Source of the DNA: Bradyrhizobium sp. B124
Lineage (GTDB): Bacteria; Pseudomonadota; Alphaproteobacteria; Rhizobiales; Xanthobacteraceae
Reading direction: 5' to 3'
DNA: 64,000 nt
Assembly (NCBI RefSeq): GCF_038967635.1
Contig: NZ_CP152413.1
Location: 310,001 to 374,000 of the forward strand
The position numbers were made by a program, and so were the translations under genes. How positions within the stretch are numbered: the first letter of the stretch is position 1; the number at the start of each line of letters is the position of its first letter. The notes under the pieces are model-generated. The model saw only the letters and a list, made by a program, of their open reading frames with translations. It was not told where the DNA came from and did not search any database. Of the stretch, positions 1-64,000 are shown piece after piece.

Positions 1-849
1 TCGGCGCAGTATTTCGAGATGTTCGGCCATCGCGGTCTCTGGAAGGACGGCTGGAAGGCGGTGTCGTTTCATCCCTCCGGCACGCCGTTCGAGAACGACA
101 CATGGGAGCTGTATCATCTCGATCAGGACTTCTCCGAGGTCGATGACCTCGCAGCGAAGGAACCCGAACGTCTGGAGCAGATGACAAAACAGTGGTGGCG
201 CGAGGCCGAGGCGCACAACGTGCTGCCGCTCGACGATCGTTTCGGGCCGCGCTTTGCCGAGAACGCGGCGCGCTTTCACGGCGCGCGGACGAAGTTCACC
301 TTTCATGCCGGCATGGGGCACGTGCCGACCGACGTCGCACCCGATGTCCGCAGCCGCAGCTACACCCTCGAGGCGCATGTCGAGATCGACGAGGGCGCGA
401 GCGGCGTGCTGATCGCGCATGGCGACGCGACCTCGGGCTACAGCCTCTACATCAAGGACGGCTTTCTGGTGCACGATTTGAATGTCGGCGGCGGCCATGA
501 GCTCGTCACCTCCAGCCGCAAGGTGCCTGCGGGCGCGCAGCGGCTCGGTGTGCATGTCGAACGGCTGCTGCGCAAGGAGCCGCCGGCCAAGGGCGCGCGG
601 ACCGGCGTTACCGAATACACGCTGACGATCGACGGCGAGCCGGTGGGATCGATGCAGACCCAGCTCGGCTTCCACAATTTCATCTCATGGTCCGGGCTCG
701 ACATCGGCCGCGATCGCGGCAGCCCGGTCTCGCACTACGCGGCGCCGTTCGAATTCACCGGCAGGCTGTTGCAGGTGACGGTCGTCATGCATGACGACCA
801 GAAGCTCGATGGCGACGGCGTCGGGAATGCGCAGATGGCGCGGCAGTAG
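1..849 (+). CDS. Arylsulfatase-like sulfatase, C-terminal part (5' end outside window)
   Basis: The reading frame is open from base 1, so the gene begins upstream of the window; the first in-window ATG at 19 is internal. The visible 282 residues match the C-terminal part of AtsA-type arylsulfatases: the WELYHLDQDFSEVDDLA stretch typical of the segment after the catalytic core, then a beta-rich tail. The catalytic Cys/Ser region (CxPxR) would lie upstream and is not visible, so activity cannot be judged. Sulfatases of this class hydrolyse aryl or alkyl sulfate esters for sulfur supply, often in the periplasm. Family assignment is fairly sure; the substrate is not known. Confidence 0.75.
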   Translation, partial: SAQYFEMFGHRGLWKDGWKAVSFHPSGTPFENDTWELYHLDQDFSEVDDLAAKEPERLEQMTKQWWREAEAHNVLPLDDRFGPRFAENAARFHGARTKFTFHAGMGHVPTDVAPDVRSRSYTLEAHVEIDEGASGVLIAHGDATSGYSLYIKDGFLVHDLNVGGGHELVTSSRKVPAGAQRLGVHVERLLRKEPPAKGARTGVTEYTLTIDGEPVGSMQTQLGFHNFISWSGLDIGRDRGSPVSHYAAPFEFTGRLLQVTVVMHDDQKLDGDGVGNAQMARQ

Positions 850-884
850 GCGACGACCGTGGCAGCGCGGCGAGTTGGCGCAGC

Positions 885-963
885 GTAGGGTGGATTAGCG
901 AAGCGTAATCCACCATTTCTCTCGAAGCAGGACGGCGGGTTACGCTTCGCTAACCCGCCCTAC
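885..963. repeat. Palindromic intergenic repeat, family C-like
   Basis: Two hairpin halves, each itself palindromic: one around GGTGGATTAGCG/CGTAATCCACC (885-914) and one around GGCGGGTTACG/CTAACCCGCC (934-963). It sits between two convergent genes and resembles the GTAGCCCGGATGAGCGAAG repeats found later in this window. It may act as a bidirectional transcription stop. Confidence 0.7.
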
Positions 964-988
964 GACGTCACGACGATCGCGCCGCAAG

Positions 989-1540
989 CTACTTGATCTT
1001 GTCATACACCGTCGCGAAATCTGCGAGCGGCATCGGGATGCTGATGGTCTCCTTGCCGAGATTCTGGAACGACACCTTGAGCTGCTTGCCCGATTTCAGC
1101 TGGGTGAGGACATCGGCCGCGATCGGCGCATTGATGTAGCAGCCGCGCGCCTCGCAGGTCTGGATCGGCACGTCGACGGCCTTGCCGTCGTCGACCTGCA
1201 GCTTGGCGCCGACGGGCAGGTTCAACCCGAGCGGAAGCTGGATCAGCGCAACCGGCGCGCGGGTGTCGCCGGGAACGCGGATATTGACCAGCACGATGAC
1301 CTGGCCGGTCTTGGTGAGCACGGCGGTCTGCTCCATCGCGCATTCGAGCGGCGCGTCGCGGCTCGCGCTGGTGCAGCGCGCGACCCAGCCGGTATTGTTG
1401 GGGGCGGCGGCGTCGCCTTGCGGAGCAGCTGCCGGAGCCGGCGCGGGTGAATTCTTGGCCTTGGGGGCCTGGGCGTAGCCAAGGCCGACCACGCCGAACA
1501 CGGTGAACAGGACGAAGAGCGACTTTGCGACAATCTTCAC
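989..1540 (-). CDS. Invasion-associated locus B (IalB) family periplasmic protein
   Basis: 183 residues. I chose the GTG at 1540 because it has a GGGAG ribosome site about ten bases upstream and starts a clean signal peptide (KIVAKSLFVLFTVFGVVG, cleavage after AQA near residue 25); the longer open frame would overlap the efflux gene. After an Ala/Pro-rich linker follows the IalB domain with four cysteines, two of them in a CEARGC motif, probably disulfide-bonded. IalB proteins are secreted or periplasmic, with unclear function outside Bartonella; in soil alphaproteobacteria they are common and not tied to virulence. It lies just downstream of the RND operon on the same strand. Confidence 0.8.
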   Translation of the reverse strand: MKIVAKSLFVLFTVFGVVGLGYAQAPKAKNSPAPAPAAAPQGDAAAPNNTGWVARCTSASRDAPLECAMEQTAVLTKTGQVIVLVNIRVPGDTRAPVALIQLPLGLNLPVGAKLQVDDGKAVDVPIQTCEARGCYINAPIAADVLTQLKSGKQLKVSFQNLGKETISIPMPLADFATVYDKIK

Positions 1541-1598
1541 GATACCGGCTCCCAAATGAACATCTTTCGGGTGTGCCGGTATGCGGGCAAAAGTCAAG

Positions 1599-4500
1599 TC
1601 ACTCGGCGGCCTGCTTGACCGACCGATCCTCGCCATCGTCGGCATCGTGGTCGACGGGCGGCGAGCGGCCCCAGTTCGCAAACGCGTTGGAGAGCCTGTC
1701 GAGATAGAGATAAACCACGGGCGTCGTGAACAGCGTCAGCGCCTGGCTGACGATCAGACCGCCGACCATCGCGTAGCCGAGCGGCTGGCGGATCTCGGAG
1801 CCGGTGCCGGTCCCTAGCATCAGCGGCACGCCGCCGAGCATCGCGGCCATCGTCGTCATCATGATCGGGCGGAAGCGGAGCAGGGCGGCCTGGCGGATTG
1901 CCGCCACCGGCTCCATGTGCTGATCGCGCTCGGCGGCGATCGCGAAGTCGACCATCATGATGCCGTTCTTCTTCACGATGCCGATCAGGAGGATGATGCC
2001 GATCAGCGCGATCAGCGAGAAGTCGAAGCCGGCCGCCATCAGGATCGCCAGCGCGCCGACGCCGGCCGAGGGCAGCGTCGACAGAATGGTGATCGGATGG
2101 ATGTAGCTCTCGTAGAGAATACCGAGGATCAGGTAGACGACCACGAGCGCCGCCAGGATCAACAGCGGCACGGTCGACAGCGATTGCTGGAACGCCTGCG
2201 CGGTGCCCTGGAAGCTTGAGCTCAGAGTCGGCGGCGCGCCGAGGTCGGTCATTGCCTTCTGCACCGCTTCCGTCGCCTGGCCGAGCGCGACACCCTGCGC
2301 CAGGTTGAACGAGATGGTGATCGCCGGGAACTGGCCCTGGTGGCTGATCGACAGTGGCCGTACCGGAACGGTGGTCCACTTCGCAAAGGTCGACAGCGGC
2401 ACCTGTTCGCCGGTCAGCGGCGACTTGATGTAGATGTTGTTGAGCGTGTCGATCGAGCCCTGCAACTCCGGCAGCACCTCGAGAATGACGTGGTAGCTGT
2501 TGAGCTGGGTGAAGTACTGCGTCACCTGGCGCTGGCCGAACGCGTCATAGAGCGTGTCGTCGATCAGCTGCGGCTGAATGCCATAGCGCGAGGCGGTGTC
2601 GCGGTTGATCTTCAGCTCGACCGTGGTGCCGTTGGTCTGCTGGTCGGTGGCGACGTCGCGCAACTGCGGCAACGTCTGCATCTTGCCGAGGATCTTCGGC
2701 GCCCATTCGTTCAGCTCGGCGAGGTTGGCGTCCTGCAGCGTGAATTCGAACTGGGTGCGGGTCGGGCGGCCGCCGAGGCGGACGTCCTGCGCGGCCTGCA
2801 TGAACAGCCGGGCGCCGAGCACCTTCTCCAGCTTCGGCCGCAGGCGGGCGATGATCTGCTGCGCGTTGGCATCGCGCTGGTTCAGCGGCTTGAGCGTGAT
2901 GAACATGTTGCCGTTGTTACCGGCCCGGCCGCTGCCGCCGATCGCCATCGCCACCGTCGCCACGCCGGGATCCTGTATGACGATCTTGCTGAGCTCCTCC
3001 TGCTTCCCCTTCATTTCAGCGAACGAGATGTCCTGGCTGGCTTCCGAGGTCGCGGTGATCAGGCCGACGTCCTGCTGGGGGAAGAAGCCCTTCGGGATGA
3101 TGACGAACATGTAGATCGACAGCGCCAGCGTCGCGAAGAAGATCATCAGGGTCGTGAACTTCCAGCGCAGCGCGAGGTCGAGCCCGCTCTGATAGCCGCG
3201 CAGCATGGCGTCGAAGCCGCGCTCGCTGAGCTGGTAGAACCGGCCGTGCTTCTCCTCGTTGTGGGCGCGCAGGAAGCGCGAAGCCATCATCGGGGTCAGC
3301 GTCAGCGACACGAACATCGAGACGAAGATGGTCATCGCCAGCACGACCGCGAATTCGCGGAACAGGCGGCCGATGATGCCGCCCATCAGCAGCAGCGGGA
3401 TCAGGACCGCGACCAGCGAGATGCTGATCGAGACGATGGTGAAGCCGATTTCCTTGGAGCCCTTGAAGGCGGCGGCCATCGGCCGCTCGCCTTCCTCGAT
3501 GTAGCGGCTGATGTTTTCGAGCATCACGATGGCGTCGTCGACCACGAAGCCGACCGCGATCGTCAGCGCCATCAGCGACAGATTGTCGAGCGTGTAGCCG
3601 AACACCCACATCAGCGCGCAGGCGCCGAGCAGCGCCAGCGGCACCGTCACGGCAGGGATGACGGTCGCCCAGAAGCTGCGCAGGAAGGCAAAGATCACCA
3701 TGACGACCAGGAAGATGGTCAGGAGCAGGGTGAACTGGACGTCCTCCACTGCGGCGCGGATCGTGGTGGTGCGGTCGGAGATGACCTCGATCTTGATCGC
3801 CGGCGGGATCGCCGCCACCAGCCGCGGCAGCGTCGCCTTGATCTTGTCGACGGTGTCGATGACGTTGGCGCCGGGCTGCTTGAACACGACGAGGAACACG
3901 CCGCGCTTGCCGTTGGCCCAGGCGGCCTGCTTGGCATCCTCAGGTCCGGTCACGGCCTGGCCGACGTCACGGATGCGCAGCGGCCCGCCATTGCGGTAGG
4001 CGATGATGACGTCGTTCCACGGGTCCGCCGTGAGCAGCTGGTCGTTCGCATAGATGGTGTAGGCGCGGGTGGCGCCGTCGATATTGCCCTTCGGGCTGTC
4101 GACGGTTGCGATGTTGATCGCGGCGCGGACGTCCTCCAGCGACAGGCCTTTCGCGACCAGCTTGGCCGGGTCGATCTGGACGCGAACCGACGGCTTCTGC
4201 TGGCCGCCGATGATGACCTGCGCGACGCCGGAAATCTGGCTGATCTGCTGGGCAAGCTGGGCGTCGACGGAATCGCTGACCGTGGTCAGCGGCAGCGTGT
4301 CCGATGTTGCCGACAGCAGCATGATCGGCGCGTCCGCCGGATTGACCTTGCGATAGGTCGGCGGCGAGGGGAGATTCTTCGGCAACTGGCCGCTGGCGGC
4401 GTTGATGGCGGCCTGCACGTCGTTGGCGGCGCCGTCGATTGAGCGGTTGAGGTCGAACTGGATCGTGACCGACGCCGTGCCCAGATAGCTCGTCGAGGTC

Positions 4501-4745
4501 ATCTGCGCGATGCCGGGGATCTGCGCGAACTGGCGCTCCAGCGGCTGGGCGACCGAAGTTGCCATTGTCTCCGGGCTGCCGCCCGGGAGCGTCGCGGTGA
4601 TCTGGATGGTGGGGAAGTCGACCTGCGGCAGCGGCGCGACCGGCAGCAGCGGATAGGCCACGAGGCCGACGAACAGGATGCCGGCCATCAGCAACGAGGT
4701 GCCGATGGGGAAGCGAATGAATGGTGCGGATATTCCGGCGCTCAT
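1599..4745 (-). CDS. RND efflux pump inner-membrane transporter (AcrB/MdtB-type)
   Basis: 1048 residues, the usual length for HAE1-type RND pumps. It has the N-terminal membrane helix, the porter motif PGGSPETMATSV, two large periplasmic loops and twelve predicted helices. The proton-relay aspartates are present in VGFVVDDAIVMLENI at about residues 403-404. It works with the adaptor gene directly upstream, whose stop overlaps this start by four bases (ATGA), implying translational coupling. An outer-membrane channel gene is not in this window, so a shared TolC-like channel is probably used. Such pumps export drugs, detergents or plant phenolics; the substrate here is not predictable. Confidence 0.93.
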   Translation of the reverse strand: MSAGISAPFIRFPIGTSLLMAGILFVGLVAYPLLPVAPLPQVDFPTIQITATLPGGSPETMATSVAQPLERQFAQIPGIAQMTSTSYLGTASVTIQFDLNRSIDGAANDVQAAINAASGQLPKNLPSPPTYRKVNPADAPIMLLSATSDTLPLTTVSDSVDAQLAQQISQISGVAQVIIGGQQKPSVRVQIDPAKLVAKGLSLEDVRAAINIATVDSPKGNIDGATRAYTIYANDQLLTADPWNDVIIAYRNGGPLRIRDVGQAVTGPEDAKQAAWANGKRGVFLVVFKQPGANVIDTVDKIKATLPRLVAAIPPAIKIEVISDRTTTIRAAVEDVQFTLLLTIFLVVMVIFAFLRSFWATVIPAVTVPLALLGACALMWVFGYTLDNLSLMALTIAVGFVVDDAIVMLENISRYIEEGERPMAAAFKGSKEIGFTIVSISISLVAVLIPLLLMGGIIGRLFREFAVVLAMTIFVSMFVSLTLTPMMASRFLRAHNEEKHGRFYQLSERGFDAMLRGYQSGLDLALRWKFTTLMIFFATLALSIYMFVIIPKGFFPQQDVGLITATSEASQDISFAEMKGKQEELSKIVIQDPGVATVAMAIGGSGRAGNNGNMFITLKPLNQRDANAQQIIARLRPKLEKVLGARLFMQAAQDVRLGGRPTRTQFEFTLQDANLAELNEWAPKILGKMQTLPQLRDVATDQQTNGTTVELKINRDTASRYGIQPQLIDDTLYDAFGQRQVTQYFTQLNSYHVILEVLPELQGSIDTLNNIYIKSPLTGEQVPLSTFAKWTTVPVRPLSISHQGQFPAITISFNLAQGVALGQATEAVQKAMTDLGAPPTLSSSFQGTAQAFQQSLSTVPLLILAALVVVYLILGILYESYIHPITILSTLPSAGVGALAILMAAGFDFSLIALIGIILLIGIVKKNGIMMVDFAIAAERDQHMEPVAAIRQAALLRFRPIMMTTMAAMLGGVPLMLGTGTGSEIRQPLGYAMVGGLIVSQALTLFTTPVVYLYLDRLSNAFANWGRSPPVDHDADDGEDRSVKQAAE

Positions 4746-5911
4746 TCCTGCGTAACCTTCGACTGGGACTGGTCCGTGCTCGCCACCGCCGTTGTCACCA
4801 GGGTTCCCGGCGAGACCTTGTACTGGCCCGCGGTGATCACCTGCTGTCCCGGCGACAGGCCCTCCTCGATCACCGACTTGCCGTCGATCGACTGGCTGAC
4901 CTTGAGCTTGCGAAGCTCGGCCTTGTTCTCCTGGTTGACTGAATACGCGTACAGGCCTTCGGTGCCATGCTGCACCGCGTCATCCGGGACGACGGTGGCA
5001 TCCTTCAAGATTCTGACCAGGAGCCGGGTCGAGACCGACTGGCCCGGCCACAGCGCATGGTCCTTGTTATCAAACACCGCCTTCAGCCGGACAGTCCCGC
5101 TGGTGGTGTCGACCTGATTGTTGATCAGCGCCAGGGTTCCGGTGGACAGCACCCGCTTGCCGTCGGTGGTCAGGGCAATGGTCTTGGGCGGCGCCACCGC
5201 CAGTGCCGCCTTGATATCGGGCAGCTGGTCTTCCGGCGCGGTGAAGATCACCGTGATCGGCTCGATCTGGGTGATCGTCACGATGCCGGTCGCCGCCGAG
5301 GCGTTGACGATGTTGCCGACATCGACCAGTCGCAGGCCGACGATGCCGTCGATCGGCGACTTCACGGTGGCGTAGTCGACCTGGGTCTGGGCATTGAAGA
5401 TGGCAGCGTCGTCGGCCGCGATCTGGGCCGTGAGCTGGGCCACGGTGGAGCGCTGGGTGTCGAGCTGCTGGCGCGTCGCGAACTCGCCGAGCTTGGTGTA
5501 GCGCTGCAGGTCGAGATTGGCGTTGGCGATATTGGCCTCGTCCTGGGCCTTCTTGGCCTTGGCCTGGTCGAGCGTCGCCTGATAGGGCCGCGGATCGATC
5601 TCGACCAGCGTGTCGCCCGCCTTGACGAACTGGCCTTCCTTGAACGCGATCCTGGTGATCTGGCCGTCGACCCGGGTGCGGACCTGGACGGTGTTGAATG
5701 CCTGCACCGTGCCGAGGCCGGTCAGGTAGACCGGGAAGTCGGCCTTCTCGACCGGCGCGATCTTGACCGGCACGGCCGGGCGCTGGGCGGCACGCTTCTG
5801 CGCGGCTGCTGCCGCCAGCTGATTGTCCGTGTGCTTCTGCCAGCCGAAATAACCGGCCCCGCCGACCGCAGCGATCACTAAAACCCAACCGATGGTGCGT
5901 GACTTTGACAT
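4742..5911 (-). CDS. RND efflux periplasmic adaptor (membrane fusion protein)
   Basis: About 389 residues. I start at the ATG at 5911 (MSKSRTIGW), directly before the single N-terminal membrane anchor WVLVIAAVGGAGYFGW; the longer frame adds 26 residues without family resemblance. Then come the barrel-sandwich (lipoyl-like) halves around VRTRVDGQITRIAFKEGQFV, an alpha-helical hairpin (residues ~110-170) and beta-barrel and membrane-proximal domains. It bridges the inner-membrane pump to an outer-membrane channel. First gene of the pump operon, divergent from the MarR gene and probably repressed by it. Confidence 0.92.
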   Translation of the reverse strand: MSKSRTIGWVLVIAAVGGAGYFGWQKHTDNQLAAAAAQKRAAQRPAVPVKIAPVEKADFPVYLTGLGTVQAFNTVQVRTRVDGQITRIAFKEGQFVKAGDTLVEIDPRPYQATLDQAKAKKAQDEANIANANLDLQRYTKLGEFATRQQLDTQRSTVAQLTAQIAADDAAIFNAQTQVDYATVKSPIDGIVGLRLVDVGNIVNASAATGIVTITQIEPITVIFTAPEDQLPDIKAALAVAPPKTIALTTDGKRVLSTGTLALINNQVDTTSGTVRLKAVFDNKDHALWPGQSVSTRLLVRILKDATVVPDDAVQHGTEGLYAYSVNQENKAELRKLKVSQSIDGKSVIEEGLSPGQQVITAGQYKVSPGTLVTTAVASTDQSQSKVTQE

Positions 5912-6020
5912 GCGGACTCTTGGGTTCGACGTAACAAGAAAGGGTGATCGAAACGGTTCACAGAGCTTGCGGATATAATATGCGTGCACTTAATGTGTAA
6001 ACACACCAAGGCTTGAGAAT

Positions 6021-6044
6021 CCTAAACATTTGGAAAGGTTTAGG
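6021..6044. promoter_or_regulatory. Candidate MarR operator in the efflux/marR divergent region
   Basis: Perfect 7-base arms CCTAAAC and GTTTAGG separated by ten bases, located between the divergent efflux adaptor and MarR genes. MarR-family dimers bind inverted repeats of about this size. A TATAAT hexamer at 5974-5979 on the plus strand could be the -10 box for marR, placing the repeat in the 5' leader. Confidence 0.5.
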
Positions 6045-6093
6045 CCAGAAACGAGCAGAAATATTCCGTCTGGGAAACGCACCGAGGACCCCT

Positions 6094-6555
6094 ATGTCGC
6101 TCGATCTCAAACGCCAGTTCATTGCGCAACTCGTCGAGAGTTCCAGGCTGCTGCGCAACTATATCGATCATCGCGCCAAGGCGCGAGGCACCACGCGGGC
6201 CCAATGGATCGTGCTGTTCCGCCTGCGCGAGCAGGAAGGACTGTCCCAGGTCGACCTTGCCGACGTGCTCGAGTTGCAGCCGATCTCGCTGGTGCGGCTG
6301 CTTGACCGGCTCGTCGAACATGGCCTGCTCGAACGCCGTCCCGATCCCCGGGACCGCCGCGCCAATCGGCTGTTCCTGACGAAGAGCGGGCGCCGTCTCG
6401 TTGACGATCTCGACAGTCTGCGCGATGCGATCGCCAGCGACGTGCTCCGTGACGTATCGGACAAACATGTCGAGAGCGGACTGGCCACGCTGCGCGAGGT
6501 CAAGGATCGCATCAAGGCGCTCGGCGAGGATGCCGCGCACATCGCCGCGAAATAG
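6094..6555 (+). CDS. MarR-family transcriptional regulator
   Basis: 153 residues from the ATG at 6094, which has a GAGG site upstream; the frame is open further back but that part has no family match. The winged-helix MarR fold is clear: SQVDLADVLELQPISLVRLL is the recognition-helix region and RPDPRDRRANRLFLT the wing with the typical DxR. MarR proteins bind DNA as dimers and release it on binding small phenolic ligands. Divergent to the RND operon, so it most likely represses the pump and itself through the inverted repeat at 6021-6044. Confidence 0.88.
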   Translation: MSLDLKRQFIAQLVESSRLLRNYIDHRAKARGTTRAQWIVLFRLREQEGLSQVDLADVLELQPISLVRLLDRLVEHGLLERRPDPRDRRANRLFLTKSGRRLVDDLDSLRDAIASDVLRDVSDKHVESGLATLREVKDRIKALGEDAAHIAAK

Positions 6556-6677
6556 CGCGAGCCTCGCCGCGACCTGCTCTCCATCCGCTCACCTGATGCA
6601 ATTTGCGCGACGCGGTTGAAACGCCGCGGGATGTCGTTCATATCGCGCAGCGACGATGCGACAGGATGAGGGTAGCG

Positions 6678-6917
6678 ATGGATGAGTTGAACGGGCGCAT
6701 GATGGCGTGCCAGATCCTGGTCACCGGGTTGATCGCGCGCGTCGCCAACGAGCAGCGTGACCCGCTGCGCTTTCTCACCGACTTCCGCGACGAGATCAAA
6801 GCGGTCGTCGACGGCGTCAATATCGCCGGCCTCGAGAACAGCGACCGCGTGCGGCAGGTCGCGCAACGGACCATCGATGAGCTGTTCTCGCTGATGAAGC
6901 CACCAAGCGCCGAGTGA
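6678..6917 (+). CDS. Small hypothetical protein
   Basis: 79 residues from the ATG at 6678, preceded by a GAGGG site; a second ATG at 6666 is possible. The sequence is a regular amphipathic helical protein (LNGRMMACQILVTGLIARV, then acidic helices) without membrane segments or known motifs. It stands alone between marR and the iron-uptake operon. I do not recognise the family. Confidence 0.6.
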   Translation: MDELNGRMMACQILVTGLIARVANEQRDPLRFLTDFRDEIKAVVDGVNIAGLENSDRVRQVAQRTIDELFSLMKPPSAE

Positions 6918-6940
6918 TTGGGTAGGTGCGTTGGCACCAA

Positions 6941-7005
6941 TTTAGAACGACTATTAGAACACTTAAAAACTGAGTTTAGAACGATTTCAAACCACAGATT
7001 AGAAT
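6941..7005 (+). promoter_or_regulatory. Array of TTAGAA repeats, candidate iron control element (Irr/ICE-like)
   Basis: Four direct copies of (T/A)TTAGAA(C/T) start at 6941, 6953, 6975 and 6998, that is 12, 22 and 23 bases apart, roughly whole helical turns. The third extends to TTTAGAACGATTTCAAA (6975-6991), which looks like the rhizobial ICE/Irr-box pattern TTTAGAA-N3-TTCTAAA as I remember it. The array lies upstream of the siderophore receptor operon. A possible promoter follows (TTGATA at 7051-7056). Confidence 0.6.
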
Positions 7006-7143
7006 CGCTTTGATTTGGGGCGATTCAAGCCAACTGTGGCGCTGATCGCATTGATAAAAAAAGTCGCGCTCGATAACCGAAAGAGACAGTTCGTCGCACG
7101 GTGATTTCGCGAACGGATTTGGTTTTCTGGGGGCGTGCAAGAA

Positions 7144-9699
7144 ATGAGCAATGTGAAGGCGCCGAGATCGCTGCGCTTCGATGCCGCGATCGGTTCGGCT
7201 GATGATACCGGTTATTCCGCCACGAAGGTCTCCGCCGTCGCGAGCTTGATCGCGGTGGCCTCGTTCTCGGGGGCCGAAGCGCAGCAATCCAACCTGCCGC
7301 CGGTGAATGTCGATGCCCCGGTCGCGCGTCCGCGGCCCGTCACGTCAAAGCCCACAGCGGACCAGGTCCGCGCCCGCAACGCGCTGCGCCGCGCCGCGCG
7401 CCGCAGCAATCAGCAGGCCCAGCAGGCGCCGGTGCCGTTTCCCAACGCCGGCGGTCTTCCCGCTGACCGCGATCGCTACGCGGATCCGGCCGCGCCGTAC
7501 AAGGGCGACCGTTTGCAGGCATCGGGAAAGTATCCCGAGCCGATCCTAAACACGCCGAAGTCGGTCACGGTGCTGACCAAGGACGTGCTCGAAGACAAGA
7601 ACGCCACTTCGCTGAAATCGGCGATCCTGTCGACGGCCGGTGTCACGCTCGGCACGGGCGAGGGCGGTAATGCGTTCGGCGACCGCTTCTTCATCCGCGG
7701 CTTCGACGCGCGCAACGATGTCTTCATCGACGGCGTACGCGACGCCGGCGTCAGCGTCCGCGAGAACTTCTTCACCGAGCAGGTCGAGATCCTGCGCGGC
7801 CCGGGCTCGTCTTTTGCGGGCCGCGGCACCACCGGCGGCGCGATCAACATCGTCACCAAGCAGGCGACGACGGAGAACAGCTTCTACAACATGGACACCT
7901 CGTTCGGCACCGATCGCACCAAGCGGGTGACGCTCGATGTCAACCAGGTGATCAGCCCGACGCTGGCGATCCGCGCCGGCGGCCTGTTCCAGGATGCCGG
8001 CGTCGCCGGCCGCAGCTATGTTACCGACAATCGCGACGGTGCGTTCGTGGCCGGAACGTGGAAGCCGGTCGATGCGGTGAAGATCAGCGGCAACTACATC
8101 CACACCGAGCTCACCGGCATCCCGGATTTCGGCGTGCCGTATTACCGGCCGAGCACCGCGAGCACGGCCGGCGGCCCGTTCCCGGACTTCGGCGTCAACC
8201 GCAATAATTTCTACGGCTTCGTCAATCGCGACTTCTTCAGGACCGGGCAGGACATCGGCACGATCAATGCCGAGGTGCAGATCACGCCGGACCTGACGAT
8301 CAGCAACAAGATCCGGGAATCGCGTTCGACCCAGAACTACATCGGCACGCTGCCGGAATCGCCGACGCTGGCCGCCGGCGCGCCGTTCACGAGCTATACG
8401 CTCACGACCAACCCGCAAAGCCGCTACCAGGTCACCGACGTGTTCGCCAACCAGACCGAGGCGACCTACAAGTCGGTCGACGGCCTCGGGTTCAAGCACA
8501 CCACGACGGCCGGCGTCGAATACGACAACGAGCGGTCTTCGATCGATAGCTACACCGGCCTCGCCTCCGAAATAACCACCGGCACATCGGCCTTCACGGG
8601 GGGCGGCTCGCTCTCCGGCGTCAGTGTCTTCAATCCGGTCAACACCAATCAGCCGTTCGGAATCCCGTCGCTCATGGGACGACCGACCAAGATCGGTATC
8701 GACACCGTGAGCGGATACGTGATGGATTCCGCCAATTACAACGACTTCGTCATCCTCAATGGCGGTGTCCGTTACGACGACTACAACATCAACACGTCCG
8801 CGTTCGCGACGAATGGCACGCTCGGCCAGCAGTCCGCCGAGTTCGGGATGCCGAACTTCAACGTCGGTCTCACGCTGAAGCCGCTGCCGAACGGCAGCGT
8901 TTATGCGGCATACGCGACCTCGTCCAACCCTGTCGGTGCCGAGTTCGACGGCACCAGCACAGCCTATGGCGGCATCAATCCCAACCTTGCCGGCGGCAAC
9001 ACCCAGATCTTCGGGCCGGAAAAGAACAAGGCCATCGAGGTCGGCACCAAGTGGGAGCTGTTTGATCGCCACTTGCTGGTGACGGCGGCGCTGTTCCAGA
9101 CCGAGAAGGAAAACGCGCGCGAAGCGCAGAACGTCAACAACGCAGCCGCGGCTTCAGCGCTCGGATGCTCCTATCCAACCGGAACGACCGGCAACATCTC
9201 CTGTATCACGGCCGGCGCCGCCTATCGCATCCGCGGCATCGATCTCGGCGTCGGCGGCAAGATCACCGACAAGTGGAGCGTGTTCGGCGGACTGGTGCTG
9301 ATGCAGTCGGTCGTGACGAGGTCGCTCGCGCCGCCGGCCAACACGATCCTGTACTCGAGCAACGTCGGACTGCCGCTCGCCAACGTCGCGCATCAGTCCT
9401 TCAGCATGTTGACGAAATATCAGCTCACCGACATGTGGGAGCTGGGCGGGCAGGCAGTGTATCGCTCGAAGGTCTATGGCGGCACGCTGCTCGCGGCCAA
9501 CCAGGGCACGTCGATCCCGAGCTATTGGCGCTTCGACGCCTTTGCCGAGGCGAAGATCGACAAGCACTGGACCATGAAGCTGTTCGTCAACAACATCTTC
9601 GACAAGCGTTACTACGACGCGCTGTACCAGAGCGCAGCACCGTTCGTGCTGGAAGCGCCGGGGCGCGCTGCGTATCTGGTTGTGTCTGCGCGTTACTGA
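7144..9699 (+). CDS. TonB-dependent siderophore receptor (catecholate-type, Fiu-like)
   Basis: 851 residues from the ATG at 7144, which is better spaced from the GGGGG site than the GTG at 7135. N-terminal export region ending near GAEAQQ, a TonB-box-like [10 protein letters not shown], then the plug domain ([56 protein letters not shown]) and a 22-strand barrel ending in the usual aromatic residue (SARY). The outer-membrane receptor takes up ferric siderophore using TonB energy. It heads an operon with a PKHD hydroxylase and exbB-exbD-tonB; the receptor plus hydroxylase pairing is like Fiu-YbiX and PiuA-PiuC. Probably iron-repressed through the upstream repeats. Confidence 0.93.
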
Positions 9700-9719
9700 C
9701 GGAGGCTTCGCGGTACAAG

Positions 9720-10409
9720 ATGCTGGTCTGTATTCCCGACGTATTGAGCAAGGCTGATGTGGCGGAATTTCGCCGCATCATGGATGCCAGTGATTGGGAA
9801 GACGGCCGCTCGACCGCGGGTGCCGCGTCCGCAATGGTCAAGCGCAACGAGCAGCTGCCGCCCGACAGCGAGGTCGCGCGGCAGCTCGGCAACCGGATCC
9901 TGTCGGCGCTGTCGGCAAGCCCGCGCTTCATCTCGGCGGCGATCCCGCTTCAAATCTTTCCACCCTTGTTCAATCGCTACGCCGCCAGCGACGGGCACCA
10001 TTTCGGCCTGCATGTCGATAATGCGGTGCGGGGCGACAAACTGACGGGCTTGCGGATCCGCACCGACCTCTCGGTCACGCTGTTTTTATCGGAGCCGGAA
10101 GACTATGATGGCGGCGAGCTCGTCATCGAGGACCTCTACGGATCCCATGAAATCAAGCTGCCGGCAGGCGATCTCGTCGTTTATCCTGCTTCCAGCTTGC
10201 ATCTGGTCACGCCGGTCACGCGGGGGACCCGGGTAGCGTCTTTTTTCTGGCTGCAGAGCATGGTACGGGATGCCCACGCGCGCAGTCTGATCTTTGATCT
10301 CGATACTGCGATCCAGGCTCTGGTGGAGCGGCTGGGCCGCGATGACCCTGAAACGGTCAAATTGACCGGGATTTATCACAACCTGATCCGCCACTGGGCT
10401 GAAGTGTAA
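9720..10409 (+). CDS. piuC: PKHD-type Fe(II)/2-oxoglutarate hydroxylase (YbiX/PiuC family)
   Basis: 229 residues, starting at the ATG at 9720, 20 bases after the receptor. The facial triad is intact: HVD (H98, D100) and H161, with R171 of [13 protein letters not shown] placed to bind 2-oxoglutarate. YbiX/PiuC proteins sit next to catecholate receptors in many proteobacteria and are iron-regulated; their substrate is not firmly established, possibly a siderophore or drug conjugate. Its place between the receptor and exbB supports a role in siderophore use. Confidence 0.9.
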
Positions 10410-10412
10410 CTG

Positions 10413-11417
10413 ATGATGACATTCAAGTTCCCCGCTGCATCCGCCATGATCGCCTCGCTGGCGATGCTGATGCTGGCTGCGCCGTCTTCGGCGCAGCAGC
10501 AAACGGCGCCTGCCGCGCAGCCCGCGCCGGTGACCCGAGCTCAGTCCGCACCCGTCGCCCAACCGCCGGCTGCGCAGGCCCAGCCAGTGGCAGCTGCCCA
10601 GACCGCGCCGGCACCCGCCGCAGCGGCTCCTGCACCGACGGCGCTCGATGCGTCGCCGGCCGTGCCGGCGAACGGCGACGGCAAGGTGCTGAAGTCGACC
10701 AGCACCGGCCTGCACGAATTGTCGCCGTGGAACATGTTCCTGAACGCCGACATCATCGTGAAGGCGGTGATGCTCGGTCTCGCTTTCGCCTCGCTGGTGA
10801 CCTGGACTGTGTTCATCGCCAAGATGGTCGAGCTGACCGTGGCGCAGAGCAAGCTGCGCGGCGCGCTCGCCAAGATCGCTGAATCGCGGTCGCTGGCGGA
10901 AGCGCAGTTCGCACTCGGCGCCAAGGGCAGCGTGCTGTCGTCGTTCATTGCGGCCGCGATGCGCGAGGGACGACTGTCGGCGGGCATCTCCAGCGACGCC
11001 GGCATCAAGGAGCGCGCCGCGTCCAGCTTTGCCGAGATCGTGCGCGCCGAAGCCCGCAAGATCCGCGTCGGCATGGGCCTGCTCGCAACTATCGGCGCGA
11101 CGTCGCCCTTCGTCGGCCTGTTCGGCACCGTCTGGGGCATCATGAACAGCTTCATCGGCATTTCGAAGTCGCAGACGACGAACCTTGCCGTGGTGGCGCC
11201 GGGCATCGCGGAAGCGCTGCTCGCAACCGCGATCGGCCTCGTCGCGGCGATCCCCGCCGTCATCATTTACAACCATTTCTCGCGCGTTACGAAGGTCTAT
11301 CTCGAGCTCGTCAACCGCGCCTCGGGCGCGGCGGGACGGCTCCTGTCGCGCGATCTCGATCGCACCCATGGCGACGTTCCGCGCACCGCGCTTCCGCGCG
11401 CCGCGGCGGCGGAGTAG
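10413..11417 (+). CDS. exbB: TonB-system energiser ExbB
   Basis: 334 residues. Signal-like N-terminus (MIASLAMLMLAAPSSAQQ), a long Ala/Pro/Gln-rich periplasmic stretch to about residue 90, then the MotA/TolQ/ExbB domain with three membrane helices, including LLATIGATSPFVGLFGTVWG and EALLATAIGLVAAIPAVIIY. It forms the proton channel with ExbD that powers TonB. ATG at 10413 or 10416; three bases after the hydroxylase stop. The long N-terminal extension is usual for alphaproteobacterial ExbB. Confidence 0.95.
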   Translation: MMTFKFPAASAMIASLAMLMLAAPSSAQQQTAPAAQPAPVTRAQSAPVAQPPAAQAQPVAAAQTAPAPAAAAPAPTALDASPAVPANGDGKVLKSTSTGLHELSPWNMFLNADIIVKAVMLGLAFASLVTWTVFIAKMVELTVAQSKLRGALAKIAESRSLAEAQFALGAKGSVLSSFIAAAMREGRLSAGISSDAGIKERAASSFAEIVRAEARKIRVGMGLLATIGATSPFVGLFGTVWGIMNSFIGISKSQTTNLAVVAPGIAEALLATAIGLVAAIPAVIIYNHFSRVTKVYLELVNRASGAAGRLLSRDLDRTHGDVPRTALPRAAAAE

Positions 11418-11420
11418 GCG

Positions 11421-11885
11421 ATGGCAGTCTCGATCTCCGAGAACGATGGCGACGACGATTTCGCGGAATCCCACGAGATCAACGTCACGCCGTTCATCGA
11501 CGTGATGCTGGTGCTGCTGATCATCTTCATGGTGGCGGCGCCGCTCTCGACCGTCGATCTGCCGATCGATCTGCCGACCTCCAGCGCGACGCCGCAGAAG
11601 AAGCCGGACAAGCCGACCTATCTCAGCATCAAGCCCGACCTGACGCTGGCGATCGGCGAGAACGCGGTGAAGCGGGCCGACCTGGTCAATTCGCTCGATG
11701 CGGTGCCCGACATGAGCAGGGACAAATACGTGTTCCTGCGGGCCGATCGCATGGTGCCCTATGGCGAGCTGATGGGCGTGATGGAGCTGCTGCGCGCCGG
11801 CGGCTACACGCATGTCAAGCTGGTCACGCTCGAGGGCGTTCCGGGAGCGCCCGCGGCGGCGCAGGCCGAACCGGCCAAACCCTGA
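11421..11885 (+). CDS. exbD: TonB-system subunit ExbD
   Basis: 154 residues. Single N-terminal membrane helix with the essential proton-carrying Asp (D27 in NVTPFIDVML), then a periplasmic domain. It pairs with ExbB three bases upstream and with TonB twelve bases downstream. The C-terminal Ala/Glu/Pro tail is not conserved. Confidence 0.95.
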   Translation: MAVSISENDGDDDFAESHEINVTPFIDVMLVLLIIFMVAAPLSTVDLPIDLPTSSATPQKKPDKPTYLSIKPDLTLAIGENAVKRADLVNSLDAVPDMSRDKYVFLRADRMVPYGELMGVMELLRAGGYTHVKLVTLEGVPGAPAAAQAEPAKP

Positions 11886-11897
11886 CGGCGAACAGCG

Positions 11898-12695
11898 ATG
11901 TCCACCAACCCCGATCTTGACCTGCGGACGTCGAAGCGGCTCTGGGTGATCGCCGCGGTGACGGCGGTCGGGCTGCATCTGGGCGGCGCGGCGCTGGCGC
12001 TGGCGAATTTGCGCGGCGACGACGGTGGCGAGGGGCTCGGTGCTGCTGGTGCGGAATACGCTGTCGAACTCGCCTCTCCTGACGTGCCCGATGATGCAGC
12101 ACCGCCCGGCGCGCCGGCCGACGAGCAGCAGGCCGTGCAGGAGATGGCGCAGCAGAAGGCAGAGGTGAAGGACACCGACCTGCCTCAGGCCAAGCCGATG
12201 GAGGCCGACGACCCCGATCGCATCGTGACGGAGGACACCGCCAAGAAACAGAAGGAGGACGAGGCCAAGGTCGCCAAGGTCGAGACCAACGCCCAGGAAG
12301 CGCAGCAGGCTTCAGAAGCGGCCGCGCCAACCAAGCTGGAGGACACGCGTCAGTCGGAGACGATGAAGGCGCCCAATCCCGGGATCGGCAAGGACAAGCT
12401 CGCGCTGACGGCCAAATGGGACAAGAAGATCATTGGCATCATCGAGAAGAACAAGCGTTACCCGAAGGTCGGCAAGGGCAAGGAAGCACGGGTGGTGCTC
12501 AGCTTCGTCCTGAACCGGCTCGGCCGCGTGATCGAACTCGCCATCGCCGAATCGTCAGGAGATCCCGTCTATGACGAAGCGGCGTTGGCGCTGCTTCGCC
12601 GCGCTAGTCCGGAGTTGCCACCTCCGCCTGCGGAGCTGACCGAAGACACGTTCAGCTACACTGTCCCGATCGTCTATAGCAAGCCGAAGCAGTAG
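11898..12695 (+). CDS. tonB: TonB-family energy transducer
   Basis: 265 residues. N-terminal membrane anchor (WVIAAVTAVGLHLGGAALAL), a central charged Lys/Glu/Ala/Pro-rich spacer (residues ~50-165) that can span the periplasm, and a C-terminal TonB domain (NKRYPKVGKGKEARVVLSF, then DPVYDEAALALLRRASP). It carries energy from ExbB-ExbD to outer-membrane receptors. Last gene of the operon, so receptor, motor and transducer are made together. Confidence 0.93.
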   Translation: MSTNPDLDLRTSKRLWVIAAVTAVGLHLGGAALALANLRGDDGGEGLGAAGAEYAVELASPDVPDDAAPPGAPADEQQAVQEMAQQKAEVKDTDLPQAKPMEADDPDRIVTEDTAKKQKEDEAKVAKVETNAQEAQQASEAAAPTKLEDTRQSETMKAPNPGIGKDKLALTAKWDKKIIGIIEKNKRYPKVGKGKEARVVLSFVLNRLGRVIELAIAESSGDPVYDEAALALLRRASPELPPPPAELTEDTFSYTVPIVYSKPKQ

Positions 12696-12699
12696 TTGT

Positions 12700-12806
12700 T
12701 GTCGTTCCGGGGCGCGACAAAGTCGCGAGCCCGGAATCCATTGTGCCGCATGCTCGACGGATCGATGAATTCCGGGCGCTCGTGTCGCGAGGCCCGGAAG
12801 GACGGC
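12700..12806. repeat. Palindromic repeat, family A
   Basis: Contains GTTCCGGGGCGCGA...GCCCGGAATCCATTG followed by GATGAATTCCGGGCGC...GAGGCCCGGAAGGACG, that is two facing halves of a long stem. Related copies lie at 35297-35406 and 48797-48899. It sits between the convergent tonB and binding-protein genes. Confidence 0.75.
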
Positions 12807-12809
12807 GTC

Positions 12810-14045
12810 TCAGCTCTTCTTCACCAGCGGGCAGACGCTCTTCTCGAGCGGCAGGAAGGCTTCATCCGCGGGGATGGTCGCCACCAGCTTGTAATAGTCC
12901 CACGGATACTTCGATTCCGACGGCTTCTTCACCTCGAACAGATAGGCGGGGTGGATCTTGCGGCCGTCGATCCGGATCGACCCCTTGCCGAACAGCGGAT
13001 CGTCGGTCGGCAGCTCCTTCATCTTGGCCACGACGGCGCGGCCGTCATGTGGATTGCCGCCGAGCGCCTCCAGCGCCTTGAAATAGTGGATCAGCGAGGA
13101 ATAGACGCCGGCCTGCACCATGGTCGGTGGGTTCTTCTTGAAGCGCTCCATGAACCGTTTGGTGAAGGCGCGGGTCTGGTCGTTCATGTCCCAGTAGAAT
13201 GTCTCGGTGAAGTTCAGGCCCTGCGCGACGTTGAGGCCGAGCGCGTTGATGTCGGTGATGAACAGCAGCATGCCGGCAAGCCTCTGACCGCCCGAGACGA
13301 TGCCGAATTCGGCGGCCTGCTTGATTGCGTTGGTGGTGTCGCCGCCGGCATTGGCAAGACCGACGATCTTGGCCTTCGAGCTCTGCGCCTGCAGCAGGAA
13401 GGACGAGAAATCTGCGTTGTTGAGCGGGTGCTTGACGCTGCCGAGCACCTTGCCGCCATTCGCAGTGACGACCGCTGAGGTGTCTCGCTCGAGTGCCTGG
13501 CCGAACGCATAGTCCGCGGTGAGGAAGAACCAGCTGTCGCCGCCGGATTTCACCAGCGCCTTGCCGGTGCCGTTGGCGAGCATGTAGGTGTCGTAGACCC
13601 AGTGCACCGTGTTCGGTGAGCACTGCGCGCCCGTGAGGTCGGATGAGGCGGAGCCCGAGTTGAGGTTGACGACGTTCTTCTCCTTGGCGAGGTTGGCGAT
13701 CGCGAGCCCGACATTGGAGGCCGCGAGATCGACGAACACGTCGACCTTCTCGACATCGATCCACTGCTTGCCGATGTTGACCGCGACGTCGGGCTTGTTC
13801 TGGTGATCGGCCGAGATCAGGTCGATCTTCCAGCCCTTCGCCAGCAGCCCGGAATCCTCGATCGCCATCTGCGCCGCCACCGTCGAGCCGGGACCGCCGA
13901 TGTCCTGATAGAGACCGGACTGATCGCCGAGGGCGCCGACCTTGGCGACCTTGTCCATCGTCTGCGCCGACGCGCTGCCGACGAACACGAGGCTCGCGGT
14001 CATCACCAAGGCTGTCTTGACGGCGGCTGCAATGGAACGCTTCAT
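12810..14045 (-). CDS. ABC transporter substrate-binding protein, branched-chain amino acid type
   Basis: 411 residues from the ATG at 14045, which has a perfect GGAGGGA site; the longer frame is untranslated leader. Signal peptide KRSIAAAVKTALVMTASLVF cleaved after SASA, then a LivJ-type periplasmic binding fold (VAKVGALGDQSGLYQDIGG; DLISADHQNKPDVAVNIGKQ; FFLTADYAFGQALERDTSA). It captures a small ligand, often amino acids, amides or aromatic acids. No permease or ATPase genes are adjacent, so it is an orphan that must share a membrane complex encoded elsewhere. Confidence 0.88.
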   Translation of the reverse strand: MKRSIAAAVKTALVMTASLVFVGSASAQTMDKVAKVGALGDQSGLYQDIGGPGSTVAAQMAIEDSGLLAKGWKIDLISADHQNKPDVAVNIGKQWIDVEKVDVFVDLAASNVGLAIANLAKEKNVVNLNSGSASSDLTGAQCSPNTVHWVYDTYMLANGTGKALVKSGGDSWFFLTADYAFGQALERDTSAVVTANGGKVLGSVKHPLNNADFSSFLLQAQSSKAKIVGLANAGGDTTNAIKQAAEFGIVSGGQRLAGMLLFITDINALGLNVAQGLNFTETFYWDMNDQTRAFTKRFMERFKKNPPTMVQAGVYSSLIHYFKALEALGGNPHDGRAVVAKMKELPTDDPLFGKGSIRIDGRKIHPAYLFEVKKPSESKYPWDYYKLVATIPADEAFLPLEKSVCPLVKKS

Positions 14046-14241
14046 CTTCCCTCCAGTATGATTTTTGTTTTTGAGTTCCTCATTATGCCCGGCATCGGGC
14101 GTATCGCCTAGGGCGCAGGCGCGATCGATCGCGCGCGATATTCCACGCTGCGGCGATTGAGCGGCCATTGACGCGCGACGCGACGCCGCAGCGTCCGCAT
14201 GTCGGTGATGAGAGCGGGAATGGATTGCAGCGCGGACCGTG

Positions 14242-14670
14242 CTATTTCCAGTAGTAGCGGATCGCGACGTAGACCACGACGAGGCAGGCGAAGATCAGCG
14301 CCACCGGCATCGGGCGCTTGGCGTTAGGGGCAGCGGCGGCCGTCTTCTTGGCGGGCAGGCGGCGGAACGCGGTGACGTTGCCGGTGTCGGCGGCCGGTTC
14401 GCGCGAGCGTGCCGGAACCTCGGGTGCTTTGCCGGCGCCGCCCATCTCCGCATAGTAGGTGCGGTACATCTCTTGGATCGTCGCCTCGCTGGCGTCGGCG
14501 TCGCTCATCTGGTCCAGCAGTCTCTTGTGGATGGCCAGGAAATTCTGCGCCTCCGGCGGCAGGGCGGAGGCGCCGTTCAGCTTCGCCATCATCTTCCAGG
14601 TCGCAAAGTCGGCCCGCGCGCGGGTGTCGGCGCGTCGTGCAATCAGCATATCGGCAGCTTTGATCACCAT
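14242..14670 (-). CDS. Hypothetical protein with C-terminal membrane anchor
   Basis: 142 residues; ATG at 14670 with a GAGG site. Residues 1-75 form a helical soluble domain, followed by an Ala/Pro/Lys linker and one C-terminal membrane helix (PVALIFACLVVVYVAIRYY). No catalytic motif seen. It looks like a tail-anchored protein of unknown function; it lies upstream of the binding-protein gene on the same strand but about 200 bases away. Confidence 0.7.
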   Translation of the reverse strand: MVIKAADMLIARRADTRARADFATWKMMAKLNGASALPPEAQNFLAIHKRLLDQMSDADASEATIQEMYRTYYAEMGGAGKAPEVPARSREPAADTGNVTAFRRLPAKKTAAAAPNAKRPMPVALIFACLVVVYVAIRYYWK

Positions 14671-14751
14671 GGCCTCGAAGCGTTCCCGTCCCTGCGCGTG
14701 AGTAGGAAGATTGGGTTCCGATGTTGCGATCGGGTCATCCGCAAATCAAGG

Positions 14752-15432
14752 CTATGTGTTTCCGGTAATGAGGAGAAGGGCGTTGATTACATAGCCGGTC
14801 AGAGTTCGCAGTATCGTTGAAATAACATCAAGATTTAGGCCGATCTGCCGGCCGATTACGGGCAGCAGGATCAACAGCCCGATCAGGATCAGCATGCCGT
14901 AGGGCTCCAGCCGGGCGAGCGGGACCGCCAGCGGCCGCGGCAGCAGCCCGACCGCGACCCGGCCGCCGTCCAGCGGCGGGATCGGCATCATGTTGAAGAT
15001 TGCGAGCACGATGTTGATCAGGAAGGCGTTTTTCAGATTGTCCGCGGTCCATTTTGCCGCATCTGCGGGAACCAATGGCAGCGCGTGGAATGCCAGCGCC
15101 GCCGCGGTCGCCAGGATGATGTTGGTGACCGGGCCGGCGAGCGCCACCCACACCATGTCGAGCTTGGGATGGTTGAGCTTGCGGAAGTTCACCGGCACCG
15201 GCTTGGCGTAGCCGAACAGGAACGGCGAATGCGCGAACAGCAGTACCGCGGGCAGGACCAGCGTGCCGAACGGATCGATGTGCTTCAGCGGGTTAAAACT
15301 GACGCGGCCGAGCTTCCAGGCGGTGTCGTCGCCGAGCCGGTGCGCGACGAAGCCGTGCGCCGCCTCGTGGAACGTGATGGCGATCACCAGCGGCAGCACC
15401 CAGACGGAGACGTCGTAGAGGGAAATGTTCAA
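14752..15432 (-). CDS. Site-2 protease family zinc metalloprotease (M50)
   Basis: 226 residues, about the length of compact M50B proteases. Zinc-binding HEAAH at residues 22-26 in the first helix and the third ligand D155 in NMMPIPPLDGG. Several membrane helices and no PDZ domain. Such proteases cleave membrane-embedded helices, sometimes anti-sigma factors; the substrate is not known. The start is TTG at 15432 with a GAGGCGG upstream. The neighbours give no clue. Confidence 0.88.
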   Translation of the reverse strand: MNISLYDVSVWVLPLVIAITFHEAAHGFVAHRLGDDTAWKLGRVSFNPLKHIDPFGTLVLPAVLLFAHSPFLFGYAKPVPVNFRKLNHPKLDMVWVALAGPVTNIILATAAALAFHALPLVPADAAKWTADNLKNAFLINIVLAIFNMMPIPPLDGGRVAVGLLPRPLAVPLARLEPYGMLILIGLLILLPVIGRQIGLNLDVISTILRTLTGYVINALLLITGNT

Positions 15433-15516
15433 TGGCGTGCCGCCTCGGGTTCACTTGGACCGGACCCTCAGGCTAGCACGGATTCGCTGACGGCTTTGCG
15501 GGGGCGTGGCCGCGGG

Positions 15517-16419
15517 TCAGTGTGTGTCCAGCGCGACCACGCGGGCGCGTTGCGGCTGGGTCGTCGCGATCCAGATGCCGGCAAACACCGTGACGATGCC
15601 GGCCATCAGATTCCAGCTCAGCGGCTCGCCGAGTAAGGCTGCGCCGACCAGCGAGGCGGCGATCGGATTGACGGTGACTGATATGGCCACCCGGGTCGGC
15701 GTCGTCCGCTCCAGCGCGAAGGCCCAGAGATAGAAGGTGAGTGCTGCGCCGAAGGCGCCGAGATAGGTCGCGCCGAACCATTGCGGCGCACCGAACTCCG
15801 CAACCGGCGCGAAACTGCCGCGCAGCAGAGAGCCTGTTATCAGGACCGCAGCCCCGGCCGCCATGGCCAGCGTGGTGAAGGGGATCGGGCCGGAGCGGCG
15901 GATATAGGGCTTCGACCAGATGCTGTAGAGCGCCATGCACAGCGCGGCCGCGACCATCAGCAGATCGCCGCGCCAGGCGCCTGGCGGGGCCGCGGCGAGG
16001 CCGGAGAGCAGCGCCATCGAGACGCCCAGGATGGTGACCAGCACGCCTATCGTCTTTCGCGCCGTGAGCGGTTCGGCACCGAGCGCCGCGCCGACCAACA
16101 TGGTCAGTAGCGGCAGCGTCGAGAGCGCGAGCGCACCGCGGGCGGCCGTCGTGAAGATGAGCGATGCATTGAACAGGACCGGAAACGCCGCAAAGAACAG
16201 CAGGCCGAGGCCGGTGACACCAGGCCAGTCGCGCCGCGGCGGCCAGCTTCCACGCTGCAGCAACGCCAGCGGCAGCAGCAGCAGGACGCCGATGCCGAAG
16301 CGGAACGCGCCGATCGCCAGTGGATCGATGGCACCGACCAGAAACCGAGTCGCCCCGATCGAGGTTCCCCCGAGCCCGCTCGACGCCACCGCGGCCAACA
16401 CCCCCCAGATCTCGCCCAT
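15517..16419 (-). CDS. EamA/DMT-superfamily transporter
   Basis: 300 residues with ten predicted helices in two EamA repeats (residues ~8-135 and ~150-285). These carriers often export amino acids or metabolites. Divergent from the LysR gene at 16511 with only 91 bases between, so control by that regulator is likely. Confidence 0.88.
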   Translation of the reverse strand: MGEIWGVLAAVASSGLGGTSIGATRFLVGAIDPLAIGAFRFGIGVLLLLPLALLQRGSWPPRRDWPGVTGLGLLFFAAFPVLFNASLIFTTAARGALALSTLPLLTMLVGAALGAEPLTARKTIGVLVTILGVSMALLSGLAAAPPGAWRGDLLMVAAALCMALYSIWSKPYIRRSGPIPFTTLAMAAGAAVLITGSLLRGSFAPVAEFGAPQWFGATYLGAFGAALTFYLWAFALERTTPTRVAISVTVNPIAASLVGAALLGEPLSWNLMAGIVTVFAGIWIATTQPQRARVVALDTH

Positions 16420-16468
16420 CCCGCTTCGACCCCTCTTTTTTGCTTGCGCAATCTAGGGAAGGGTCGAT

Positions 16469-16504
16469 ATTCAGTGAATGGAATAAACTTGATCGACTAA
16501 ATCA
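16469..16504. promoter_or_regulatory. Candidate LysR-type sites between DMT transporter and LysR gene
   Basis: Two small inverted repeats in the 91-base divergent region: ATTCA-g-TGAAT (16469-16479) and TGAT-N7-ATCA (16490-16504). LysR proteins bind interrupted dyads of this kind. Short, so only suggestive. Confidence 0.35.
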
Positions 16505-16510
16505 CGGATT

Positions 16511-17419
16511 ATGATGAGTTCGCCCGTCCTGGACCCGGACCTTCTGCAAGCCTTTGTCGCGGTGGCGGACCATCGCTCCTTCACCCGCGCCGCCGCGGCG
16601 CTGAACCGGACCCAATCCGCCGTCAGCATGCAGGTGAAGCGGCTGGAGGAGCGGCTGCAGGCCGAGCTGTTTCATCGCAGCACGTCCAGTGTCGATCTGA
16701 GCGCGGCTGGAGAGGGGCTGCTCGGCTACGCCCGCCGTATTCTGAGTCTCAACGCTGAGGCGGTCGGCCGGGTGCGCGAGCACGGCATCGACGGGCGGGT
16801 GCGCCTTGGCGTGATGGACGATTACGGGACGCTGATCGTCCCGCCGCTACTCAAGGAGTTCATCGCCAATTATCCACTGATCCATGTCGAGATGGAGACC
16901 GGGCTGACATCGTCGATGACGGATCGGCTTGGCGAAGCCTATGACCTCGTGATCGCAATGCACCCCGAAGGACGCGGCGAGGGCGAATTGCTGCGTACCG
17001 AGCAGGCGGTGTGGGCCGCCAGCGCCACGCATCGTGTCGAGGAGCTCGACCCGCTGCCGGTCGCGCTCTATCCGCAGGGCTGTCTGTTTCGGAGCTGGGC
17101 GATGCAGGCGCTGGATGAAGCGAGCCGGCCGTGGCGGCTCGCCTTCGTCAGCCACAGCCTGTCCGCGGTCGAGGCGATCGCGGCGCAGGGTCTTGCCGTG
17201 ACGGTCGTGAAATCGGGGACCTTTCCGCCGACGTTGCGGCGCCTGACCGCGCGCGACGGCATGCCGCGGCTGCCGCGCGCAGAGATCCGATTGCACCGCG
17301 CGCCGAATCTTGCGCGCGCGGCGTCACTGCTCGCAGATCATCTCGTCGCAGCGCTGCGACAACCCGCCAAGCGGGGCGCGGCAGCTTCGGTTCTGATTGA
17401 ATCAGAACCGAAGCTTTAG
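16511..17419 (+). CDS. LysR-family transcriptional regulator
   Basis: 302 residues. The N-terminal helix-turn-helix (LLQAFVAVADHRSFTRAAAA; NRTQSAVSMQVKRLEERL) is typical of LysR, followed by the periplasmic-binding-like ligand domain. Probably controls the divergent DMT exporter. The last dozen codons (after RGAA) and the stop lie inside a 15-base-arm palindrome belonging to a repeat, so the native C-terminus may have been replaced by repeat sequence. Confidence 0.9.
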   Translation: MMSSPVLDPDLLQAFVAVADHRSFTRAAAALNRTQSAVSMQVKRLEERLQAELFHRSTSSVDLSAAGEGLLGYARRILSLNAEAVGRVREHGIDGRVRLGVMDDYGTLIVPPLLKEFIANYPLIHVEMETGLTSSMTDRLGEAYDLVIAMHPEGRGEGELLRTEQAVWAASATHRVEELDPLPVALYPQGCLFRSWAMQALDEASRPWRLAFVSHSLSAVEAIAAQGLAVTVVKSGTFPPTLRRLTARDGMPRLPRAEIRLHRAPNLARAASLLADHLVAALRQPAKRGAAASVLIESEPKL

Positions 17420-17480
17420 CTTCTTATTTTGACGCATTTTCTTCACGCGAACCGGCGTCCACTTCGCTCGAAAACGCTCT
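17383..17480. repeat. Repeat family D, copy 1, with perfect hairpin
   Basis: A perfect 15-base stem (17383-17397 with 17401-17415, loop TGA) is followed by a 54-base block (17427-17480) that recurs at 29557-29610, ending CACTTCGCTCGAAAACGCTC. The stem overlaps the 3' end of the LysR gene and could stop transcription between it and the convergent SDR gene. Confidence 0.8.
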
Positions 17481-18225
17481 AGTACGTCGCCCGTCCGCCG
17501 GAGATGTCGAACACTGCGCCGGTCGAGAACGCGCAATCTTCCGACGCCAGCCAGGCCACCATCGAAGCAAGCTCCTCGACCTGCACGAAGCGGGCTTTTG
17601 GAATCTTCGACAGCATGAAGTCGATGTGCGCTTGCGTCATCTGGTCGAAGATCGCGGTCTTCGCCGCGGCCGGCGTCACCGCATTGACCAGGATGTCGTG
17701 CTGCGCGAGCTCCTTGCCGAGCGATTTGGTGAGCGCGATCAGGCCGGCCTTCGACGAGGAATAATGCGCGGCGTTCGGGTTGCCTTCCTTGCCGGCGATC
17801 GAGGCGATGTTGACGATGCGGCCGTACTTCTGGCCGATCATGGTCGGCACGATCGCTTTGCAGCAGATGAACGGCCCCTCGAGATTGAGCCGTATCACCC
17901 TGCGCCAGTCGTCGAGATCGGTTTCCCATACCGGCTTGTTGGCTCCGGTGATCCCGGCGTTGTTGACGAGGATGTCGATCTTGCCGAACGCCCGCAGCGT
18001 CTGATCGCGCGCGGCGTCGACCGCGGCGGGATCGGTGACGTCGGTCTTGATCGCGATCACGTTCTCGCCGATCGCCCTGGCGGTTTTCTCTGCCAGCGGC
18101 TGGTCGAAATCCCAGATCGCGACCCTGGCGCCTGATGCGACAAAGCGCTCGGTGATGGCGCGGCCGAACCCTTGCGCGCCGCCGGTGACGACGGCGCAGC
18201 GGCCGTTGAGATCGATCTTATTCAT
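17479..18225 (-). CDS. SDR-family NAD(P)-dependent oxidoreductase
   Basis: 248 residues, classical SDR. Cofactor motif TGGAQGFGRAI (TGxxxGxG), NNAG at ~88, and the active-site YSSSKAGL (YxxxK). The Asp in WDFDQ after beta-2 suggests NAD preference. 26 bases downstream of a second SDR and in line with the sugar-acid dehydratase, so it probably oxidises a sugar or interconverts a sugar acid in that pathway. The exact substrate is not visible. Confidence 0.87.
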   Translation of the reverse strand: MNKIDLNGRCAVVTGGAQGFGRAITERFVASGARVAIWDFDQPLAEKTARAIGENVIAIKTDVTDPAAVDAARDQTLRAFGKIDILVNNAGITGANKPVWETDLDDWRRVIRLNLEGPFICCKAIVPTMIGQKYGRIVNIASIAGKEGNPNAAHYSSSKAGLIALTKSLGKELAQHDILVNAVTPAAAKTAIFDQMTQAHIDFMLSKIPKARFVQVEELASMVAWLASEDCAFSTGAVFDISGGRATY

Positions 18226-18251
18226 GCCAGATGCCTTTGATCGCGTGAACG

Positions 18252-18983
18252 TCAGAGCATGAAGCCGCCGTCGACGACCATGTCGACACCGGTGGTGAAT
18301 GCGGCTTCGTCGCTTGCAAGATAGACTGCCATCGCCGCGATCTCCTCGGCGGTGCCGAGCCGGCCCATCTTCTGGCGCGCGACGAACTTCTCGCGTCCGT
18401 CCGGTCCTGCAGCGGCTGCGCGCTCCAGCATCGAGGGCGTCTCAACGGTGCCGGGGCAGATCGCGTTGCAGCGGATGCCCTGGGTGATGAAGTCGAGCGC
18501 AACCGCGCGCGTCAGCAGCGAAACTGCCGCCTTCGACGCGCTGTAGACATAACGGTTGACCGGCGGCCGCAATGCCGCGCAGGACGAAATGTTGACGATG
18601 CTGCCGCCGCCGCCTTCCAGCATCGCCGGCAGAAACGCCTTGATGGTCCGGTGCATCGACTTGACGTTGAGGTCGAACGAGAAGTCGAAGTCCTCGTCCG
18701 AGCACTCCAGAATGGTGCCGTGATGCACGAAGCCCGCCGCATTGAGCAGGATGTCGATCTTGCCGACGCGCTTGGCGAAGCTGTTGACCTCGGCGGTGTT
18801 GCGCACGTCGAGCCGCGCGGTCTCGGCGACGCCGTCCTTGCCGAGGCTGGCGATGCCGCTCTCATTGATGTCGGTGGCGATTACGGTCGCGCCTTCACGC
18901 GCGAATGCGATCGCGCATGCGCGCCCGATGCCCGCCGCCGCGGCGGTGACGACGGCGCGCTTTCCCTTCAGTCTGTCTGACAT
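18252..18983 (-). CDS. SDR-family NAD(P)-dependent oxidoreductase
   Basis: 243 residues. TAAAAGIGRACA cofactor loop, DINE acidic end of beta-2 (NAD preference), NAAG, and YSASKAAV active site. A good GAGGAG site precedes the ATG. It resembles small sugar-acid or 3-hydroxyacid dehydrogenases of the same fold. Co-directional with the dehydratase and the other SDR; a family B repeat lies between it and the dehydratase. Confidence 0.87.
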   Translation of the reverse strand: MSDRLKGKRAVVTAAAAGIGRACAIAFAREGATVIATDINESGIASLGKDGVAETARLDVRNTAEVNSFAKRVGKIDILLNAAGFVHHGTILECSDEDFDFSFDLNVKSMHRTIKAFLPAMLEGGGGSIVNISSCAALRPPVNRYVYSASKAAVSLLTRAVALDFITQGIRCNAICPGTVETPSMLERAAAAGPDGREKFVARQKMGRLGTAEEIAAMAVYLASDEAAFTTGVDMVVDGGFML

Positions 18984-19021
18984 GGAAGTCTCCTCGAAGT
19001 TCTAACTGAATTTGCTGCCGC

Positions 19022-19104
19022 CGTCATTGCGAGGAGCGAAGCGACGAAGCAATCCATACTTCCGCTGTGGGGAAATGGATTGCTTCGCTGCGCTCGCAAT
19101 GACG
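19022..19104. repeat. Palindromic repeat, family B, copy 1
   Basis: Long inverted repeat: CGTCATTGCGAGGAGCGAAG...GAAGCAATCCAT against ATGGATTGCTTCG...CGCTCGCAATGACG. Copies at 43053-43136 and 62406-62490. About 30-base arms with a short variable middle. Confidence 0.85.
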
Positions 19105-19112
19105 ATGCGGAG

Positions 19113-20951
19113 CTAGTGATTGTCCCGCGCCACGCCGACCTTGCCGGCGATGTCGTGGTAGCGCGTCGCGAGCTCGAGGCAGGCGCCGGTCGCGTGCTGG
19201 CCGACGGTCTGGCGGTAGAGCTCCTGCCACGGCGTCTGGTTGGCCGGGTGCGGGAAGCCGCCCTTGGCCTTCAGCTCTGCGCGGCGGGTGCGCAGTTCAT
19301 CCTCCGAGATCATGATGTTGGCGCTGCCCTTGTTGAGGTCGATGCGCACCTTGTCGCCGGTCTTGAGGATCGCGAGCCCTCCGTCGGCCGCCGCTTCCGG
19401 TGAGGCGTTCAGGATCGACGGCGAGCCCGAGGTGCCGGACTGCCGGCCATCGCCGATGCAGGGCAGGGACAGGATGCCGCGTTTGATCAGCGCCGCCGGC
19501 GGCTGCATGTTCACGACCTCGGCGCCGCCGGGATAGCCGATCGGGCCGGTGCCGCGAACGAACAGGACGCAGTGCTCGTCGATGTCGAGCGCGGGATCCT
19601 CGATCCGCGCGTGATAGTCCTCCGGGCCCTCGAACACGATGGCTCGGCCCTCGAAGGCGTTGAGGTCCCTCGGGTTGGACAGATAGCGGTCGCGGAATTC
19701 CTTCGAGATCACGCTGGTCTTCATGATCGCGGAATCAAAGAGATTGCCGCGCAAGACCAGGAAGCCGGCGTCCTTCACCAGCGGCTTGTCGTAGCCCCAG
19801 ATCACGTCACCGTCGGGCGCCGGCGCTTCCTTGCAATTCTCGCCCATGGTGCGGCCGTTGACGGTGAGGGCGCCTTCATGGATGCGCTTGTGCTTGATCA
19901 GCTCGCGTACCACCGACGGCACGCCGCCGGCGCGGTGATATTCCTCGCCGAGATAGAAGCCGGCCGGCTGCATGTTCACCAGTAGCGGCACGTCATGGCC
20001 GTATTTCTGCCAGTCGTCGATCGACAGCTCGACACCGACATGGCGCGCCAGCGCATTGATGTGGATCGGCGCATTGGTCGAGCCGCCGATCGCGGAATTG
20101 ACCACGATGCAGTTCTCGAACGCCTCGCGGGTCAGGAAGTCCGACGGCTTCAGGTCGTCCCAGACCATGTCGACGATGCGCTTGCCGGTCTCGTAGGCGA
20201 TCTGGCCGCGCTCGCGATAGGGCGCCGGGATTGCCGCGCAGCCCGGCAGCGAGAAGCCGAGCGCCTCGGCGAGCGAGTTCATCGTCGAGGCGGTGCCCAT
20301 GGTGTTGCAATGGCCGACCGACGGCGCCGAAGAGGCCACGATCTCGATGAACTGCTCATAGTCGATCTCGCCCGCGGCGAGCCGCTCGCGCGCCTTCCAG
20401 ACCACGGTGCCGGAGCCGGTGCGCTGGCCTTCGTGCCAGCCGTTCAGCATCGGGCCGCCCGACAGCACGATCGCCGGCAGGTTGACGGTCGCCGCCGCCA
20501 TCATGCAGGCCGGGGTGGTTTTGTCGCAGCCGGTGGTCAGCACCACGCCGTCGAGCGGATAGCCGAACAGGATCTCGACCAGGCCGAGATAGGCGAGATT
20601 GCGGTCGAGCGCCGCGGTCGGGCGCTTGCCGGTCTCCTGGATCGGATGGGTCGGAAACTCCATGGCGATGCCGCCGGCGGCGCGGATGCCCTCGCGGACG
20701 CGGTGCGCGAGTTCGAGGTGATGGCGGTTGCAGGGCGACAGGTCGTTGCCGGTCTGGGCGATGCCGATGATCGGCTTGCCCGACTGCAATTCCTCGCGGG
20801 TCAGCCCGTAGTTCAGGTAGCGCTCAAGATAGAGCGCGGTCATGCCCGGATTGTGCGGGTTGTCGAACCATTCCTGGGAGCGGAGCCGGCGGCCCTTGCC
20901 CGTCTTGGTCTCGCCTGCGGCGCTATGCCCGTTGGTGTGGGGTTTTGTCAT
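19113..20951 (-). CDS. IlvD/Edd-family sugar-acid dehydratase
   Basis: 612 residues from the ATG at 20951 with a GGGAG site. Iron-sulfur ligand motifs of the IlvD/Edd family are present: [17 protein letters not shown] and [12 protein letters not shown]. It is longer at the N-terminus than dihydroxyacid dehydratase and fits the arabonate/xylonate/gluconate dehydratase branch, which turns aldonic acids into 2-keto-3-deoxy acids. The neighbourhood (KDG kinase, KDPG aldolase, sugar ABC importer) favours a hexonate, but the five- or six-carbon choice cannot be made from sequence alone. Confidence 0.88.
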
Positions 20952-21102
20952 TGGTTTCTCCCGCAATGCAAACTCTTGATGGGCCCATTCAAGGGCTCTG
21001 GTTCAACGCTGTTCTACCTTGCGCAAATCGTCGCGCATTACAAACCTCGACGATCACGCACAGGTGTTTCACTGGATGGATTGGACCTTAGTTCAAGGCG
21101 CT

Positions 21103-21116
21103 TGGTTGCGCTATCA
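21103..21116. promoter_or_regulatory. Candidate LacI-type operator upstream of the dehydratase
   Basis: TGGTTGCGCTATCA matches 12 of 14 bases of a TGGTAGCGCTACCA palindrome of the kind bound by LacI-family repressors. It lies between the LacI gene and the dehydratase gene, about 150 bases upstream of the latter. A similar site is at 22236-22249. Confidence 0.5.
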
Positions 21117-21164
21117 TTTTGTCATCTTTTGCGTCCCTTGTGACGGGCTGGTGTCGGGTGGATG

Positions 21165-22193
21165 TCAGCTGCGCCGTGCCGAGCTCTGCCGTTCCATGAC
21201 ACTGAAGCCGAGATCGACGATGGGCTCGCCGGGCCGGCGTCCTTCGAGCGTCTCGATCACCATCATGGCAGCGTTTCTGCCCATTTCGTAGCGATTGGTG
21301 CGCACGCTGCTCAGCGTCGGCTCGCTCGATGCCATGAATTCGAGGTCGTTGAAGCCGACGATCGCCATCTGCTCCGGCACCGCCATGTGACGGCGCTTGC
21401 ATTCGAACAGCGCGCCGAGCGCCAGGTCGTCATTGACGCAGAACACCGCGTCGATGTCGGGCGTCTTGGCGAGCAGGTCGGCAAACAGCGTCCCACCCAA
21501 TGTCACCGAGGTTGGAATCGCCGTCGTGACAATGAGCTGCGGATCGAACAGCCCGGCCTCGGTCATCGCGGCGCGATAGCCGTCAAGCCGCCGCTGCACC
21601 CGCGGATCCATTCGCGCGCCGAGGAAGCCGATCCGCCGGTTGCCCTGCGCGAGCAGGTGGGCGATTGCGGCTTTTGCCGCGTCAAAATGCGAGAATCCGA
21701 TCATCATGTCGATCGGGGAGGGCCCGACTTCCATGATTTGCACGATCGGGCAATCGACCGTTTCCATGATGCGGCGGGAATCGGCGGTCTGGTTGATGCC
21801 GGTAATGATCAGCCCGGCCGGCTTCTGTGCCAGAAAAAGACGCAGCAGGCGCTCTTCCTGCAGGATGCTGTAGCGGGTGTTGGCGAGCTGAATGCTGTAG
21901 CGGCTGCCGTCGAGCGCGTCATAGATGCCGCGCAGCACGTCGGCGAACACGTTGTTGGTCAGCGACGGGATCAGGACACCGATCACCTCGGTGCGCTGCG
22001 ACGCAAGCGCGCGTGCCGCGAGATTGGGCACGTAACCGAGTTCTTTTGCCGCACTTTCGACCCGGGCGCGCTTGCCGGCCGAGAGTGCATCCGGATTCCT
22101 GAAGAAACGCGAGGCCGTAATCGGACTGACGCCGGCAAGCTTCGCGACTTCGGCGAGCCGGATCTTGCCTGGCGTGATGTGCTTTCGGGCCAT
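21165..22193 (-). CDS. LacI-family transcriptional repressor
   Basis: 342 residues. N-terminal LacI helix-turn-helix and hinge (IRLAEVAKLAGVSPITASRF; VPNLAARALASQRT), then a two-lobe sugar-binding-like domain. It sits between the dehydratase/SDR genes and the divergent ABC importer and is the natural repressor of both. The inducer is probably the imported sugar acid or a pathway intermediate. Confidence 0.92.
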   Translation of the reverse strand: MARKHITPGKIRLAEVAKLAGVSPITASRFFRNPDALSAGKRARVESAAKELGYVPNLAARALASQRTEVIGVLIPSLTNNVFADVLRGIYDALDGSRYSIQLANTRYSILQEERLLRLFLAQKPAGLIITGINQTADSRRIMETVDCPIVQIMEVGPSPIDMMIGFSHFDAAKAAIAHLLAQGNRRIGFLGARMDPRVQRRLDGYRAAMTEAGLFDPQLIVTTAIPTSVTLGGTLFADLLAKTPDIDAVFCVNDDLALGALFECKRRHMAVPEQMAIVGFNDLEFMASSEPTLSSVRTNRYEMGRNAAMMVIETLEGRRPGEPIVDLGFSVMERQSSARRS

Positions 22194-22234
22194 TTGCCGC
22201 TCATATCACGACGTTCGTCGCAGACAAACCGATA

Positions 22235-22263
22235 TTGACAGCGCTACCAAGCGATTGCTAATC
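22235..22263 (+). promoter_or_regulatory. Candidate promoter and LacI operator for the ABC importer operon
   Basis: A consensus -35 TTGACA (22235-22240) is followed 16-17 bases later by CTAATC/GCTAAT as a -10 candidate. The operator-like TGACAGCGCTACCA (22236-22249) overlaps the -35 and spacer, so a bound repressor would block polymerase. It shares TG...GCGCTA.CA with the site at 21103. Confidence 0.5.
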
Positions 22264-22399
22264 GAACGATTGCCAAAACCGGATAAACTGCGGACAATAA
22301 CGCAAGTCCAACAGAGCCGCGCACCCAGCGTGGCCGGAACAAAACAGAGCGGTGGCGGCACTCGTCGTACGCCGTCGGGAACTTGAGGGAGGGAAGTGG

Positions 22400-23467
<1,068 letters not shown>

Positions 23468-23545
23468 CCGATTGATCGATCCGAATGGCCGACCAACAGG
23501 CCAGATCAAAAACAAGAAAAACACAGTCATTTGGGAGGAAGGACG

Positions 23546-24865
23546 ATGCACGATTTTACTCGCCGCTCGCTACTTCAGGGCGGCACCGCGCTGGCCGCAA
23601 CCGGGATGCTGACCGGGCCGGCGTTGTTTGACTTCGCCAAGGCCTGGGCGCAGAGCGCGCCCTGGAAGGTGGAGCCCGGCGCCAAGCTCACCGTGATGCG
23701 CTGGAAGCGCTTCGTGCCCGCGGAAGACGATGCCTTCAATGCCATGGTGGCGGCCTTCAAGGCGGCAACCGGCACCGAGATGAACGTGTTCAGCGAGTCC
23801 TTCGAGGACGTGCAGCCGAAGGCCTCGGTCGCCGCCAACACCGGCTCGGGTCTCGACCTCGCCTGGGGCCTGCACACGCTGCCGCAGCTGTTCCCGACCA
23901 AGGTTCTCAAGATGAACGACGTTGCCGATTATCTCGGCAAGAAGTACGGCGGCTGGACCGAGGCCGCAGCCAAGACCTGCAAGCAGGGCGATGACTGGCT
24001 CGGCATTCCCGTCGCGACCATCGGCGGCTATCTGACCTATCGCAAGTCGGCGGTCGAGAAGGCCGGCTTCAGGCAGGTGCCGTCCGACTTCCCGGCCTAT
24101 CTCGAACTCTGCAAGGCACTGAAGGCGAATAACACGCCGGCCGGCTTCGCGCTCGGCCATGCCACCGGCGACGCCAATGCCTGGGTCCACAACATCCTCT
24201 GGGGCTTCAACGGCTGGACCGTCGACAAGGACGACAAGGTCATCATCAACTCGCCGGAGACGATGAAGGCGCTGGAGTACGCCAAGGCGCTGTCGGATAC
24301 CTTCATTCCCGGTGTCGCATCCTGGAACGACTCCTCCAACAACAAGGCGTTCCTGTCCGGCGAACTGTACCTGACCTCGAACGGCATCTCGATCTACGTC
24401 GCCGCCAAGGACGACCCGAGCAAGAAGGAGCTCGCCGAAGACATCGACCATGCGCTGTGGCCGGTCGGCCCGATCGGCAAGCCGACCGAGCTGCAGCTCG
24501 CGGTGCCGATCCTCGCCTTCAACTTCTGCAAATATCCGAATGCGGCGAAGGCGTTCATCGCCTTCATGCTGGAGAAGGAGAATTTCGAGAAGTGGCTGTC
24601 GGGCGCGCGGGGGTATCTTACACACACGCTCAACGCCTACGACACCGCGCCGGTCTGGACCGCCGACCCGAAGAATGCGGTGTTCGGCCAGGCCTCGAAG
24701 CGCGCGCTGCCGGCCTCCGGCATCGGCACGCCCGGCGAGAAGGCGGCGACCGCGATCGCCGACTTCATCGTGGTCGACATGTTCGCGAACTACTGCACCG
24801 GCGCCAAGGACGGCAAGACCGCGATGGCGGAAGCCGAACGGCAGCTGAAGCGGATCTATCGCTGA
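23546..24865 (+). CDS. Sugar ABC transporter substrate-binding protein
   Basis: 439 residues from the ATG at 23546 (GGAGGAAGG upstream). A Tat-type signal (TRRSLLQGG then a hydrophobic stretch to about AWAQSAP) suggests export in folded form. The rest is a CUT1 extracellular solute-binding fold, family 1 (MalE-like). It delivers the sugar to the two permeases downstream. Two hairpins in the gap after its stop may keep its message more abundant than that of the permeases. Confidence 0.92.
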   Translation: MHDFTRRSLLQGGTALAATGMLTGPALFDFAKAWAQSAPWKVEPGAKLTVMRWKRFVPAEDDAFNAMVAAFKAATGTEMNVFSESFEDVQPKASVAANTGSGLDLAWGLHTLPQLFPTKVLKMNDVADYLGKKYGGWTEAAAKTCKQGDDWLGIPVATIGGYLTYRKSAVEKAGFRQVPSDFPAYLELCKALKANNTPAGFALGHATGDANAWVHNILWGFNGWTVDKDDKVIINSPETMKALEYAKALSDTFIPGVASWNDSSNNKAFLSGELYLTSNGISIYVAAKDDPSKKELAEDIDHALWPVGPIGKPTELQLAVPILAFNFCKYPNAAKAFIAFMLEKENFEKWLSGARGYLTHTLNAYDTAPVWTADPKNAVFGQASKRALPASGIGTPGEKAATAIADFIVVDMFANYCTGAKDGKTAMAEAERQLKRIYR

Positions 24866-24875
24866 TGTGATGGCC

Positions 24876-24958
24876 GCGGGCGGCGGAGAACCGCCGCTCG
24901 CGCCGTCATTGGAATGCCATCACTGGAATATTGCGTAGTCATGCTCAATCCTTTGAGC
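24876..24958 (+). promoter_or_regulatory. Two intercistronic hairpins after the binding-protein gene
   Basis: GCGGGCGGCGG/CCGCCGCTCGC (24876-24886 with 24891-24901, loop AGAA) and the perfect GCTCAA-TCCT-TTGAGC (24943-24958). Such stems between binding-protein and permease genes often protect the upstream message or attenuate reading into the permeases. Confidence 0.55.
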
Positions 24959-24974
24959 AATCGGGACATCGCCT

Positions 24975-25934
24975 ATGGCTGACATCGCCCTTGCGCCGCG
25001 ACGTGCGAAGACTGAAATCCGCGAAGCGACCGCCTGGGATCAGCTGCGCCACAACAAGAACTGGCTCGGCTTCTGGTTCATGGTGCCGGCGATGGCGTTC
25101 CTGATCTTCTTCCTGGCCTATCCGCTGGGCCTCGGGATCTGGCTGTCCTTCACCGACACCCGCATCGGCCGCGTCGGTCATTTCATCGGCACCGAGAACT
25201 ATGAGTGGCTGTGGGACGATTCCATCTTCTGGCTGTCGGTGTTCAACACGCTGCTCTACACCTCCGTCGCGAGCGCGGTGAAATTCGCGGTCGGGCTCTA
25301 TCTCGCGCTGCTGCTCAACGAGCGCATGCCGTTCAAGGCGCTGCTGCGCGCCGCGGTGCTGATCCCCTTCATCGTGCCGACCGTGCTGTCGGCGTTGGCG
25401 TTCTGGTGGATCTTCGATTCGCAGTTCTCGATCATCTCCTGGTCGCTGAAGCATCTTGGCCTGATCACCCAGAACATCAATTTCCTCGGCGACACCACCT
25501 GGGCCCGCATCTGCGTGATCTTCGCCAATATCTGGCGTGGCGTGCCGTTCGTCGCGATCACGCTGCTGGCAGGCCTGCAGACCGTGCAGCCTTCGCTCTA
25601 CGAGGCGGCGACGCTCGACGGCGCCTCGCGCTGGCAGATGTTCCGCTTCATCACCTATCCCTTGCTGACGCCGATCATCGCGGTCGTGATGACGTTCTCG
25701 GTGCTGTTCACCTTCACCGATTTCCAGCTGATCTGGGCGATGACCCGCGGCGGCCCGGTCAACGCCACCCATCTGATGGCGACGCTGTCCTACCAGCGCG
25801 CGATCATCGCCGGACAATTGGGCGAGGGGGCTGCGATCTCGAGCGCCATGATCCCGTTCCTGCTCGCCGCGATCATGGTGTCCTGGTTCGGCTTGCAGCG
25901 CAGGAAGTGGCAGCAGGGAGAAAGCAATGACTGA
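24975..25934 (+). CDS. Sugar ABC transporter permease 1 (MalF type)
   Basis: 319 residues, six predicted helices. The coupling (EAA) loop EAATLDGASRWQMFRFITYP contacts the ATPase. CUT1 family. Its end overlaps the next permease by eight bases, a sign of coupled translation. Confidence 0.93.
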   Translation: MADIALAPRRAKTEIREATAWDQLRHNKNWLGFWFMVPAMAFLIFFLAYPLGLGIWLSFTDTRIGRVGHFIGTENYEWLWDDSIFWLSVFNTLLYTSVASAVKFAVGLYLALLLNERMPFKALLRAAVLIPFIVPTVLSALAFWWIFDSQFSIISWSLKHLGLITQNINFLGDTTWARICVIFANIWRGVPFVAITLLAGLQTVQPSLYEAATLDGASRWQMFRFITYPLLTPIIAVVMTFSVLFTFTDFQLIWAMTRGGPVNATHLMATLSYQRAIIAGQLGEGAAISSAMIPFLLAAIMVSWFGLQRRKWQQGESND

Positions 25935-26850
25935 CCTTCCTGCGCCCAAGGTCGATCTCAAGTCCATCCTGTCGACGCCGGCGCGCGTCGACAACAGCGA
26001 GGGCATGAGCTATTTGCAGTCGGTGCCGCGGCGGATCGTGACGCTCTACATTCCGCTGTCGATCATCGTCATCATCCTGCTGTTCCCGTTCTATTGGATG
26101 GGGCTGACCGCGATCAAGCCGGACGACCAGCTGCTCGACCTCGACAAGTACAATCCATTCTGGACCTGGAATCCGACCTTCAAGCACATCCACAAGCTGC
26201 TGTTCGAGAGCTACTACCCGCACTGGCTCTGGAACACGATGTATGTGGCGATCGGTGCCACCGTGCTGTCGATCATCGCGAGCGTGCTCGCGGCCTACGC
26301 GATCGTGCGGCTGCGCTACAAGGGCGCCAACGTCGTCGGCGGCCTGATCTTCCTGGCCTATCTGGTGCCGCCGTCGATCCTGTTCATTCCGCTCGCCACC
26401 GTCGTGTTCCAGTACGGCCTGTTCGACTCGCCGATGGCGCTGATCCTGACCTATCCGACGATCCTGATCCCGTTCTCGACCTGGCTTCTGATGGGCTATT
26501 TCAAGACCATCCCGTTCGAGCTCGAGGAGTGCGCGCTGATCGACGGCGCCAGTCGCTGGCAGATCCTGATCAAGATCGTGCTGCCGCTTGCCATTCCCGG
26601 CCTGATCTCGGCCTTCATCTTCTGCTTCACGCTGTGCTGGAACGAGTTCATCTACGCGCTGACGTTCCTGCAATCGACCCCGAACAAGACCGTGCCGGTC
26701 GCCATCGTCAACGAATTCGTTGACGGTGACATCTATCGCTGGGGTTCCCTGATGGCAGGGGCGCTATGCGGCTCGCTGCCGCTGGTTATTCTTTACGCCT
26801 TCTTCGTTGAGCATTATGTCTCGGCGATGACGGGTGCCGTGAAGGAATAA
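25927..26850 (+). CDS. Sugar ABC transporter permease 2 (MalG type)
   Basis: 307 residues with six predicted helices; EAA-type loop EECALIDGASRWQILIKIVL. A GGAG ribosome site lies in the end of the first permease gene. It forms the membrane heterodimer with permease 1. Confidence 0.93.
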   Translation: MTDLPAPKVDLKSILSTPARVDNSEGMSYLQSVPRRIVTLYIPLSIIVIILLFPFYWMGLTAIKPDDQLLDLDKYNPFWTWNPTFKHIHKLLFESYYPHWLWNTMYVAIGATVLSIIASVLAAYAIVRLRYKGANVVGGLIFLAYLVPPSILFIPLATVVFQYGLFDSPMALILTYPTILIPFSTWLLMGYFKTIPFELEECALIDGASRWQILIKIVLPLAIPGLISAFIFCFTLCWNEFIYALTFLQSTPNKTVPVAIVNEFVDGDIYRWGSLMAGALCGSLPLVILYAFFVEHYVSAMTGAVKE

Positions 26851-26902
26851 GCGCGCAAGGCCCGCAGCTGAATTCGAACAAGAGAAGAAAAGGAGCAGGG
26901 TC

Positions 26903-27889
26903 GTGCACATTCTGATTCTGGGCGCCGCCGGCATGGTCGGCCGCAAGCTGACCGAGCGTTTGCTGCGCGAGGGCCGTCTCGGCAAGCAGGACATCAGCAG
27001 GATGACCTTGCAGGACGTGGTCGCGCCGGCCAAGCCCGCCAACGCCTCGGTCCCGGTCAATGTCGTCGCATCCGATTTTGCCGATGCCGGCGCCGCGGCG
27101 CCCCTGATCGCCGAGCGCCCGGACGTGATCTTCCATCTCGCCGCAATCGTCTCGGGCGAGGCGGAGGCCGAGTTCGACAAGGGCTACCGGATCAATCTCG
27201 ACGGCACCCGCTACCTGATCGACGCGATCCGCGCCGTGGGTGGCGGCTACAAGCCGCGGCTGGTGTTCACCTCCTCGATCGCGGTGTTCGGCGCGCCGTT
27301 CCCCGAGAAGATCGGCGACGAGTTCTTCCATACGCCGCTGACGAGCTACGGCACGCAGAAGTCGATCTGCGAGCTGCTGATCAACGATTACACCCGCAAG
27401 GGCCTGCTCGACGGGATATCGATCCGCCTGCCGACGATCTGCGTGCGGCCGGGCAAGCCGAACAAGGCGGCGTCCGGTTTCTTCTCCAACATCATCCGCG
27501 AGCCGCTGGCGGGCGAGGAGGCGGTGCTGCCGGTGTCCGAGGACGTGCGGCACTGGCACGCCTCGCCGAAATCGGCGGTCGGCTTCCTGGTCCATGCCGG
27601 CACGATGGATCTCAACGCGATCGGGCCGCGGCGCAATCTCAGCATGCCCGGGATGTCCGTCAGCGTCGGCGAGCAGATCGCGTCGCTGGAGCGCGTTGCC
27701 GGCAAGAACGTCACCGCGCGGATCAAGCGGGTGCCAGATCCGACCATCATCGGCATCGTCTCGGGCTGGCCGCGCGATTTCGTCACCGACCGCGCGCTGA
27801 AACTCGGCTTCACGACGGCCGAAAAGACGTTCGACGACATCATCCGCATCCACATCGAGGACGAGCTGGGCGGCAAGTTCGCCGCCTAG
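26903..27889 (+). CDS. denD: NAD-dependent epimerase/dehydratase family protein, D-erythronate dehydrogenase-like
   Basis: 328 residues with a GTG start at 26903 and an AGGAG site. Extended SDR fold: GAAGMVGRKL (GxxGxxG) at residues 7-16 and active site YGTQK (YxxxK). The whole sequence looks like the DenD group, which oxidises C2 of a four-carbon sugar acid; the symbol is by resemblance only. The usual DenD partners (four-carbon acid kinase, isomerase) are absent. In this operon it may instead oxidise an aldonate before dehydration. Confidence 0.75.
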   Translation: MHILILGAAGMVGRKLTERLLREGRLGKQDISRMTLQDVVAPAKPANASVPVNVVASDFADAGAAAPLIAERPDVIFHLAAIVSGEAEAEFDKGYRINLDGTRYLIDAIRAVGGGYKPRLVFTSSIAVFGAPFPEKIGDEFFHTPLTSYGTQKSICELLINDYTRKGLLDGISIRLPTICVRPGKPNKAASGFFSNIIREPLAGEEAVLPVSEDVRHWHASPKSAVGFLVHAGTMDLNAIGPRRNLSMPGMSVSVGEQIASLERVAGKNVTARIKRVPDPTIIGIVSGWPRDFVTDRALKLGFTTAEKTFDDIIRIHIEDELGGKFAA

Positions 27890-27915
27890 CTCCGCTCAGG
27901 CACGCGGGTCTTGGT

Positions 27916-28872
27916 ATGACCAGGGTCGCCAGCATCGGCGAATGCATGATCGAGCTGCGCCAGGCTCCGGGCGGTCAGCCCGGAGGCCTGTATTCGCGCT
28001 CCTATGGCGGCGACACGCTCAACACCGCCGTCTATCTGTCCCGGCTCGGCGTCCACATCGATTACATCACGGCGCTCGGCGATGATGCGCTGAGCGATGA
28101 GATGATCGCGGGCTGGGCGAGCGAAGGCATCGGCACCAAGCATGTCGCGCGATTGGCAGGCAAGCTGCCGGGGCTCTATCTGATCCAGACCGACGACAAA
28201 GGCGAGCGGTGCTTCTTCCACTGGCGCGAGAGCGCCGCGGCGCGCGAGCTGATGGATTTGCCCGAGACGGACGACATCCTCAACTCGCTTGCGACCTACG
28301 ACATCGTCTATCTCTCGGCGATCACGCTCTCGATCCTGCGCGAGGACGGACGCGAGCGGCTGATGGCGGCGCTCAAGCGCGCGCGGCTGCTGGGCACGCG
28401 CTTTGCGTTCGACACCAATTTCCGCGCCCGCGGCTGGCCGGACCTGGCTCTTGCACGGAAGGTCTTCAGCAGCGCATTCGAGACCGCCGATATTGTGCTT
28501 GCCTCGACGGAAGATCTGGCGCCGCTTTATCCCGGCGAGAGCAACACGGCGTTGCTCGCCGGCATCTCGAGCCCCGAGGTCGTGCTGAAGCTCGCCGAGC
28601 CCGCCTGCATCGTGCGTTCGGCCGGGGGAACGCGCGAGGTGAGAGCGGAGCCGCTGCCGAAGCCGGTGGTCGATACCACGGCGGCCGGCGACAGTTTTGC
28701 CGCGGCCTATCTCGCCGCGCGGCTCGGCGGCGCCGAGCCCGGGGAGGCGGCACGCGCCGGCCATCGTCTGGCCGGGGTCGTGGTGTGCTATCCCGGTGCG
28801 ATCATTCCGCGCTATGCCATGCCGCCGAAGAAGGCGCCTCGTCCCCCACCATCCCGCAAGGCCTCGCAATGA
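27916..28872 (+). CDS. kdgK: 2-keto-3-deoxygluconate kinase (PfkB family)
   Basis: 318 residues. PfkB fold with the N-terminal IGECMIELRQ/GGDTLNTAVYLSRLG motif, and C-terminal DTTAAGDSFAAAYLA containing the catalytic Asp and anion hole. It phosphorylates 2-keto-3-deoxygluconate (or a similar acid) to KDPG. Its stop overlaps the start of the aldolase gene (ATGA), so the two steps are coupled. Confidence 0.88.
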   Translation: MTRVASIGECMIELRQAPGGQPGGLYSRSYGGDTLNTAVYLSRLGVHIDYITALGDDALSDEMIAGWASEGIGTKHVARLAGKLPGLYLIQTDDKGERCFFHWRESAAARELMDLPETDDILNSLATYDIVYLSAITLSILREDGRERLMAALKRARLLGTRFAFDTNFRARGWPDLALARKVFSSAFETADIVLASTEDLAPLYPGESNTALLAGISSPEVVLKLAEPACIVRSAGGTREVRAEPLPKPVVDTTAAGDSFAAAYLAARLGGAEPGEAARAGHRLAGVVVCYPGAIIPRYAMPPKKAPRPPPSRKASQ

Positions 28873-29519
28873 CAACGACATCGAAGCAGGACCGGATCGC
28901 CGAGCTGATCCGCCAGGCCACCGTGATCCCGGTGCTGACCATCGAGCGGCTGGCCGACGCGGTCCCGCTCGCCAAGGCGCTGGTCGCGGGCGGCGTGCGG
29001 ACGCTCGAGGTGACGCTGCGTACGGCGGTTGCGGTCGATGCTGCCAAGGCCATCATCGCCGAGGTGCCCGATGCGGTGGTCGGGATCGGCACGATCCTCA
29101 ATGCCGACGATCTGGCGCGCGCCGAGGCGCTCGGCGCCAAATTCGGCATCAGCCCGGGCGCGACGCCCGAATTGTTGAAGGCGGTCGCTGCCAGCGGGCT
29201 GCCTTTCGCGCCGGGGATCGCAACCGCGTCGGAGTTGATGCAGGCACTGGCGCACGGCTTCGACGTCGTCAAATTCTTCCCCGCGGAGCAGGCTGGCGGT
29301 ATCAAGGCACTGCGCGCGTTGGCCGGTCCATTCCCCAACGTCAGGGTCTGCCCGACCGGCGGTATCGGTGAGGCGAATGCGGCGATCTGGCTCGCCGAGC
29401 CCAATGTGCTGGCGGTCGGTGGTTCCTGGCTGTGCCCGGCGGCCGATATCCGCGCCAGCAACTGGGCGGGCATAACCGCCATGTGCGCGAAGGCGATGAA
29501 AACGCTGAAAGCCGGCTAG
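28869..29519 (+). CDS. eda: KDPG/KHG aldolase
   Basis: 216 residues, starting inside the kinase stop at 28869. Motifs of the class I aldolase: LEVTLRT (catalytic Glu region), GIGTILN, SPGATPE, and the Schiff-base Lys in VVKFFPAEQAGG. It splits KDPG into pyruvate and glyceraldehyde 3-phosphate, ending the pathway. A strong hairpin follows the stop codon. Confidence 0.93.
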   Translation: MTTTSKQDRIAELIRQATVIPVLTIERLADAVPLAKALVAGGVRTLEVTLRTAVAVDAAKAIIAEVPDAVVGIGTILNADDLARAEALGAKFGISPGATPELLKAVAASGLPFAPGIATASELMQALAHGFDVVKFFPAEQAGGIKALRALAGPFPNVRVCPTGGIGEANAAIWLAEPNVLAVGGSWLCPAADIRASNWAGITAMCAKAMKTLKAG

Positions 29520-29547
29520 AACTCCGTTCCGATAGGAACGGGGTTCT
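29518..29547 (+). terminator. Hairpin terminator after eda
   Basis: AGAACTCCGTTCC (29518-29530) pairs with GGAACGGGGTTCT (29535-29547): 13 pairs with one G-U, loop GATA. A T-containing tract follows (TTCTGGTTTT). It overlaps the last base pairs of the stop codon and is the front part of a family D repeat. Confidence 0.7.
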
Positions 29548-29556
29548 AGATTCTGG

Positions 29557-29610
29557 TTTTGACGCGTTTTCTTTACACGAACCGGTATCCACTTCGCTCG
29601 AAAACGCTCT
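29557..29610. repeat. Repeat family D, copy 2
   Basis: A 54-base block almost identical to 17427-17480, ending TCCACTTCGCTCGAAAACGC. As at copy 1 it is preceded by a hairpin, but the stem sequence is different, so stem structure rather than sequence is conserved. Confidence 0.8.
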
Positions 29611-29656
29611 CGAGATACGCTACATAACTCCCGAACAGGAACAGGGAGATACGGCC

Positions 29657-30829
29657 ATGACAGCAGCCAGCATTGTGGGTTGGGCGCACACGCCATTCGG
29701 AAAGTTTGACGCGGAGACCGTCGAGGGCCTCGTCGTCAAGGTCGCCAACGAGGCGCTCGCCGATGCCGGCATTGCCGCATCCGACGTCGACGAGATCATG
29801 CTCGGCCATTTCAACGCCGGCTTCTCGCCGCAGGATTTTACGGCGTCACTGGTGCTGCAGGCCAATCCGGCGCTGCGCTTCAAGCCGACCACCCGCGTCG
29901 AGAACGCCTGCGCCACCGGATCGGCCGCCGTGCACCAGGGCATTCGTGCCATCGAGGCGGGCGCTGCGAAGATCGTGCTGGTCGTCGGCGTCGAGCAGAT
30001 GACGAAGACGCCGGGCCCGGAGATCGGCAAGAACCTCCTGAAGGCGTCGTATCTGCCTGAGGACGGCGACACGGTCGGCGGCTTCGCCGGCGTGTTCGGC
30101 AAGATCGCGCAGGCTTATTTCCAGAAATACGGCGACCAGTCGGATGCGCTGGCGATGATCGCCGCCAAGAACCACAAGAACGGCGTCGCCAACCCCTACG
30201 CTCAGATGCGCAAGGATTTCGGCTTCGAGTTCTGCCGCGCCGAGAGCGACAAGAACCCGTTCGTCGCCGGTCCCTTGAAGCGCACCGATTGCTCGCTGGT
30301 GTCGGACGGCGCCGCCGCGCTGGTGCTGACCGATGCCGAGACCGCCAAGACCATGGGCAAGGCGGTGAACATCCGGGCCACTGCCCATGCGCAGGATTTC
30401 CTGCCGATGTCCAAGCGCGACATCCTGCAGTTCGAAGGCTGCACTGTTGCCTGGCAGCGCGCGCTGCAGAAGGCTGGACTGCAGCTCTCCGATCTCTCCT
30501 TCGTCGAGACCCACGACTGCTTCACGGTCGCCGAGCTGATCGAATATGAAGCGATGGGCCTGACGCCGAAGGGGCAGGGGGCGCGCGCGATCATGGAAGG
30601 CTGGACCCAGAAGGATGGCAAGCTGCCGGTCAATCCGTCCGGCGGCCTCAAGGCCAAGGGCCATCCAATCGGCGCCACCGGCGTTTCCATGCACGTGATG
30701 AGCGCAATGCAGCTCGCCGGGCAGGCGCCCGAGGGCATGCAGCTCAAGAACCCGCAGATCGGCGGCATCTTCAACATGGGCGGCGCTGCGGTCGCCAATT
30801 ACGTCTCGATCCTCGAGCCGGCGAAGTAG
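29657..30829 (+). CDS. Thiolase family protein (SCP-x/acetyl-CoA acetyltransferase-like)
   Basis: 390 residues from the ATG at 29657 (GGGAG site). Nucleophile Cys present at C85 (VENACATGSAA) and the GHPIGATG His motif is intact, but the usual second catalytic Cys motif CxGGG is replaced by NMGGAAV, as in SCP-x-type thiolases. Likely cleaves or transfers an acetyl or propionyl unit from a bulky 3-ketoacyl-CoA. One base separates it from the acyl-CoA ligase gene. Confidence 0.87.
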   Translation: MTAASIVGWAHTPFGKFDAETVEGLVVKVANEALADAGIAASDVDEIMLGHFNAGFSPQDFTASLVLQANPALRFKPTTRVENACATGSAAVHQGIRAIEAGAAKIVLVVGVEQMTKTPGPEIGKNLLKASYLPEDGDTVGGFAGVFGKIAQAYFQKYGDQSDALAMIAAKNHKNGVANPYAQMRKDFGFEFCRAESDKNPFVAGPLKRTDCSLVSDGAAALVLTDAETAKTMGKAVNIRATAHAQDFLPMSKRDILQFEGCTVAWQRALQKAGLQLSDLSFVETHDCFTVAELIEYEAMGLTPKGQGARAIMEGWTQKDGKLPVNPSGGLKAKGHPIGATGVSMHVMSAMQLAGQAPEGMQLKNPQIGGIFNMGGAAVANYVSILEPAK

Positions 30830-30830
30830 C

Positions 30831-32375
30831 TTGAACATTGCCGAATGGCTGGCGGCGACGGCACGGGCGCGTCCCGATGCGCCGGCGCTGCTGACCGGGT
30901 TCGACCTCGACGCTGACTATGCAACCTTTGCCCGCCGCGCCGCGTCGATCGGGGCGACGCTGGCGCGCGATCACGGCATTGCCGCTGGCGACCGCATCGC
31001 GCTGTTTGCCGGCAATTGCACGCAATATCTCGAATGCCTCTATGGCATCTGGTGGATCGGCGCCGCGGCGATCCCGATCAACGCCAAGCTGCACGGCCGC
31101 GAGGCGGCATGGATCTGCGGCAATGGCGGCGCCAAACTGGCTTTCGTGTCCGACGACACGATCGGTGCGCTGCTTGAGGCGAAGGACGACTGCCCCGCCG
31201 GCATGACCATGCTGTCGGTCGATAGCGACGCTTACAAGGCGATGCGAAGCGGCGAGGGGCCAGCTGCGCCATTGCCGCGCGAAAGCAACGATCTTGCCTG
31301 GCTGTTCTACACCTCGGGCACCACGGGTCGTCCCAAGGGGGTGATGCTCAGCCACGGCAATCTGGTTGCGATGTCGCTGTGCTATCTCGCCGACGTCGAC
31401 GCGGCGACGCCGAACGATGCCTCGCTTTATGCGGCGCCGATCTCGCATGGCGCCGGCCTCTATAATTTCCCGCATGTTCGGATGGGCGGCCGGCACGTCG
31501 TTCCTGAGTCCGGCGGATTCGATCCGGACGAGGTGCTCAACCTCGGCCGCCAGCTCGACAATGTCGTGGTGTTCGCGGCGCCCACCATGGTGCGCCGTTT
31601 GGTCGATGCCGCCAAGAAGCGCGGCGAGAACGGCGAGGGACTGCGCACCATCATCTATGGCGGCGGGCCGATGTACACCGCCGACATCACCGATGCGATC
31701 GCGACCATGGGGCAGCGCTTCGTGCAGATCTATGGCCAGGGCGAGTCCCCGATGACGATCACGGCGCTGTCGCGCGACTGGCACCGCGCGAGCAATCATC
31801 CGCGCTATCTCGAACGGCTGGCTTCGGTCGGCACCGCGCAGAGCGTCGTCACCGTGCGCATCACCGACAAGGACGGCAAGCTGCTGCCCGCAGGCGAGAC
31901 CGGCGAGATCGAGGTCAAGGGTGCGACCGTGATGCTCGGCTACTGGAACAATCCGAAAGCCAATGCCGAGACGCTGAAGGGCGGCTGGCTGCGCACCGGC
32001 GATGTCGGCCGGCTCGATGCCGACGGCTTCCTGACGCTGTCCGACCGTTCCAAGGACGTGATCATCTCCGGCGGCACCAATATCTATCCGCGCGAGGTCG
32101 AGGAAGCGCTGCTGACGCATCCTGATGTCCGCGAGGTCTCGGCGATTGGTGTGCCAGATCCGGAATGGGGCGAGATCGTCGTCGCCTGCATCGTGCTCAA
32201 GGACGGCGCCGCCGCCGACGACGGCAGGCTCGACGCGCATTGCCTTGCCTCGATCGCCCGCTTCAAGCGGCCGAAGCGCTATGTCTATCTCGATGCCCTG
32301 CCGAAGAACAATTATGGCAAGGTGCTGAAGACCGCGCTGCGGGAGATGATGGCCAAAGGATCGGTTAAGGGATAG
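30831..32375 (+). CDS. AMP-forming acyl-CoA ligase
   Basis: 514 residues, starting with TTG at 30831, one base after the thiolase stop. ANL-family motifs: YTSGTTGRPKG (AMP binding), YGQGESPMTI, TGDVGRLDADGF, and the C-terminal NYGKVLK with the catalytic Lys. It activates a carboxylic acid to its CoA thioester. Medium- or branched-chain or aromatic acids are all possible; the neighbours point to a catabolic role. Confidence 0.9.
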   Translation: MNIAEWLAATARARPDAPALLTGFDLDADYATFARRAASIGATLARDHGIAAGDRIALFAGNCTQYLECLYGIWWIGAAAIPINAKLHGREAAWICGNGGAKLAFVSDDTIGALLEAKDDCPAGMTMLSVDSDAYKAMRSGEGPAAPLPRESNDLAWLFYTSGTTGRPKGVMLSHGNLVAMSLCYLADVDAATPNDASLYAAPISHGAGLYNFPHVRMGGRHVVPESGGFDPDEVLNLGRQLDNVVVFAAPTMVRRLVDAAKKRGENGEGLRTIIYGGGPMYTADITDAIATMGQRFVQIYGQGESPMTITALSRDWHRASNHPRYLERLASVGTAQSVVTVRITDKDGKLLPAGETGEIEVKGATVMLGYWNNPKANAETLKGGWLRTGDVGRLDADGFLTLSDRSKDVIISGGTNIYPREVEEALLTHPDVREVSAIGVPDPEWGEIVVACIVLKDGAAADDGRLDAHCLASIARFKRPKRYVYLDALPKNNYGKVLKTALREMMAKGSVKG

Positions 32376-32432
32376 GCCGCCGCCTCCCGTCGCGCTAAGC
32401 TTGCGTGTGCCTTGTCACCGGGAGAACGGACC

Positions 32433-32633
32433 ATGGGAATCGAGACGTCTCTGTCGCTGTCGGAAGTGAACGATCGCATCGCAATCCTCCGGGACAATAT
32501 CAGGCAGCTGATCGAGCAGGCCGCAGGTGCCGCTGGCGCCGAAGTCGAGGAGCGCATCGCCGAGCGGCTCGAGCAGCAGAATGCGGAACTGGAAAAGCTC
32601 CTGAAGGCGCGCGAGGCGATGACCGGGCAGTAA
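32433..32633 (+). CDS. Small coiled-coil hypothetical protein
   Basis: 66 residues from the ATG at 32433 (GGGAGA upstream). Almost wholly helical with heptad-like Leu/Ile spacing (IAILRDNIRQLIEQ; IAERLEQQNAELEKLLKARE). No known domain. It could form a dimer; its placement between ligase and CoA-transferase genes may be incidental. Confidence 0.7.
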   Translation: MGIETSLSLSEVNDRIAILRDNIRQLIEQAAGAAGAEVEERIAERLEQQNAELEKLLKAREAMTGQ

Positions 32634-32767
32634 CCGGCATCGGGCCGGCGGCGGGCTTCGTCTTTGCCCGCCCTGCGTTCCGCCGCGCGGAAACGATCCG
32701 GCCGCCGCCGCGCATACGCCCATACGCCCGGCGCAGCTTGATCTCGGCGAACAGCTCCCGTTAGTAG

Positions 32768-32838
32768 GCATGATCCGGAAAAGTGCAAAGCGGCTTTCCG
32801 GAAAAGCTCATGCTCAAAAGACGCCAAAGCGCGATGAC
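32768..32838. repeat. Palindromic repeat, family E
   Basis: GCATGATCCGGAAA and TTTCCGGAAAAGCTCATGC face each other, followed by CAAAGCGCGATGA. This pattern is familiar from intergenic repeats of rhizobia. Only one copy is in the window. Confidence 0.6.
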
Positions 32839-32899
32839 GCTCGCCTGATCTCATCACGCTTTAGCTGCGTAAACAGGACATCCGGGAGCGAACAGGACG

Positions 32900-34099
32900 A
32901 TGGGACCACTGCAGGGTATCAAGGTCGTCGACATGACGACCGTGCTGATGGGACCCTATGCCACCCAGATGCTTGGCGACTACGGCGCCGACGTCATCAA
33001 GGTGGAATCGCCTGACGGCGACGTGACGCGGCAGATCGGTCCGACCCGGCATCCGGGCATGGGGCCGGTGTTCCTCAACACCAACCGCAGCAAGCGCTCG
33101 GTCTGCCTCGATCTGAAGAAGCCGGCGGGGCGCGAGGCCGTGCTGCGGCTGATCGCGCAGGCCGACGTGCTGGTCTACAATGTGCGCCCACAGGCGATGG
33201 CGCGGCTGCAACTCGGTTACGACGTCGTCGCCAAGGTCAATCCGCGGCTGATCTATGCCGGCGTGTTCGGCTTCGGCCAGGAAGGGCCCTATGCCGCAAA
33301 GCCCGCCTATGACGATCTGATCCAGGGCGCCACCGCGCTGCCGGCCCTGATGGCGCAGACCTCGGACGGGGTGCCGCGCTACGTGCCGAATGCGCTGGTC
33401 GATCGCATCGTCGGGCTCACCGCGGTCGGCGCGATCTGCGCGAGCCTCGTGCATCGCGACCGCACCGGGCAGGGCCAGCGCGTCGACATTCCGATGTTCG
33501 AGACCATGGCCGGCTTCGTCATGGGTGACCATATGGGCGGGCTGACCTACGATCCGCCGCTCGACAAGGGCGGCTACGCGCGGCATCTGTCGCCGGACCG
33601 GCGACCCTACAAGACGCTGGACGGCTATATCTGCGTGATCGTCTACAACGACAAGCAGTGGGAGAACTTCTTCAAGGCGACCGGCCGCGACGATCTGCGC
33701 AGCGATCCGAAATTCGCGACCTTCGCCGGCCGCGCCACCAATATCGATGTCGTTTACGCCGAGCTTGCGCGCATCCTGCAGACCAAGACCACGGCCGAGT
33801 GGAACGAGATCCTCGAAAAGGCCGACGTGCCCGTGATGCCGATGCACGATCTAGAGAGCCTGCTGGAGGACCCGCATATGGTCGCGACCGGCGTCTTCCC
33901 CGTGATCGATCATCCGACCGAGGGCCGCATCCGCAGCATGACGCCGTCGGCGCGCTGGTCGGAGACCAAGGTCGAGCCAAGCCGGCTGGCGCCCAGGCTC
34001 GGCGAGCACAGCGCGGAGATTTTGCGCGAGGCGGGTTTCTCCACTGACGAGATCGCGGCGATGGTGCGCGACGGCGCGGCCAAAGTGGTGAAGGCATAG
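32900..34099 (+). CDS. Family III CoA transferase (CaiB/BaiF)
   Basis: 399 residues. CaiB/BaiF hallmarks: GIKVVDMTTVLMGPYATQML at the N-terminus, GADVIKVE, NRSKRSVCLDLK, and YDDLIQG with the expected catalytic Asp. It moves CoA between acyl groups, giving an energy-free activation route next to the acyl-CoA ligase. Eleven bases before the acyl-CoA dehydrogenase gene. Confidence 0.92.
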   Translation: MGPLQGIKVVDMTTVLMGPYATQMLGDYGADVIKVESPDGDVTRQIGPTRHPGMGPVFLNTNRSKRSVCLDLKKPAGREAVLRLIAQADVLVYNVRPQAMARLQLGYDVVAKVNPRLIYAGVFGFGQEGPYAAKPAYDDLIQGATALPALMAQTSDGVPRYVPNALVDRIVGLTAVGAICASLVHRDRTGQGQRVDIPMFETMAGFVMGDHMGGLTYDPPLDKGGYARHLSPDRRPYKTLDGYICVIVYNDKQWENFFKATGRDDLRSDPKFATFAGRATNIDVVYAELARILQTKTTAEWNEILEKADVPVMPMHDLESLLEDPHMVATGVFPVIDHPTEGRIRSMTPSARWSETKVEPSRLAPRLGEHSAEILREAGFSTDEIAAMVRDGAAKVVKA

Positions 34100-34110
34100 G
34101 AGCACGACAG

Positions 34111-35277
34111 ATGGATTTCGCACTCTCCGCCAACCAGGAATCGATCCGCGACGCCGTCGCCAAGATCTGCACCCGCTTTGACGAGGCCTACTGGCTGAAG
34201 AAGGACAAGGAGGGCGGCTATCCCGCCGACTTCCATCGCGCGCTGGCCGATGCCGGCTGGCTCGGCATCTGTATCCCCGAGGAGTATGGCGGCTCCGGGC
34301 TCGGTATCACCGATGCCGCGATCATGATGCGCACGATCTCCGAATCCGGCGCCGGCATGTCGGGCGCGTCCGCGGTGCACATGAACGTGTTCGGGCTCAA
34401 TCCGGTGGTGGTGTTCGGTACCAAGGAGCAGTGCCAGCGCATGCTGCCGCCGATCATCGACGGCCGCGACAAGTCCTGCTTCGCGGTGACCGAGCCCAAC
34501 ACCGGCCTCAACACCACGCAGCTCAAGACCCGCGCGGTGCGCCAGGGCGACAAATACGTCGTCAACGGCCAGAAGGTGTGGATCTCGACGGCGCAGGTCG
34601 CCAACAAGATCCTGCTGCTCGCTCGCACCACGCCGCTGGAGGAGGTGCACAGCCCGACCCATGGCCTCAGCCTGTTTTACACCGACTTCGACCGCAAGCG
34701 CGTCACCGTGCACGAGATCGAGAAGATGGGCCGCAAGCCCGTCGACTCCAACGAGCTGTTCTTCGAGAATTTCGAGATTCCGGTCGAAGACCGCATCGGC
34801 GAAGAGGGGCGCGGCTTCGAATACATCCTGCACGGCATGAACCCCGAGCGCATCCTGATCGCAGCCGAAGCGGTCGGCCTCGGCCAGATCGCGCTGAAGC
34901 GGGCGTCGGAATACGCCAAGGGCCGCATCGTGTTCAACCGCCCGATCGGCATGAACCAGGGGATCCAGCATCCGCTGGCGAAGTGCTGGATGGAGCTCGA
35001 GGCTGCCTGGCTGATGGTGCTGCGCGCCGGCTGGCAGTATGACCAGAACCTGCCCTGCGGCCCGGCCGCGAACGCGGCAAAGTATCTCGCGGCGGAAGCC
35101 GGCTTCCACGCCTGCGAGCAGGCGGTGATGACGCATGGCGGCTTCGGCTATGCCAAGGAGTATCACGTCGAGCGCTATTTCAGGGAATCGCTGATCCCGC
35201 GCATCGCGCCGATCAGCCCGCAGCTCATCCTCAGCTTCATCGGCGAGAAGGTGCTCGGCCTTCCGAAGTCGTATTGA
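34111..35277 (+). CDS. Acyl-CoA dehydrogenase
   Basis: 388 residues with TAGGAG upstream. FAD-dependent ACAD fold in three domains; SCFAVTEPNTGLNTTQLKT and VNGQKVWISTAQ are the flavin-binding motifs, and THGGFGYAKEYHVERYFR lies in the C-terminal active-site region. It adds an alpha-beta double bond to an acyl-CoA. It is not closely like the isobutyryl-CoA enzyme at 62502. Confidence 0.92.
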   Translation: MDFALSANQESIRDAVAKICTRFDEAYWLKKDKEGGYPADFHRALADAGWLGICIPEEYGGSGLGITDAAIMMRTISESGAGMSGASAVHMNVFGLNPVVVFGTKEQCQRMLPPIIDGRDKSCFAVTEPNTGLNTTQLKTRAVRQGDKYVVNGQKVWISTAQVANKILLLARTTPLEEVHSPTHGLSLFYTDFDRKRVTVHEIEKMGRKPVDSNELFFENFEIPVEDRIGEEGRGFEYILHGMNPERILIAAEAVGLGQIALKRASEYAKGRIVFNRPIGMNQGIQHPLAKCWMELEAAWLMVLRAGWQYDQNLPCGPAANAAKYLAAEAGFHACEQAVMTHGGFGYAKEYHVERYFRESLIPRIAPISPQLILSFIGEKVLGLPKSY

Positions 35278-35296
35278 TGGTCGGGAATTTCCACAG

Positions 35297-35406
35297 CGTC
35301 ATTCCGGGATGCGCCGTCAGGCGCCGGCCCGGAATCCATCGGGCCACATGCGAAGCCGGTGAAATGGATTCCGGGCTCGCCGCTTTGCGTCGCCCCGGAA
35401 TGACGA
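35297..35406. repeat. Palindromic repeat, family A, copy 2
   Basis: CGTCATTCCGGGATGCGCC...CCGGAATCCAT and ATGGATTCCGGGCTCGC...CCCCGGAATGACG form a long interrupted stem. It lies between the acyl-CoA dehydrogenase and thiolase-like genes. Confidence 0.85.
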
Positions 35407-35425
35407 CGGAGAGAGTGGAGACAAG

Positions 35426-36562
35426 ATGAGCTTCGTCACCGGCGTCGGCCTCACATCCTTCGGCAAGCATGAGGGCCTGTCCTCGCTCGACCTGATGAGC
35501 AAGGCGGCCGAGCTTGCGATCTCCGGTGCCGGGTTGAAGCGCTCCGACATCGACGGCATTCTCTGCGGTTATTCCACGGTCTCGCCCCATATCATGCTGG
35601 CCACCGTGTTCGCCGAGCATTTTGGTATTCGTCCGTCCTATGCCCACGCCGTGCAGGTCGGCGGCGCCACGGGCCTCGCGATGACTATGCTGGCGCATCA
35701 CCTCGTCGACGCCGGTGTCGCAAAACACGTGCTGGTGGTCGGCGGCGAGAATCGCCTGACCGGGCAGAGCCGCGACGCCTCGATCCAGGCGCTGGCCCAG
35801 GTCGGCCATCCCGACTACGAGGTGACGCTGGGGCCGACGATCCCGGCCTATTACGGCCTGGTCGCGACGCGCTACATGCATGAATACGGCCTCACGCAAG
35901 AGGACCTTGCCGAGTTCGCGGTGCTGATGCGCAAGCACGCGCTGATGCATCCCGGCGCTCAATTCCACGAGCCGATCACGGTTTCCGACGTGATGGCTTC
36001 GAAGCCGGTGGCGATGCCGCTCAAACTGCTCGACTGCTGCCCGGTCTCCGACGGCGGCGCCGCCTGCGTGATCAGCCGCGAGCCGACCGGCGCGCGGCGG
36101 GTTCGCATCCGCGGCTGCGCCCAGGCGCACACCCATCAGCACGTCACGGCCGCGCCCGCGCTGAGTGAGCTCGGCGCGGAGATCTCGATCGCGAAGGCGA
36201 AAGAAGTGTCGGGTGTCGCGATATCAGACGTGCGTTACGCCGCGGTCTACGACAGCTTCACGATCACGCTCGCGATGCTGCTGGAGGATCTCGGCCTCGC
36301 CAAGCGCGGCGAGGCGGCCGCGCGGGTGCGCGCCGGCTATTTCAATCAGGATGGCGAGATGCCGCTCAACACCCATGGCGGGCTGCTCAGCTATGGCCAT
36401 TGCGGCGTCGGCGGCGCGATGGCGCATCTGGTCGAAACCCATCTGCAGATGACCGGCCGCGCCGACAATCGCCAGGTCCGCGACGCCTCGGTTGCGTTGC
36501 TGCACGGCGACGGCGGCGTGCTGTCCTCCCACGTCAGCATGTTCCTGGAGCGCGTGCGATGA
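35426..36562 (+). CDS. Thiolase-fold protein lacking the nucleophile Cys (Ltp2/lipid-transfer type)
   Basis: 378 residues. Overall thiolase fold, but the loop that should carry the nucleophile reads VQVGGATGLAM with no Cys, and the C-terminal motif is HGDGGVLSS. YDSFTIT and HGGLLSYGHCGVGG match the lipid-transfer group that includes Ltp2, a retro-aldolase of steroid side-chain degradation that works with a DUF35 partner. Its stop overlaps the start of a DUF35 gene (ATGA), which supports a two-subunit aldolase rather than a thiolase. The substrate is not known. Confidence 0.82.
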   Translation: MSFVTGVGLTSFGKHEGLSSLDLMSKAAELAISGAGLKRSDIDGILCGYSTVSPHIMLATVFAEHFGIRPSYAHAVQVGGATGLAMTMLAHHLVDAGVAKHVLVVGGENRLTGQSRDASIQALAQVGHPDYEVTLGPTIPAYYGLVATRYMHEYGLTQEDLAEFAVLMRKHALMHPGAQFHEPITVSDVMASKPVAMPLKLLDCCPVSDGGAACVISREPTGARRVRIRGCAQAHTHQHVTAAPALSELGAEISIAKAKEVSGVAISDVRYAAVYDSFTITLAMLLEDLGLAKRGEAAARVRAGYFNQDGEMPLNTHGGLLSYGHCGVGGAMAHLVETHLQMTGRADNRQVRDASVALLHGDGGVLSSHVSMFLERVR

Positions 36563-36918
36563 GCGAACCGATCGCTGACTGGACCAGGGGCGCGGAAGCC
36601 ATCGCCTATCAGACCTGCAACGCCTGCGGCGCGCGGCAATATTTCCGCCGCAGCTTCTGCGCGGCCTGCGGCTCGCCTGATCTTGCCGAGCATCGCGCGA
36701 GCGGAGCAGGGACGGTGTATGCGGCGTCACTGGTCTGCCGCGCTGCGACGCCGGAGGCCCGGGCGCATGTGCCCTACAATATCGTGCTCGTGGATGCCGA
36801 CGAGGGCTTTCGCATGATGGCGCATGGCGACAACGACCTCGCCATCGGCGACAAGGTTTTGGCGCGCTTCACGCAATTCGCGGGACGGCTGGTTCCGTAT
36901 TTCGCAAAGGCGAAATGA
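36559..36918 (+). CDS. DUF35 zinc-ribbon/OB-fold protein
   Basis: 119 residues. A rubredoxin-like zinc ribbon CNACG...CAACG (residues ~20-41) followed by an OB-fold (residues ~50-110, SGAGTVYAAS...AIGDKVLARF). DUF35 proteins bind acyl-CoA and partner thiolase-fold enzymes. ATGA overlap with the upstream Cys-less thiolase makes a complex very likely. Confidence 0.9.
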   Translation: MSEPIADWTRGAEAIAYQTCNACGARQYFRRSFCAACGSPDLAEHRASGAGTVYAASLVCRAATPEARAHVPYNIVLVDADEGFRMMAHGDNDLAIGDKVLARFTQFAGRLVPYFAKAK

Positions 36919-36992
36919 GGGGCTGAACGATTCAGTCAGAACGCGAAACCAGGCTGAATTGGTTCGCTCTTGCCCCTCATAGTTTACGGATA

Positions 36993-37094
36993 CTATCGCC
37001 AATAAAAGACAAAGCTGGCGATGACGAGCATCGCCGTCACCGCCAGCATTTGCGCAAGCGCTTCCGAGGCCGCCCTCTTGGTGGCTTCCTTCAT
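36993..37094 (-). CDS. Very small single-pass membrane protein
   Basis: 33 residues read on the minus strand: MKEATKRAASEALAQ followed by a hydrophobic helix MLAVTAMLVIASFVFYW and a terminal Arg. An AGGGG site lies seven bases before the ATG at 37094. A basic N-terminus before one helix suggests a membrane peptide with the N-terminus inside. No function known. It fills the gap between the DUF35 and CMD genes on the opposite strand. Confidence 0.65.
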   Translation of the reverse strand: MKEATKRAASEALAQMLAVTAMLVIASFVFYWR

Positions 37095-37338
37095 GCGTTT
37101 CCCCTAGACTTGGGCGTGACTCATCGTTGCGCAAATTGCGCGCACGACGGCCAGATTTTGTACTCGGAACACCCCGCGTCGAGCATTCGCTTTTGATGAG
37201 TCCCCACTCAGCGAACATCGACTGTGTCAGGGTTGTCTGGGAATGCGGCGGCAATTTGACTCGCGCGTGTTGCTCCTGCGACGGGCGGCGGATACTGTTT
37301 CGGAACCCGACAGAAACGACAGAGATCAAGGTTAGGAA

Positions 37339-37866
37339 ATGGCCCGTATCGACTACTCCGATCCCGCGAAGGCAAGCCCGCGCACCCGCGAGATCCTCGA
37401 CAAGAACCGCAACGCCAACATCTTTCGCATGATGGCGCATTCGCCGAGCTACTTTGAACAATATTGCCGGCTCGGCGGCGCGATCCGCCACAAGGGCGAG
37501 CTCGATCCGATCGTGCGCGAGCTCGCGATCACGCGCACCGGCATTCTCTGCGAGGCGCCCTACGAGATCGTCGCGCACAAGCGCATCGGGAAGAATATCG
37601 GCGTCACCGACGAGCAGAACGCAGCGCTGGAGAACTGGCAGTCCGCGAGCTGCTTCAACGAGGTGCAGCGCGCGGCGCTCTCCTTCACCGATGAGGTCGT
37701 CAAGCTGAAGAAGCCGACGGACGCGACCTTCAAAGCGATCGCGGCACTGTTGACGCCGGCCGCGCTGATCGAGTTGCAGCTCTCGGTCGGCTTCTACGTC
37801 ATGACGTCGAAATTTCTCGAGACGTTCGAGATCGATATGCAGCCAGTGACGGAAGTGGTGAGCTAG
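37339..37866 (+). CDS. Carboxymuconolactone decarboxylase (CMD/AhpD-like) family protein
   Basis: 175 residues with an AGGAA site. All-helical CMD fold. The motif is ILCEAPYEIVAH, with the first Cys and the His but a Pro in place of the second AhpD-type Cys, so peroxidase activity by a Cys pair is unlikely. Many such proteins sit in aromatic or acyl-CoA catabolic clusters without proven reactions. About 420 bases after the DUF35 gene; own promoter likely. Confidence 0.85.
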   Translation: MARIDYSDPAKASPRTREILDKNRNANIFRMMAHSPSYFEQYCRLGGAIRHKGELDPIVRELAITRTGILCEAPYEIVAHKRIGKNIGVTDEQNAALENWQSASCFNEVQRAALSFTDEVVKLKKPTDATFKAIAALLTPAALIELQLSVGFYVMTSKFLETFEIDMQPVTEVVS

Positions 37867-37879
37867 GCGCGATCCGCAC

Positions 37880-38070
37880 TCTCTTGCCTCGCCCCGCGCC
37901 TGTCCCGCCGAAGCCTTGGCGAAGGCGGATGCGGGGAGAGGCCGGACTGCATGGAGCGAAGCGGAATGCGGTCCGGGTGAGGGGGCTCTCCGCGAGTTCG
38001 TCTCTCGGTCATTGCGCGGATGCAGACCCTCACCCCAGCCCTCTCCCCGTAAGAACGGGGCGAGGGGGAA
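37880..38070. repeat. Intergenic repeat-rich stretch
   Basis: Contains GCATGGAGCGAAGCGGAATGC and the motif CCCTCTCCCCGTAAGAACGG with its complement GGGCGAGGGG, short dyads typical of dispersed intergenic repeats. It lies between two convergent genes. No coding sequence seen. Confidence 0.55.
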
Positions 38071-38077
38071 ACAGCAA

Positions 38078-39937
38078 CTACCCCGACGTCAGCAGATCCA
38101 CCTTCGCATTCGCCACGATCAGCCGGTCGGCGAGGATTTGCGCGAGGTTGCGCATGATCCGTTCGCTGGCGCGCGGGTGCTGCTCGCGGAAGCGCTCGAA
38201 ATCCCTGATCTCCACCTCGTAGGCGGTGGCCGACATGTCGGCGAGCACGTCCGCCGAGCGCTTGGGCTCCAGCAGCGCCATCTCGCCGAACGCCATGCCG
38301 GCGGTCAGGGTCGCGAGCCGGATGCCGTCGGGCAGGGTGACGTGGACGACGCCGCTGCGCAGGAAGAACAGCGAGGTCGCCTCACTGCCCGCGGCGATGA
38401 TCTTCTCGTTGGGCTGGTAGGTCCTGACCGTGCAAAGCGTGGTGAGATCGGCGATCTCAGCCTCACTCAATCCCGCGAGCAGCGGCTGCTCGGCAAGCTC
38501 TGTGGTCTCAAGGAAGTCGATCGAGCCGCCATAGCGGTAGACGATCTGGTCCTCGGCCCATTCGATCGCGGTGTCGAGCAGATAGAAATCCCTGATGTTG
38601 CCGAGCCGGTTGGTCCACTCGCTGATCGTGGTCCATTCGCGCGAGGTCCGCTTGATGCCGGAGAGGATCACGGTGACGCCGAGCTCGGCCAGCTCGTGGA
38701 ACGCCTCCGCCACCAGCCGGGCACCGGCGCGGGTCGTCGCGGTGACACGGCGCAGGTCGAAGATCACGAACTCCGGCCGCGGGCTGCCGGCGAGGCGGCG
38801 CGAGACATAGTCGACATTGGAGAGCGACAGCGTGCCGACCAGCTCGATCACGCGCACCTCCTGGAAGTGCTTTGCCAGGATCTCCTGCTCCTGCGGCCGG
38901 CGCACCCGGCGCGACGGGTTCTTGCCGATATTGTAGTCGGCGATGATGCTGTGGCGGGCGTCGTCGCTGCGGTTCAGCATGTGCAGGTCGTAATGCCCCG
39001 ACAGCGCCTCGCAGACCTTGATGCCGCGCACGCTGTTGCCGTGCTTGTCGAGCTTTGGCGAGTAGCTGCCGAGCCCGAGCCGCGCCGGCAGCGCCGCCAG
39101 GATGCCGCCGCCGACGCCGCTTTTGGCGGGGATGCCGACGCGGTAGATCCATTCGCCAGCGTAGTCGTACATCCCCGACGAGGTCATCACCGACAGCGTG
39201 CGCGCGATCGCGTAGGGCGTCACCACCTGCTCGCCGGTCAGCGGATTGATGCCGCGGTTGGCCAGCGTCGCCGCCATCACGGCGGTATCGCGCGCGGTGA
39301 CGAGGATGGCGCATTGCCGGAAATAGACATCGAGCACCGCAGGCACGTTCTCGGTGATCACGCTGTTGGTGCGCAGCAGATAGCCGATCGCCCGGTTGCG
39401 GTCGCCGGTGGCGCTCTCGGAGGCATAGACCGCCTCGTCGACATCGAGCTCGCGGCCGGCGAAGCGGCCGAGCGCCTGCCGGATGTAGTCGAATGCGCCG
39501 TCGCCCTTGTCGGCATGGAGCAGGCCGGAGCAGGCGATCGCGCCGGCATTCACCATCGCATTGAACGGGTGGTTATCAGCATTGAGCCGGATCGAATTGA
39601 AGGGGTCGCCGGACGGCTCGACGCCGATCACGCTCTCCACCCGTTCGGCGCCCAGCGTGTCGAGCGCCAGCGCGAACACGAACGGTTTTGACATCGACTG
39701 GATGGTGAAGGGCACCCTGGTGTCGCCGACCTCATAGACATGGCCGTCGAGCGTCGCGAGGCTGATGCCAAAATGGGCAGGGTCCGCCTTGCCCAGTTCG
39801 GGAATGTAGTCGGCCACCGCGCCGCCGGCCTCCGGCAGGAAGTCTGCGTAACAAGCGTGCAGAAACCGCAGCAGCGGCGGCTTCGAGCTGGACCAGGCCG
39901 TGGTGGTGGCGGTGACGGGAGGAGGCGATCGTTTCAT
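38078..39937 (-). CDS. glsA: Glutaminase A fused to STAS and cyclic-nucleotide-binding domains
   Basis: 619 residues, twice the length of a plain glutaminase (~310). Residues ~20-310 are the serine-dependent glutaminase domain: SMSKPF (Ser/Lys pair), NAMVNAGAI, VMTSSGMYDYAGEW and GIPAKSGVGGGI. Residues ~345-450 resemble a STAS domain (FVIFDLRRVT...GVTVILSGI). Residues ~485-605 form a cNMP-binding jelly roll (NEKIIAAGSEATSLFFLRSG; GMAFGEMALLEP). It hydrolyses Gln to Glu and ammonia, and may be switched by a nucleotide. AGGAGG lies before the ATG. Confidence 0.9.
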   Translation of the reverse strand: MKRSPPPVTATTTAWSSSKPPLLRFLHACYADFLPEAGGAVADYIPELGKADPAHFGISLATLDGHVYEVGDTRVPFTIQSMSKPFVFALALDTLGAERVESVIGVEPSGDPFNSIRLNADNHPFNAMVNAGAIACSGLLHADKGDGAFDYIRQALGRFAGRELDVDEAVYASESATGDRNRAIGYLLRTNSVITENVPAVLDVYFRQCAILVTARDTAVMAATLANRGINPLTGEQVVTPYAIARTLSVMTSSGMYDYAGEWIYRVGIPAKSGVGGGILAALPARLGLGSYSPKLDKHGNSVRGIKVCEALSGHYDLHMLNRSDDARHSIIADYNIGKNPSRRVRRPQEQEILAKHFQEVRVIELVGTLSLSNVDYVSRRLAGSPRPEFVIFDLRRVTATTRAGARLVAEAFHELAELGVTVILSGIKRTSREWTTISEWTNRLGNIRDFYLLDTAIEWAEDQIVYRYGGSIDFLETTELAEQPLLAGLSEAEIADLTTLCTVRTYQPNEKIIAAGSEATSLFFLRSGVVHVTLPDGIRLATLTAGMAFGEMALLEPKRSADVLADMSATAYEVEIRDFERFREQHPRASERIMRNLAQILADRLIVANAKVDLLTSG

Positions 39938-40083
39938 CGCCTCCTGTTGTGCAACGCAATCAGGGCGCGCGCAACTGAGCGCGCACCGACGTCAGGTGTG
40001 AGGCGACCGGTCCGGATCGGACGCCGTTCGACGGCTGCGCTCTCCGAACCGATGATCCCAAAGCGAGCGATTGCTCGGTATTT

Positions 40084-40121
40084 GTTTCGTTATACGAAAC
40101 GTTTCGCCCGGAAATGTTTCG
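40084..40121. promoter_or_regulatory. Candidate operator: GTTTCG palindrome and repeats upstream of glutaminase
   Basis: GTTTCG-TTATA-CGAAAC (40084-40100) is a perfect dyad with 6-base arms, followed by further GTTTCG copies at 40101 and 40116. It lies about 150 bases upstream of the glutaminase start and downstream of the BCCP gene. The binding protein is unknown. Confidence 0.5.
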
Positions 40122-40223
40122 CAAGCAAGACAGCGTCCGACGCAGCGCTGCTCCAAAGGGGTGGCCGTCGGAGGACGAAGTACGCGGGAATTTGGTCCGC
40201 GCGCGCGGCCGGACGGTGCGCGG

Positions 40224-40445
40224 TCAGGTCTCGACGATCGCGACGGCCTGGCCCTCGGCGATGACGTCATCAATCCTGACCAGAATCGACTTGATTTTGC
40301 CTGCTGTCGTCGACGTGACCGGTATTTCCATCTTCATCGCTTCGACGAACGCGATCTCGTCGCCATTGCCGATATTGCTGCCGGCCTCAACAGGAAGCGC
40401 GCAAACGCGCCCGGCAACTTCGGTCACAACCTTGATCTCTGGCAT
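40224..40445 (-). CDS. Biotin carboxyl carrier protein subunit (acyl-CoA carboxylase)
   Basis: 73 residues, a bare biotinyl domain. The biotinylation motif EAMKME is intact (Lys at about residue 38), flanked by the two beta-hairpin halves. It carries carboxylated biotin between a biotin carboxylase and the carboxyltransferase encoded at 41480. Divergent from the IclR regulator. A separate short BCCP is characteristic of multi-subunit acyl-CoA carboxylases of catabolic pathways. Confidence 0.93.
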   Translation of the reverse strand: MPEIKVVTEVAGRVCALPVEAGSNIGNGDEIAFVEAMKMEIPVTSTTAGKIKSILVRIDDVIAEGQAVAIVET

Positions 40446-40464
40446 TCCACTCTCCGATACCGTC

Positions 40465-40550
40465 TTGCGGAAATTTCATCCGGCGAACGGCTTTTTGTTG
40501 TGGCGGCAGATTGCCTGAGGTAGCTTCTTCTGCAAGTGGAATTTTATTCC
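40465..40550. promoter_or_regulatory. Candidate IclR operators between BCCP and IclR genes
   Basis: TTGCGGAAATTTCATCC (40465-40481) and the perfect dyad GGAAT-TTT-ATTCC (40538-40550). Read on the opposite strand the second is TTGCGGAATAAAATTCCAC, which aligns with the first. Both resemble the E. coli IclR site TGGAAATNATTTCCA. The second sits ten bases before the regulator start, suiting autorepression. Confidence 0.6.
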
Positions 40551-40560
40551 GCAAGACGGA

Positions 40561-41550
40561 ATGGAGCCAAAACAAATGGGACGGCGCTCGGAACGGCTTA
40601 GCCGGCAGGGAATGCTCGCCAGCGAGACTGGCGATGGCGATGTCATCCAGGTGGTGTCGCGCGCGTTTGATGTGTTGCGGTGCTTCGAAGGGCACGAAGC
40701 GCGACTCGGCAATCTCGAAATCTCGAACCGCTGCGGCCTGCCGCGTTCGACGGTGTCGCGCTTGACGCATACGCTGACGCGGATGGGACAGCTCGTCTAT
40801 CTGCCGCGCGATCAGAAATATCGCATCGGCCCGAGCGCGGTCGCGATGAGCACCTCGATGATGAAGGGGCTACAGCTGCGCAACCTGATCCGGCTGCGTT
40901 TGCAGGATGTCGCCGATCAGTTGCCGGGCACCGTGGGCTTCGTCATCCCCGACCGCTTTCAGCTGGTCTATCTGGAGTTCGCCCGTGCGGCGAACGCGCT
41001 CGGCCTGCATGAAGCCACCGGCAGCCGCATCTCGATGGCGACCACCGCGGCAGGCCACGCCTACACTGCGGCGCTCGATCCCGCGATCGGTGATGCGCTG
41101 ATATCAGAGATGGAAGGCGAACTGCCGGACAGCGCCAAGATGCTGACGCCGCGCATCGCGGCCAACCGCCGTCATCTGCAGGAGCACGGCTACGTCGTCG
41201 CCTGCGGCCTGTGGAGCCCGCACATCAACGGCGTCGCCGTGCCGCTGTGGTCACCGCAATACCAGACCTATGTGGTCACCACGATCGGCCTGCTCTCGGC
41301 GATGTATGACGAGCAGCGGCTGCATCGCGAGGTCGCGCCGCTGATGGTCGACCTCGCCGCCGCGGTCGGCAGCCTGCTCGAAGGCGCCGACGGCGACATC
41401 TTCAGCAATCGGATCGAACGCAAGTCGCTTCCGGTGGCCGCCCATAACAACAACAAAATCATCAAGACGGAGGCAATGAATGAACTGGAAGCCGGAACTC
41501 GACGACCTCGCCCGGCGCGAAGCGTTCGCGCGGGAGATGGGAGGCGTTGA
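40561..41550 (+). CDS. IclR-family transcriptional regulator
   Basis: 329 residues; an alternative ATG is at 40576. Winged helix (LGNLEISNRCGLPRSTVSRL THTL region, residues ~40-80) followed by the IclR effector domain (GSRISMATTAAGHAYTAALD; YVVACGLWSPHINGVAVPLW). Probably controls the divergent BCCP gene and the carboxyltransferase gene downstream. Its last 23 codons overlap the carboxyltransferase start out of frame, a longer overlap than usual, so the C-terminal tail may be recent. Confidence 0.9.
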   Translation: MEPKQMGRRSERLSRQGMLASETGDGDVIQVVSRAFDVLRCFEGHEARLGNLEISNRCGLPRSTVSRLTHTLTRMGQLVYLPRDQKYRIGPSAVAMSTSMMKGLQLRNLIRLRLQDVADQLPGTVGFVIPDRFQLVYLEFARAANALGLHEATGSRISMATTAAGHAYTAALDPAIGDALISEMEGELPDSAKMLTPRIAANRRHLQEHGYVVACGLWSPHINGVAVPLWSPQYQTYVVTTIGLLSAMYDEQRLHREVAPLMVDLAAAVGSLLEGADGDIFSNRIERKSLPVAAHNNNKIIKTEAMNELEAGTRRPRPARSVRAGDGRR

Positions 41551-43039
41551 CAAGGTCAAGCGGCAACGCGACCAGGGCCGGCTCACGGTTCGTGAGCGTA
41601 TCGACAAGCTCGTCGACCAGAACAGCTTTCATGAGGTCGGTGCCATCTCCGGCATCGCCGAATACGACGAGAGCAACGAACTCAAGCATCTGACGCCGGC
41701 GAATTGCGTGTTCGGCCGCGCCCGGGTCGATGGCCGCACCGTGGTCGTGGTCGGCGACGATTTCACCGTGCGCGGCGGCTCGGCCGATGCATCGATTTCC
41801 GCCAAGCCGTTGATGGCGGAGGAGATGGCGCACGACTTCCGCCTGCCGATCGTCCGCGTGATCGAAGGCTCGGGCGGCGGCGGCTCGGTGAAGACGATCG
41901 AGACCAGGGGCGCAGCCAATCTGCCCGGCGGTGTCGGCGGCACGCGCTGGTACTGGTACACGACCGCCAATCTGGCGCGCGTGCCGGTGGTCGGGCTCGG
42001 GCTCGGCTCGGTCGCAGGCCTTGGCGCGGCGCGGCTGGCGGCCACGCATTACTCTGTGATGACCAAGAGCTCCGCGATGTTCGTCGCTGGCCCGCCGGTG
42101 GTGAAGCGCCTGGGTCAGGATCTGACCAAGCAGGAGCTCGGCGGCGCCGACATCCAGACCCGCGCCGGCGCGATCGATCAGGCGGTCGAGACGGAAGCGG
42201 AGGCGTTCGACTACGCGCGGCGCTTCCTATCCTATCTGCCGGCGTCGGTCTACGATCTGCCGCCGACCATTCCCTGCACCGACGATCCGGAACGTGCCGA
42301 GGAATCGCTGCTGAAGGCCGTGCCGCGCAACCGCAAGCAGGTCTACAAGATGCGGCCGATCATCGATGCGGTCGTCGACAAGGGCTCGTTCTTCGAAGTC
42401 GCCGCCAATTTCGGACGGCCTGTGATCACCGGACTGGCGCGGATCGAGGGCAGGGCAGTGCTGCTGCTCGCCAGCGATCCCTTCCACTACGGCGGCTCGT
42501 GGACCGCGGACGCCTGCCAGAAGGTGGTGCGCTGGGTCGACTTCGCCGAGACCTTCCATCTGCCGGTGGTCTATCTGATGGACTGTCCGGGCTTCATGAT
42601 CGGGCTCGAGGCGGAGAAGTCGGCGACCATCCGCCACGGCGTGCGCGCGATGGCCGCGGTCAACCAGAGCACGGTGCCGTGGTGCACCATCATCATCCGC
42701 AACGCCTTCGGGGTTGCCGGTGTGGTGCATCAGCCGGCCAACCGCTTCTCGATGCGCTATGCCTGGCCGTCGGCCTATTGGGGCTCGCTGCCGCTCGAGG
42801 GCGGCATCGAGGCCGCCTATCGCGCCGAGATCGACGCGGCCGCCGATCCCGCGGCCAAGTTGCGCGAGATCGAGGATCGCCTCAACAAGCTGCGCTCGCC
42901 GTTCCGCTCGGCCGAGAAGTTCTGGGTCGAGGAGGTGATCGATCCGCGCAAGACCCGCTCGCTGCTCTGCGAGTTCGCGCGTCTCGCCGAGCCGATCCGC
43001 AAGGCCGGGCCGCCGAGCAACATGTCGACGCGGCCGTAG
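41480..43039 (+). CDS. Acyl-CoA carboxylase carboxyltransferase subunit
   Basis: 519 residues, the normal length for PccB/MccB-type subunits, with a GGAGG site inside the IclR gene. N- and C-terminal crotonase-like carboxyltransferase halves: RVIEGSGGGGSVKTIETRGA (N-half oxyanion region) and DCPGFMIGLEAE (C-half). It transfers CO2 from biotin to an acyl-CoA. Substrate (propionyl-, methylcrotonyl-, geranyl-CoA or other) is not fixed by sequence. No biotin carboxylase subunit is encoded nearby. Confidence 0.9.
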   Translation: MNWKPELDDLARREAFAREMGGVDKVKRQRDQGRLTVRERIDKLVDQNSFHEVGAISGIAEYDESNELKHLTPANCVFGRARVDGRTVVVVGDDFTVRGGSADASISAKPLMAEEMAHDFRLPIVRVIEGSGGGGSVKTIETRGAANLPGGVGGTRWYWYTTANLARVPVVGLGLGSVAGLGAARLAATHYSVMTKSSAMFVAGPPVVKRLGQDLTKQELGGADIQTRAGAIDQAVETEAEAFDYARRFLSYLPASVYDLPPTIPCTDDPERAEESLLKAVPRNRKQVYKMRPIIDAVVDKGSFFEVAANFGRPVITGLARIEGRAVLLLASDPFHYGGSWTADACQKVVRWVDFAETFHLPVVYLMDCPGFMIGLEAEKSATIRHGVRAMAAVNQSTVPWCTIIIRNAFGVAGVVHQPANRFSMRYAWPSAYWGSLPLEGGIEAAYRAEIDAAADPAAKLREIEDRLNKLRSPFRSAEKFWVEEVIDPRKTRSLLCEFARLAEPIRKAGPPSNMSTRP

Positions 43040-43052
43040 GAGCTCTCCCAAT

Positions 43053-43136
43053 CGTCATTGCGAGGAGCGCAGCGACGAAGCAATCCATATCTCCGCAAGC
43101 GGTGATATGGATTGCTTCGCTTCGCTCGCAATGACG
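43053..43136. repeat. Palindromic repeat, family B, copy 2
   Basis: CGTCATTGCGAGGAGCGCAG...AAGCAATCCATAT and ATATGGATTGCTTCG...CTCGCAATGACG; same layout as 19022-19104. Between convergent carboxyltransferase and patatin genes. Confidence 0.85.
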
Positions 43137-43155
43137 GTCGAAGGAGCGACCTTAT

Positions 43156-44319
43156 CTATTCCGCTTCGCGATGCACGTCGTGGATCACGATGCCCATGCC
43201 GTTCTCCGGCATCTTGATCCAGTCGCGGCGCTTCAGCGAACGCTTGGTGTCCTCGTGTCCGCTCCCCCAATGCTCGCGCATCGAGGTGCCGGAGAATTCG
43301 TGGTCCTTGGCGTCGCCCTCATAGGCCTTCTGCTGATAGATCAGCTGCAACAGCGTGATCCCGGGCAGCCGGCTGTTTGCTTTCTTGAGCTGGCGTTCGT
43401 CTTCCGACAGATGGTCATCGGGAATCTTTGACAGCGCGTTGTGCAGGGCCGTGCGCAGGTTGTAGGTCTTGCGGTAGACGTCGGTGTTGTAGCGGGTGCG
43501 CGACGAATACATGATGTCCTTGTGCCGGGCCATCACGTCCTGGATGTCGCGCGGCAGCGCACCGCGCGCCGAGAACAGGTCGACCTGGAACACCAGCGAG
43601 TTCATGTTGTCCTCTTGGTCGAGCAGGTGCTGCAGCGGCGTGTTGGAGACGATGCCGCCGTCCCAGAAATGATCGGTCCCGACCTTCACCATCGGCAGCG
43701 CCGGCGGCAGTGCGCCGCTCGCCATGATGTGCTCGGGGATGATCTCGTCATGGGCATTGTCGAAATAGATGAAGTTGCCGGAGAGCACGTTCACCGCGCC
43801 GACCGCAAAGCGCATCTTCTTGGAATTGATGCGGTCGAAATCGACCAGCTCGAGCAGCGATTCACGTAAGGGCGTGGTGTCGTAGTAGCTCGTGGCGGTG
43901 CGCGCGCCGGCGGGGCTGAGCCACGGATTGCTCTGATGCGGGGTGAAAAAGCCGGGCTGTCCAAGCGTCGTCGTCAGCCATGAACTGGTGAAATTGCGCG
44001 CCTTGCGGAAGATGTCGCCGTCCGGCGTGTAGTGCCAGATTTTGCGGGAGGTGATGCGATCCCAGAACGTGTGCAACCGCTCCAGCCGCCTCTCGGGCGG
44101 ATTGCCGGCGATGATCGCCGAGTTGATTGCGCCGATCGAGACGCCGCAGACCCAGTCGGGCTCGATGTTGGATTCGTGCAGCGCCTGATAGACGCCGGCC
44201 TGATAGGCGCCGAGCGCGCCGCCGCCCTGCAGCACCAGCGCCACGCGATCGCACCCTTCGGGACGCCAGCCGGGCGTCGCGTGTTCGATATCGTCGACAT
44301 GAGGGGACCGCGCGTCCAT
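43156..44319 (-). CDS. Patatin-like phospholipase (DUF3734 family)
   Basis: 387 residues from the ATG at 44319 (GGAG site); the longer frame adds 20 unlikely residues. Oxyanion loop GGGALGAYQAG, nucleophile GVSIG (GxSxG), and catalytic Asp in WDGGIVSNTP. The C-terminal DUF3734 part follows. These proteins cluster with acetoacetate decarboxylase in rhizobia and are thought to act on lipid or polyhydroxybutyrate granules. Divergent from the decarboxylase gene. Confidence 0.9.
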   Translation of the reverse strand: MDARSPHVDDIEHATPGWRPEGCDRVALVLQGGGALGAYQAGVYQALHESNIEPDWVCGVSIGAINSAIIAGNPPERRLERLHTFWDRITSRKIWHYTPDGDIFRKARNFTSSWLTTTLGQPGFFTPHQSNPWLSPAGARTATSYYDTTPLRESLLELVDFDRINSKKMRFAVGAVNVLSGNFIYFDNAHDEIIPEHIMASGALPPALPMVKVGTDHFWDGGIVSNTPLQHLLDQEDNMNSLVFQVDLFSARGALPRDIQDVMARHKDIMYSSRTRYNTDVYRKTYNLRTALHNALSKIPDDHLSEDERQLKKANSRLPGITLLQLIYQQKAYEGDAKDHEFSGTSMREHWGSGHEDTKRSLKRRDWIKMPENGMGIVIHDVHREAE

Positions 44320-44540
44320 ATCAGACACTCCAAAAAATTGCGGCGAGAATTCAGGGTGCCGATGACGCCGTGATGACAAATGCAGCGCCAGCGCACGGCG
44401 CGTCCGGCATGGCTGCCTGCATGGTTAGCATTGGCCTCCACGGCAAGACGCAGGTCATGCCCGTGACGGAAATCCCTCATATCGCTGTCAATCTCGGCCG
44501 CTAGCCTCCGCGCAATATTTCCGATCAGGGGGTTATCGCG

Positions 44541-45326
44541 ATGCGCAGGGAAGATCTGCTCAAGCTTCCGTCCATGCCGGCTGCCGGTCCGAGCTATCCC
44601 GCCGGTCCTTACCGCTTCATCGATCGCGAATTCCTCGTCATCACCTATGAGACCGATCCGGAATTGATCCGCGCCGGCCTGCCTGAGCCGCTGGAGCCGA
44701 TCGAGCAGGCGATCGTGCATTACGAATGGATCAAGATGCCCGACAGCTCCGGCTTCGGCAGCTACACCGAGTCTGGCCTCGTGATCCCCGCGCGGCTGCA
44801 CGGCGAGGAGGTCAACTTCGTCTGCCAGATGTATCTCGACGATGATCCGCCGATCGCGGCCGGCCGCGAGATCTGGGGCTTTCCGAAGAAGTACGCCCAT
44901 CCCAAGCTCGAGATCGTCAAGGACACGCTGACCGGCACGCTGGAATATGCCGGCCAGCTCGTCGCGATGGGCACGATGGGCTACAAGCACGAGAGCATGG
45001 CGGGCAATGGCGACATCACCCGCGCCACGCTGTCGAAGACGCAAGTCAATCTGAAGATGATCCCCGGTGTCGACGGTCATCTCGAGATCTGCCAGCTGGT
45101 TGCGATCAACCTGACCGACATCGTCGTCAAGGGATCGTGGATCGGGCCGGGCCGACTGCATCTCGTGCCGCACGTCAACGCACCGGTCGCGGACTTCCCG
45201 GTCAAGCGCGTCGTCGGCGCGCATCATTACATCGCCGATTTGACGCTGCCGTTCGGCCGCGTCCTGCACGACTACAACAAGGACGTCGCAGAGGCGGCGG
45301 CACCGACCGGTCTCGCTGCGGAGTAG
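44541..45326 (+). CDS. adc: Acetoacetate decarboxylase
   Basis: 261 residues, family length about 245-260. The active-site motif EIWGFPKKYAHPKLE carries the Schiff-base Lys, and PAGPYRFIDREFLVITYETD is the conserved N-terminal region. It converts acetoacetate to acetone and CO2, part of ketone-body or polyhydroxybutyrate turnover. The 3-hydroxybutyrate dehydrogenase often found beside this pair is not in the window. Confidence 0.92.
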   Translation: MRREDLLKLPSMPAAGPSYPAGPYRFIDREFLVITYETDPELIRAGLPEPLEPIEQAIVHYEWIKMPDSSGFGSYTESGLVIPARLHGEEVNFVCQMYLDDDPPIAAGREIWGFPKKYAHPKLEIVKDTLTGTLEYAGQLVAMGTMGYKHESMAGNGDITRATLSKTQVNLKMIPGVDGHLEICQLVAINLTDIVVKGSWIGPGRLHLVPHVNAPVADFPVKRVVGAHHYIADLTLPFGRVLHDYNKDVAEAAAPTGLAAE

Positions 45327-45339
45327 CAGCGAGGCTCGA

Positions 45340-46644
45340 TCAGGCCGCGACCGGCTTCGCCTCCGGCGCGACCTTGGGCTGCGGCCGCGAGATCGCCAGC
45401 ACACTCAGCGCGGCGATCACGCAGAGCGCGCCGGCGATGAAGAATGCCGGCAGATAGCTCGCATAGAGCGTGCGCGACAGCCCGGCGCCGAACGCGGCGG
45501 CGCCGGCGCCGAGCTGATGCCCGGCGAAGATCCAGCCGAACACCAGATTGGCGCGCTCGGCGCCGAAGCGCTGTGCGGTCAGGCGCACCGTCGGCGGCAC
45601 GGTCGCGATCCAGTCGAGCCCGTAGAACATCGCAAACAGCGACAGGCCGTAGAAGGTGAAGTCGGAGTACGGCAGATACAGCAGCGACAGCCCGCGCAGG
45701 CCGTAATACCAGAACAGCAGCCGGCGATTGTCGAAGCGGTCCGACAGCCAGCCCGAGATGATGGTGCCGAAGAAATCGAAGATGCCCATCGCGGCGAGCA
45801 GGCTCGCGGCCTGCACCTGCGGAATGCCGTAGTCGAGGCACATCGGGATCAGGTGGACCTGGACGAGGCCGTTGGTCGAGGCGCCGCAGACGAAGAAGGT
45901 CGCGAACAGGATCCAGAACACCGACGATTTCGAGGAGTCGCGCAGCATGCCGAGCGCGGCCGCCATGATTGGCGCGTTGGCCGGCGGCGGCGCGGGGAGC
46001 GGCGCGGTGCCCTCGTCGCCGAACGGACGCAGGCCGACATCGCTCGGCCGGTCGCGCATCACCATCAGCACGGCAAAGGCGGCGACGCCGAGCATGACGC
46101 AGACGAGGCCAAGCGCGACGCGCCAGCCGTAGCGATCGGTGATGGTCGCGAGCAGCGGCAGGAAGGCGAGCTGTCCGGTCGCGACGCTCGCAGTGAGCAT
46201 GCCGATCACGAGGCCGCGTCGCGCAACGAACCAGCGCGTCGCGATCGTCGCGCCGAGCACCAGCGCGGTCATGCCGGTGCCGATCCCGATCACCACGCCC
46301 CACAACAGGATGAGCTGCCAGACCTGCGTCATGGCGAGCGAGGCCAACAGTCCCGACACCACGATCAATTGCGCCGCCAGCGTCACGTTGCGCAGGCCGT
46401 AGCGGTTCATCAGCGCCGCGGCGAACGGCGCCATCAGCCCGAACAGGATGAAGCGGATCGACAGCGCCGAGGAGATTTCCGCGGTGGACCAGCCGAATTC
46501 CTTCTGCAAGGGCACGATGAAGACGCCGGGCGCGCCGACGGTGCCGGCCGAGATCAGCGCAGCCAGGAAGGTGACGGCGACCATCACCCAGCCGTAATGG
46601 ATGTTGCGGCGGGCGAGGGTGGAAGCAAGCCGGTTCGAGATCAT
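45340..46644 (-). CDS. MFS transporter
   Basis: 434 residues, starting at the ATG at 46644; the long upstream frame is Arg-rich and not credible. Twelve predicted helices; motif A-like WLSDRFDNRRLLFW in the loop between helices 8 and 9. Resembles monocarboxylate or oxalate/formate-type carriers. It converges on the acetoacetate decarboxylase gene 14 bases apart. Substrate unknown. Confidence 0.9.
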   Translation of the reverse strand: MISNRLASTLARRNIHYGWVMVAVTFLAALISAGTVGAPGVFIVPLQKEFGWSTAEISSALSIRFILFGLMAPFAAALMNRYGLRNVTLAAQLIVVSGLLASLAMTQVWQLILLWGVVIGIGTGMTALVLGATIATRWFVARRGLVIGMLTASVATGQLAFLPLLATITDRYGWRVALGLVCVMLGVAAFAVLMVMRDRPSDVGLRPFGDEGTAPLPAPPPANAPIMAAALGMLRDSSKSSVFWILFATFFVCGASTNGLVQVHLIPMCLDYGIPQVQAASLLAAMGIFDFFGTIISGWLSDRFDNRRLLFWYYGLRGLSLLYLPYSDFTFYGLSLFAMFYGLDWIATVPPTVRLTAQRFGAERANLVFGWIFAGHQLGAGAAAFGAGLSRTLYASYLPAFFIAGALCVIAALSVLAISRPQPKVAPEAKPVAA

Positions 46645-46766
46645 TGGGCCCCGGATGAAATGCGATGAGGGTTCTATTCGTGACGCACAATATGCCACGA
46701 GGGAGCTATGGCTAAAATGCCAAAGTTCCCTCGTTTTCGGACTCGGGCGTGGGGCCGTTTTTAAAC

Positions 46767-47963
46767 TTAGTGCGTGACCCGCTCGACGGCGATTGCGGTG
46801 GCTTCGCCGCCGCCGATGCACAAGGCGGCGACGCCGCGCTTGAGGTTCTGCGCCTCCAGCGCGTGCAGCAGCGTCACGATCAGCCGCGCGCCGGTGGCGC
46901 CGATCGGATGGCCGAGCGCGCAGGCGCCGCCATTGATGTTCAGCCTGTCACGCGGAATTCCGAGGTCGCGCTGCACCGCCATCGCGACCACCGCAAACGC
47001 CTCGTTGATCTCGAACAGGTCGACATCGCCGACGCTCCAGCCGACCTTGTCGAGCAGTTTTCTGATCGCCGGGATCGGCGCCGTGGTGAACCATTGCGGC
47101 TCCTGGCTGTGGGTGGCATGACCCTTGATCTCGGCCAGCACGGGCAGGCCATCGCGGTCGGCGAGCGAGCGCCGCGCCAGGATCAGCGCCGCGGCGCCGT
47201 CGGCGTTGGCCGAGGAGGCGGCCGGCGTGATGGTGCCGTTGGCGCGGAACGCCGGCTTCAGCCCGGGGATCTTTGCCGGATCGACCTTCAGCGGGTGCTC
47301 GTCATTGGCGATGATGCGCGGACCGGCCTTCTCGCTAAGCGTGATCGGCGCGATCTCCGCCTTGAAGGCGCCGCCCTCGACCGCCTTGCGGGCGCGGCTC
47401 AGCGTCTCCATCGCGAAAGCGTCCTGGTCGGCGCGGGTGAACTGATAGGCTTCCGCGGTGGCCTCGCCGAAATCGCCCATCGAGCGGCCGGTCTCATAGG
47501 CGTCCTCGAGCCCGTCCATCATCATGTGGTCGATGATCCGGTCATGGCCGGCACGATAGCCGCCGCGGGCCTTTTGCAGCAGATAGGGCGCGTTGCTCAT
47601 GCTCTCCATGCCGCCGGACAGCACGATCTCGGCCGAGCCGGCCTTGATGATGTCGTGGGCCAGCATGGTCGCCTTCATGCCGGAGCCGCAGACCTTGTTG
47701 ACGGTGGTGGCGCCGGTGGCGTCCGGCAGCCCGGCGCCGCGCGCGGCCTGGCGGGCGGGGGCCTGGCCCTGGCCGGCGGGCAGCACGTTGCCCATGAACA
47801 CCTCGTCGATGCGCTCAGGCGCAAGCTTGGCGCGCTCCAGCGCCGCACCGATCACATGCGAGCCGAGCTTGTGCGCCGCGAGCGGCGTGAGCTCGCCCAT
47901 GAAGCGGCCGAGCGGGGTGCGGGCGGCGGAGAGGATGACGACGGGATCGGTGCTGGTTGCCAT
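46767..47963 (-). CDS. Acetyl-CoA C-acyltransferase (thiolase)
   Basis: 398 residues. Complete thiolase active site: nucleophile Cys in NKVCGSGMKA (~residue 90), His in GHPIGATG, and Cys in LCIGGGEATA. The N-terminal SAARTPLGRFMGEL is the usual thiolase start. It cleaves 3-ketoacyl-CoA or condenses acetyl-CoA. Third thiolase-fold gene in the window and the only one with both Cys residues. A perfect 12-base palindrome lies upstream. Confidence 0.93.
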   Translation of the reverse strand: MATSTDPVVILSAARTPLGRFMGELTPLAAHKLGSHVIGAALERAKLAPERIDEVFMGNVLPAGQGQAPARQAARGAGLPDATGATTVNKVCGSGMKATMLAHDIIKAGSAEIVLSGGMESMSNAPYLLQKARGGYRAGHDRIIDHMMMDGLEDAYETGRSMGDFGEATAEAYQFTRADQDAFAMETLSRARKAVEGGAFKAEIAPITLSEKAGPRIIANDEHPLKVDPAKIPGLKPAFRANGTITPAASSANADGAAALILARRSLADRDGLPVLAEIKGHATHSQEPQWFTTAPIPAIRKLLDKVGWSVGDVDLFEINEAFAVVAMAVQRDLGIPRDRLNINGGACALGHPIGATGARLIVTLLHALEAQNLKRGVAALCIGGGEATAIAVERVTH

Positions 47964-48006
47964 GGCAGGATTCCCTTCAATGCCGGGGATTTGATTGAAT
48001 TATTCT

Positions 48007-48018
48007 CATCATATGATG
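48007..48018. promoter_or_regulatory. Perfect palindrome CATCATATGATG upstream of thiolase
   Basis: Twelve-base perfect dyad 44 bases before the thiolase start at 47963. Position and form suit an operator for a TetR- or GntR-type fatty-acid regulator. No regulator gene is adjacent. Confidence 0.45.
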
Positions 48019-48105
48019 CGCTGCAAAAAATGCAACTCCACGTCCTATGACAAAATGTCGTGTTCGCATGAGTTGGAGGGGCCGGGATGGTTCCGCAATC
48101 ACCAC

Positions 48106-48227
48106 CGTCGTCCCGGCGAAAGCCGGACCCATAGCCACCGCACTTGATGACGAACGGGATTGTGGCCCCAGCGTCGTGCAGCAAATCCTATTTCGGGTAA
48201 TGGGTCCTGGCTTTCGCCAGGACGACG
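48106..48227. repeat. Dispersed repeat, family F
   Basis: CGTCGTCCCGGCGAAAGCCG with GACCCATA at one end and TGGGTCCTGGCTTTCGCCAG with GACGAC at the other form facing ends of a ~120-base element. One copy only in the window. Confidence 0.65.
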
Positions 48228-48355
48228 ATGAGGATGAGGCGCAATTCAAGAGTCGAGCCGGGCGATGACAGTTGAAGATGAGGACGCAGCTTCGCGTTCT
48301 CGCGACATGATTTGTCCGAGCTTTGCTTGTCGTTCCGCCGCTCTGAGGACAGAGG

Positions 48356-48463
48356 GCGCAGGGAAAGCCGGGTGCCGATCGCACCCATGGGCCCCGAGCA
48401 ATGGGTAGGAAGCTCGGGGGTAGGACCACAGGTGTAACCGGAGCAATCCGGCTTTCCCTGCGC
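48356..48463 (+). ncRNA. Strongly folded element of unknown function (structured RNA or repeat)
   Basis: A perfect 16-base closing stem (GCGCAGGGAAAGCCGG at 48356-48371 with its complement at 48448-48463) encloses two hairpins: GGGTGC-CGATC-GCACCC (48370-48386) and CCCCGAGC/GCTCGGGG with a 12-base loop (48392-48419). The remaining interior contains GGTGTAACCGGAGCAATC. This three-way-junction shape is far stronger than chance. Strand is not certain because the dyad reads similarly both ways. I recall similar blocks in other Bradyrhizobium-type genomes, unverified. Small open frames across it look spurious. Confidence 0.5.
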
Positions 48464-48796
48464 GATGGCTTACGGCTTACTTCGTGCTCTCCCCGGCGAG
48501 ACTGGGCTTGTTTGTCACCGCCATCGCAAAACGCTTTCGCGCTCTACGAGAGGACACCTGCCGCTAGGGCGTCAGGACCACACGACTTCACCGTCCGTCT
48601 CATGCGCACTCGTCAGTTGCGCAATCAGCGTCCACCGCATCCCACGCCGCGTTCGTGACGACCGCGAAGCGCCCCTCGATCGGGTGAGATGAGCGAACCA
48701 TACACTGAGTTGCAATTCGGATAAAGCGAAATATTTTTGCCGCGGGGGCTTGCGCCGTCGGGCAACTCAGTGGCAGGGGCCGCGCTTCCATCCACC

Positions 48797-48899
48797 TGTC
48801 ATTCCGGGGCTCGCGAAGCGAGAACCCGGAATCCATTCCACCACCAGCATGCGGCGCAATGGATTCCGGGCTCTCGCTTCGCGAGCCCCGGAATGACGA
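48797..48899. repeat. Palindromic repeat, family A, copy 3
   Basis: TGTCATTCCGGGGCTCGCG...CCCGGAATCCATT and AATGGATTCCGGGCTC...GAGCCCCGGAATGACGA. The best-conserved copy of the family, with nearly continuous arms of about 40 bases. Confidence 0.85.
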
Positions 48900-49013
48900 G
48901 TTGAGAGATCGGTGCGAAGCTGGTTACCAACAATCCGAGGAGTTGATGCAAGCTCCTAAGCACTTGAACACGCAAGCCGGTCTAGAAGGAGTTGCATTGA
49001 CCCAGGAACGCCC

Positions 49014-49475
49014 ATGACCACGCTTCGTATCCACGACGGCTGCAACGGCGCTCTGGCGCTCGATCTTCGCGATCTGATTAATCTGCTTGCTCCGCGCTCG
49101 CTCGAAGCCAGCTGGACGGTTTCGCCGGTCGTGCTGCATGATCCGGCGCTAGACCATTCCTTTGATGAATTCATGATCGCGGGGCGGGGCGCGCCGGGAG
49201 AGGATTTGCTCGAGAAGTTCGCAGCCGGTGGTTCGCCTGTCAGTGGTGCGCTGCTTTCAAAAGCCGCACACGAAACAACTCAAGTGATCTGGGGGCAGTT
49301 TGTTGGCACCCTTCCAGGGAAGAGCGACACATGGATTATGATCCGTGCGATCGACAGCACGTTCTTTGAGGTTACGTCCTCTGATGGAGCGGTCCTCAAT
49401 GCAATCCGCTCGGTTTACAAAGACGTACAGATGGCTTCCGGCCCGGTCACGTCAATTCCGATTGCGCCAGCCTGA
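49014..49475 (+). CDS. Hypothetical protein
   Basis: 153 residues; ATG at 49014 with an AGGAA site. A soluble, mixed alpha/beta sequence (FVGTLPGKSDTWIMIRAIDS; FEVTSSDGAVLNAIRSVYKD) without membrane segments or recognised motif. It stands alone after the repeat nest. I do not recognise it. Confidence 0.7.
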   Translation: MTTLRIHDGCNGALALDLRDLINLLAPRSLEASWTVSPVVLHDPALDHSFDEFMIAGRGAPGEDLLEKFAAGGSPVSGALLSKAAHETTQVIWGQFVGTLPGKSDTWIMIRAIDSTFFEVTSSDGAVLNAIRSVYKDVQMASGPVTSIPIAPA

Positions 49476-49512
49476 TGGGGTGCCGGCCCATCTGTTCGCT
49501 GGCGCTGCAGGC

Positions 49513-49680
49513 CTAGTCCGACCGCCACGCGCCGAGCAAGAACCGCCGCTTCGGTGTCGAGCCTGCCTGCTTCTGCACGTCGGGCAGGTCGACGGCGTAA
49601 CGCTTCATCAGCAGCTTGATTGCCATCCCGATGATCACAAACGGCGTCACGTAGATTGCGAAAACTTCGAAGGCGTTCAT
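49513..49680 (-). CDS. Small membrane protein
   Basis: 55 residues on the minus strand: MNAFEVFAIYVTPFVIIGMA forms one membrane helix, followed by a basic tail ending RRFLLGAWRSD. A perfect GGAGG lies seven bases before the ATG at 49680. No function known. Lies convergent to the hypothetical gene at 49014. Confidence 0.75.
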   Translation of the reverse strand: MNAFEVFAIYVTPFVIIGMAIKLLMKRYAVDLPDVQKQAGSTPKRRFLLGAWRSD

Positions 49681-49972
49681 GGCGTCCTCCGCGGTTTCGG
49701 AGCAGGCATGCTAGCACAATCGCCGGGCGGAGGGGGACGGCGATCCGGGGTGCGCGCCGGACGAAATCGGGCGGGCAGTGCAACACGCTGCCGCTGATGC
49801 CGTCGCGCATGGCCGCATGCGGCGGCTTCGATCGACAGCGGCGGGCTCGGCGCTACGCTCTCGGAAGAGGACGTTTTCTCAAGAGAATCAACGGCCGAAG
49901 CAAGACCCAGAAGCAAAGACCCAGAAGAACCAAGAAAAGGGCAGGACACGCCGTGACACGCGTCATCGCGTC

Positions 49973-51235
49973 TTGAGCGGGACCACGCGGACTTCCGCGC
50001 TCGCGCCATTTCGCATCCGCAGCTATCGCTTTCAATGGCCGTCCGACCTGCTCACCTCCTGGGCGTTCGAGGTCGAGACGCTGGTGCTCGGCTGGTACAT
50101 CATGGTCGAGACCGGCTCGGTGCTGCTGCTGACCGTGATGGCCTCGTTGCAATATGTCGGAACGCTGGTCGCGCCCGTCGTCGGCATGATCGGCGACCGC
50201 ATGGGGCATCGCGATCTGCTCGCCGTGATGCGCTTTGCCTATACCGCGCTCGCCGGGACCATCATGATTCTGGCGCTGACGGGCCACCTGGCGCCGCTGA
50301 ATGTCATGATCATCGTCGCGCTGATGGGCGTGATCCGTCCGTCGGACCTCGGCGTGCGCGGCGCGCTGCTCGCCGACATCATGCCGCCGGCGCAGCTGGT
50401 CGGCGCCATCAGCCTGGCGCGCACGACGCAGGACTCGGCGCGAATCGCCGGCGCACTGAGCGGAGCGGGATTGTTCGCCGCGCTCGGCATCGGCTATGTC
50501 TATGTCGGGATCGCGAGCTTCTATTTCGTTGCCGCGATCCTGATGCTCTGCATGGGCCGTCCGGCCCAAGTGCACGGCGCGGCCGATCAATCGGCAAACG
50601 ACTTGCCCGGTTCGGCGCTGCTGCGCGACCTCAAGGAGGGCATCGTCTATGCCTGGAGCGGTCCCGGCATGCGCGCGGCGCTCTGCGTCGCGTTCCTTGC
50701 CAACCTCACCGCGTTTCCGCTCACCAACGGCCTGCTGCCCTATGTCGCGCGCGACATCTTCCATACCGACCAGACCGGGCTCGGCTATCTCTCCGCGAGT
50801 TTTGCATTCGGCTCGCTGATCGGCTCGATCACGCTCAGCATGGCCGGCGGCGTGCGCATCGCACGGCTTTTGATCGGCGCGACGCTCGCCTGGTATGCGA
50901 TGCTTCTGGTGTTCGTCGAGCTCAGGACCATGCCGGTGGCGATGGCCTGTCTGGTGCTGGCCGGGATCGCGCAGAGCATGTCGATGATCTCGGCCGCCGT
51001 TATGCTGATGCGCAATGCCAGCGCGCATCTGCGCGGCCGCGTGATGGGCGTGCGCATGATGGTGATCTACGGCCTGCCGCTCGGCCTGCTCGCGGCCGGC
51101 AGCCTGATCGACCTGATCGGCTACACCGCGACCGGCACGCTGCTGGCGGCGGCGGGCTTCATCGCGATGCTGGCGATCGCGCTGCACTGGCGGGCCGATC
51201 TGTGGCCGGTGCATGCGCCGGCGAATGCAAGGTGA
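49973..51235 (+). CDS. MFS transporter
   Basis: About 420 residues if started at the TTG at 49973; the frame is open back to 49778, but that part is charged and Gln-rich and unlike any transporter. Twelve predicted helices, with the first loop motif GMIGDRMGHRDLLAV (motif A). It resembles the MFS_3 (enterobactin-exporter-like) group. The start is uncertain. Substrate unknown. Confidence 0.85.
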   Translation: MSGTTRTSALAPFRIRSYRFQWPSDLLTSWAFEVETLVLGWYIMVETGSVLLLTVMASLQYVGTLVAPVVGMIGDRMGHRDLLAVMRFAYTALAGTIMILALTGHLAPLNVMIIVALMGVIRPSDLGVRGALLADIMPPAQLVGAISLARTTQDSARIAGALSGAGLFAALGIGYVYVGIASFYFVAAILMLCMGRPAQVHGAADQSANDLPGSALLRDLKEGIVYAWSGPGMRAALCVAFLANLTAFPLTNGLLPYVARDIFHTDQTGLGYLSASFAFGSLIGSITLSMAGGVRIARLLIGATLAWYAMLLVFVELRTMPVAMACLVLAGIAQSMSMISAAVMLMRNASAHLRGRVMGVRMMVIYGLPLGLLAAGSLIDLIGYTATGTLLAAAGFIAMLAIALHWRADLWPVHAPANAR

Positions 51236-51264
51236 GTGAGTAGGCGTAGCCCCGATTTCGCTAG

Positions 51265-51333
51265 GTAGCCCGGATGAGCGAAGCGATATCCGGGGCGAAT
51301 GGTCCCGCATGTCGCTGCGCTCATGCGGGCTAC
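51265..51333. repeat. Palindromic repeat, family C, copy 1
   Basis: GTAGCCCGGATGAGCGAAGC...GATATCCGGGG then CCCGCATGTCGCTGCGCTC...ATGCGGGCTAC. Two linked hairpins; same pattern at 52255-52323, 54799-54887 and, truncated, at 51670-51717 and 52057-52090. Confidence 0.85.
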
Positions 51334-51344
51334 AAGCGACGTCA

Positions 51345-51626
51345 TTAGGAAGACTTGCGGGCAGCCTCAAGTTGGCTGCACAGCTCGGAAGCGATCTCAG
51401 ATTCATCCTGCTCGCGTATCGGGCCAAGCTTGCTCGCGAGCTCCCTTGCGCCTTGGACAGTTGCTCCGGCGGGAGTGAAGACATGAAGATAAGTGTCGTG
51501 CCAAGCCGGTCCATTGATAAGCACGGACCAGCGCCACTGATCATCGTGGCAAATTCCGAAGATGCGCCGTCCGTTGATCGGGTGCGTGACGCATAGTGGC
51601 CCTTCCCACCATGTTTCCTCTTGCAC
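51345..51626 (-). CDS. Hypothetical protein
   Basis: 93 residues with a GTG start at 51626. Aromatic-rich N-terminal half (RIFGICHDDQWRWSVLING; WHDTYLHVFTP) and a helical acidic C-terminus. It reads like a folded small protein but has no known motif and only a weak ribosome site. Flanked by family C repeats. Confidence 0.5.
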   Translation of the reverse strand: MQEETWWEGPLCVTHPINGRRIFGICHDDQWRWSVLINGPAWHDTYLHVFTPAGATVQGARELASKLGPIREQDESEIASELCSQLEAARKSS

Positions 51627-51669
51627 AGCACAGTCCCTCTGTTGGCATCAGGTTATCATGCCACATTCC

Positions 51670-51717
51670 GTATCCGGGTCGAGTGGTCCCGCATGTCGCT
51701 GTGCTCATGCGGGCTAC
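51670..51717. repeat. Palindromic repeat, family C, truncated copy
   Basis: Only the second half is complete: CCCGCATGTCGCTGTGCTC...ATGCGGGCTAC. Preceded by GTATCCGGGTCGAGTGG, the worn end of the first half. Confidence 0.7.
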
Positions 51718-51732
51718 GTTCTTGCATCCAAG

Positions 51733-52008
51733 CTACGAGGCCGCCGCCGTCAGGCGATCGCGCATGCGATCGACCGCCTCTGAGAATCGCCCAAACTCCT
51801 CCCTGGTGAACGCGACATACTGGGAATTTCCGCCGCTCAGTTCTGCAAGCACGACGTAGTACTCGCCAGATCCACTCTCTTGTTTGAGACGCAGGGACAT
51901 CGTCGTGAAGCCGCCATTGGCTCGCGTTTCCATCTGCTCAACGACTTCTCCGGTTACGACCCTCTTGATCGACTTGAAGGCGGCAAAGAGCGATCCCATT
52001 TCGAGCAT
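51733..52008 (-). CDS. Hypothetical protein
   Basis: 91 residues from ATG 52008 (ATG 51999 also possible). Pattern of beta strands (FTTMSLRLKQ; EYYVVLAELSGG; QYVAFTREEFGRF) then a C-terminal helix, like a small single-domain protein. No family recognised. Between family C repeats in a small cluster of hypothetical genes. Confidence 0.6.
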   Translation of the reverse strand: MLEMGSLFAAFKSIKRVVTGEVVEQMETRANGGFTTMSLRLKQESGSGEYYVVLAELSGGNSQYVAFTREEFGRFSEAVDRMRDRLTAAAS

Positions 52009-52056
52009 TCCAGATTGGTTGTCTGGGCGGAAGTATAGCTAATGTAGTAAGCAAGC

Positions 52057-52090
52057 GTAGCCCGAATTTCACCGCGCTCCGCGGGCTATA
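52057..52090. repeat. Palindromic repeat, family C, partial copy
   Basis: GTAGCCCGAATTTCACCGCG followed by CTCCGCGGGCTATA: a shortened single-hairpin version of the family. Confidence 0.6.
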
Positions 52091-52113
52091 AGCGACCACG
52101 TAGCACAGAAGCG

Positions 52114-52340
52114 ATGATCTCCCGCAAAGACATCATCAAGTACGTCATCTGGGTAAGCTTTGTTCTGACCCTGATCGCATTTTGCGTGACGTTCCTTGCA
52201 CCGCGTGCAAGCCACTCCCAGACTGCGACAGCGCTCAAATTAATTGCGGCCGGCGTAGCCCGCATGAGCGAAGCGATATCCGGGGCCGCTGGTCCCGCAT
52301 GTCGCTGCGCTCATGCGGGCTACGTCCTGCGATACGGTCG

Positions 52341-52353
<13 letters not shown>
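52114..52353 (+). CDS. Small membrane protein with repeat-derived C-terminus
   Basis: 79 residues. Starts MISRKDIIKYVIWVSFVL and continues as one membrane helix to about residue 30, then TATALKLIAAG. From residue ~47 to the stop the coding sequence is a family C repeat read through in frame (ARMSEAISGAAGPACRCAH). The native tail was probably lost when the repeat inserted. It overlaps the 3' end of the convergent oxidoreductase gene by 13 bases. Possibly a decayed gene. Confidence 0.5.
52255..52323. repeat. Palindromic repeat, family C, copy 2
   Basis: GTAGCCCGCATGAGCGAAGC...GATATCCGGGG and CCCGCATGTCGCTGCGCTC...ATGCGGGCTAC; nearly identical to 51265-51333. Lies inside the open frame of the small membrane protein. 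Confidence 0.85.
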
Positions 52354-54620
<2,267 letters not shown>

Positions 54621-54798
54621 ATGTCCTCCTGCAGCTCTTGAGTTCTGACCTCGTGCGTCTGTCCCGAAAATGATTGTTGTTTGGTCGCAGACTGGCGACG
54701 GCGTTCCGATCGACGTTCTCGATCCGGTGCGTCTGTCTCCCGACGGAGGTTAGACTAATCGGCTGAAGCCTGTGGTCAACAGTCTGTCAGGTTGCCGT

Positions 54799-54887
54799 CG
54801 TAGCCCGGATGGAGCGAAGCGCAATCCGGGGCAATTCGTCCCGCGGATGACGTGCCCCGGATTTCGCTGCGCTTCATCCGGGCTACA
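54799..54887. repeat. Palindromic repeat, family C, copy 3
   Basis: CGTAGCCCGGATGGAGCGAA...GCAATCCGGGGC and GCCCCGGATTTCGCTGCGC...TTCATCCGGGCTAC. Lies in the 270-base gap between the oxidoreductase and enoyl-CoA hydratase genes, which holds nothing else I recognise. Confidence 0.85.
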
Positions 54888-54892
54888 GGCGC

Positions 54893-55663
54893 CTACCGCT
54901 TGCGATCCAGAAACCCCTGCAACAGGCGCTGCGGCTCGCCGGTCTGGAAGGATTTTCCGAACACGCCGACGCTCAGATTCACCGACTCGGTCAGCGGCAG
55001 CTCTTCCCATTGCCGCAGCAGGTCCTTCTGGATCCGCAGCGCTTCGGGGCCGCATTCCAGCAGCGCCTTCACGGTGTGCTCGACGGCCTCATCGAGGCCG
55101 CCGGGTTTTGCCACGGTGTCGACCAGGCCCCAGGCGAGCGCGGTTTGGGCGTCGATGTTCTCCGCTGTCATCATCAGCCAGCGGGCGCGGCCCCAACCGA
55201 TCAGGCGCGGCAGCAAAGCGGCATGAATCACCGAGGGGATGCCGACGCGCACCTCGGGCATGCCGAACATCGCGTCATGCGCGGCGACGCGGACGTCGCA
55301 GGCGGCCGCGACCTCAAGGCCGCCGCCGAGGCACCAGCCGGGCAGGCGGGCGATGACAGGCGCGGGGAATTTGCGCACGGCCTCGCAGAGATCGCGCAGG
55401 CGGCTGATGAACGCTTCGGCTGACGTCTGGTCGAGCTTCGCCATCTCCTTGATGTCGGCGCCGCCGATCATGCTGCGCTCGCTTTCGCCGGCCAGGATCA
55501 CGGCGCGGATGGTCGGATCGGCGGCGAGGTGCTCAAAGCCTTCGCGCACGCCGTTGGTCACGGCCGAGCTGACGATGTTCAGCTTGCCGGCGTTGCAGAT
55601 CGTGAGGCGGACGACGCCTCTGCTGTCGCGGTCGATGCCGCAGTGGGGATTGAGCATGTCCAT
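54893..55663 (-). CDS. Enoyl-CoA hydratase/isomerase family protein
   Basis: 256 residues. Crotonase fold with the oxyanion loop SERSMIGGADIKEMAK and a second glycine-rich loop PGWCLGGGLEVAAACD. The second catalytic-position residue is E in MPEVRVGIPS. Acts on an acyl-CoA thioester, by hydration or isomerisation; substrate unknown. Divergent from the thioesterase gene, which suggests they serve the same acyl-CoA pathway. Confidence 0.88.
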   Translation of the reverse strand: MDMLNPHCGIDRDSRGVVRLTICNAGKLNIVSSAVTNGVREGFEHLAADPTIRAVILAGESERSMIGGADIKEMAKLDQTSAEAFISRLRDLCEAVRKFPAPVIARLPGWCLGGGLEVAAACDVRVAAHDAMFGMPEVRVGIPSVIHAALLPRLIGWGRARWLMMTAENIDAQTALAWGLVDTVAKPGGLDEAVEHTVKALLECGPEALRIQKDLLRQWEELPLTESVNLSVGVFGKSFQTGEPQRLLQGFLDRKR

Positions 55664-55796
55664 GGAAAAAGTCCCGGCGCAGGAATTGATCGCGCCATGT
55701 CCCGGACAAAGCCTGTCTCTGTCAAGACACTGGCCGGCAGTTGCGCCGGGGGACGCGGATATATAGAATTATACGTATCATATAAATGGAGCCGTC

Positions 55797-56336
55797 ATGA
55801 CCGCCGCCGAGACACCAGACCTGCATTCGCCCGAACTGACGCGCACGCGCGTGGTGGAATGGCAGGCGCCCGGGCCGATCGCCAGGGCGGCGATGCCGAT
55901 GTCCGGGATCGAGGCGATGCGCGCGATTCGCGACGGCCGTTTGCCGCCGCCGCCGATGGCAAAACTGATCGGCTTCCGCATGGCGGTTGTCGACGAAGGG
56001 CGGATCGTGATGGAACTCGAGCCGCATGAGAGCCTGGAAAACACCATCGGCCTCTTGCACGGCGCGACCGCCGCGGCGCTGCTCGATACCGCGATGGGCT
56101 GCGCGATCTCGACCCTGCTGCCGGCCGGGCAGACGTCGGTGACATTGGACCTCAAGCTGACCTATCTGCGCCCGCTCTCGGCGCGCTCGGGAACCATCTC
56201 GGCCGAGGGCAAGGTGATCAAGCTCGGCCGCCAGACCAGCTACACCGAAGGTTTTGTCCGCGACGGCAAGGGCAATCTTGCGGTGCACGCGACCGCGACG
56301 TTTTCCATGCTGGGCGGGGAACCAAAAGCGAAATAA
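55797..56336 (+). CDS. PaaI-family acyl-CoA thioesterase (hotdog fold)
   Basis: 179 residues. Hotdog domain from residue ~45; the GLLHGATAAALLDTAMGCA helix carries the usual HGG/HGA motif and Asp of PaaI-type thioesterases. It cleaves acyl-CoA to acid and CoA, often in aromatic catabolism. The extra 45 N-terminal residues are longer than PaaI. 60 bases before a TetR gene on the same strand. Confidence 0.88.
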   Translation: MTAAETPDLHSPELTRTRVVEWQAPGPIARAAMPMSGIEAMRAIRDGRLPPPPMAKLIGFRMAVVDEGRIVMELEPHESLENTIGLLHGATAAALLDTAMGCAISTLLPAGQTSVTLDLKLTYLRPLSARSGTISAEGKVIKLGRQTSYTEGFVRDGKGNLAVHATATFSMLGGEPKAK

Positions 56337-56396
56337 CTGCAGCATTCCGGACGCAAATCTGTTATTGTATGATTAGAAACATTCCATGAGAGCGGC

Positions 56397-57005
56397 ATGC
56401 GCTATTCGAAAGAACACAAGCAGGAGACCCACGCGCGGATCGTGAAGAAGGCCGCGACGCGGCTGCGCGAGAAGGGCGCCCATGGCATCGGCGTCGCCGA
56501 CCTGATGAAGGACGCCGGCCTGACCCATGGTGGCTTCTACGCGCATTTCGACTCGCGCGAGGCACTGGTGATCGAGGCCTTCAACTACGCCATGGACCGC
56601 GCCAATGAGCGCTGGCGCAAGGTCACGGCGGAGGTGCCGCCGGAGAAGCGGCTTGCGACCATCGTCGACGGCTACCTGTCGGCGGTGCATCGCGACGACC
56701 CCGGGCAGGGCTGCGCGGTGCCGGCGCTCGGCGCCGAGATCGCCCGCGAAAGCCTGAAGACCCGCAAGGCCTTTGCGCTCAAGCTCGACCAGATGATCGA
56801 CATGATCACCGACCAGATCCAGGACATGCCGCGCAAGACCGCGCGCAAGCACGCGATGGCCACGCTCGCGACCATGCTGGGCACCATCGTGATGTCGCGG
56901 ATCGCAGGCAACGGCGAAATGTCCGACGAGATCCTGAGCGCGGGCCGCGAGGCGGTGCTCGGCCGGGCGGCGGTGACGAAGAAGCCGCGTGCGAGAGCGA
57001 ATTAG
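56397..57005 (+). CDS. TetR-family transcriptional regulator
   Basis: 202 residues. TetR helix-turn-helix with LREKGAHGIGVADLMKDAGL and GGFYAHFDSREALVIEAF, the hallmark of the AcrR/TetR DNA-binding domain; C-terminal helical ligand domain. Similar to regulators of the RutR/NemR-like branch (GFYAHF). Likely controls the thioesterase gene and possibly the enoyl-CoA hydratase. Confidence 0.92.
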   Translation: MRYSKEHKQETHARIVKKAATRLREKGAHGIGVADLMKDAGLTHGGFYAHFDSREALVIEAFNYAMDRANERWRKVTAEVPPEKRLATIVDGYLSAVHRDDPGQGCAVPALGAEIARESLKTRKAFALKLDQMIDMITDQIQDMPRKTARKHAMATLATMLGTIVMSRIAGNGEMSDEILSAGREAVLGRAAVTKKPRARAN

Positions 57006-57157
57006 GCGAGTTCCTGCGACGAGGCGCCGGATCTCCCGGTTTGGTTTTCGTCGGCAACGAAGGCATGAGGCACCCTTGGGAAGGCCTCAGCCCTGCGAGG
57101 CTTCCGGAGTGATGGCCCTTCGCATACTCCCACTGACCTTGATGGCCGAGGCGGTAA

Positions 57158-57670
57158 TCAATAACGACCACCATCGCGCTTTTGCTGTGTGAGCCATTCC
57201 GACAGCGTCCTCGTTTTTGATCGTGGATCGCCCGACGACCCTCGTCTGATACTGGTTCCGGAGCGATCCGACCGAAGCTTGGCTGATTCGGTTTCCACGA
57301 TCGCGTCTGCGGAAGCCGACGATCTCTCGGCAGCTTCTCTCTCGAGGCGCAGCTTCTTCAATCGCGCCATTTTGTCCCGCTCGGCCTCTGTCTCAGCTCC
57401 GTCGGACAACAGCGTCTTGTGGTGAGCAGTCTCTGCTGAACCCCGGACTCCGATGACGGTTGTCTCGCCAAGCGCCTTGCAGGCCTCGAGCCGATGTAAC
57501 CCCTCGAGCAAAACGAGGCGGCCCTCATCAGGCCGAACGAGAATGGGGACTTGTTGCCCAACCTCCAAAATACTCGCCGCGATTTCTTGAACGAGCTCAG
57601 GCCTGAGCGTTTTCCGTTTCTTAACGGGCACGTAAATCTGATCGATCGGAAGATTTTCCGGGTCGGGCAC
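57158..57670 (-). CDS. Stand-alone ParB/sulfiredoxin-fold protein
   Basis: 170 residues with a GTG start at 57670 (AGGGAG site). The ParB-N-like domain (residues ~5-95) carries the motif GLHRLEACKALGE (GxHR, as in ParB and sulfiredoxin) and QIYVPVKKRKTLRP at the start. The C-terminal ~70 residues are charged and helical with a Ser/Arg-rich tail; no ParB helix-turn-helix is evident. No parA, toxin or phage gene is near, so it is unlikely to be a chromosome partition protein. Function unknown. Confidence 0.75.
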   Translation of the reverse strand: MPDPENLPIDQIYVPVKKRKTLRPELVQEIAASILEVGQQVPILVRPDEGRLVLLEGLHRLEACKALGETTVIGVRGSAETAHHKTLLSDGAETEAERDKMARLKKLRLEREAAERSSASADAIVETESAKLRSDRSGTSIRRGSSGDPRSKTRTLSEWLTQQKRDGGRY

Positions 57671-57777
57671 AGTGTTACTCCCTACTCAGGATCCGTCCAA
57701 AATGCGGTATAAGGATGAAGCGCTACACCGCCAAGGCATTTCTCAAACTGAGCTCGAGGGCCAGCGCTAGTCAGGTC

Positions 57778-57850
57778 GCCCCGGCAAACAGCGCGCGCTC
57801 GGCTTCCACCGTCTCGTAGACACAGTCCGCCACGGCGCTGCTACGGGGCG
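57778..57850 (-). pseudogene. Relic of a LysR gene 3' end
   Basis: Read on the minus strand this gives AVADCVYETVEAERALFAGA and a stop, matching the C-terminal AVADYIYETVEAERALFSGA of the LysR protein encoded at 59864-60778. At the DNA level 44 of 50 bases agree between 57791-57840 and 59881-59930. The rest of the copy is gone. Confidence 0.8.
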
Positions 57851-57866
57851 GGCCGCGAACTGGCGA

Positions 57867-59438
57867 TCAGTCCGGAAGCCCCGCTTCGCGAAGGCCCTTG
57901 GCAAAAAGCGCAAGATGCTCTGCCCGGCGGAATGGGGCCAGATCCCCCAGATTGGAGATGCGCAAATCGGGATTGCGTTCGCGTACGCGTGCGATGCCTT
58001 CCCGTGCTCGCTCGAGGCGTCCAGTGAACGCATTGCTGGCCGCGAACATGCAGATTGCCAGCAGGAAATCCGGATTGTCGCGCAGCGCTTTCTCGGCCGA
58101 TGACAGCGCCATGTCGTAACGGCCCGAGAGAAAGTGAGCATAGGACACGGCTGCGTGCATTGTGTGCATCGCCGGATCGAGCGGGCTCAGGCGCATGGCG
58201 CGCGCAGCGTAGTCAAGCGCGAGGTCGGGCTCGCCTCCAAAAGCTCTCACCCAGGCACCAAGATTCCAGGCTTGCGCCAGGTTCGGATTGATCGCCAGTC
58301 CGCGATCGACGAATGCGATAGCATCGTCGAACTCATGGGCGATAAAGGCGAGCACGTAGGCACCCATGCACATCGCTGCCGGGTCATCTGCTCCCAGATG
58401 CACTGCTTTCCGGCCGAGCCGCGTAGCTTCGGCCGATTCCTGGACAGTATCGATCATCCAGCGGCGTGCCTTGCGTTGGATGTAGCACCACCCGGCCATG
58501 CCATAAGCGCACGCCAGACCGGGGTCGAGCTCGATCGCCTTGCGAAAGAGCAGGAGCGCTTCGTTGTTGGTTTCTCTGGTCCATCGACGAACGCGCGCCA
58601 GGCCACGCAGGTAATAGTCGTATGCATCCAGATTCTCGGTTGGCTTGCGCCTGGCCCGCTTGATTTCCTCGCGTTGCAGCATGGGCGCGATTGCGCCGAC
58701 GACGGTCGAGGTCACCTGGTCCTGCAGATCGAAGACATCTTCGAGCGCACCATCAAAGCGGTCAGCCCAGAGATGTGCGCCGGTCTCGGCATCGATGAGC
58801 TGGCCGGCGATGCGAATGCGATTTCCGGCCTTGCGCACGCTCCCTTCGAGGACATAGCGCACCGCGAGTTCGCGGCCAACCTGTTTGACGTCCACGGACC
58901 GGCCCTTGTAGGTGAAACTCGAATTGCGCGCGATCACGAGCAGCCAGCGAAACCGCGACAATGCCATCGTGATGTCCTCCACGATGCCGTCGGCGAAGTA
59001 CTCCTGCTCCGGGTCGGCACTGAGGTTCTGGAACGGCAGCACGGCAATGGATGGCTTGTCGGGAAGCTTGGGGAGCGCCTGCGGTGGTTCGGCCGGGGCG
59101 CCGGCCGTCGCCGCGCCTGCCGGCGCGTGCTCCTCGCGGACCGCACCGACGAACCGGAAGCCTCTGCGCGGCAGGGTCTTGATGAGGCGCTGCTCATCGC
59201 CGGAATCGCCGATTGCGCTGCGCGCGGCGTTGAGGCGCGTGGTCAGGGCTGCGTCCGACACGCTGCGTCCGTTCCAGATGGCGTCGATGACGTTGTCCTT
59301 GCTGACGACGCGCTCCCGGTTGCGGATCAGGAAGTCGAGCAGGTCGAATACCTGTGGCGCGACGGCGACCATGTCCGTTCCGCGATGCAACTCGCGGCGG
59401 CCCGTGTCGAGTGCGTACTCCTCAAAGAGATAGCGCAA
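57867..59438 (-). CDS. CadC-like transcriptional regulator with TPR domain
   Basis: 523 residues from a TTG start at 59438; the frame is open further back but lacks family match. N-terminal OmpR-type winged helix (VAVAPQVFDLLDFLIRNRER; DAALTTRLNAARSAIGD; KTLPRRGFRFVG), then a FlgO/adenylate-cyclase-associated region (IAVLPFQNLSADPEQEYFAD; HLWADRFDG), and TPR repeats from about residue 300 to the end. No membrane helix is evident, so it is probably cytoplasmic. Divergent from the DUF1127 gene. Confidence 0.85.
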   Translation of the reverse strand: MRYLFEEYALDTGRRELHRGTDMVAVAPQVFDLLDFLIRNRERVVSKDNVIDAIWNGRSVSDAALTTRLNAARSAIGDSGDEQRLIKTLPRRGFRFVGAVREEHAPAGAATAGAPAEPPQALPKLPDKPSIAVLPFQNLSADPEQEYFADGIVEDITMALSRFRWLLVIARNSSFTYKGRSVDVKQVGRELAVRYVLEGSVRKAGNRIRIAGQLIDAETGAHLWADRFDGALEDVFDLQDQVTSTVVGAIAPMLQREEIKRARRKPTENLDAYDYYLRGLARVRRWTRETNNEALLLFRKAIELDPGLACAYGMAGWCYIQRKARRWMIDTVQESAEATRLGRKAVHLGADDPAAMCMGAYVLAFIAHEFDDAIAFVDRGLAINPNLAQAWNLGAWVRAFGGEPDLALDYAARAMRLSPLDPAMHTMHAAVSYAHFLSGRYDMALSSAEKALRDNPDFLLAICMFAASNAFTGRLERAREGIARVRERNPDLRISNLGDLAPFRRAEHLALFAKGLREAGLPD

Positions 59439-59608
59439 GCTGCGAATCCCTTGGGTGTGCCTCCGACGATCGTCGTGAGGCGCCTTGGCACCGCTTGGAG
59501 TGCCAAGAATAAGCCGCTGGTGAGGAAAATGTAAGCAGCGTGTTAAGCGCGCGCGTTCATGCCGCGGCACCTTGTCTGGGTGGATGAACGTATCCTGGAG
59601 GTGCTGCA

Positions 59609-59848
59609 ATGAGCACGATCTACGGTCCAACGAGTTCAGCCCAGGCGGTCGCATCGACGCCGCGGATATTCAGTGCTTTCAAGGGCTTTTGGGATGCAGT
59701 TCAGGAATGGCGCAAATGGGAGCGGCTTCGTTCCGATCTCTGCAGCCTGAGTGATCGGGAGCTAATGGACATCGGGATCTCGCGTGGTGAGGTCGACTAT
59801 GTAGCATCGAACCGGGATACGGACCCGCGAGGCATTCGATCCGTCTGA
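59609..59848 (+). CDS. DUF1127-domain small protein
   Basis: 79 residues with a GGAGG site. C-terminal DUF1127 motif LCSLSDRELMDIGISRGEVD preceded by a basic/aromatic helix (WDAVQEWRKWERLRS). DUF1127 proteins of 40-80 residues in alphaproteobacteria are linked to phosphate and carbon metabolism and RNA turnover. Control by the divergent CadC-like regulator is possible. Confidence 0.88.
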   Translation: MSTIYGPTSSAQAVASTPRIFSAFKGFWDAVQEWRKWERLRSDLCSLSDRELMDIGISRGEVDYVASNRDTDPRGIRSV

Positions 59849-59863
59849 CGATGTCGGTGAGCC

Positions 59864-60778
59864 CTACGCCCCGCTGAACAGCGCGCGCTCGGCCTCCACG
59901 GTCTCGTAGATGTAGTCCGCCACGGCGCGGATGCGGGCGAGGTCCTTGCTGTCGGCGTGCATCAGGAGCCAGAAGGTGCGCGAGATCCGCACCTCGTCGC
60001 GCAGCACCGGCTGCAACTCAGGGTGGGCGGACGCCATGAAGTGCGGCAGCACGGCGATGCCGAAGCCGGCGATGGTGGCGTTGAGCTGTGCGATCAGGTT
60101 GGCGCTGCGGAATTTGGCCGAGATCTTCGGCGAGACCAGCGGCAGATAGTCCAGTTCCGGCGTGAACAGCAGTTCCTCGATGTAGCCGACGAAGCGGTGC
60201 TTCGGCAGGTCGGCACGCGCGGCGATCTTTGGCGCCTGCGCCAGATAGCCGGGTGCGGCATAAAGCCCGAGCGTGTAGTCGAGCAGTTTGCGGCCGACGA
60301 TGCGGCCCTCCTTCGGCATGGTCAGGCTGATCGCGATATCGGCCTCGCGCTTGGAGAGCGAGAACAGCCGCGCGGTGGCGACGAGCTGCAGATCGAGATC
60401 GGGATACCGCTCGGTGAACTTGACCAGCCGCGAGGCCAGGAAATGGCTGCCGAAGCCGTCGGGCGCGCCGATCCGCACCGTGCCGGTGAGATGCGCGCGC
60501 GAGCCGCCGACCGCCTCCTGGTTGGCGACGATGGTCGATTCCATCGCCTCGGCGCTGTCCGCGACGCGCTGGCCGGCCTCGGTCAGCAGGTAGCCGGTCT
60601 TGCGGCGATCAAACAGTTTTGCGGAGAGGTGGCGCTCCAGCCGGTCGACACGCCGGATCACTGTGGCATGATCGACGCCGAGCTGCTTGGCGGCAGCCGA
60701 CACCGACCCGCCGCGCACGATGGACAGCACGAAACGGAAGTCGTCCCAGTCGATCGTGTCGCCGCCTTGATCCTGCAT
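59864..60778 (-). CDS. LysR-family transcriptional regulator (likely of the valine operon)
   Basis: 304 residues from the ATG at 60778; the longer frame would run across the operator at 60795-60828. HTH DWDDFRFVLSIVRGGSVSAA; LGVDHATVIRRVDRLERHL; effector-binding domain follows. Divergent from mmsA with 120 bases between, so it most likely controls valine degradation. Its 3' end is duplicated at 57778-57850. Confidence 0.92.
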   Translation of the reverse strand: MQDQGGDTIDWDDFRFVLSIVRGGSVSAAAKQLGVDHATVIRRVDRLERHLSAKLFDRRKTGYLLTEAGQRVADSAEAMESTIVANQEAVGGSRAHLTGTVRIGAPDGFGSHFLASRLVKFTERYPDLDLQLVATARLFSLSKREADIAISLTMPKEGRIVGRKLLDYTLGLYAAPGYLAQAPKIAARADLPKHRFVGYIEELLFTPELDYLPLVSPKISAKFRSANLIAQLNATIAGFGIAVLPHFMASAHPELQPVLRDEVRISRTFWLLMHADSKDLARIRAVADYIYETVEAERALFSGA

Positions 60779-60794
60779 TTCCGCACATCTAAGG

Positions 60795-60828
60795 TGCAAT
60801 TTATCGGACTTGAATCCTATAAAATGCA
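60795..60828. promoter_or_regulatory. Candidate LysR operator between the LysR gene and mmsA
   Basis: TGCAATTTATCGG (60795-60807) and CCTATAAAATGCA (60816-60828) are inverted repeats agreeing at 11 of 13 positions, with an 8-base spacer. Placed about 70 bases before mmsA, fitting a LysR activator/repressor site. Confidence 0.65.
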
Positions 60829-60898
60829 GGGTCATTAGGGTTTGTAAAGCGATCTCGCCGCGAGGAGCGGCGATTCACGTCTCCAAGGGAGGATATTC

Positions 60899-62395
60899 AT
60901 GCGCTCGATCGGACATTTCATCGGTGGCAAGGAGGTCAAGGGCACCTCGGGGCGTACAGCGGACGTCTTCGAGCCGATGACCGGTGACGTCCAGGCCAAG
61001 GTGGCGCTGGCCTCCAAGGCCGAAGTTCGCGCCGCGGTTGAGAACGCCCGCGCGGCGCAGGGTGAATGGGCCGCCACCAACCCGCAGCGCCGCGCCCGCG
61101 TGATGATGAAATTCGTCGAGCTGGTGCAGCGCGACTATGACAAGCTCGCCGAGCTTTTGGCGCGCGAGCACGGCAAGACCGTTCCCGACGCCAAGGGCGA
61201 CATCCAGCGCGGCCTCGAGGTCGCCGAGTTCGCCTGCGGCATCCCGCATCTGATGAAGGGCGAATACACCGAAGGCGCCGGCCCCGGCATCGACATCTAT
61301 TCGATGCGGCAGCCGCTCGGCGTTGTCGCCGGCATCACCCCGTTCAACTTCCCGGCGATGATCCCGATGTGGAAGTTCGCGCCCGCGATCGCCTGCGGCA
61401 ATGCCTTCATCCTCAAGCCGTCGGAGCGCGATCCGGGTGTGCCGATGATGCTTGCCGAACTGATGATCGAAGCGGGCCTGCCGGCCGGCATCCTCAACGT
61501 CGTCAACGGTGACAAGGAAGCGGTCGACGCCATCCTCGACGATCCCGACGTCAAGGCGATCGGCTTCGTCGGCTCGACCCCGATCGCGCAGTACATCTAC
61601 GAGCGCGCCGCGCAGACCGGCAAGCGCTGCCAGTGCTTCGGCGGCGCCAAGAACCACGCCATCATCATGCCGGACGCCGACATGGACCAGGCGGTCGACG
61701 CGCTGATCGGCGCCGGCTACGGCTCGGCCGGCGAGCGCTGCATGGCGGTGTCGGTCGCGGTGCCCGTCGGCAAGACCACTGCCGACCGGCTGATGGAAAA
61801 GCTGATCCCGCGTGTCGAATCGCTCAAGATCGGCACCTCGGTCGATCCGTCGGCCGACTACGGTCCGCTGGTGACCCGCGAGGCGGTCGAGAAGGTCAAG
61901 AGCTACATCGACATCGGCGTCAAGGAAGGCGCGACGCTCGCGGTCGACGGCCGCGGCTTCAAGATGCAGGGCTACGAGAACGGCTTCTATCTCGGCGGTT
62001 CGCTGTTCGACAACGTCACCAAGGACATGCGGATCTACAAGGAAGAAATCTTCGGCCCGGTGCTCTCGGTGGTGCGCGCCAAGGACTATCACGAGGCGCT
62101 GGCGCTGCCGTCCGACCACGACTACGGCAACGGCGTTGCGATCTTCACCCGCGACGGCGACGCGGCGCGCGATTTCGCGGCCAAGGTCAATGTCGGCATG
62201 GTCGGCGTCAACGTGCCGATCCCGGTGCCGATCGCCTATTACACCTTCGGCGGCTGGAAGAAGTCCGGCTTCGGCGATCTCAACCAGCACGGTCCGGACT
62301 CGGTACGCTTCTACACCAAGACCAAGACGGTGACCTCGCGCTGGCCGTCCGGCGTCAAGGACGGCGCGGAGTTCTCGATCCCGACGATGAAGTGA
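60899..62395 (+). CDS. mmsA: CoA-acylating methylmalonate-semialdehyde dehydrogenase
   Basis: 498 residues with GGGAGGA upstream. Aldehyde dehydrogenase fold; the catalytic Cys is in GSAGERCMAVSV, and FNFPAMIPMWKFAPAIACGN and the NAD loop GSTPIAQYIYERA are typical. It turns methylmalonate semialdehyde plus CoA into propionyl-CoA and CO2 in valine degradation (and in inositol breakdown). The following valine-pathway genes favour the former. Confidence 0.93.
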   Translation: MRSIGHFIGGKEVKGTSGRTADVFEPMTGDVQAKVALASKAEVRAAVENARAAQGEWAATNPQRRARVMMKFVELVQRDYDKLAELLAREHGKTVPDAKGDIQRGLEVAEFACGIPHLMKGEYTEGAGPGIDIYSMRQPLGVVAGITPFNFPAMIPMWKFAPAIACGNAFILKPSERDPGVPMMLAELMIEAGLPAGILNVVNGDKEAVDAILDDPDVKAIGFVGSTPIAQYIYERAAQTGKRCQCFGGAKNHAIIMPDADMDQAVDALIGAGYGSAGERCMAVSVAVPVGKTTADRLMEKLIPRVESLKIGTSVDPSADYGPLVTREAVEKVKSYIDIGVKEGATLAVDGRGFKMQGYENGFYLGGSLFDNVTKDMRIYKEEIFGPVLSVVRAKDYHEALALPSDHDYGNGVAIFTRDGDAARDFAAKVNVGMVGVNVPIPVPIAYYTFGGWKKSGFGDLNQHGPDSVRFYTKTKTVTSRWPSGVKDGAEFSIPTMK

Positions 62396-62405
62396 TTTCC
62401 TCAAC

Positions 62406-62490
62406 CGTCATTGCGAGGAGCGCAGCGACGAAGCAATCCATTCTTTCCCGGTGCGGAGACGTGGATTGCTTCGCTTCGCTCGCAATGACG
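62406..62490. repeat. Palindromic repeat, family B, copy 3
   Basis: CGTCATTGCGAGGAGCGCAG...GAAGCAATCCATT and GTGGATTGCTTCG...CTCGCAATGACG. It lies between mmsA and the acyl-CoA dehydrogenase gene within one operon, and may add a processing or attenuation stem. Confidence 0.85.
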
Positions 62491-62501
62491 AGGAGGTAGC
62501 A

Positions 62502-63662
62502 ATGGCAGGCGGCGAGATGCAGTTCGCTCTCAACGAGGACCAGATCGCAGTTCGCGACATGGCGCGAGCGTTTGCGGCGGAGAAGATCGCGCCGCACGCG
62601 CTCGAATGGGACGAGAAGAAGCACTTTCCGGTCGACGTGATGCGCGAGGCCGCTGGCCTCGGCATCGGCGGCATCTACATCAAGGACGATGTCGGCGGCT
62701 CGGCGATGACGCGGTTCGACGCCGCGCTGATCTTCGAGGCCTTGGCGACGGGCTGCCCGACCACGTCGGCCTTCATCTCGATCCACAACATGGCGTCCTG
62801 GATGATCGATGCCTATGGCAACGACACCCAGCGCCACAGATGGCTGCCGAAGCTCTGCACCATGGAGCTGCTCGCCAGCTACTGCCTCACCGAGCCGGGC
62901 GCCGGCTCCGACGCCGCTGCGCTGCGCACCCGCGCGGTGCGCGACGGCGATCATTACATCCTCAACGGCCAGAAGCAGTTCATCTCCGGCGCCGGCAGCA
63001 CCGACCTGCTGGTGGTGATGGTGCGCACCGGCGGCGACGGCCCCGGCGGCGTCTCGACGATCGTCGTCGACGGCAAGACGCCGGGCGTGTCGTTCGGCGC
63101 CAATGAGCGCAAGATGGGCTGGAATGCGCAGCCGACCCGCGCGGTCGTATTCGAGAACGCGCGCGTGCCGGTCGAAAACCGGCTCGGCGAGGAGGGCATC
63201 GGCTTCAAGATCGCGATGGCCGGCCTCGATGGCGGCCGTCTCAACATCGCAGCGTGCTCGCTCGGCGGTGCGCAGACGGCGCTCGACAAGGCGCTGGCCT
63301 ACATGAAGGACCGCAAGGCGTTTGGAAAGCGGCTCGACGAGTTCCAGGCGCTGCAGTTCAAGATCGCCGACATGGCGACCGAGCTGGAAGCCGCACGCAC
63401 TTTTCTGTGGCGCGCAGCCGCGGCGCTCGACCGCAAGGATGCTGACGCGTCCATGCTGTGCGCGATGGCGAAACGGTTCGGCACCGATGTCGGCTTCGAG
63501 GTCGCCAACCAGGCGCTGCAATTGCATGGCGGCTACGGCTACCTCAGCGAATACGGAGTCGAGAAGATCGTGCGCGATCTGCGCGTGCATCAGATCCTCG
63601 AAGGCACCAATGAAATCATGCGGCTGATCGTGTCGCGCAAGTTGATTGAGGGCGCGCGATGA
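62502..63662 (+). CDS. Isobutyryl-CoA dehydrogenase-like acyl-CoA dehydrogenase
   Basis: 386 residues from the ATG at 62502 with a perfect AGGAGG; the longer frame is family B repeat sequence. ACAD fold: YCLTEPGAGSDAAALRTRAV and LNGQKQFISGAGST bind FAD, and QLHGGYGYLSEYGVEKIVRD is the C-terminal signature. It oxidises a short branched acyl-CoA; position between mmsA and the hydrolase gene points to isobutyryl-CoA. Its stop overlaps the next start (ATGA). Confidence 0.9.
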   Translation: MAGGEMQFALNEDQIAVRDMARAFAAEKIAPHALEWDEKKHFPVDVMREAAGLGIGGIYIKDDVGGSAMTRFDAALIFEALATGCPTTSAFISIHNMASWMIDAYGNDTQRHRWLPKLCTMELLASYCLTEPGAGSDAAALRTRAVRDGDHYILNGQKQFISGAGSTDLLVVMVRTGGDGPGGVSTIVVDGKTPGVSFGANERKMGWNAQPTRAVVFENARVPVENRLGEEGIGFKIAMAGLDGGRLNIAACSLGGAQTALDKALAYMKDRKAFGKRLDEFQALQFKIADMATELEAARTFLWRAAAALDRKDADASMLCAMAKRFGTDVGFEVANQALQLHGGYGYLSEYGVEKIVRDLRVHQILEGTNEIMRLIVSRKLIEGAR

Positions 63663-64000
63663 ATGATGTGGCCGCTGCCGAAGGCGACCTGATTGCGCGC
63701 AAGGAAGGGGCGGCCGGCATCATCCGGCTCAACCGGCCGAAGGCGATCAATGCCGTGACATTGGAGATGTTTCACGACATCGACAGGGCGCTCGACGCGT
63801 TCGAGGCCGATCCTGATGTCGCGGTCATCGTGCTGGAAGGGGCCGGCGAGCGCGGCCTGTGTGCCGGCGGCGATATCCGCGCGCTCTGGGAAAGCTCGAA
63901 GGTCAAGGGCGACCTCGGCAAGATCCTGTGGCGCGACGAGTACATCCTCAACGCGCGGATCAAGCATTTCCCAAAACCCTATGTCGCCTTCATGGACGGC
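63659..64000 (+). CDS. 3-hydroxyisobutyryl-CoA hydrolase-like protein (3' end outside window)
   Basis: 114 residues visible, running off the window end. Crotonase fold start: GIIRLNRPKAINAVTLEMFH and the oxyanion loop LCAGGDIRALWESS, with KILWRDEYILNARIKHFPKP typical of the HIBCH branch rather than plain enoyl-CoA hydratases. It frees 3-hydroxyisobutyrate from CoA in valine degradation, matching its neighbours. ATGA overlap with the dehydrogenase. Confidence 0.85.
   Translation, partial: MNDVAAAEGDLIARKEGAAGIIRLNRPKAINAVTLEMFHDIDRALDAFEADPDVAVIVLEGAGERGLCAGGDIRALWESSKVKGDLGKILWRDEYILNARIKHFPKPYVAFMDG

Follow-up and report, generated by a model that had tools for sequence, protein, structure and literature searches.

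HEARO/omega RNA is a large structured bacterial RNA that occurs in many copies per genome and adjoins an IscB/IsrB-type nuclease gene, while OLE, GOLLD, ROOL and raiA are large ornate bacterial RNAs that usually occur in one or few copies. A structured motif, MRSC-65-2, is presented in the main text of its report as a single long stem with covariation and dozens of copies per genome (PMC11109978). In Bradyrhizobium, the REP elements Br-REP1 and Br-REP2 are described as multi-copy, intergenic palindromic repeats (PMC5082802).

The window analysed here, a 64,000-nucleotide stretch of a Bradyrhizobium sp. B124 contig, contains at 48356..48463 a strongly paired block that is one copy of a dispersed and apparently undescribed family, each member being a probable structured RNA gene of ~400 letters. 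We give a probability of roughly 0.8 to the reading that these are stand-alone non-coding structured RNA genes whose transcription and function are predicted; the family is possibly selfish. Like HEARO/omega RNA, the element is large, structured and present in many copies per genome, but it has no Rfam match and no overlapping ORF in the 13 copies of its own genome. On the downstream side of these copies, an IscB/IsrB-type nuclease was not among the ten genes scanned with Pfam. It resembles OLE, GOLLD, ROOL and raiA in being several hundred nt long and stand-alone with a complex conserved fold, and differs from them in matching no Rfam model and in occurring at at least 54 places in one genome. 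With MRSC-65-2, as its main text presents it, the element shares a structured motif, dozens of copies per genome and covariation, whereas it has 16 predicted helices instead of a single stem, and an upstream promoter-like sequence (PMC11109978). Br-REP1 and Br-REP2 are likewise multi-copy, intergenic and from the same bacterial group, but they are short palindromes and not a 400-nt multi-branched RNA gene; by-eye comparison did not find their printed consensus in the RNA body, which on that comparison does not belong to either (PMC5082802). A full-text literature search of main texts returned no description of the unit, although one in supplements is possible. The names Bradyrhizobium, Rhodopseudomonas and Nitrobacter are absent from the main text of PMC11109978, and the genus and order names sought do not occur in the searched text of PMC6429828 and PMC8632094.

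The conserved unit is ~400-480 bp long, so that the 108-nt junction makes up about a quarter of it. A BLAST search of the 9.17 Mb genome gave 41 matches, of which 13 were long, the window copy included (the other 12 span more than 320 bases); these 13 were aligned, many of the remaining matches being short and lying at query edges that overlap neighbouring repeats. Conservation in the alignment runs from ~48280 to at least 48690, and the surroundings differ copy by copy. The RNA of the unit lies on the minus strand from ~48690 to ~48290, and the minus-strand alignment (A2), the consensus fold and the fold z-scores place the conserved RNA-coding body at 48289..48693 (minus), with the RNA 5′ end at ~48690 and the end of the 3′ hairpin at ~48299. 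The block sits in a 1.05 kb intergenic region between a thiolase gene on the minus strand (start 47963; Pfam Thiolase_N and Thiolase_C), which is downstream of the RNA, and a 153-codon frame on the plus strand (49014-49475, without a Pfam match). Palindromic repeats flank the block on both sides, confirming its placement in a repeat nest by the preliminary description, and the 153-codon frame adjoins this nest. By a heuristic based on frame length and base composition, none of the 13 own-genome copies has a coding-like ORF overlapping the unit, and all 13 are intergenic. One plus-strand frame of 85 codons (48401-48658) was considered as a coding sequence and rejected, as none of seven word-sharing candidates was homologous at E 1e-3.

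RNA helices tolerate G·U pairs, and a G·U pair read on the wrong strand appears as A·C. In the 16-bp stem, which in the window copy is perfectly paired whichever strand is read, compared across 71 distinct segments from a motif search of 149 loci, plus-strand letters gave 38 A·C cells against 2 G·T cells, which indicates that a minus-strand RNA keeps G·U pairs; A·C occurred in 6 of the 16 pairs and G·T in 2, and because the 71 copies are related, a p value for this contrast overstates their independence. The 17 pairs common to both strand predictions pointed the same way, with 39 A·C against 12 G·T in plus letters. Pairs predicted only for the plus strand contained 197 G·T and 17 A·C, and those predicted only for the minus strand 30 G·T and 527 A·C, but as the two consensus structures had each been optimised on the strand in question, the strand call rests on the 16-bp stem and the 17 common pairs. 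Consensus energy was -81.8 for the minus strand against -41.5 for the plus strand. Folded as a whole unit, the window copy gave a z of -4.7 on the minus strand (0 of 100 shuffles as good) and of -1.3 on the plus strand (13 of 100). A plus-strand RNA, with its weaker consensus energy, A·C-type mismatches and weak whole-unit z, was rejected; the plus strand had been assumed earlier, wrongly in view of the stem mismatches, consensus energy and fold z, and by these sequence criteria the RNA is encoded on the minus strand.

The whole-RNA fold was derived from A2, an alignment of 44 minus-strand copies. From 102 loci, three of which had no anchor motif, 75 distinct ones remained; A2 holds 44 of 61 non-redundant segments, leaving out nine divergent ones (L121-L145, with large gaps) and eight others. 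The consensus comprises 95 pairs in 16 helices with 95.3% of cells paired, a share that is favoured by deriving the structure from the same alignment, so that double changes are the stronger evidence. Such changes affected 41 of the 95 pairs and 318 cells. Shuffles gave 25.8 pairs and 108.9 cells, none of the 500 reaching the observed values, and slid-partner controls gave at most 22 pairs and 69 cells. The double changes fell in 12 of the 16 helices, helices 2, 3, 6 and 14 having none. At the RNA 5′ end is helix P1 (48638..48691, minus; arms 48684-48691/48638-48645), which as helix 1 is 98.0% paired with 3 of 8 pairs double-changed. It is followed by a central multi-branched domain (48464..48636, minus) containing helices 3 to 10 and closed by a long-range helix (48632-48636/48464-48468, minus) that shows one-sided changes only and no double change. 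On the 3′ side, a hairpin (48299..48320, minus; helix 16) is 95.7% paired, again with 3 of 8 pairs double-changed. Long unpaired stretches, for example GGGGAGAGCACGAAGUAAGCCGUAA, are highly conserved as well as the stems. Compensatory base changes thus support one fold, other genera included, as in a structured non-coding RNA gene. The preliminary description had proposed a structured RNA and named many copies with compensatory changes as its test; since these were found, the proposal is strongly supported.

Several details of the junction domain (48356..48463, minus), supported by covariation and by the strand comparison, had also been read correctly from the single copy. The arms of its 16-base closing stem (48356-48371/48448-48463) are complementary at 16 of 16 positions with 76 nt between them, both inner hairpins are present at their described places, and the repeat GGACCACA does occur inside and outside the junction. 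The three-way junction was borne out by comparison of copies, but not by the lone sequence: the minimum-energy fold of the window copy is, on either strand, a long rod that omits the GGGTGC/GCACCC hairpin, and the RNAalifold consensus of the junction is also a rod. Folding of the 108-nt segment yields -63.9 kcal/mol for the plus strand (z -5.6) and -70.5 kcal/mol for the minus strand (z -9.2), with 0 of 200 shuffles as good in each case. The GGGTGC/GCACCC hairpin (48370..48386, minus; 48370-48375/48381-48386) covaries across genera: in an alignment fitted to it (A4, 45 chosen loci aligned to its model), 3 of its 6 pairs are double-changed, in 9, 11 and 1 of 45 copies. Its loop forms a predicted pseudoknot on the same strand (48377-48380 with 48436-48439), in which 90.3% of cells are paired and the four pairs are double-changed in 15, 1, 19 and 1 copies; this pairing is compatible with both the rod and the three-way junction. 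The second hairpin, here CCCCGAGC/GCTCGGGG (48392..48419, minus; 48392-48399/48412-48419), is variable, with 17 distinct stems at its position among the 44 copies of A2. Because one hairpin covaries across genera and the other exists in 17 stem versions, a pseudoknotted three-way junction is favoured over the rod on comparative grounds. A second pseudoknot, CAGGTGT/ACACCTG, was seen by eye in own-genome copies and rejected, as by-eye inspection of the other A2 copies did not find it kept.

Promoter-like sequence precedes many copies. By a sigma70-type score, 44 of 47 copies in L121-L148 and L154-L195, nearly all of them from other genera and a few from the window's genus, reach the control 95th percentile, as do 37 of 86 copies in the window's genus. 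The score does not by itself distinguish the strands: of these 133 upstream regions, 81 pass in forward orientation and nearly as many, 68, when reverse-complemented. Among the copies listed, the usual form is TTGACA, 16 to 18 bases, and TATATT or near. Between its end and the motif GAGGGGCG lie mostly 19 to 23 bases, a spacing that would put the predicted start at helix P1. The window copy has, immediately before the RNA, a weak promoter-like pair, TTTATC-17-TATGGT (48697..48725, minus), which scores 8.4 where the control 95th percentile is 7.78, while a strict promoter scan of this copy returned no promoter. A search of the window copy for terminator-like sites found none on the minus strand and two on the plus strand.

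Each copy would make a large RNA, ~400 nt in the window's genus and longer in several other genera, in whose predicted fold a 5′ helix is followed by the multi-branched central domain and then by the junction domain with its loop pseudoknot. Such an RNA would be transcribed and would act in trans; judging from its form, and because conservation covers long unpaired stretches as well as stems, it would most likely be the RNA part of a protein-RNA complex. Copies would multiply by duplication and be kept similar through recombination between them, and many of them could be dead. If transcribed, the family would be a class of large structured RNA that no Rfam model covers, present in 57 of the 60 genomes sampled from the genus and in several named records. 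It is unusual for a folded RNA of 400 nt with compensatory changes to occur dozens of times in a bacterial genome, and this raises the questions of what holds so many copies under structural constraint and of how bacterial non-coding RNA genes multiply. Some of the extended repetitive stretches between genes in these genomes may also be due to the element.

In the window's genus, BLAST with at most ten candidates scored per genome matched 57 of 60 sampled genomes, the window's own included; family-wide, BLAST matches came from 31 of 119 genomes, representing 14 of 47 genera, and in the class only the window's own genome matched among 240. A covariance model of the junction region (R1) matched 92 of 198 genomes in the family, its own included, and 22 of 47 genera. 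In the order it matched 11 of 249 genomes, three of which belong to a single other family and have one weak match apiece (a second model matched the same 3 of 8 genomes of that family), and in the class 3 of 385, namely two of the window's genus and one possibly contaminated draft. The matches in G818, a genome from another family, lie on 5- and 8-kb contigs of a draft with 5% contamination and may themselves be contamination; L175, L202 and L203 likewise come from fragmented drafts. Matches per genome numbered 17 in the window's own genome (G000), 41 in G427, 94 in G443, 26 in G021, 12 in G446, 23 in G494, 28 in G132 and 1 in G618, totals that derive from up to 150 scored candidates per genome and in which some copies are counted again through weak antisense echoes. 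In distinct places, the six complete genomes hold at least 16 (G000), 21 (G427), 54 (G443), 17 (G021), 12 (G494) and 22 (G132) copies; the G443 genome measures 7.3 Mb. Among the few named records tested, those that match the model are from Rhodopseudomonas palustris (two) and from Afipia clevelandensis, Tardiphaga and Bradyrhizobium (one each). Searched in distant mode, which may leave out near relatives, plasmid and phage records gave no match at E 1e-5. A 24-base match in a Paenibacillus record was rejected as not being the RNA, for it has no model match. One good copy is present on L302, an 84 kb contig from the IMG/VR viral collection that is a candidate prophage only.

Among the copies listed for six genomes, 95 of 142 are oriented with replication, taking the origin at dnaA and the terminus opposite. 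Taken individually, G443 (38 of 54) and two further genomes (10 of 12 and 14 of 17) reach p<0.05, and the other three (12 of 21, 12 of 22 and 9 of 16) stay above it. When the replication axis was fitted freely to the listed copies, only G443 stood out, with 3 of 200 permutations as extreme, and we give the strand bias little weight.

The alternative that survives best, which we hold at slightly under even odds and which is compatible with the main reading, is that of a mobile but non-autonomous element with an RNA or fold that promotes its own spread only and performs no service for the host. The dozens of dispersed copies, the REP-type palindromes that often adjoin them, the presence in relatives of matching sites that are intact, internally deleted or mostly lost, and two paralogue pairs that are near-identical over the RNA would all suit it. 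At the L005 site, for example, the element is intact in G004, G010 is without the RNA 3′ part but keeps the 5′ part, and G042, G049 and G044 have largely lost it, with remnants of one or both ends; at the L008 site only end pieces are left in G004. However, at these two sites compared in related genomes there was no clean empty site and no target duplication, only internal deletions with remnants, and because the altered sites keep remnants they indicate loss and not insertion. Neither a mobilising or associated enzyme nor an insertion event for the element was found, and plasmid and phage records are without a match, though the viral-collection contig carries a copy. The preliminary suggestion of a mobile non-coding element accordingly stands as to dispersal and copy number, but not as to an insertion event, target duplication or mobilising enzyme.

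Shared sites and paralogues also bear on how copies change. At the L001/L053 site a 619-column segment containing the unit is 82% identical while its flanks are 96-98% identical, and at L006/L052 identity is 87% over unit and flank against 97% for the flank alone; L005/L118 (92%) and L009/L023 (88%) are each identical to that degree in one piece with no visible drop. These comparisons suggest exchange with other copies at one or two of the four shared sites only. The paralogues L192 and L193 show no differences over the RNA up to the 3′ hairpin and then differ, and L181 and L182 show two differences over the RNA, the stretch ending slightly before the 3′ hairpin. In both pairs the near-identical stretch starts approximately where transcription is predicted to begin, directly following bases that differ in the interval from the -10 box to the RNA, an arrangement that prompts the speculative and rather unlikely reading of a bacterial counterpart of SINEs, that is, a promoter-bearing structured RNA from which genomic copies would be made or overwritten via RNA. 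Against this reading, similarity with scattered differences continues upstream in both pairs (751 columns at 94.4% and 713 columns at 95.0%), and in G443 the closest pairs of the 37 copies compared have no sharp edge, the upstream 60 nt being 45% to 97% identical; this comparison used the 37 of 40 copies that were long enough, a stricter motif having retained 15 of 40. The paralogue patterns would be explained equally by DNA gene conversion acting together with constraint on the RNA.

We consider it very improbable that the element is the remnant of some known RNA class missed by the Rfam models, such as a group II intron or HEARO/omega RNA. Size and copy number recall HEARO, but none of the 4227 families of Rfam 15 matched the window or seven diverse loci at the gathering threshold, the Rfam covariance models for group II introns and HEARO/omega RNA were not among the weak matches to E 5 either, and the 13 own copies are free of overlapping coding-like ORFs.

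The position of the thiolase gene, which starts at 47963 downstream of the RNA and on the same minus strand, could suggest a cis-acting leader or riboswitch of the next gene, yet we consider this very improbable. A palindrome lies between the RNA and the thiolase gene, and the gene past the RNA 3′ end has the same direction in 6 of 12 own copies and the opposite direction in 6 (the thirteenth copy has no such gene). Of the 12 downstream genes, the ten scanned belong to different Pfam families, the eleventh is the thiolase gene, and the twelfth, outside the scan, is that of L012. Because half of the 12 downstream genes are on the same strand and the ten scanned differ in Pfam family, the element is very probably not a cis-regulatory leader of one gene.

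Just as improbable is the idea, raised earlier, of merely a folded DNA repeat (a palindrome or MITE-like repeat like the adjoining REP elements), which fits the many copies among palindromic repeats but is unsupported on its own, because a DNA hairpin would not prefer G-T or A-C mismatches whereas those of the 16-bp stem are strand-asymmetric (38 A-C against 2 G-T on the plus strand), and against which also stand the compensatory double changes in 12 of 16 helices, the covarying loop pairing and the conserved unpaired stretches.

The neighbouring REP palindromes are repeats separate from the RNA unit. Past the RNA 3′ end is a REP-type palindrome with 27-nt arms (48098-48235; inverted repeat I2, not assigned to a strand), and upstream of the RNA gene is another with 52-nt arms that are 88% complementary (48791-48904; inverted repeat I1, likewise unstranded), which by-eye comparison likens to the printed Br-REP2 consensus (PMC5082802). 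REP-type palindromes adjoin many other copies too, with at least two sequence types just past the RNA 3′ end. An inverted repeat, CACTGAGTTGC/GCAACTCAGTG, surrounds the upstream region (48701-48773), and at similar positions other copies have direct repeats of GGGCAAATCA or GGGCAACTCA; these upstream repeats are possibly binding sites. On the opposite side, the motif GCTGTTTGACAGTTGAAT, or one near it, follows the RNA 3′ end in several copies (L174, L185-L193) from more than one genus and may indicate where the unit really ends.
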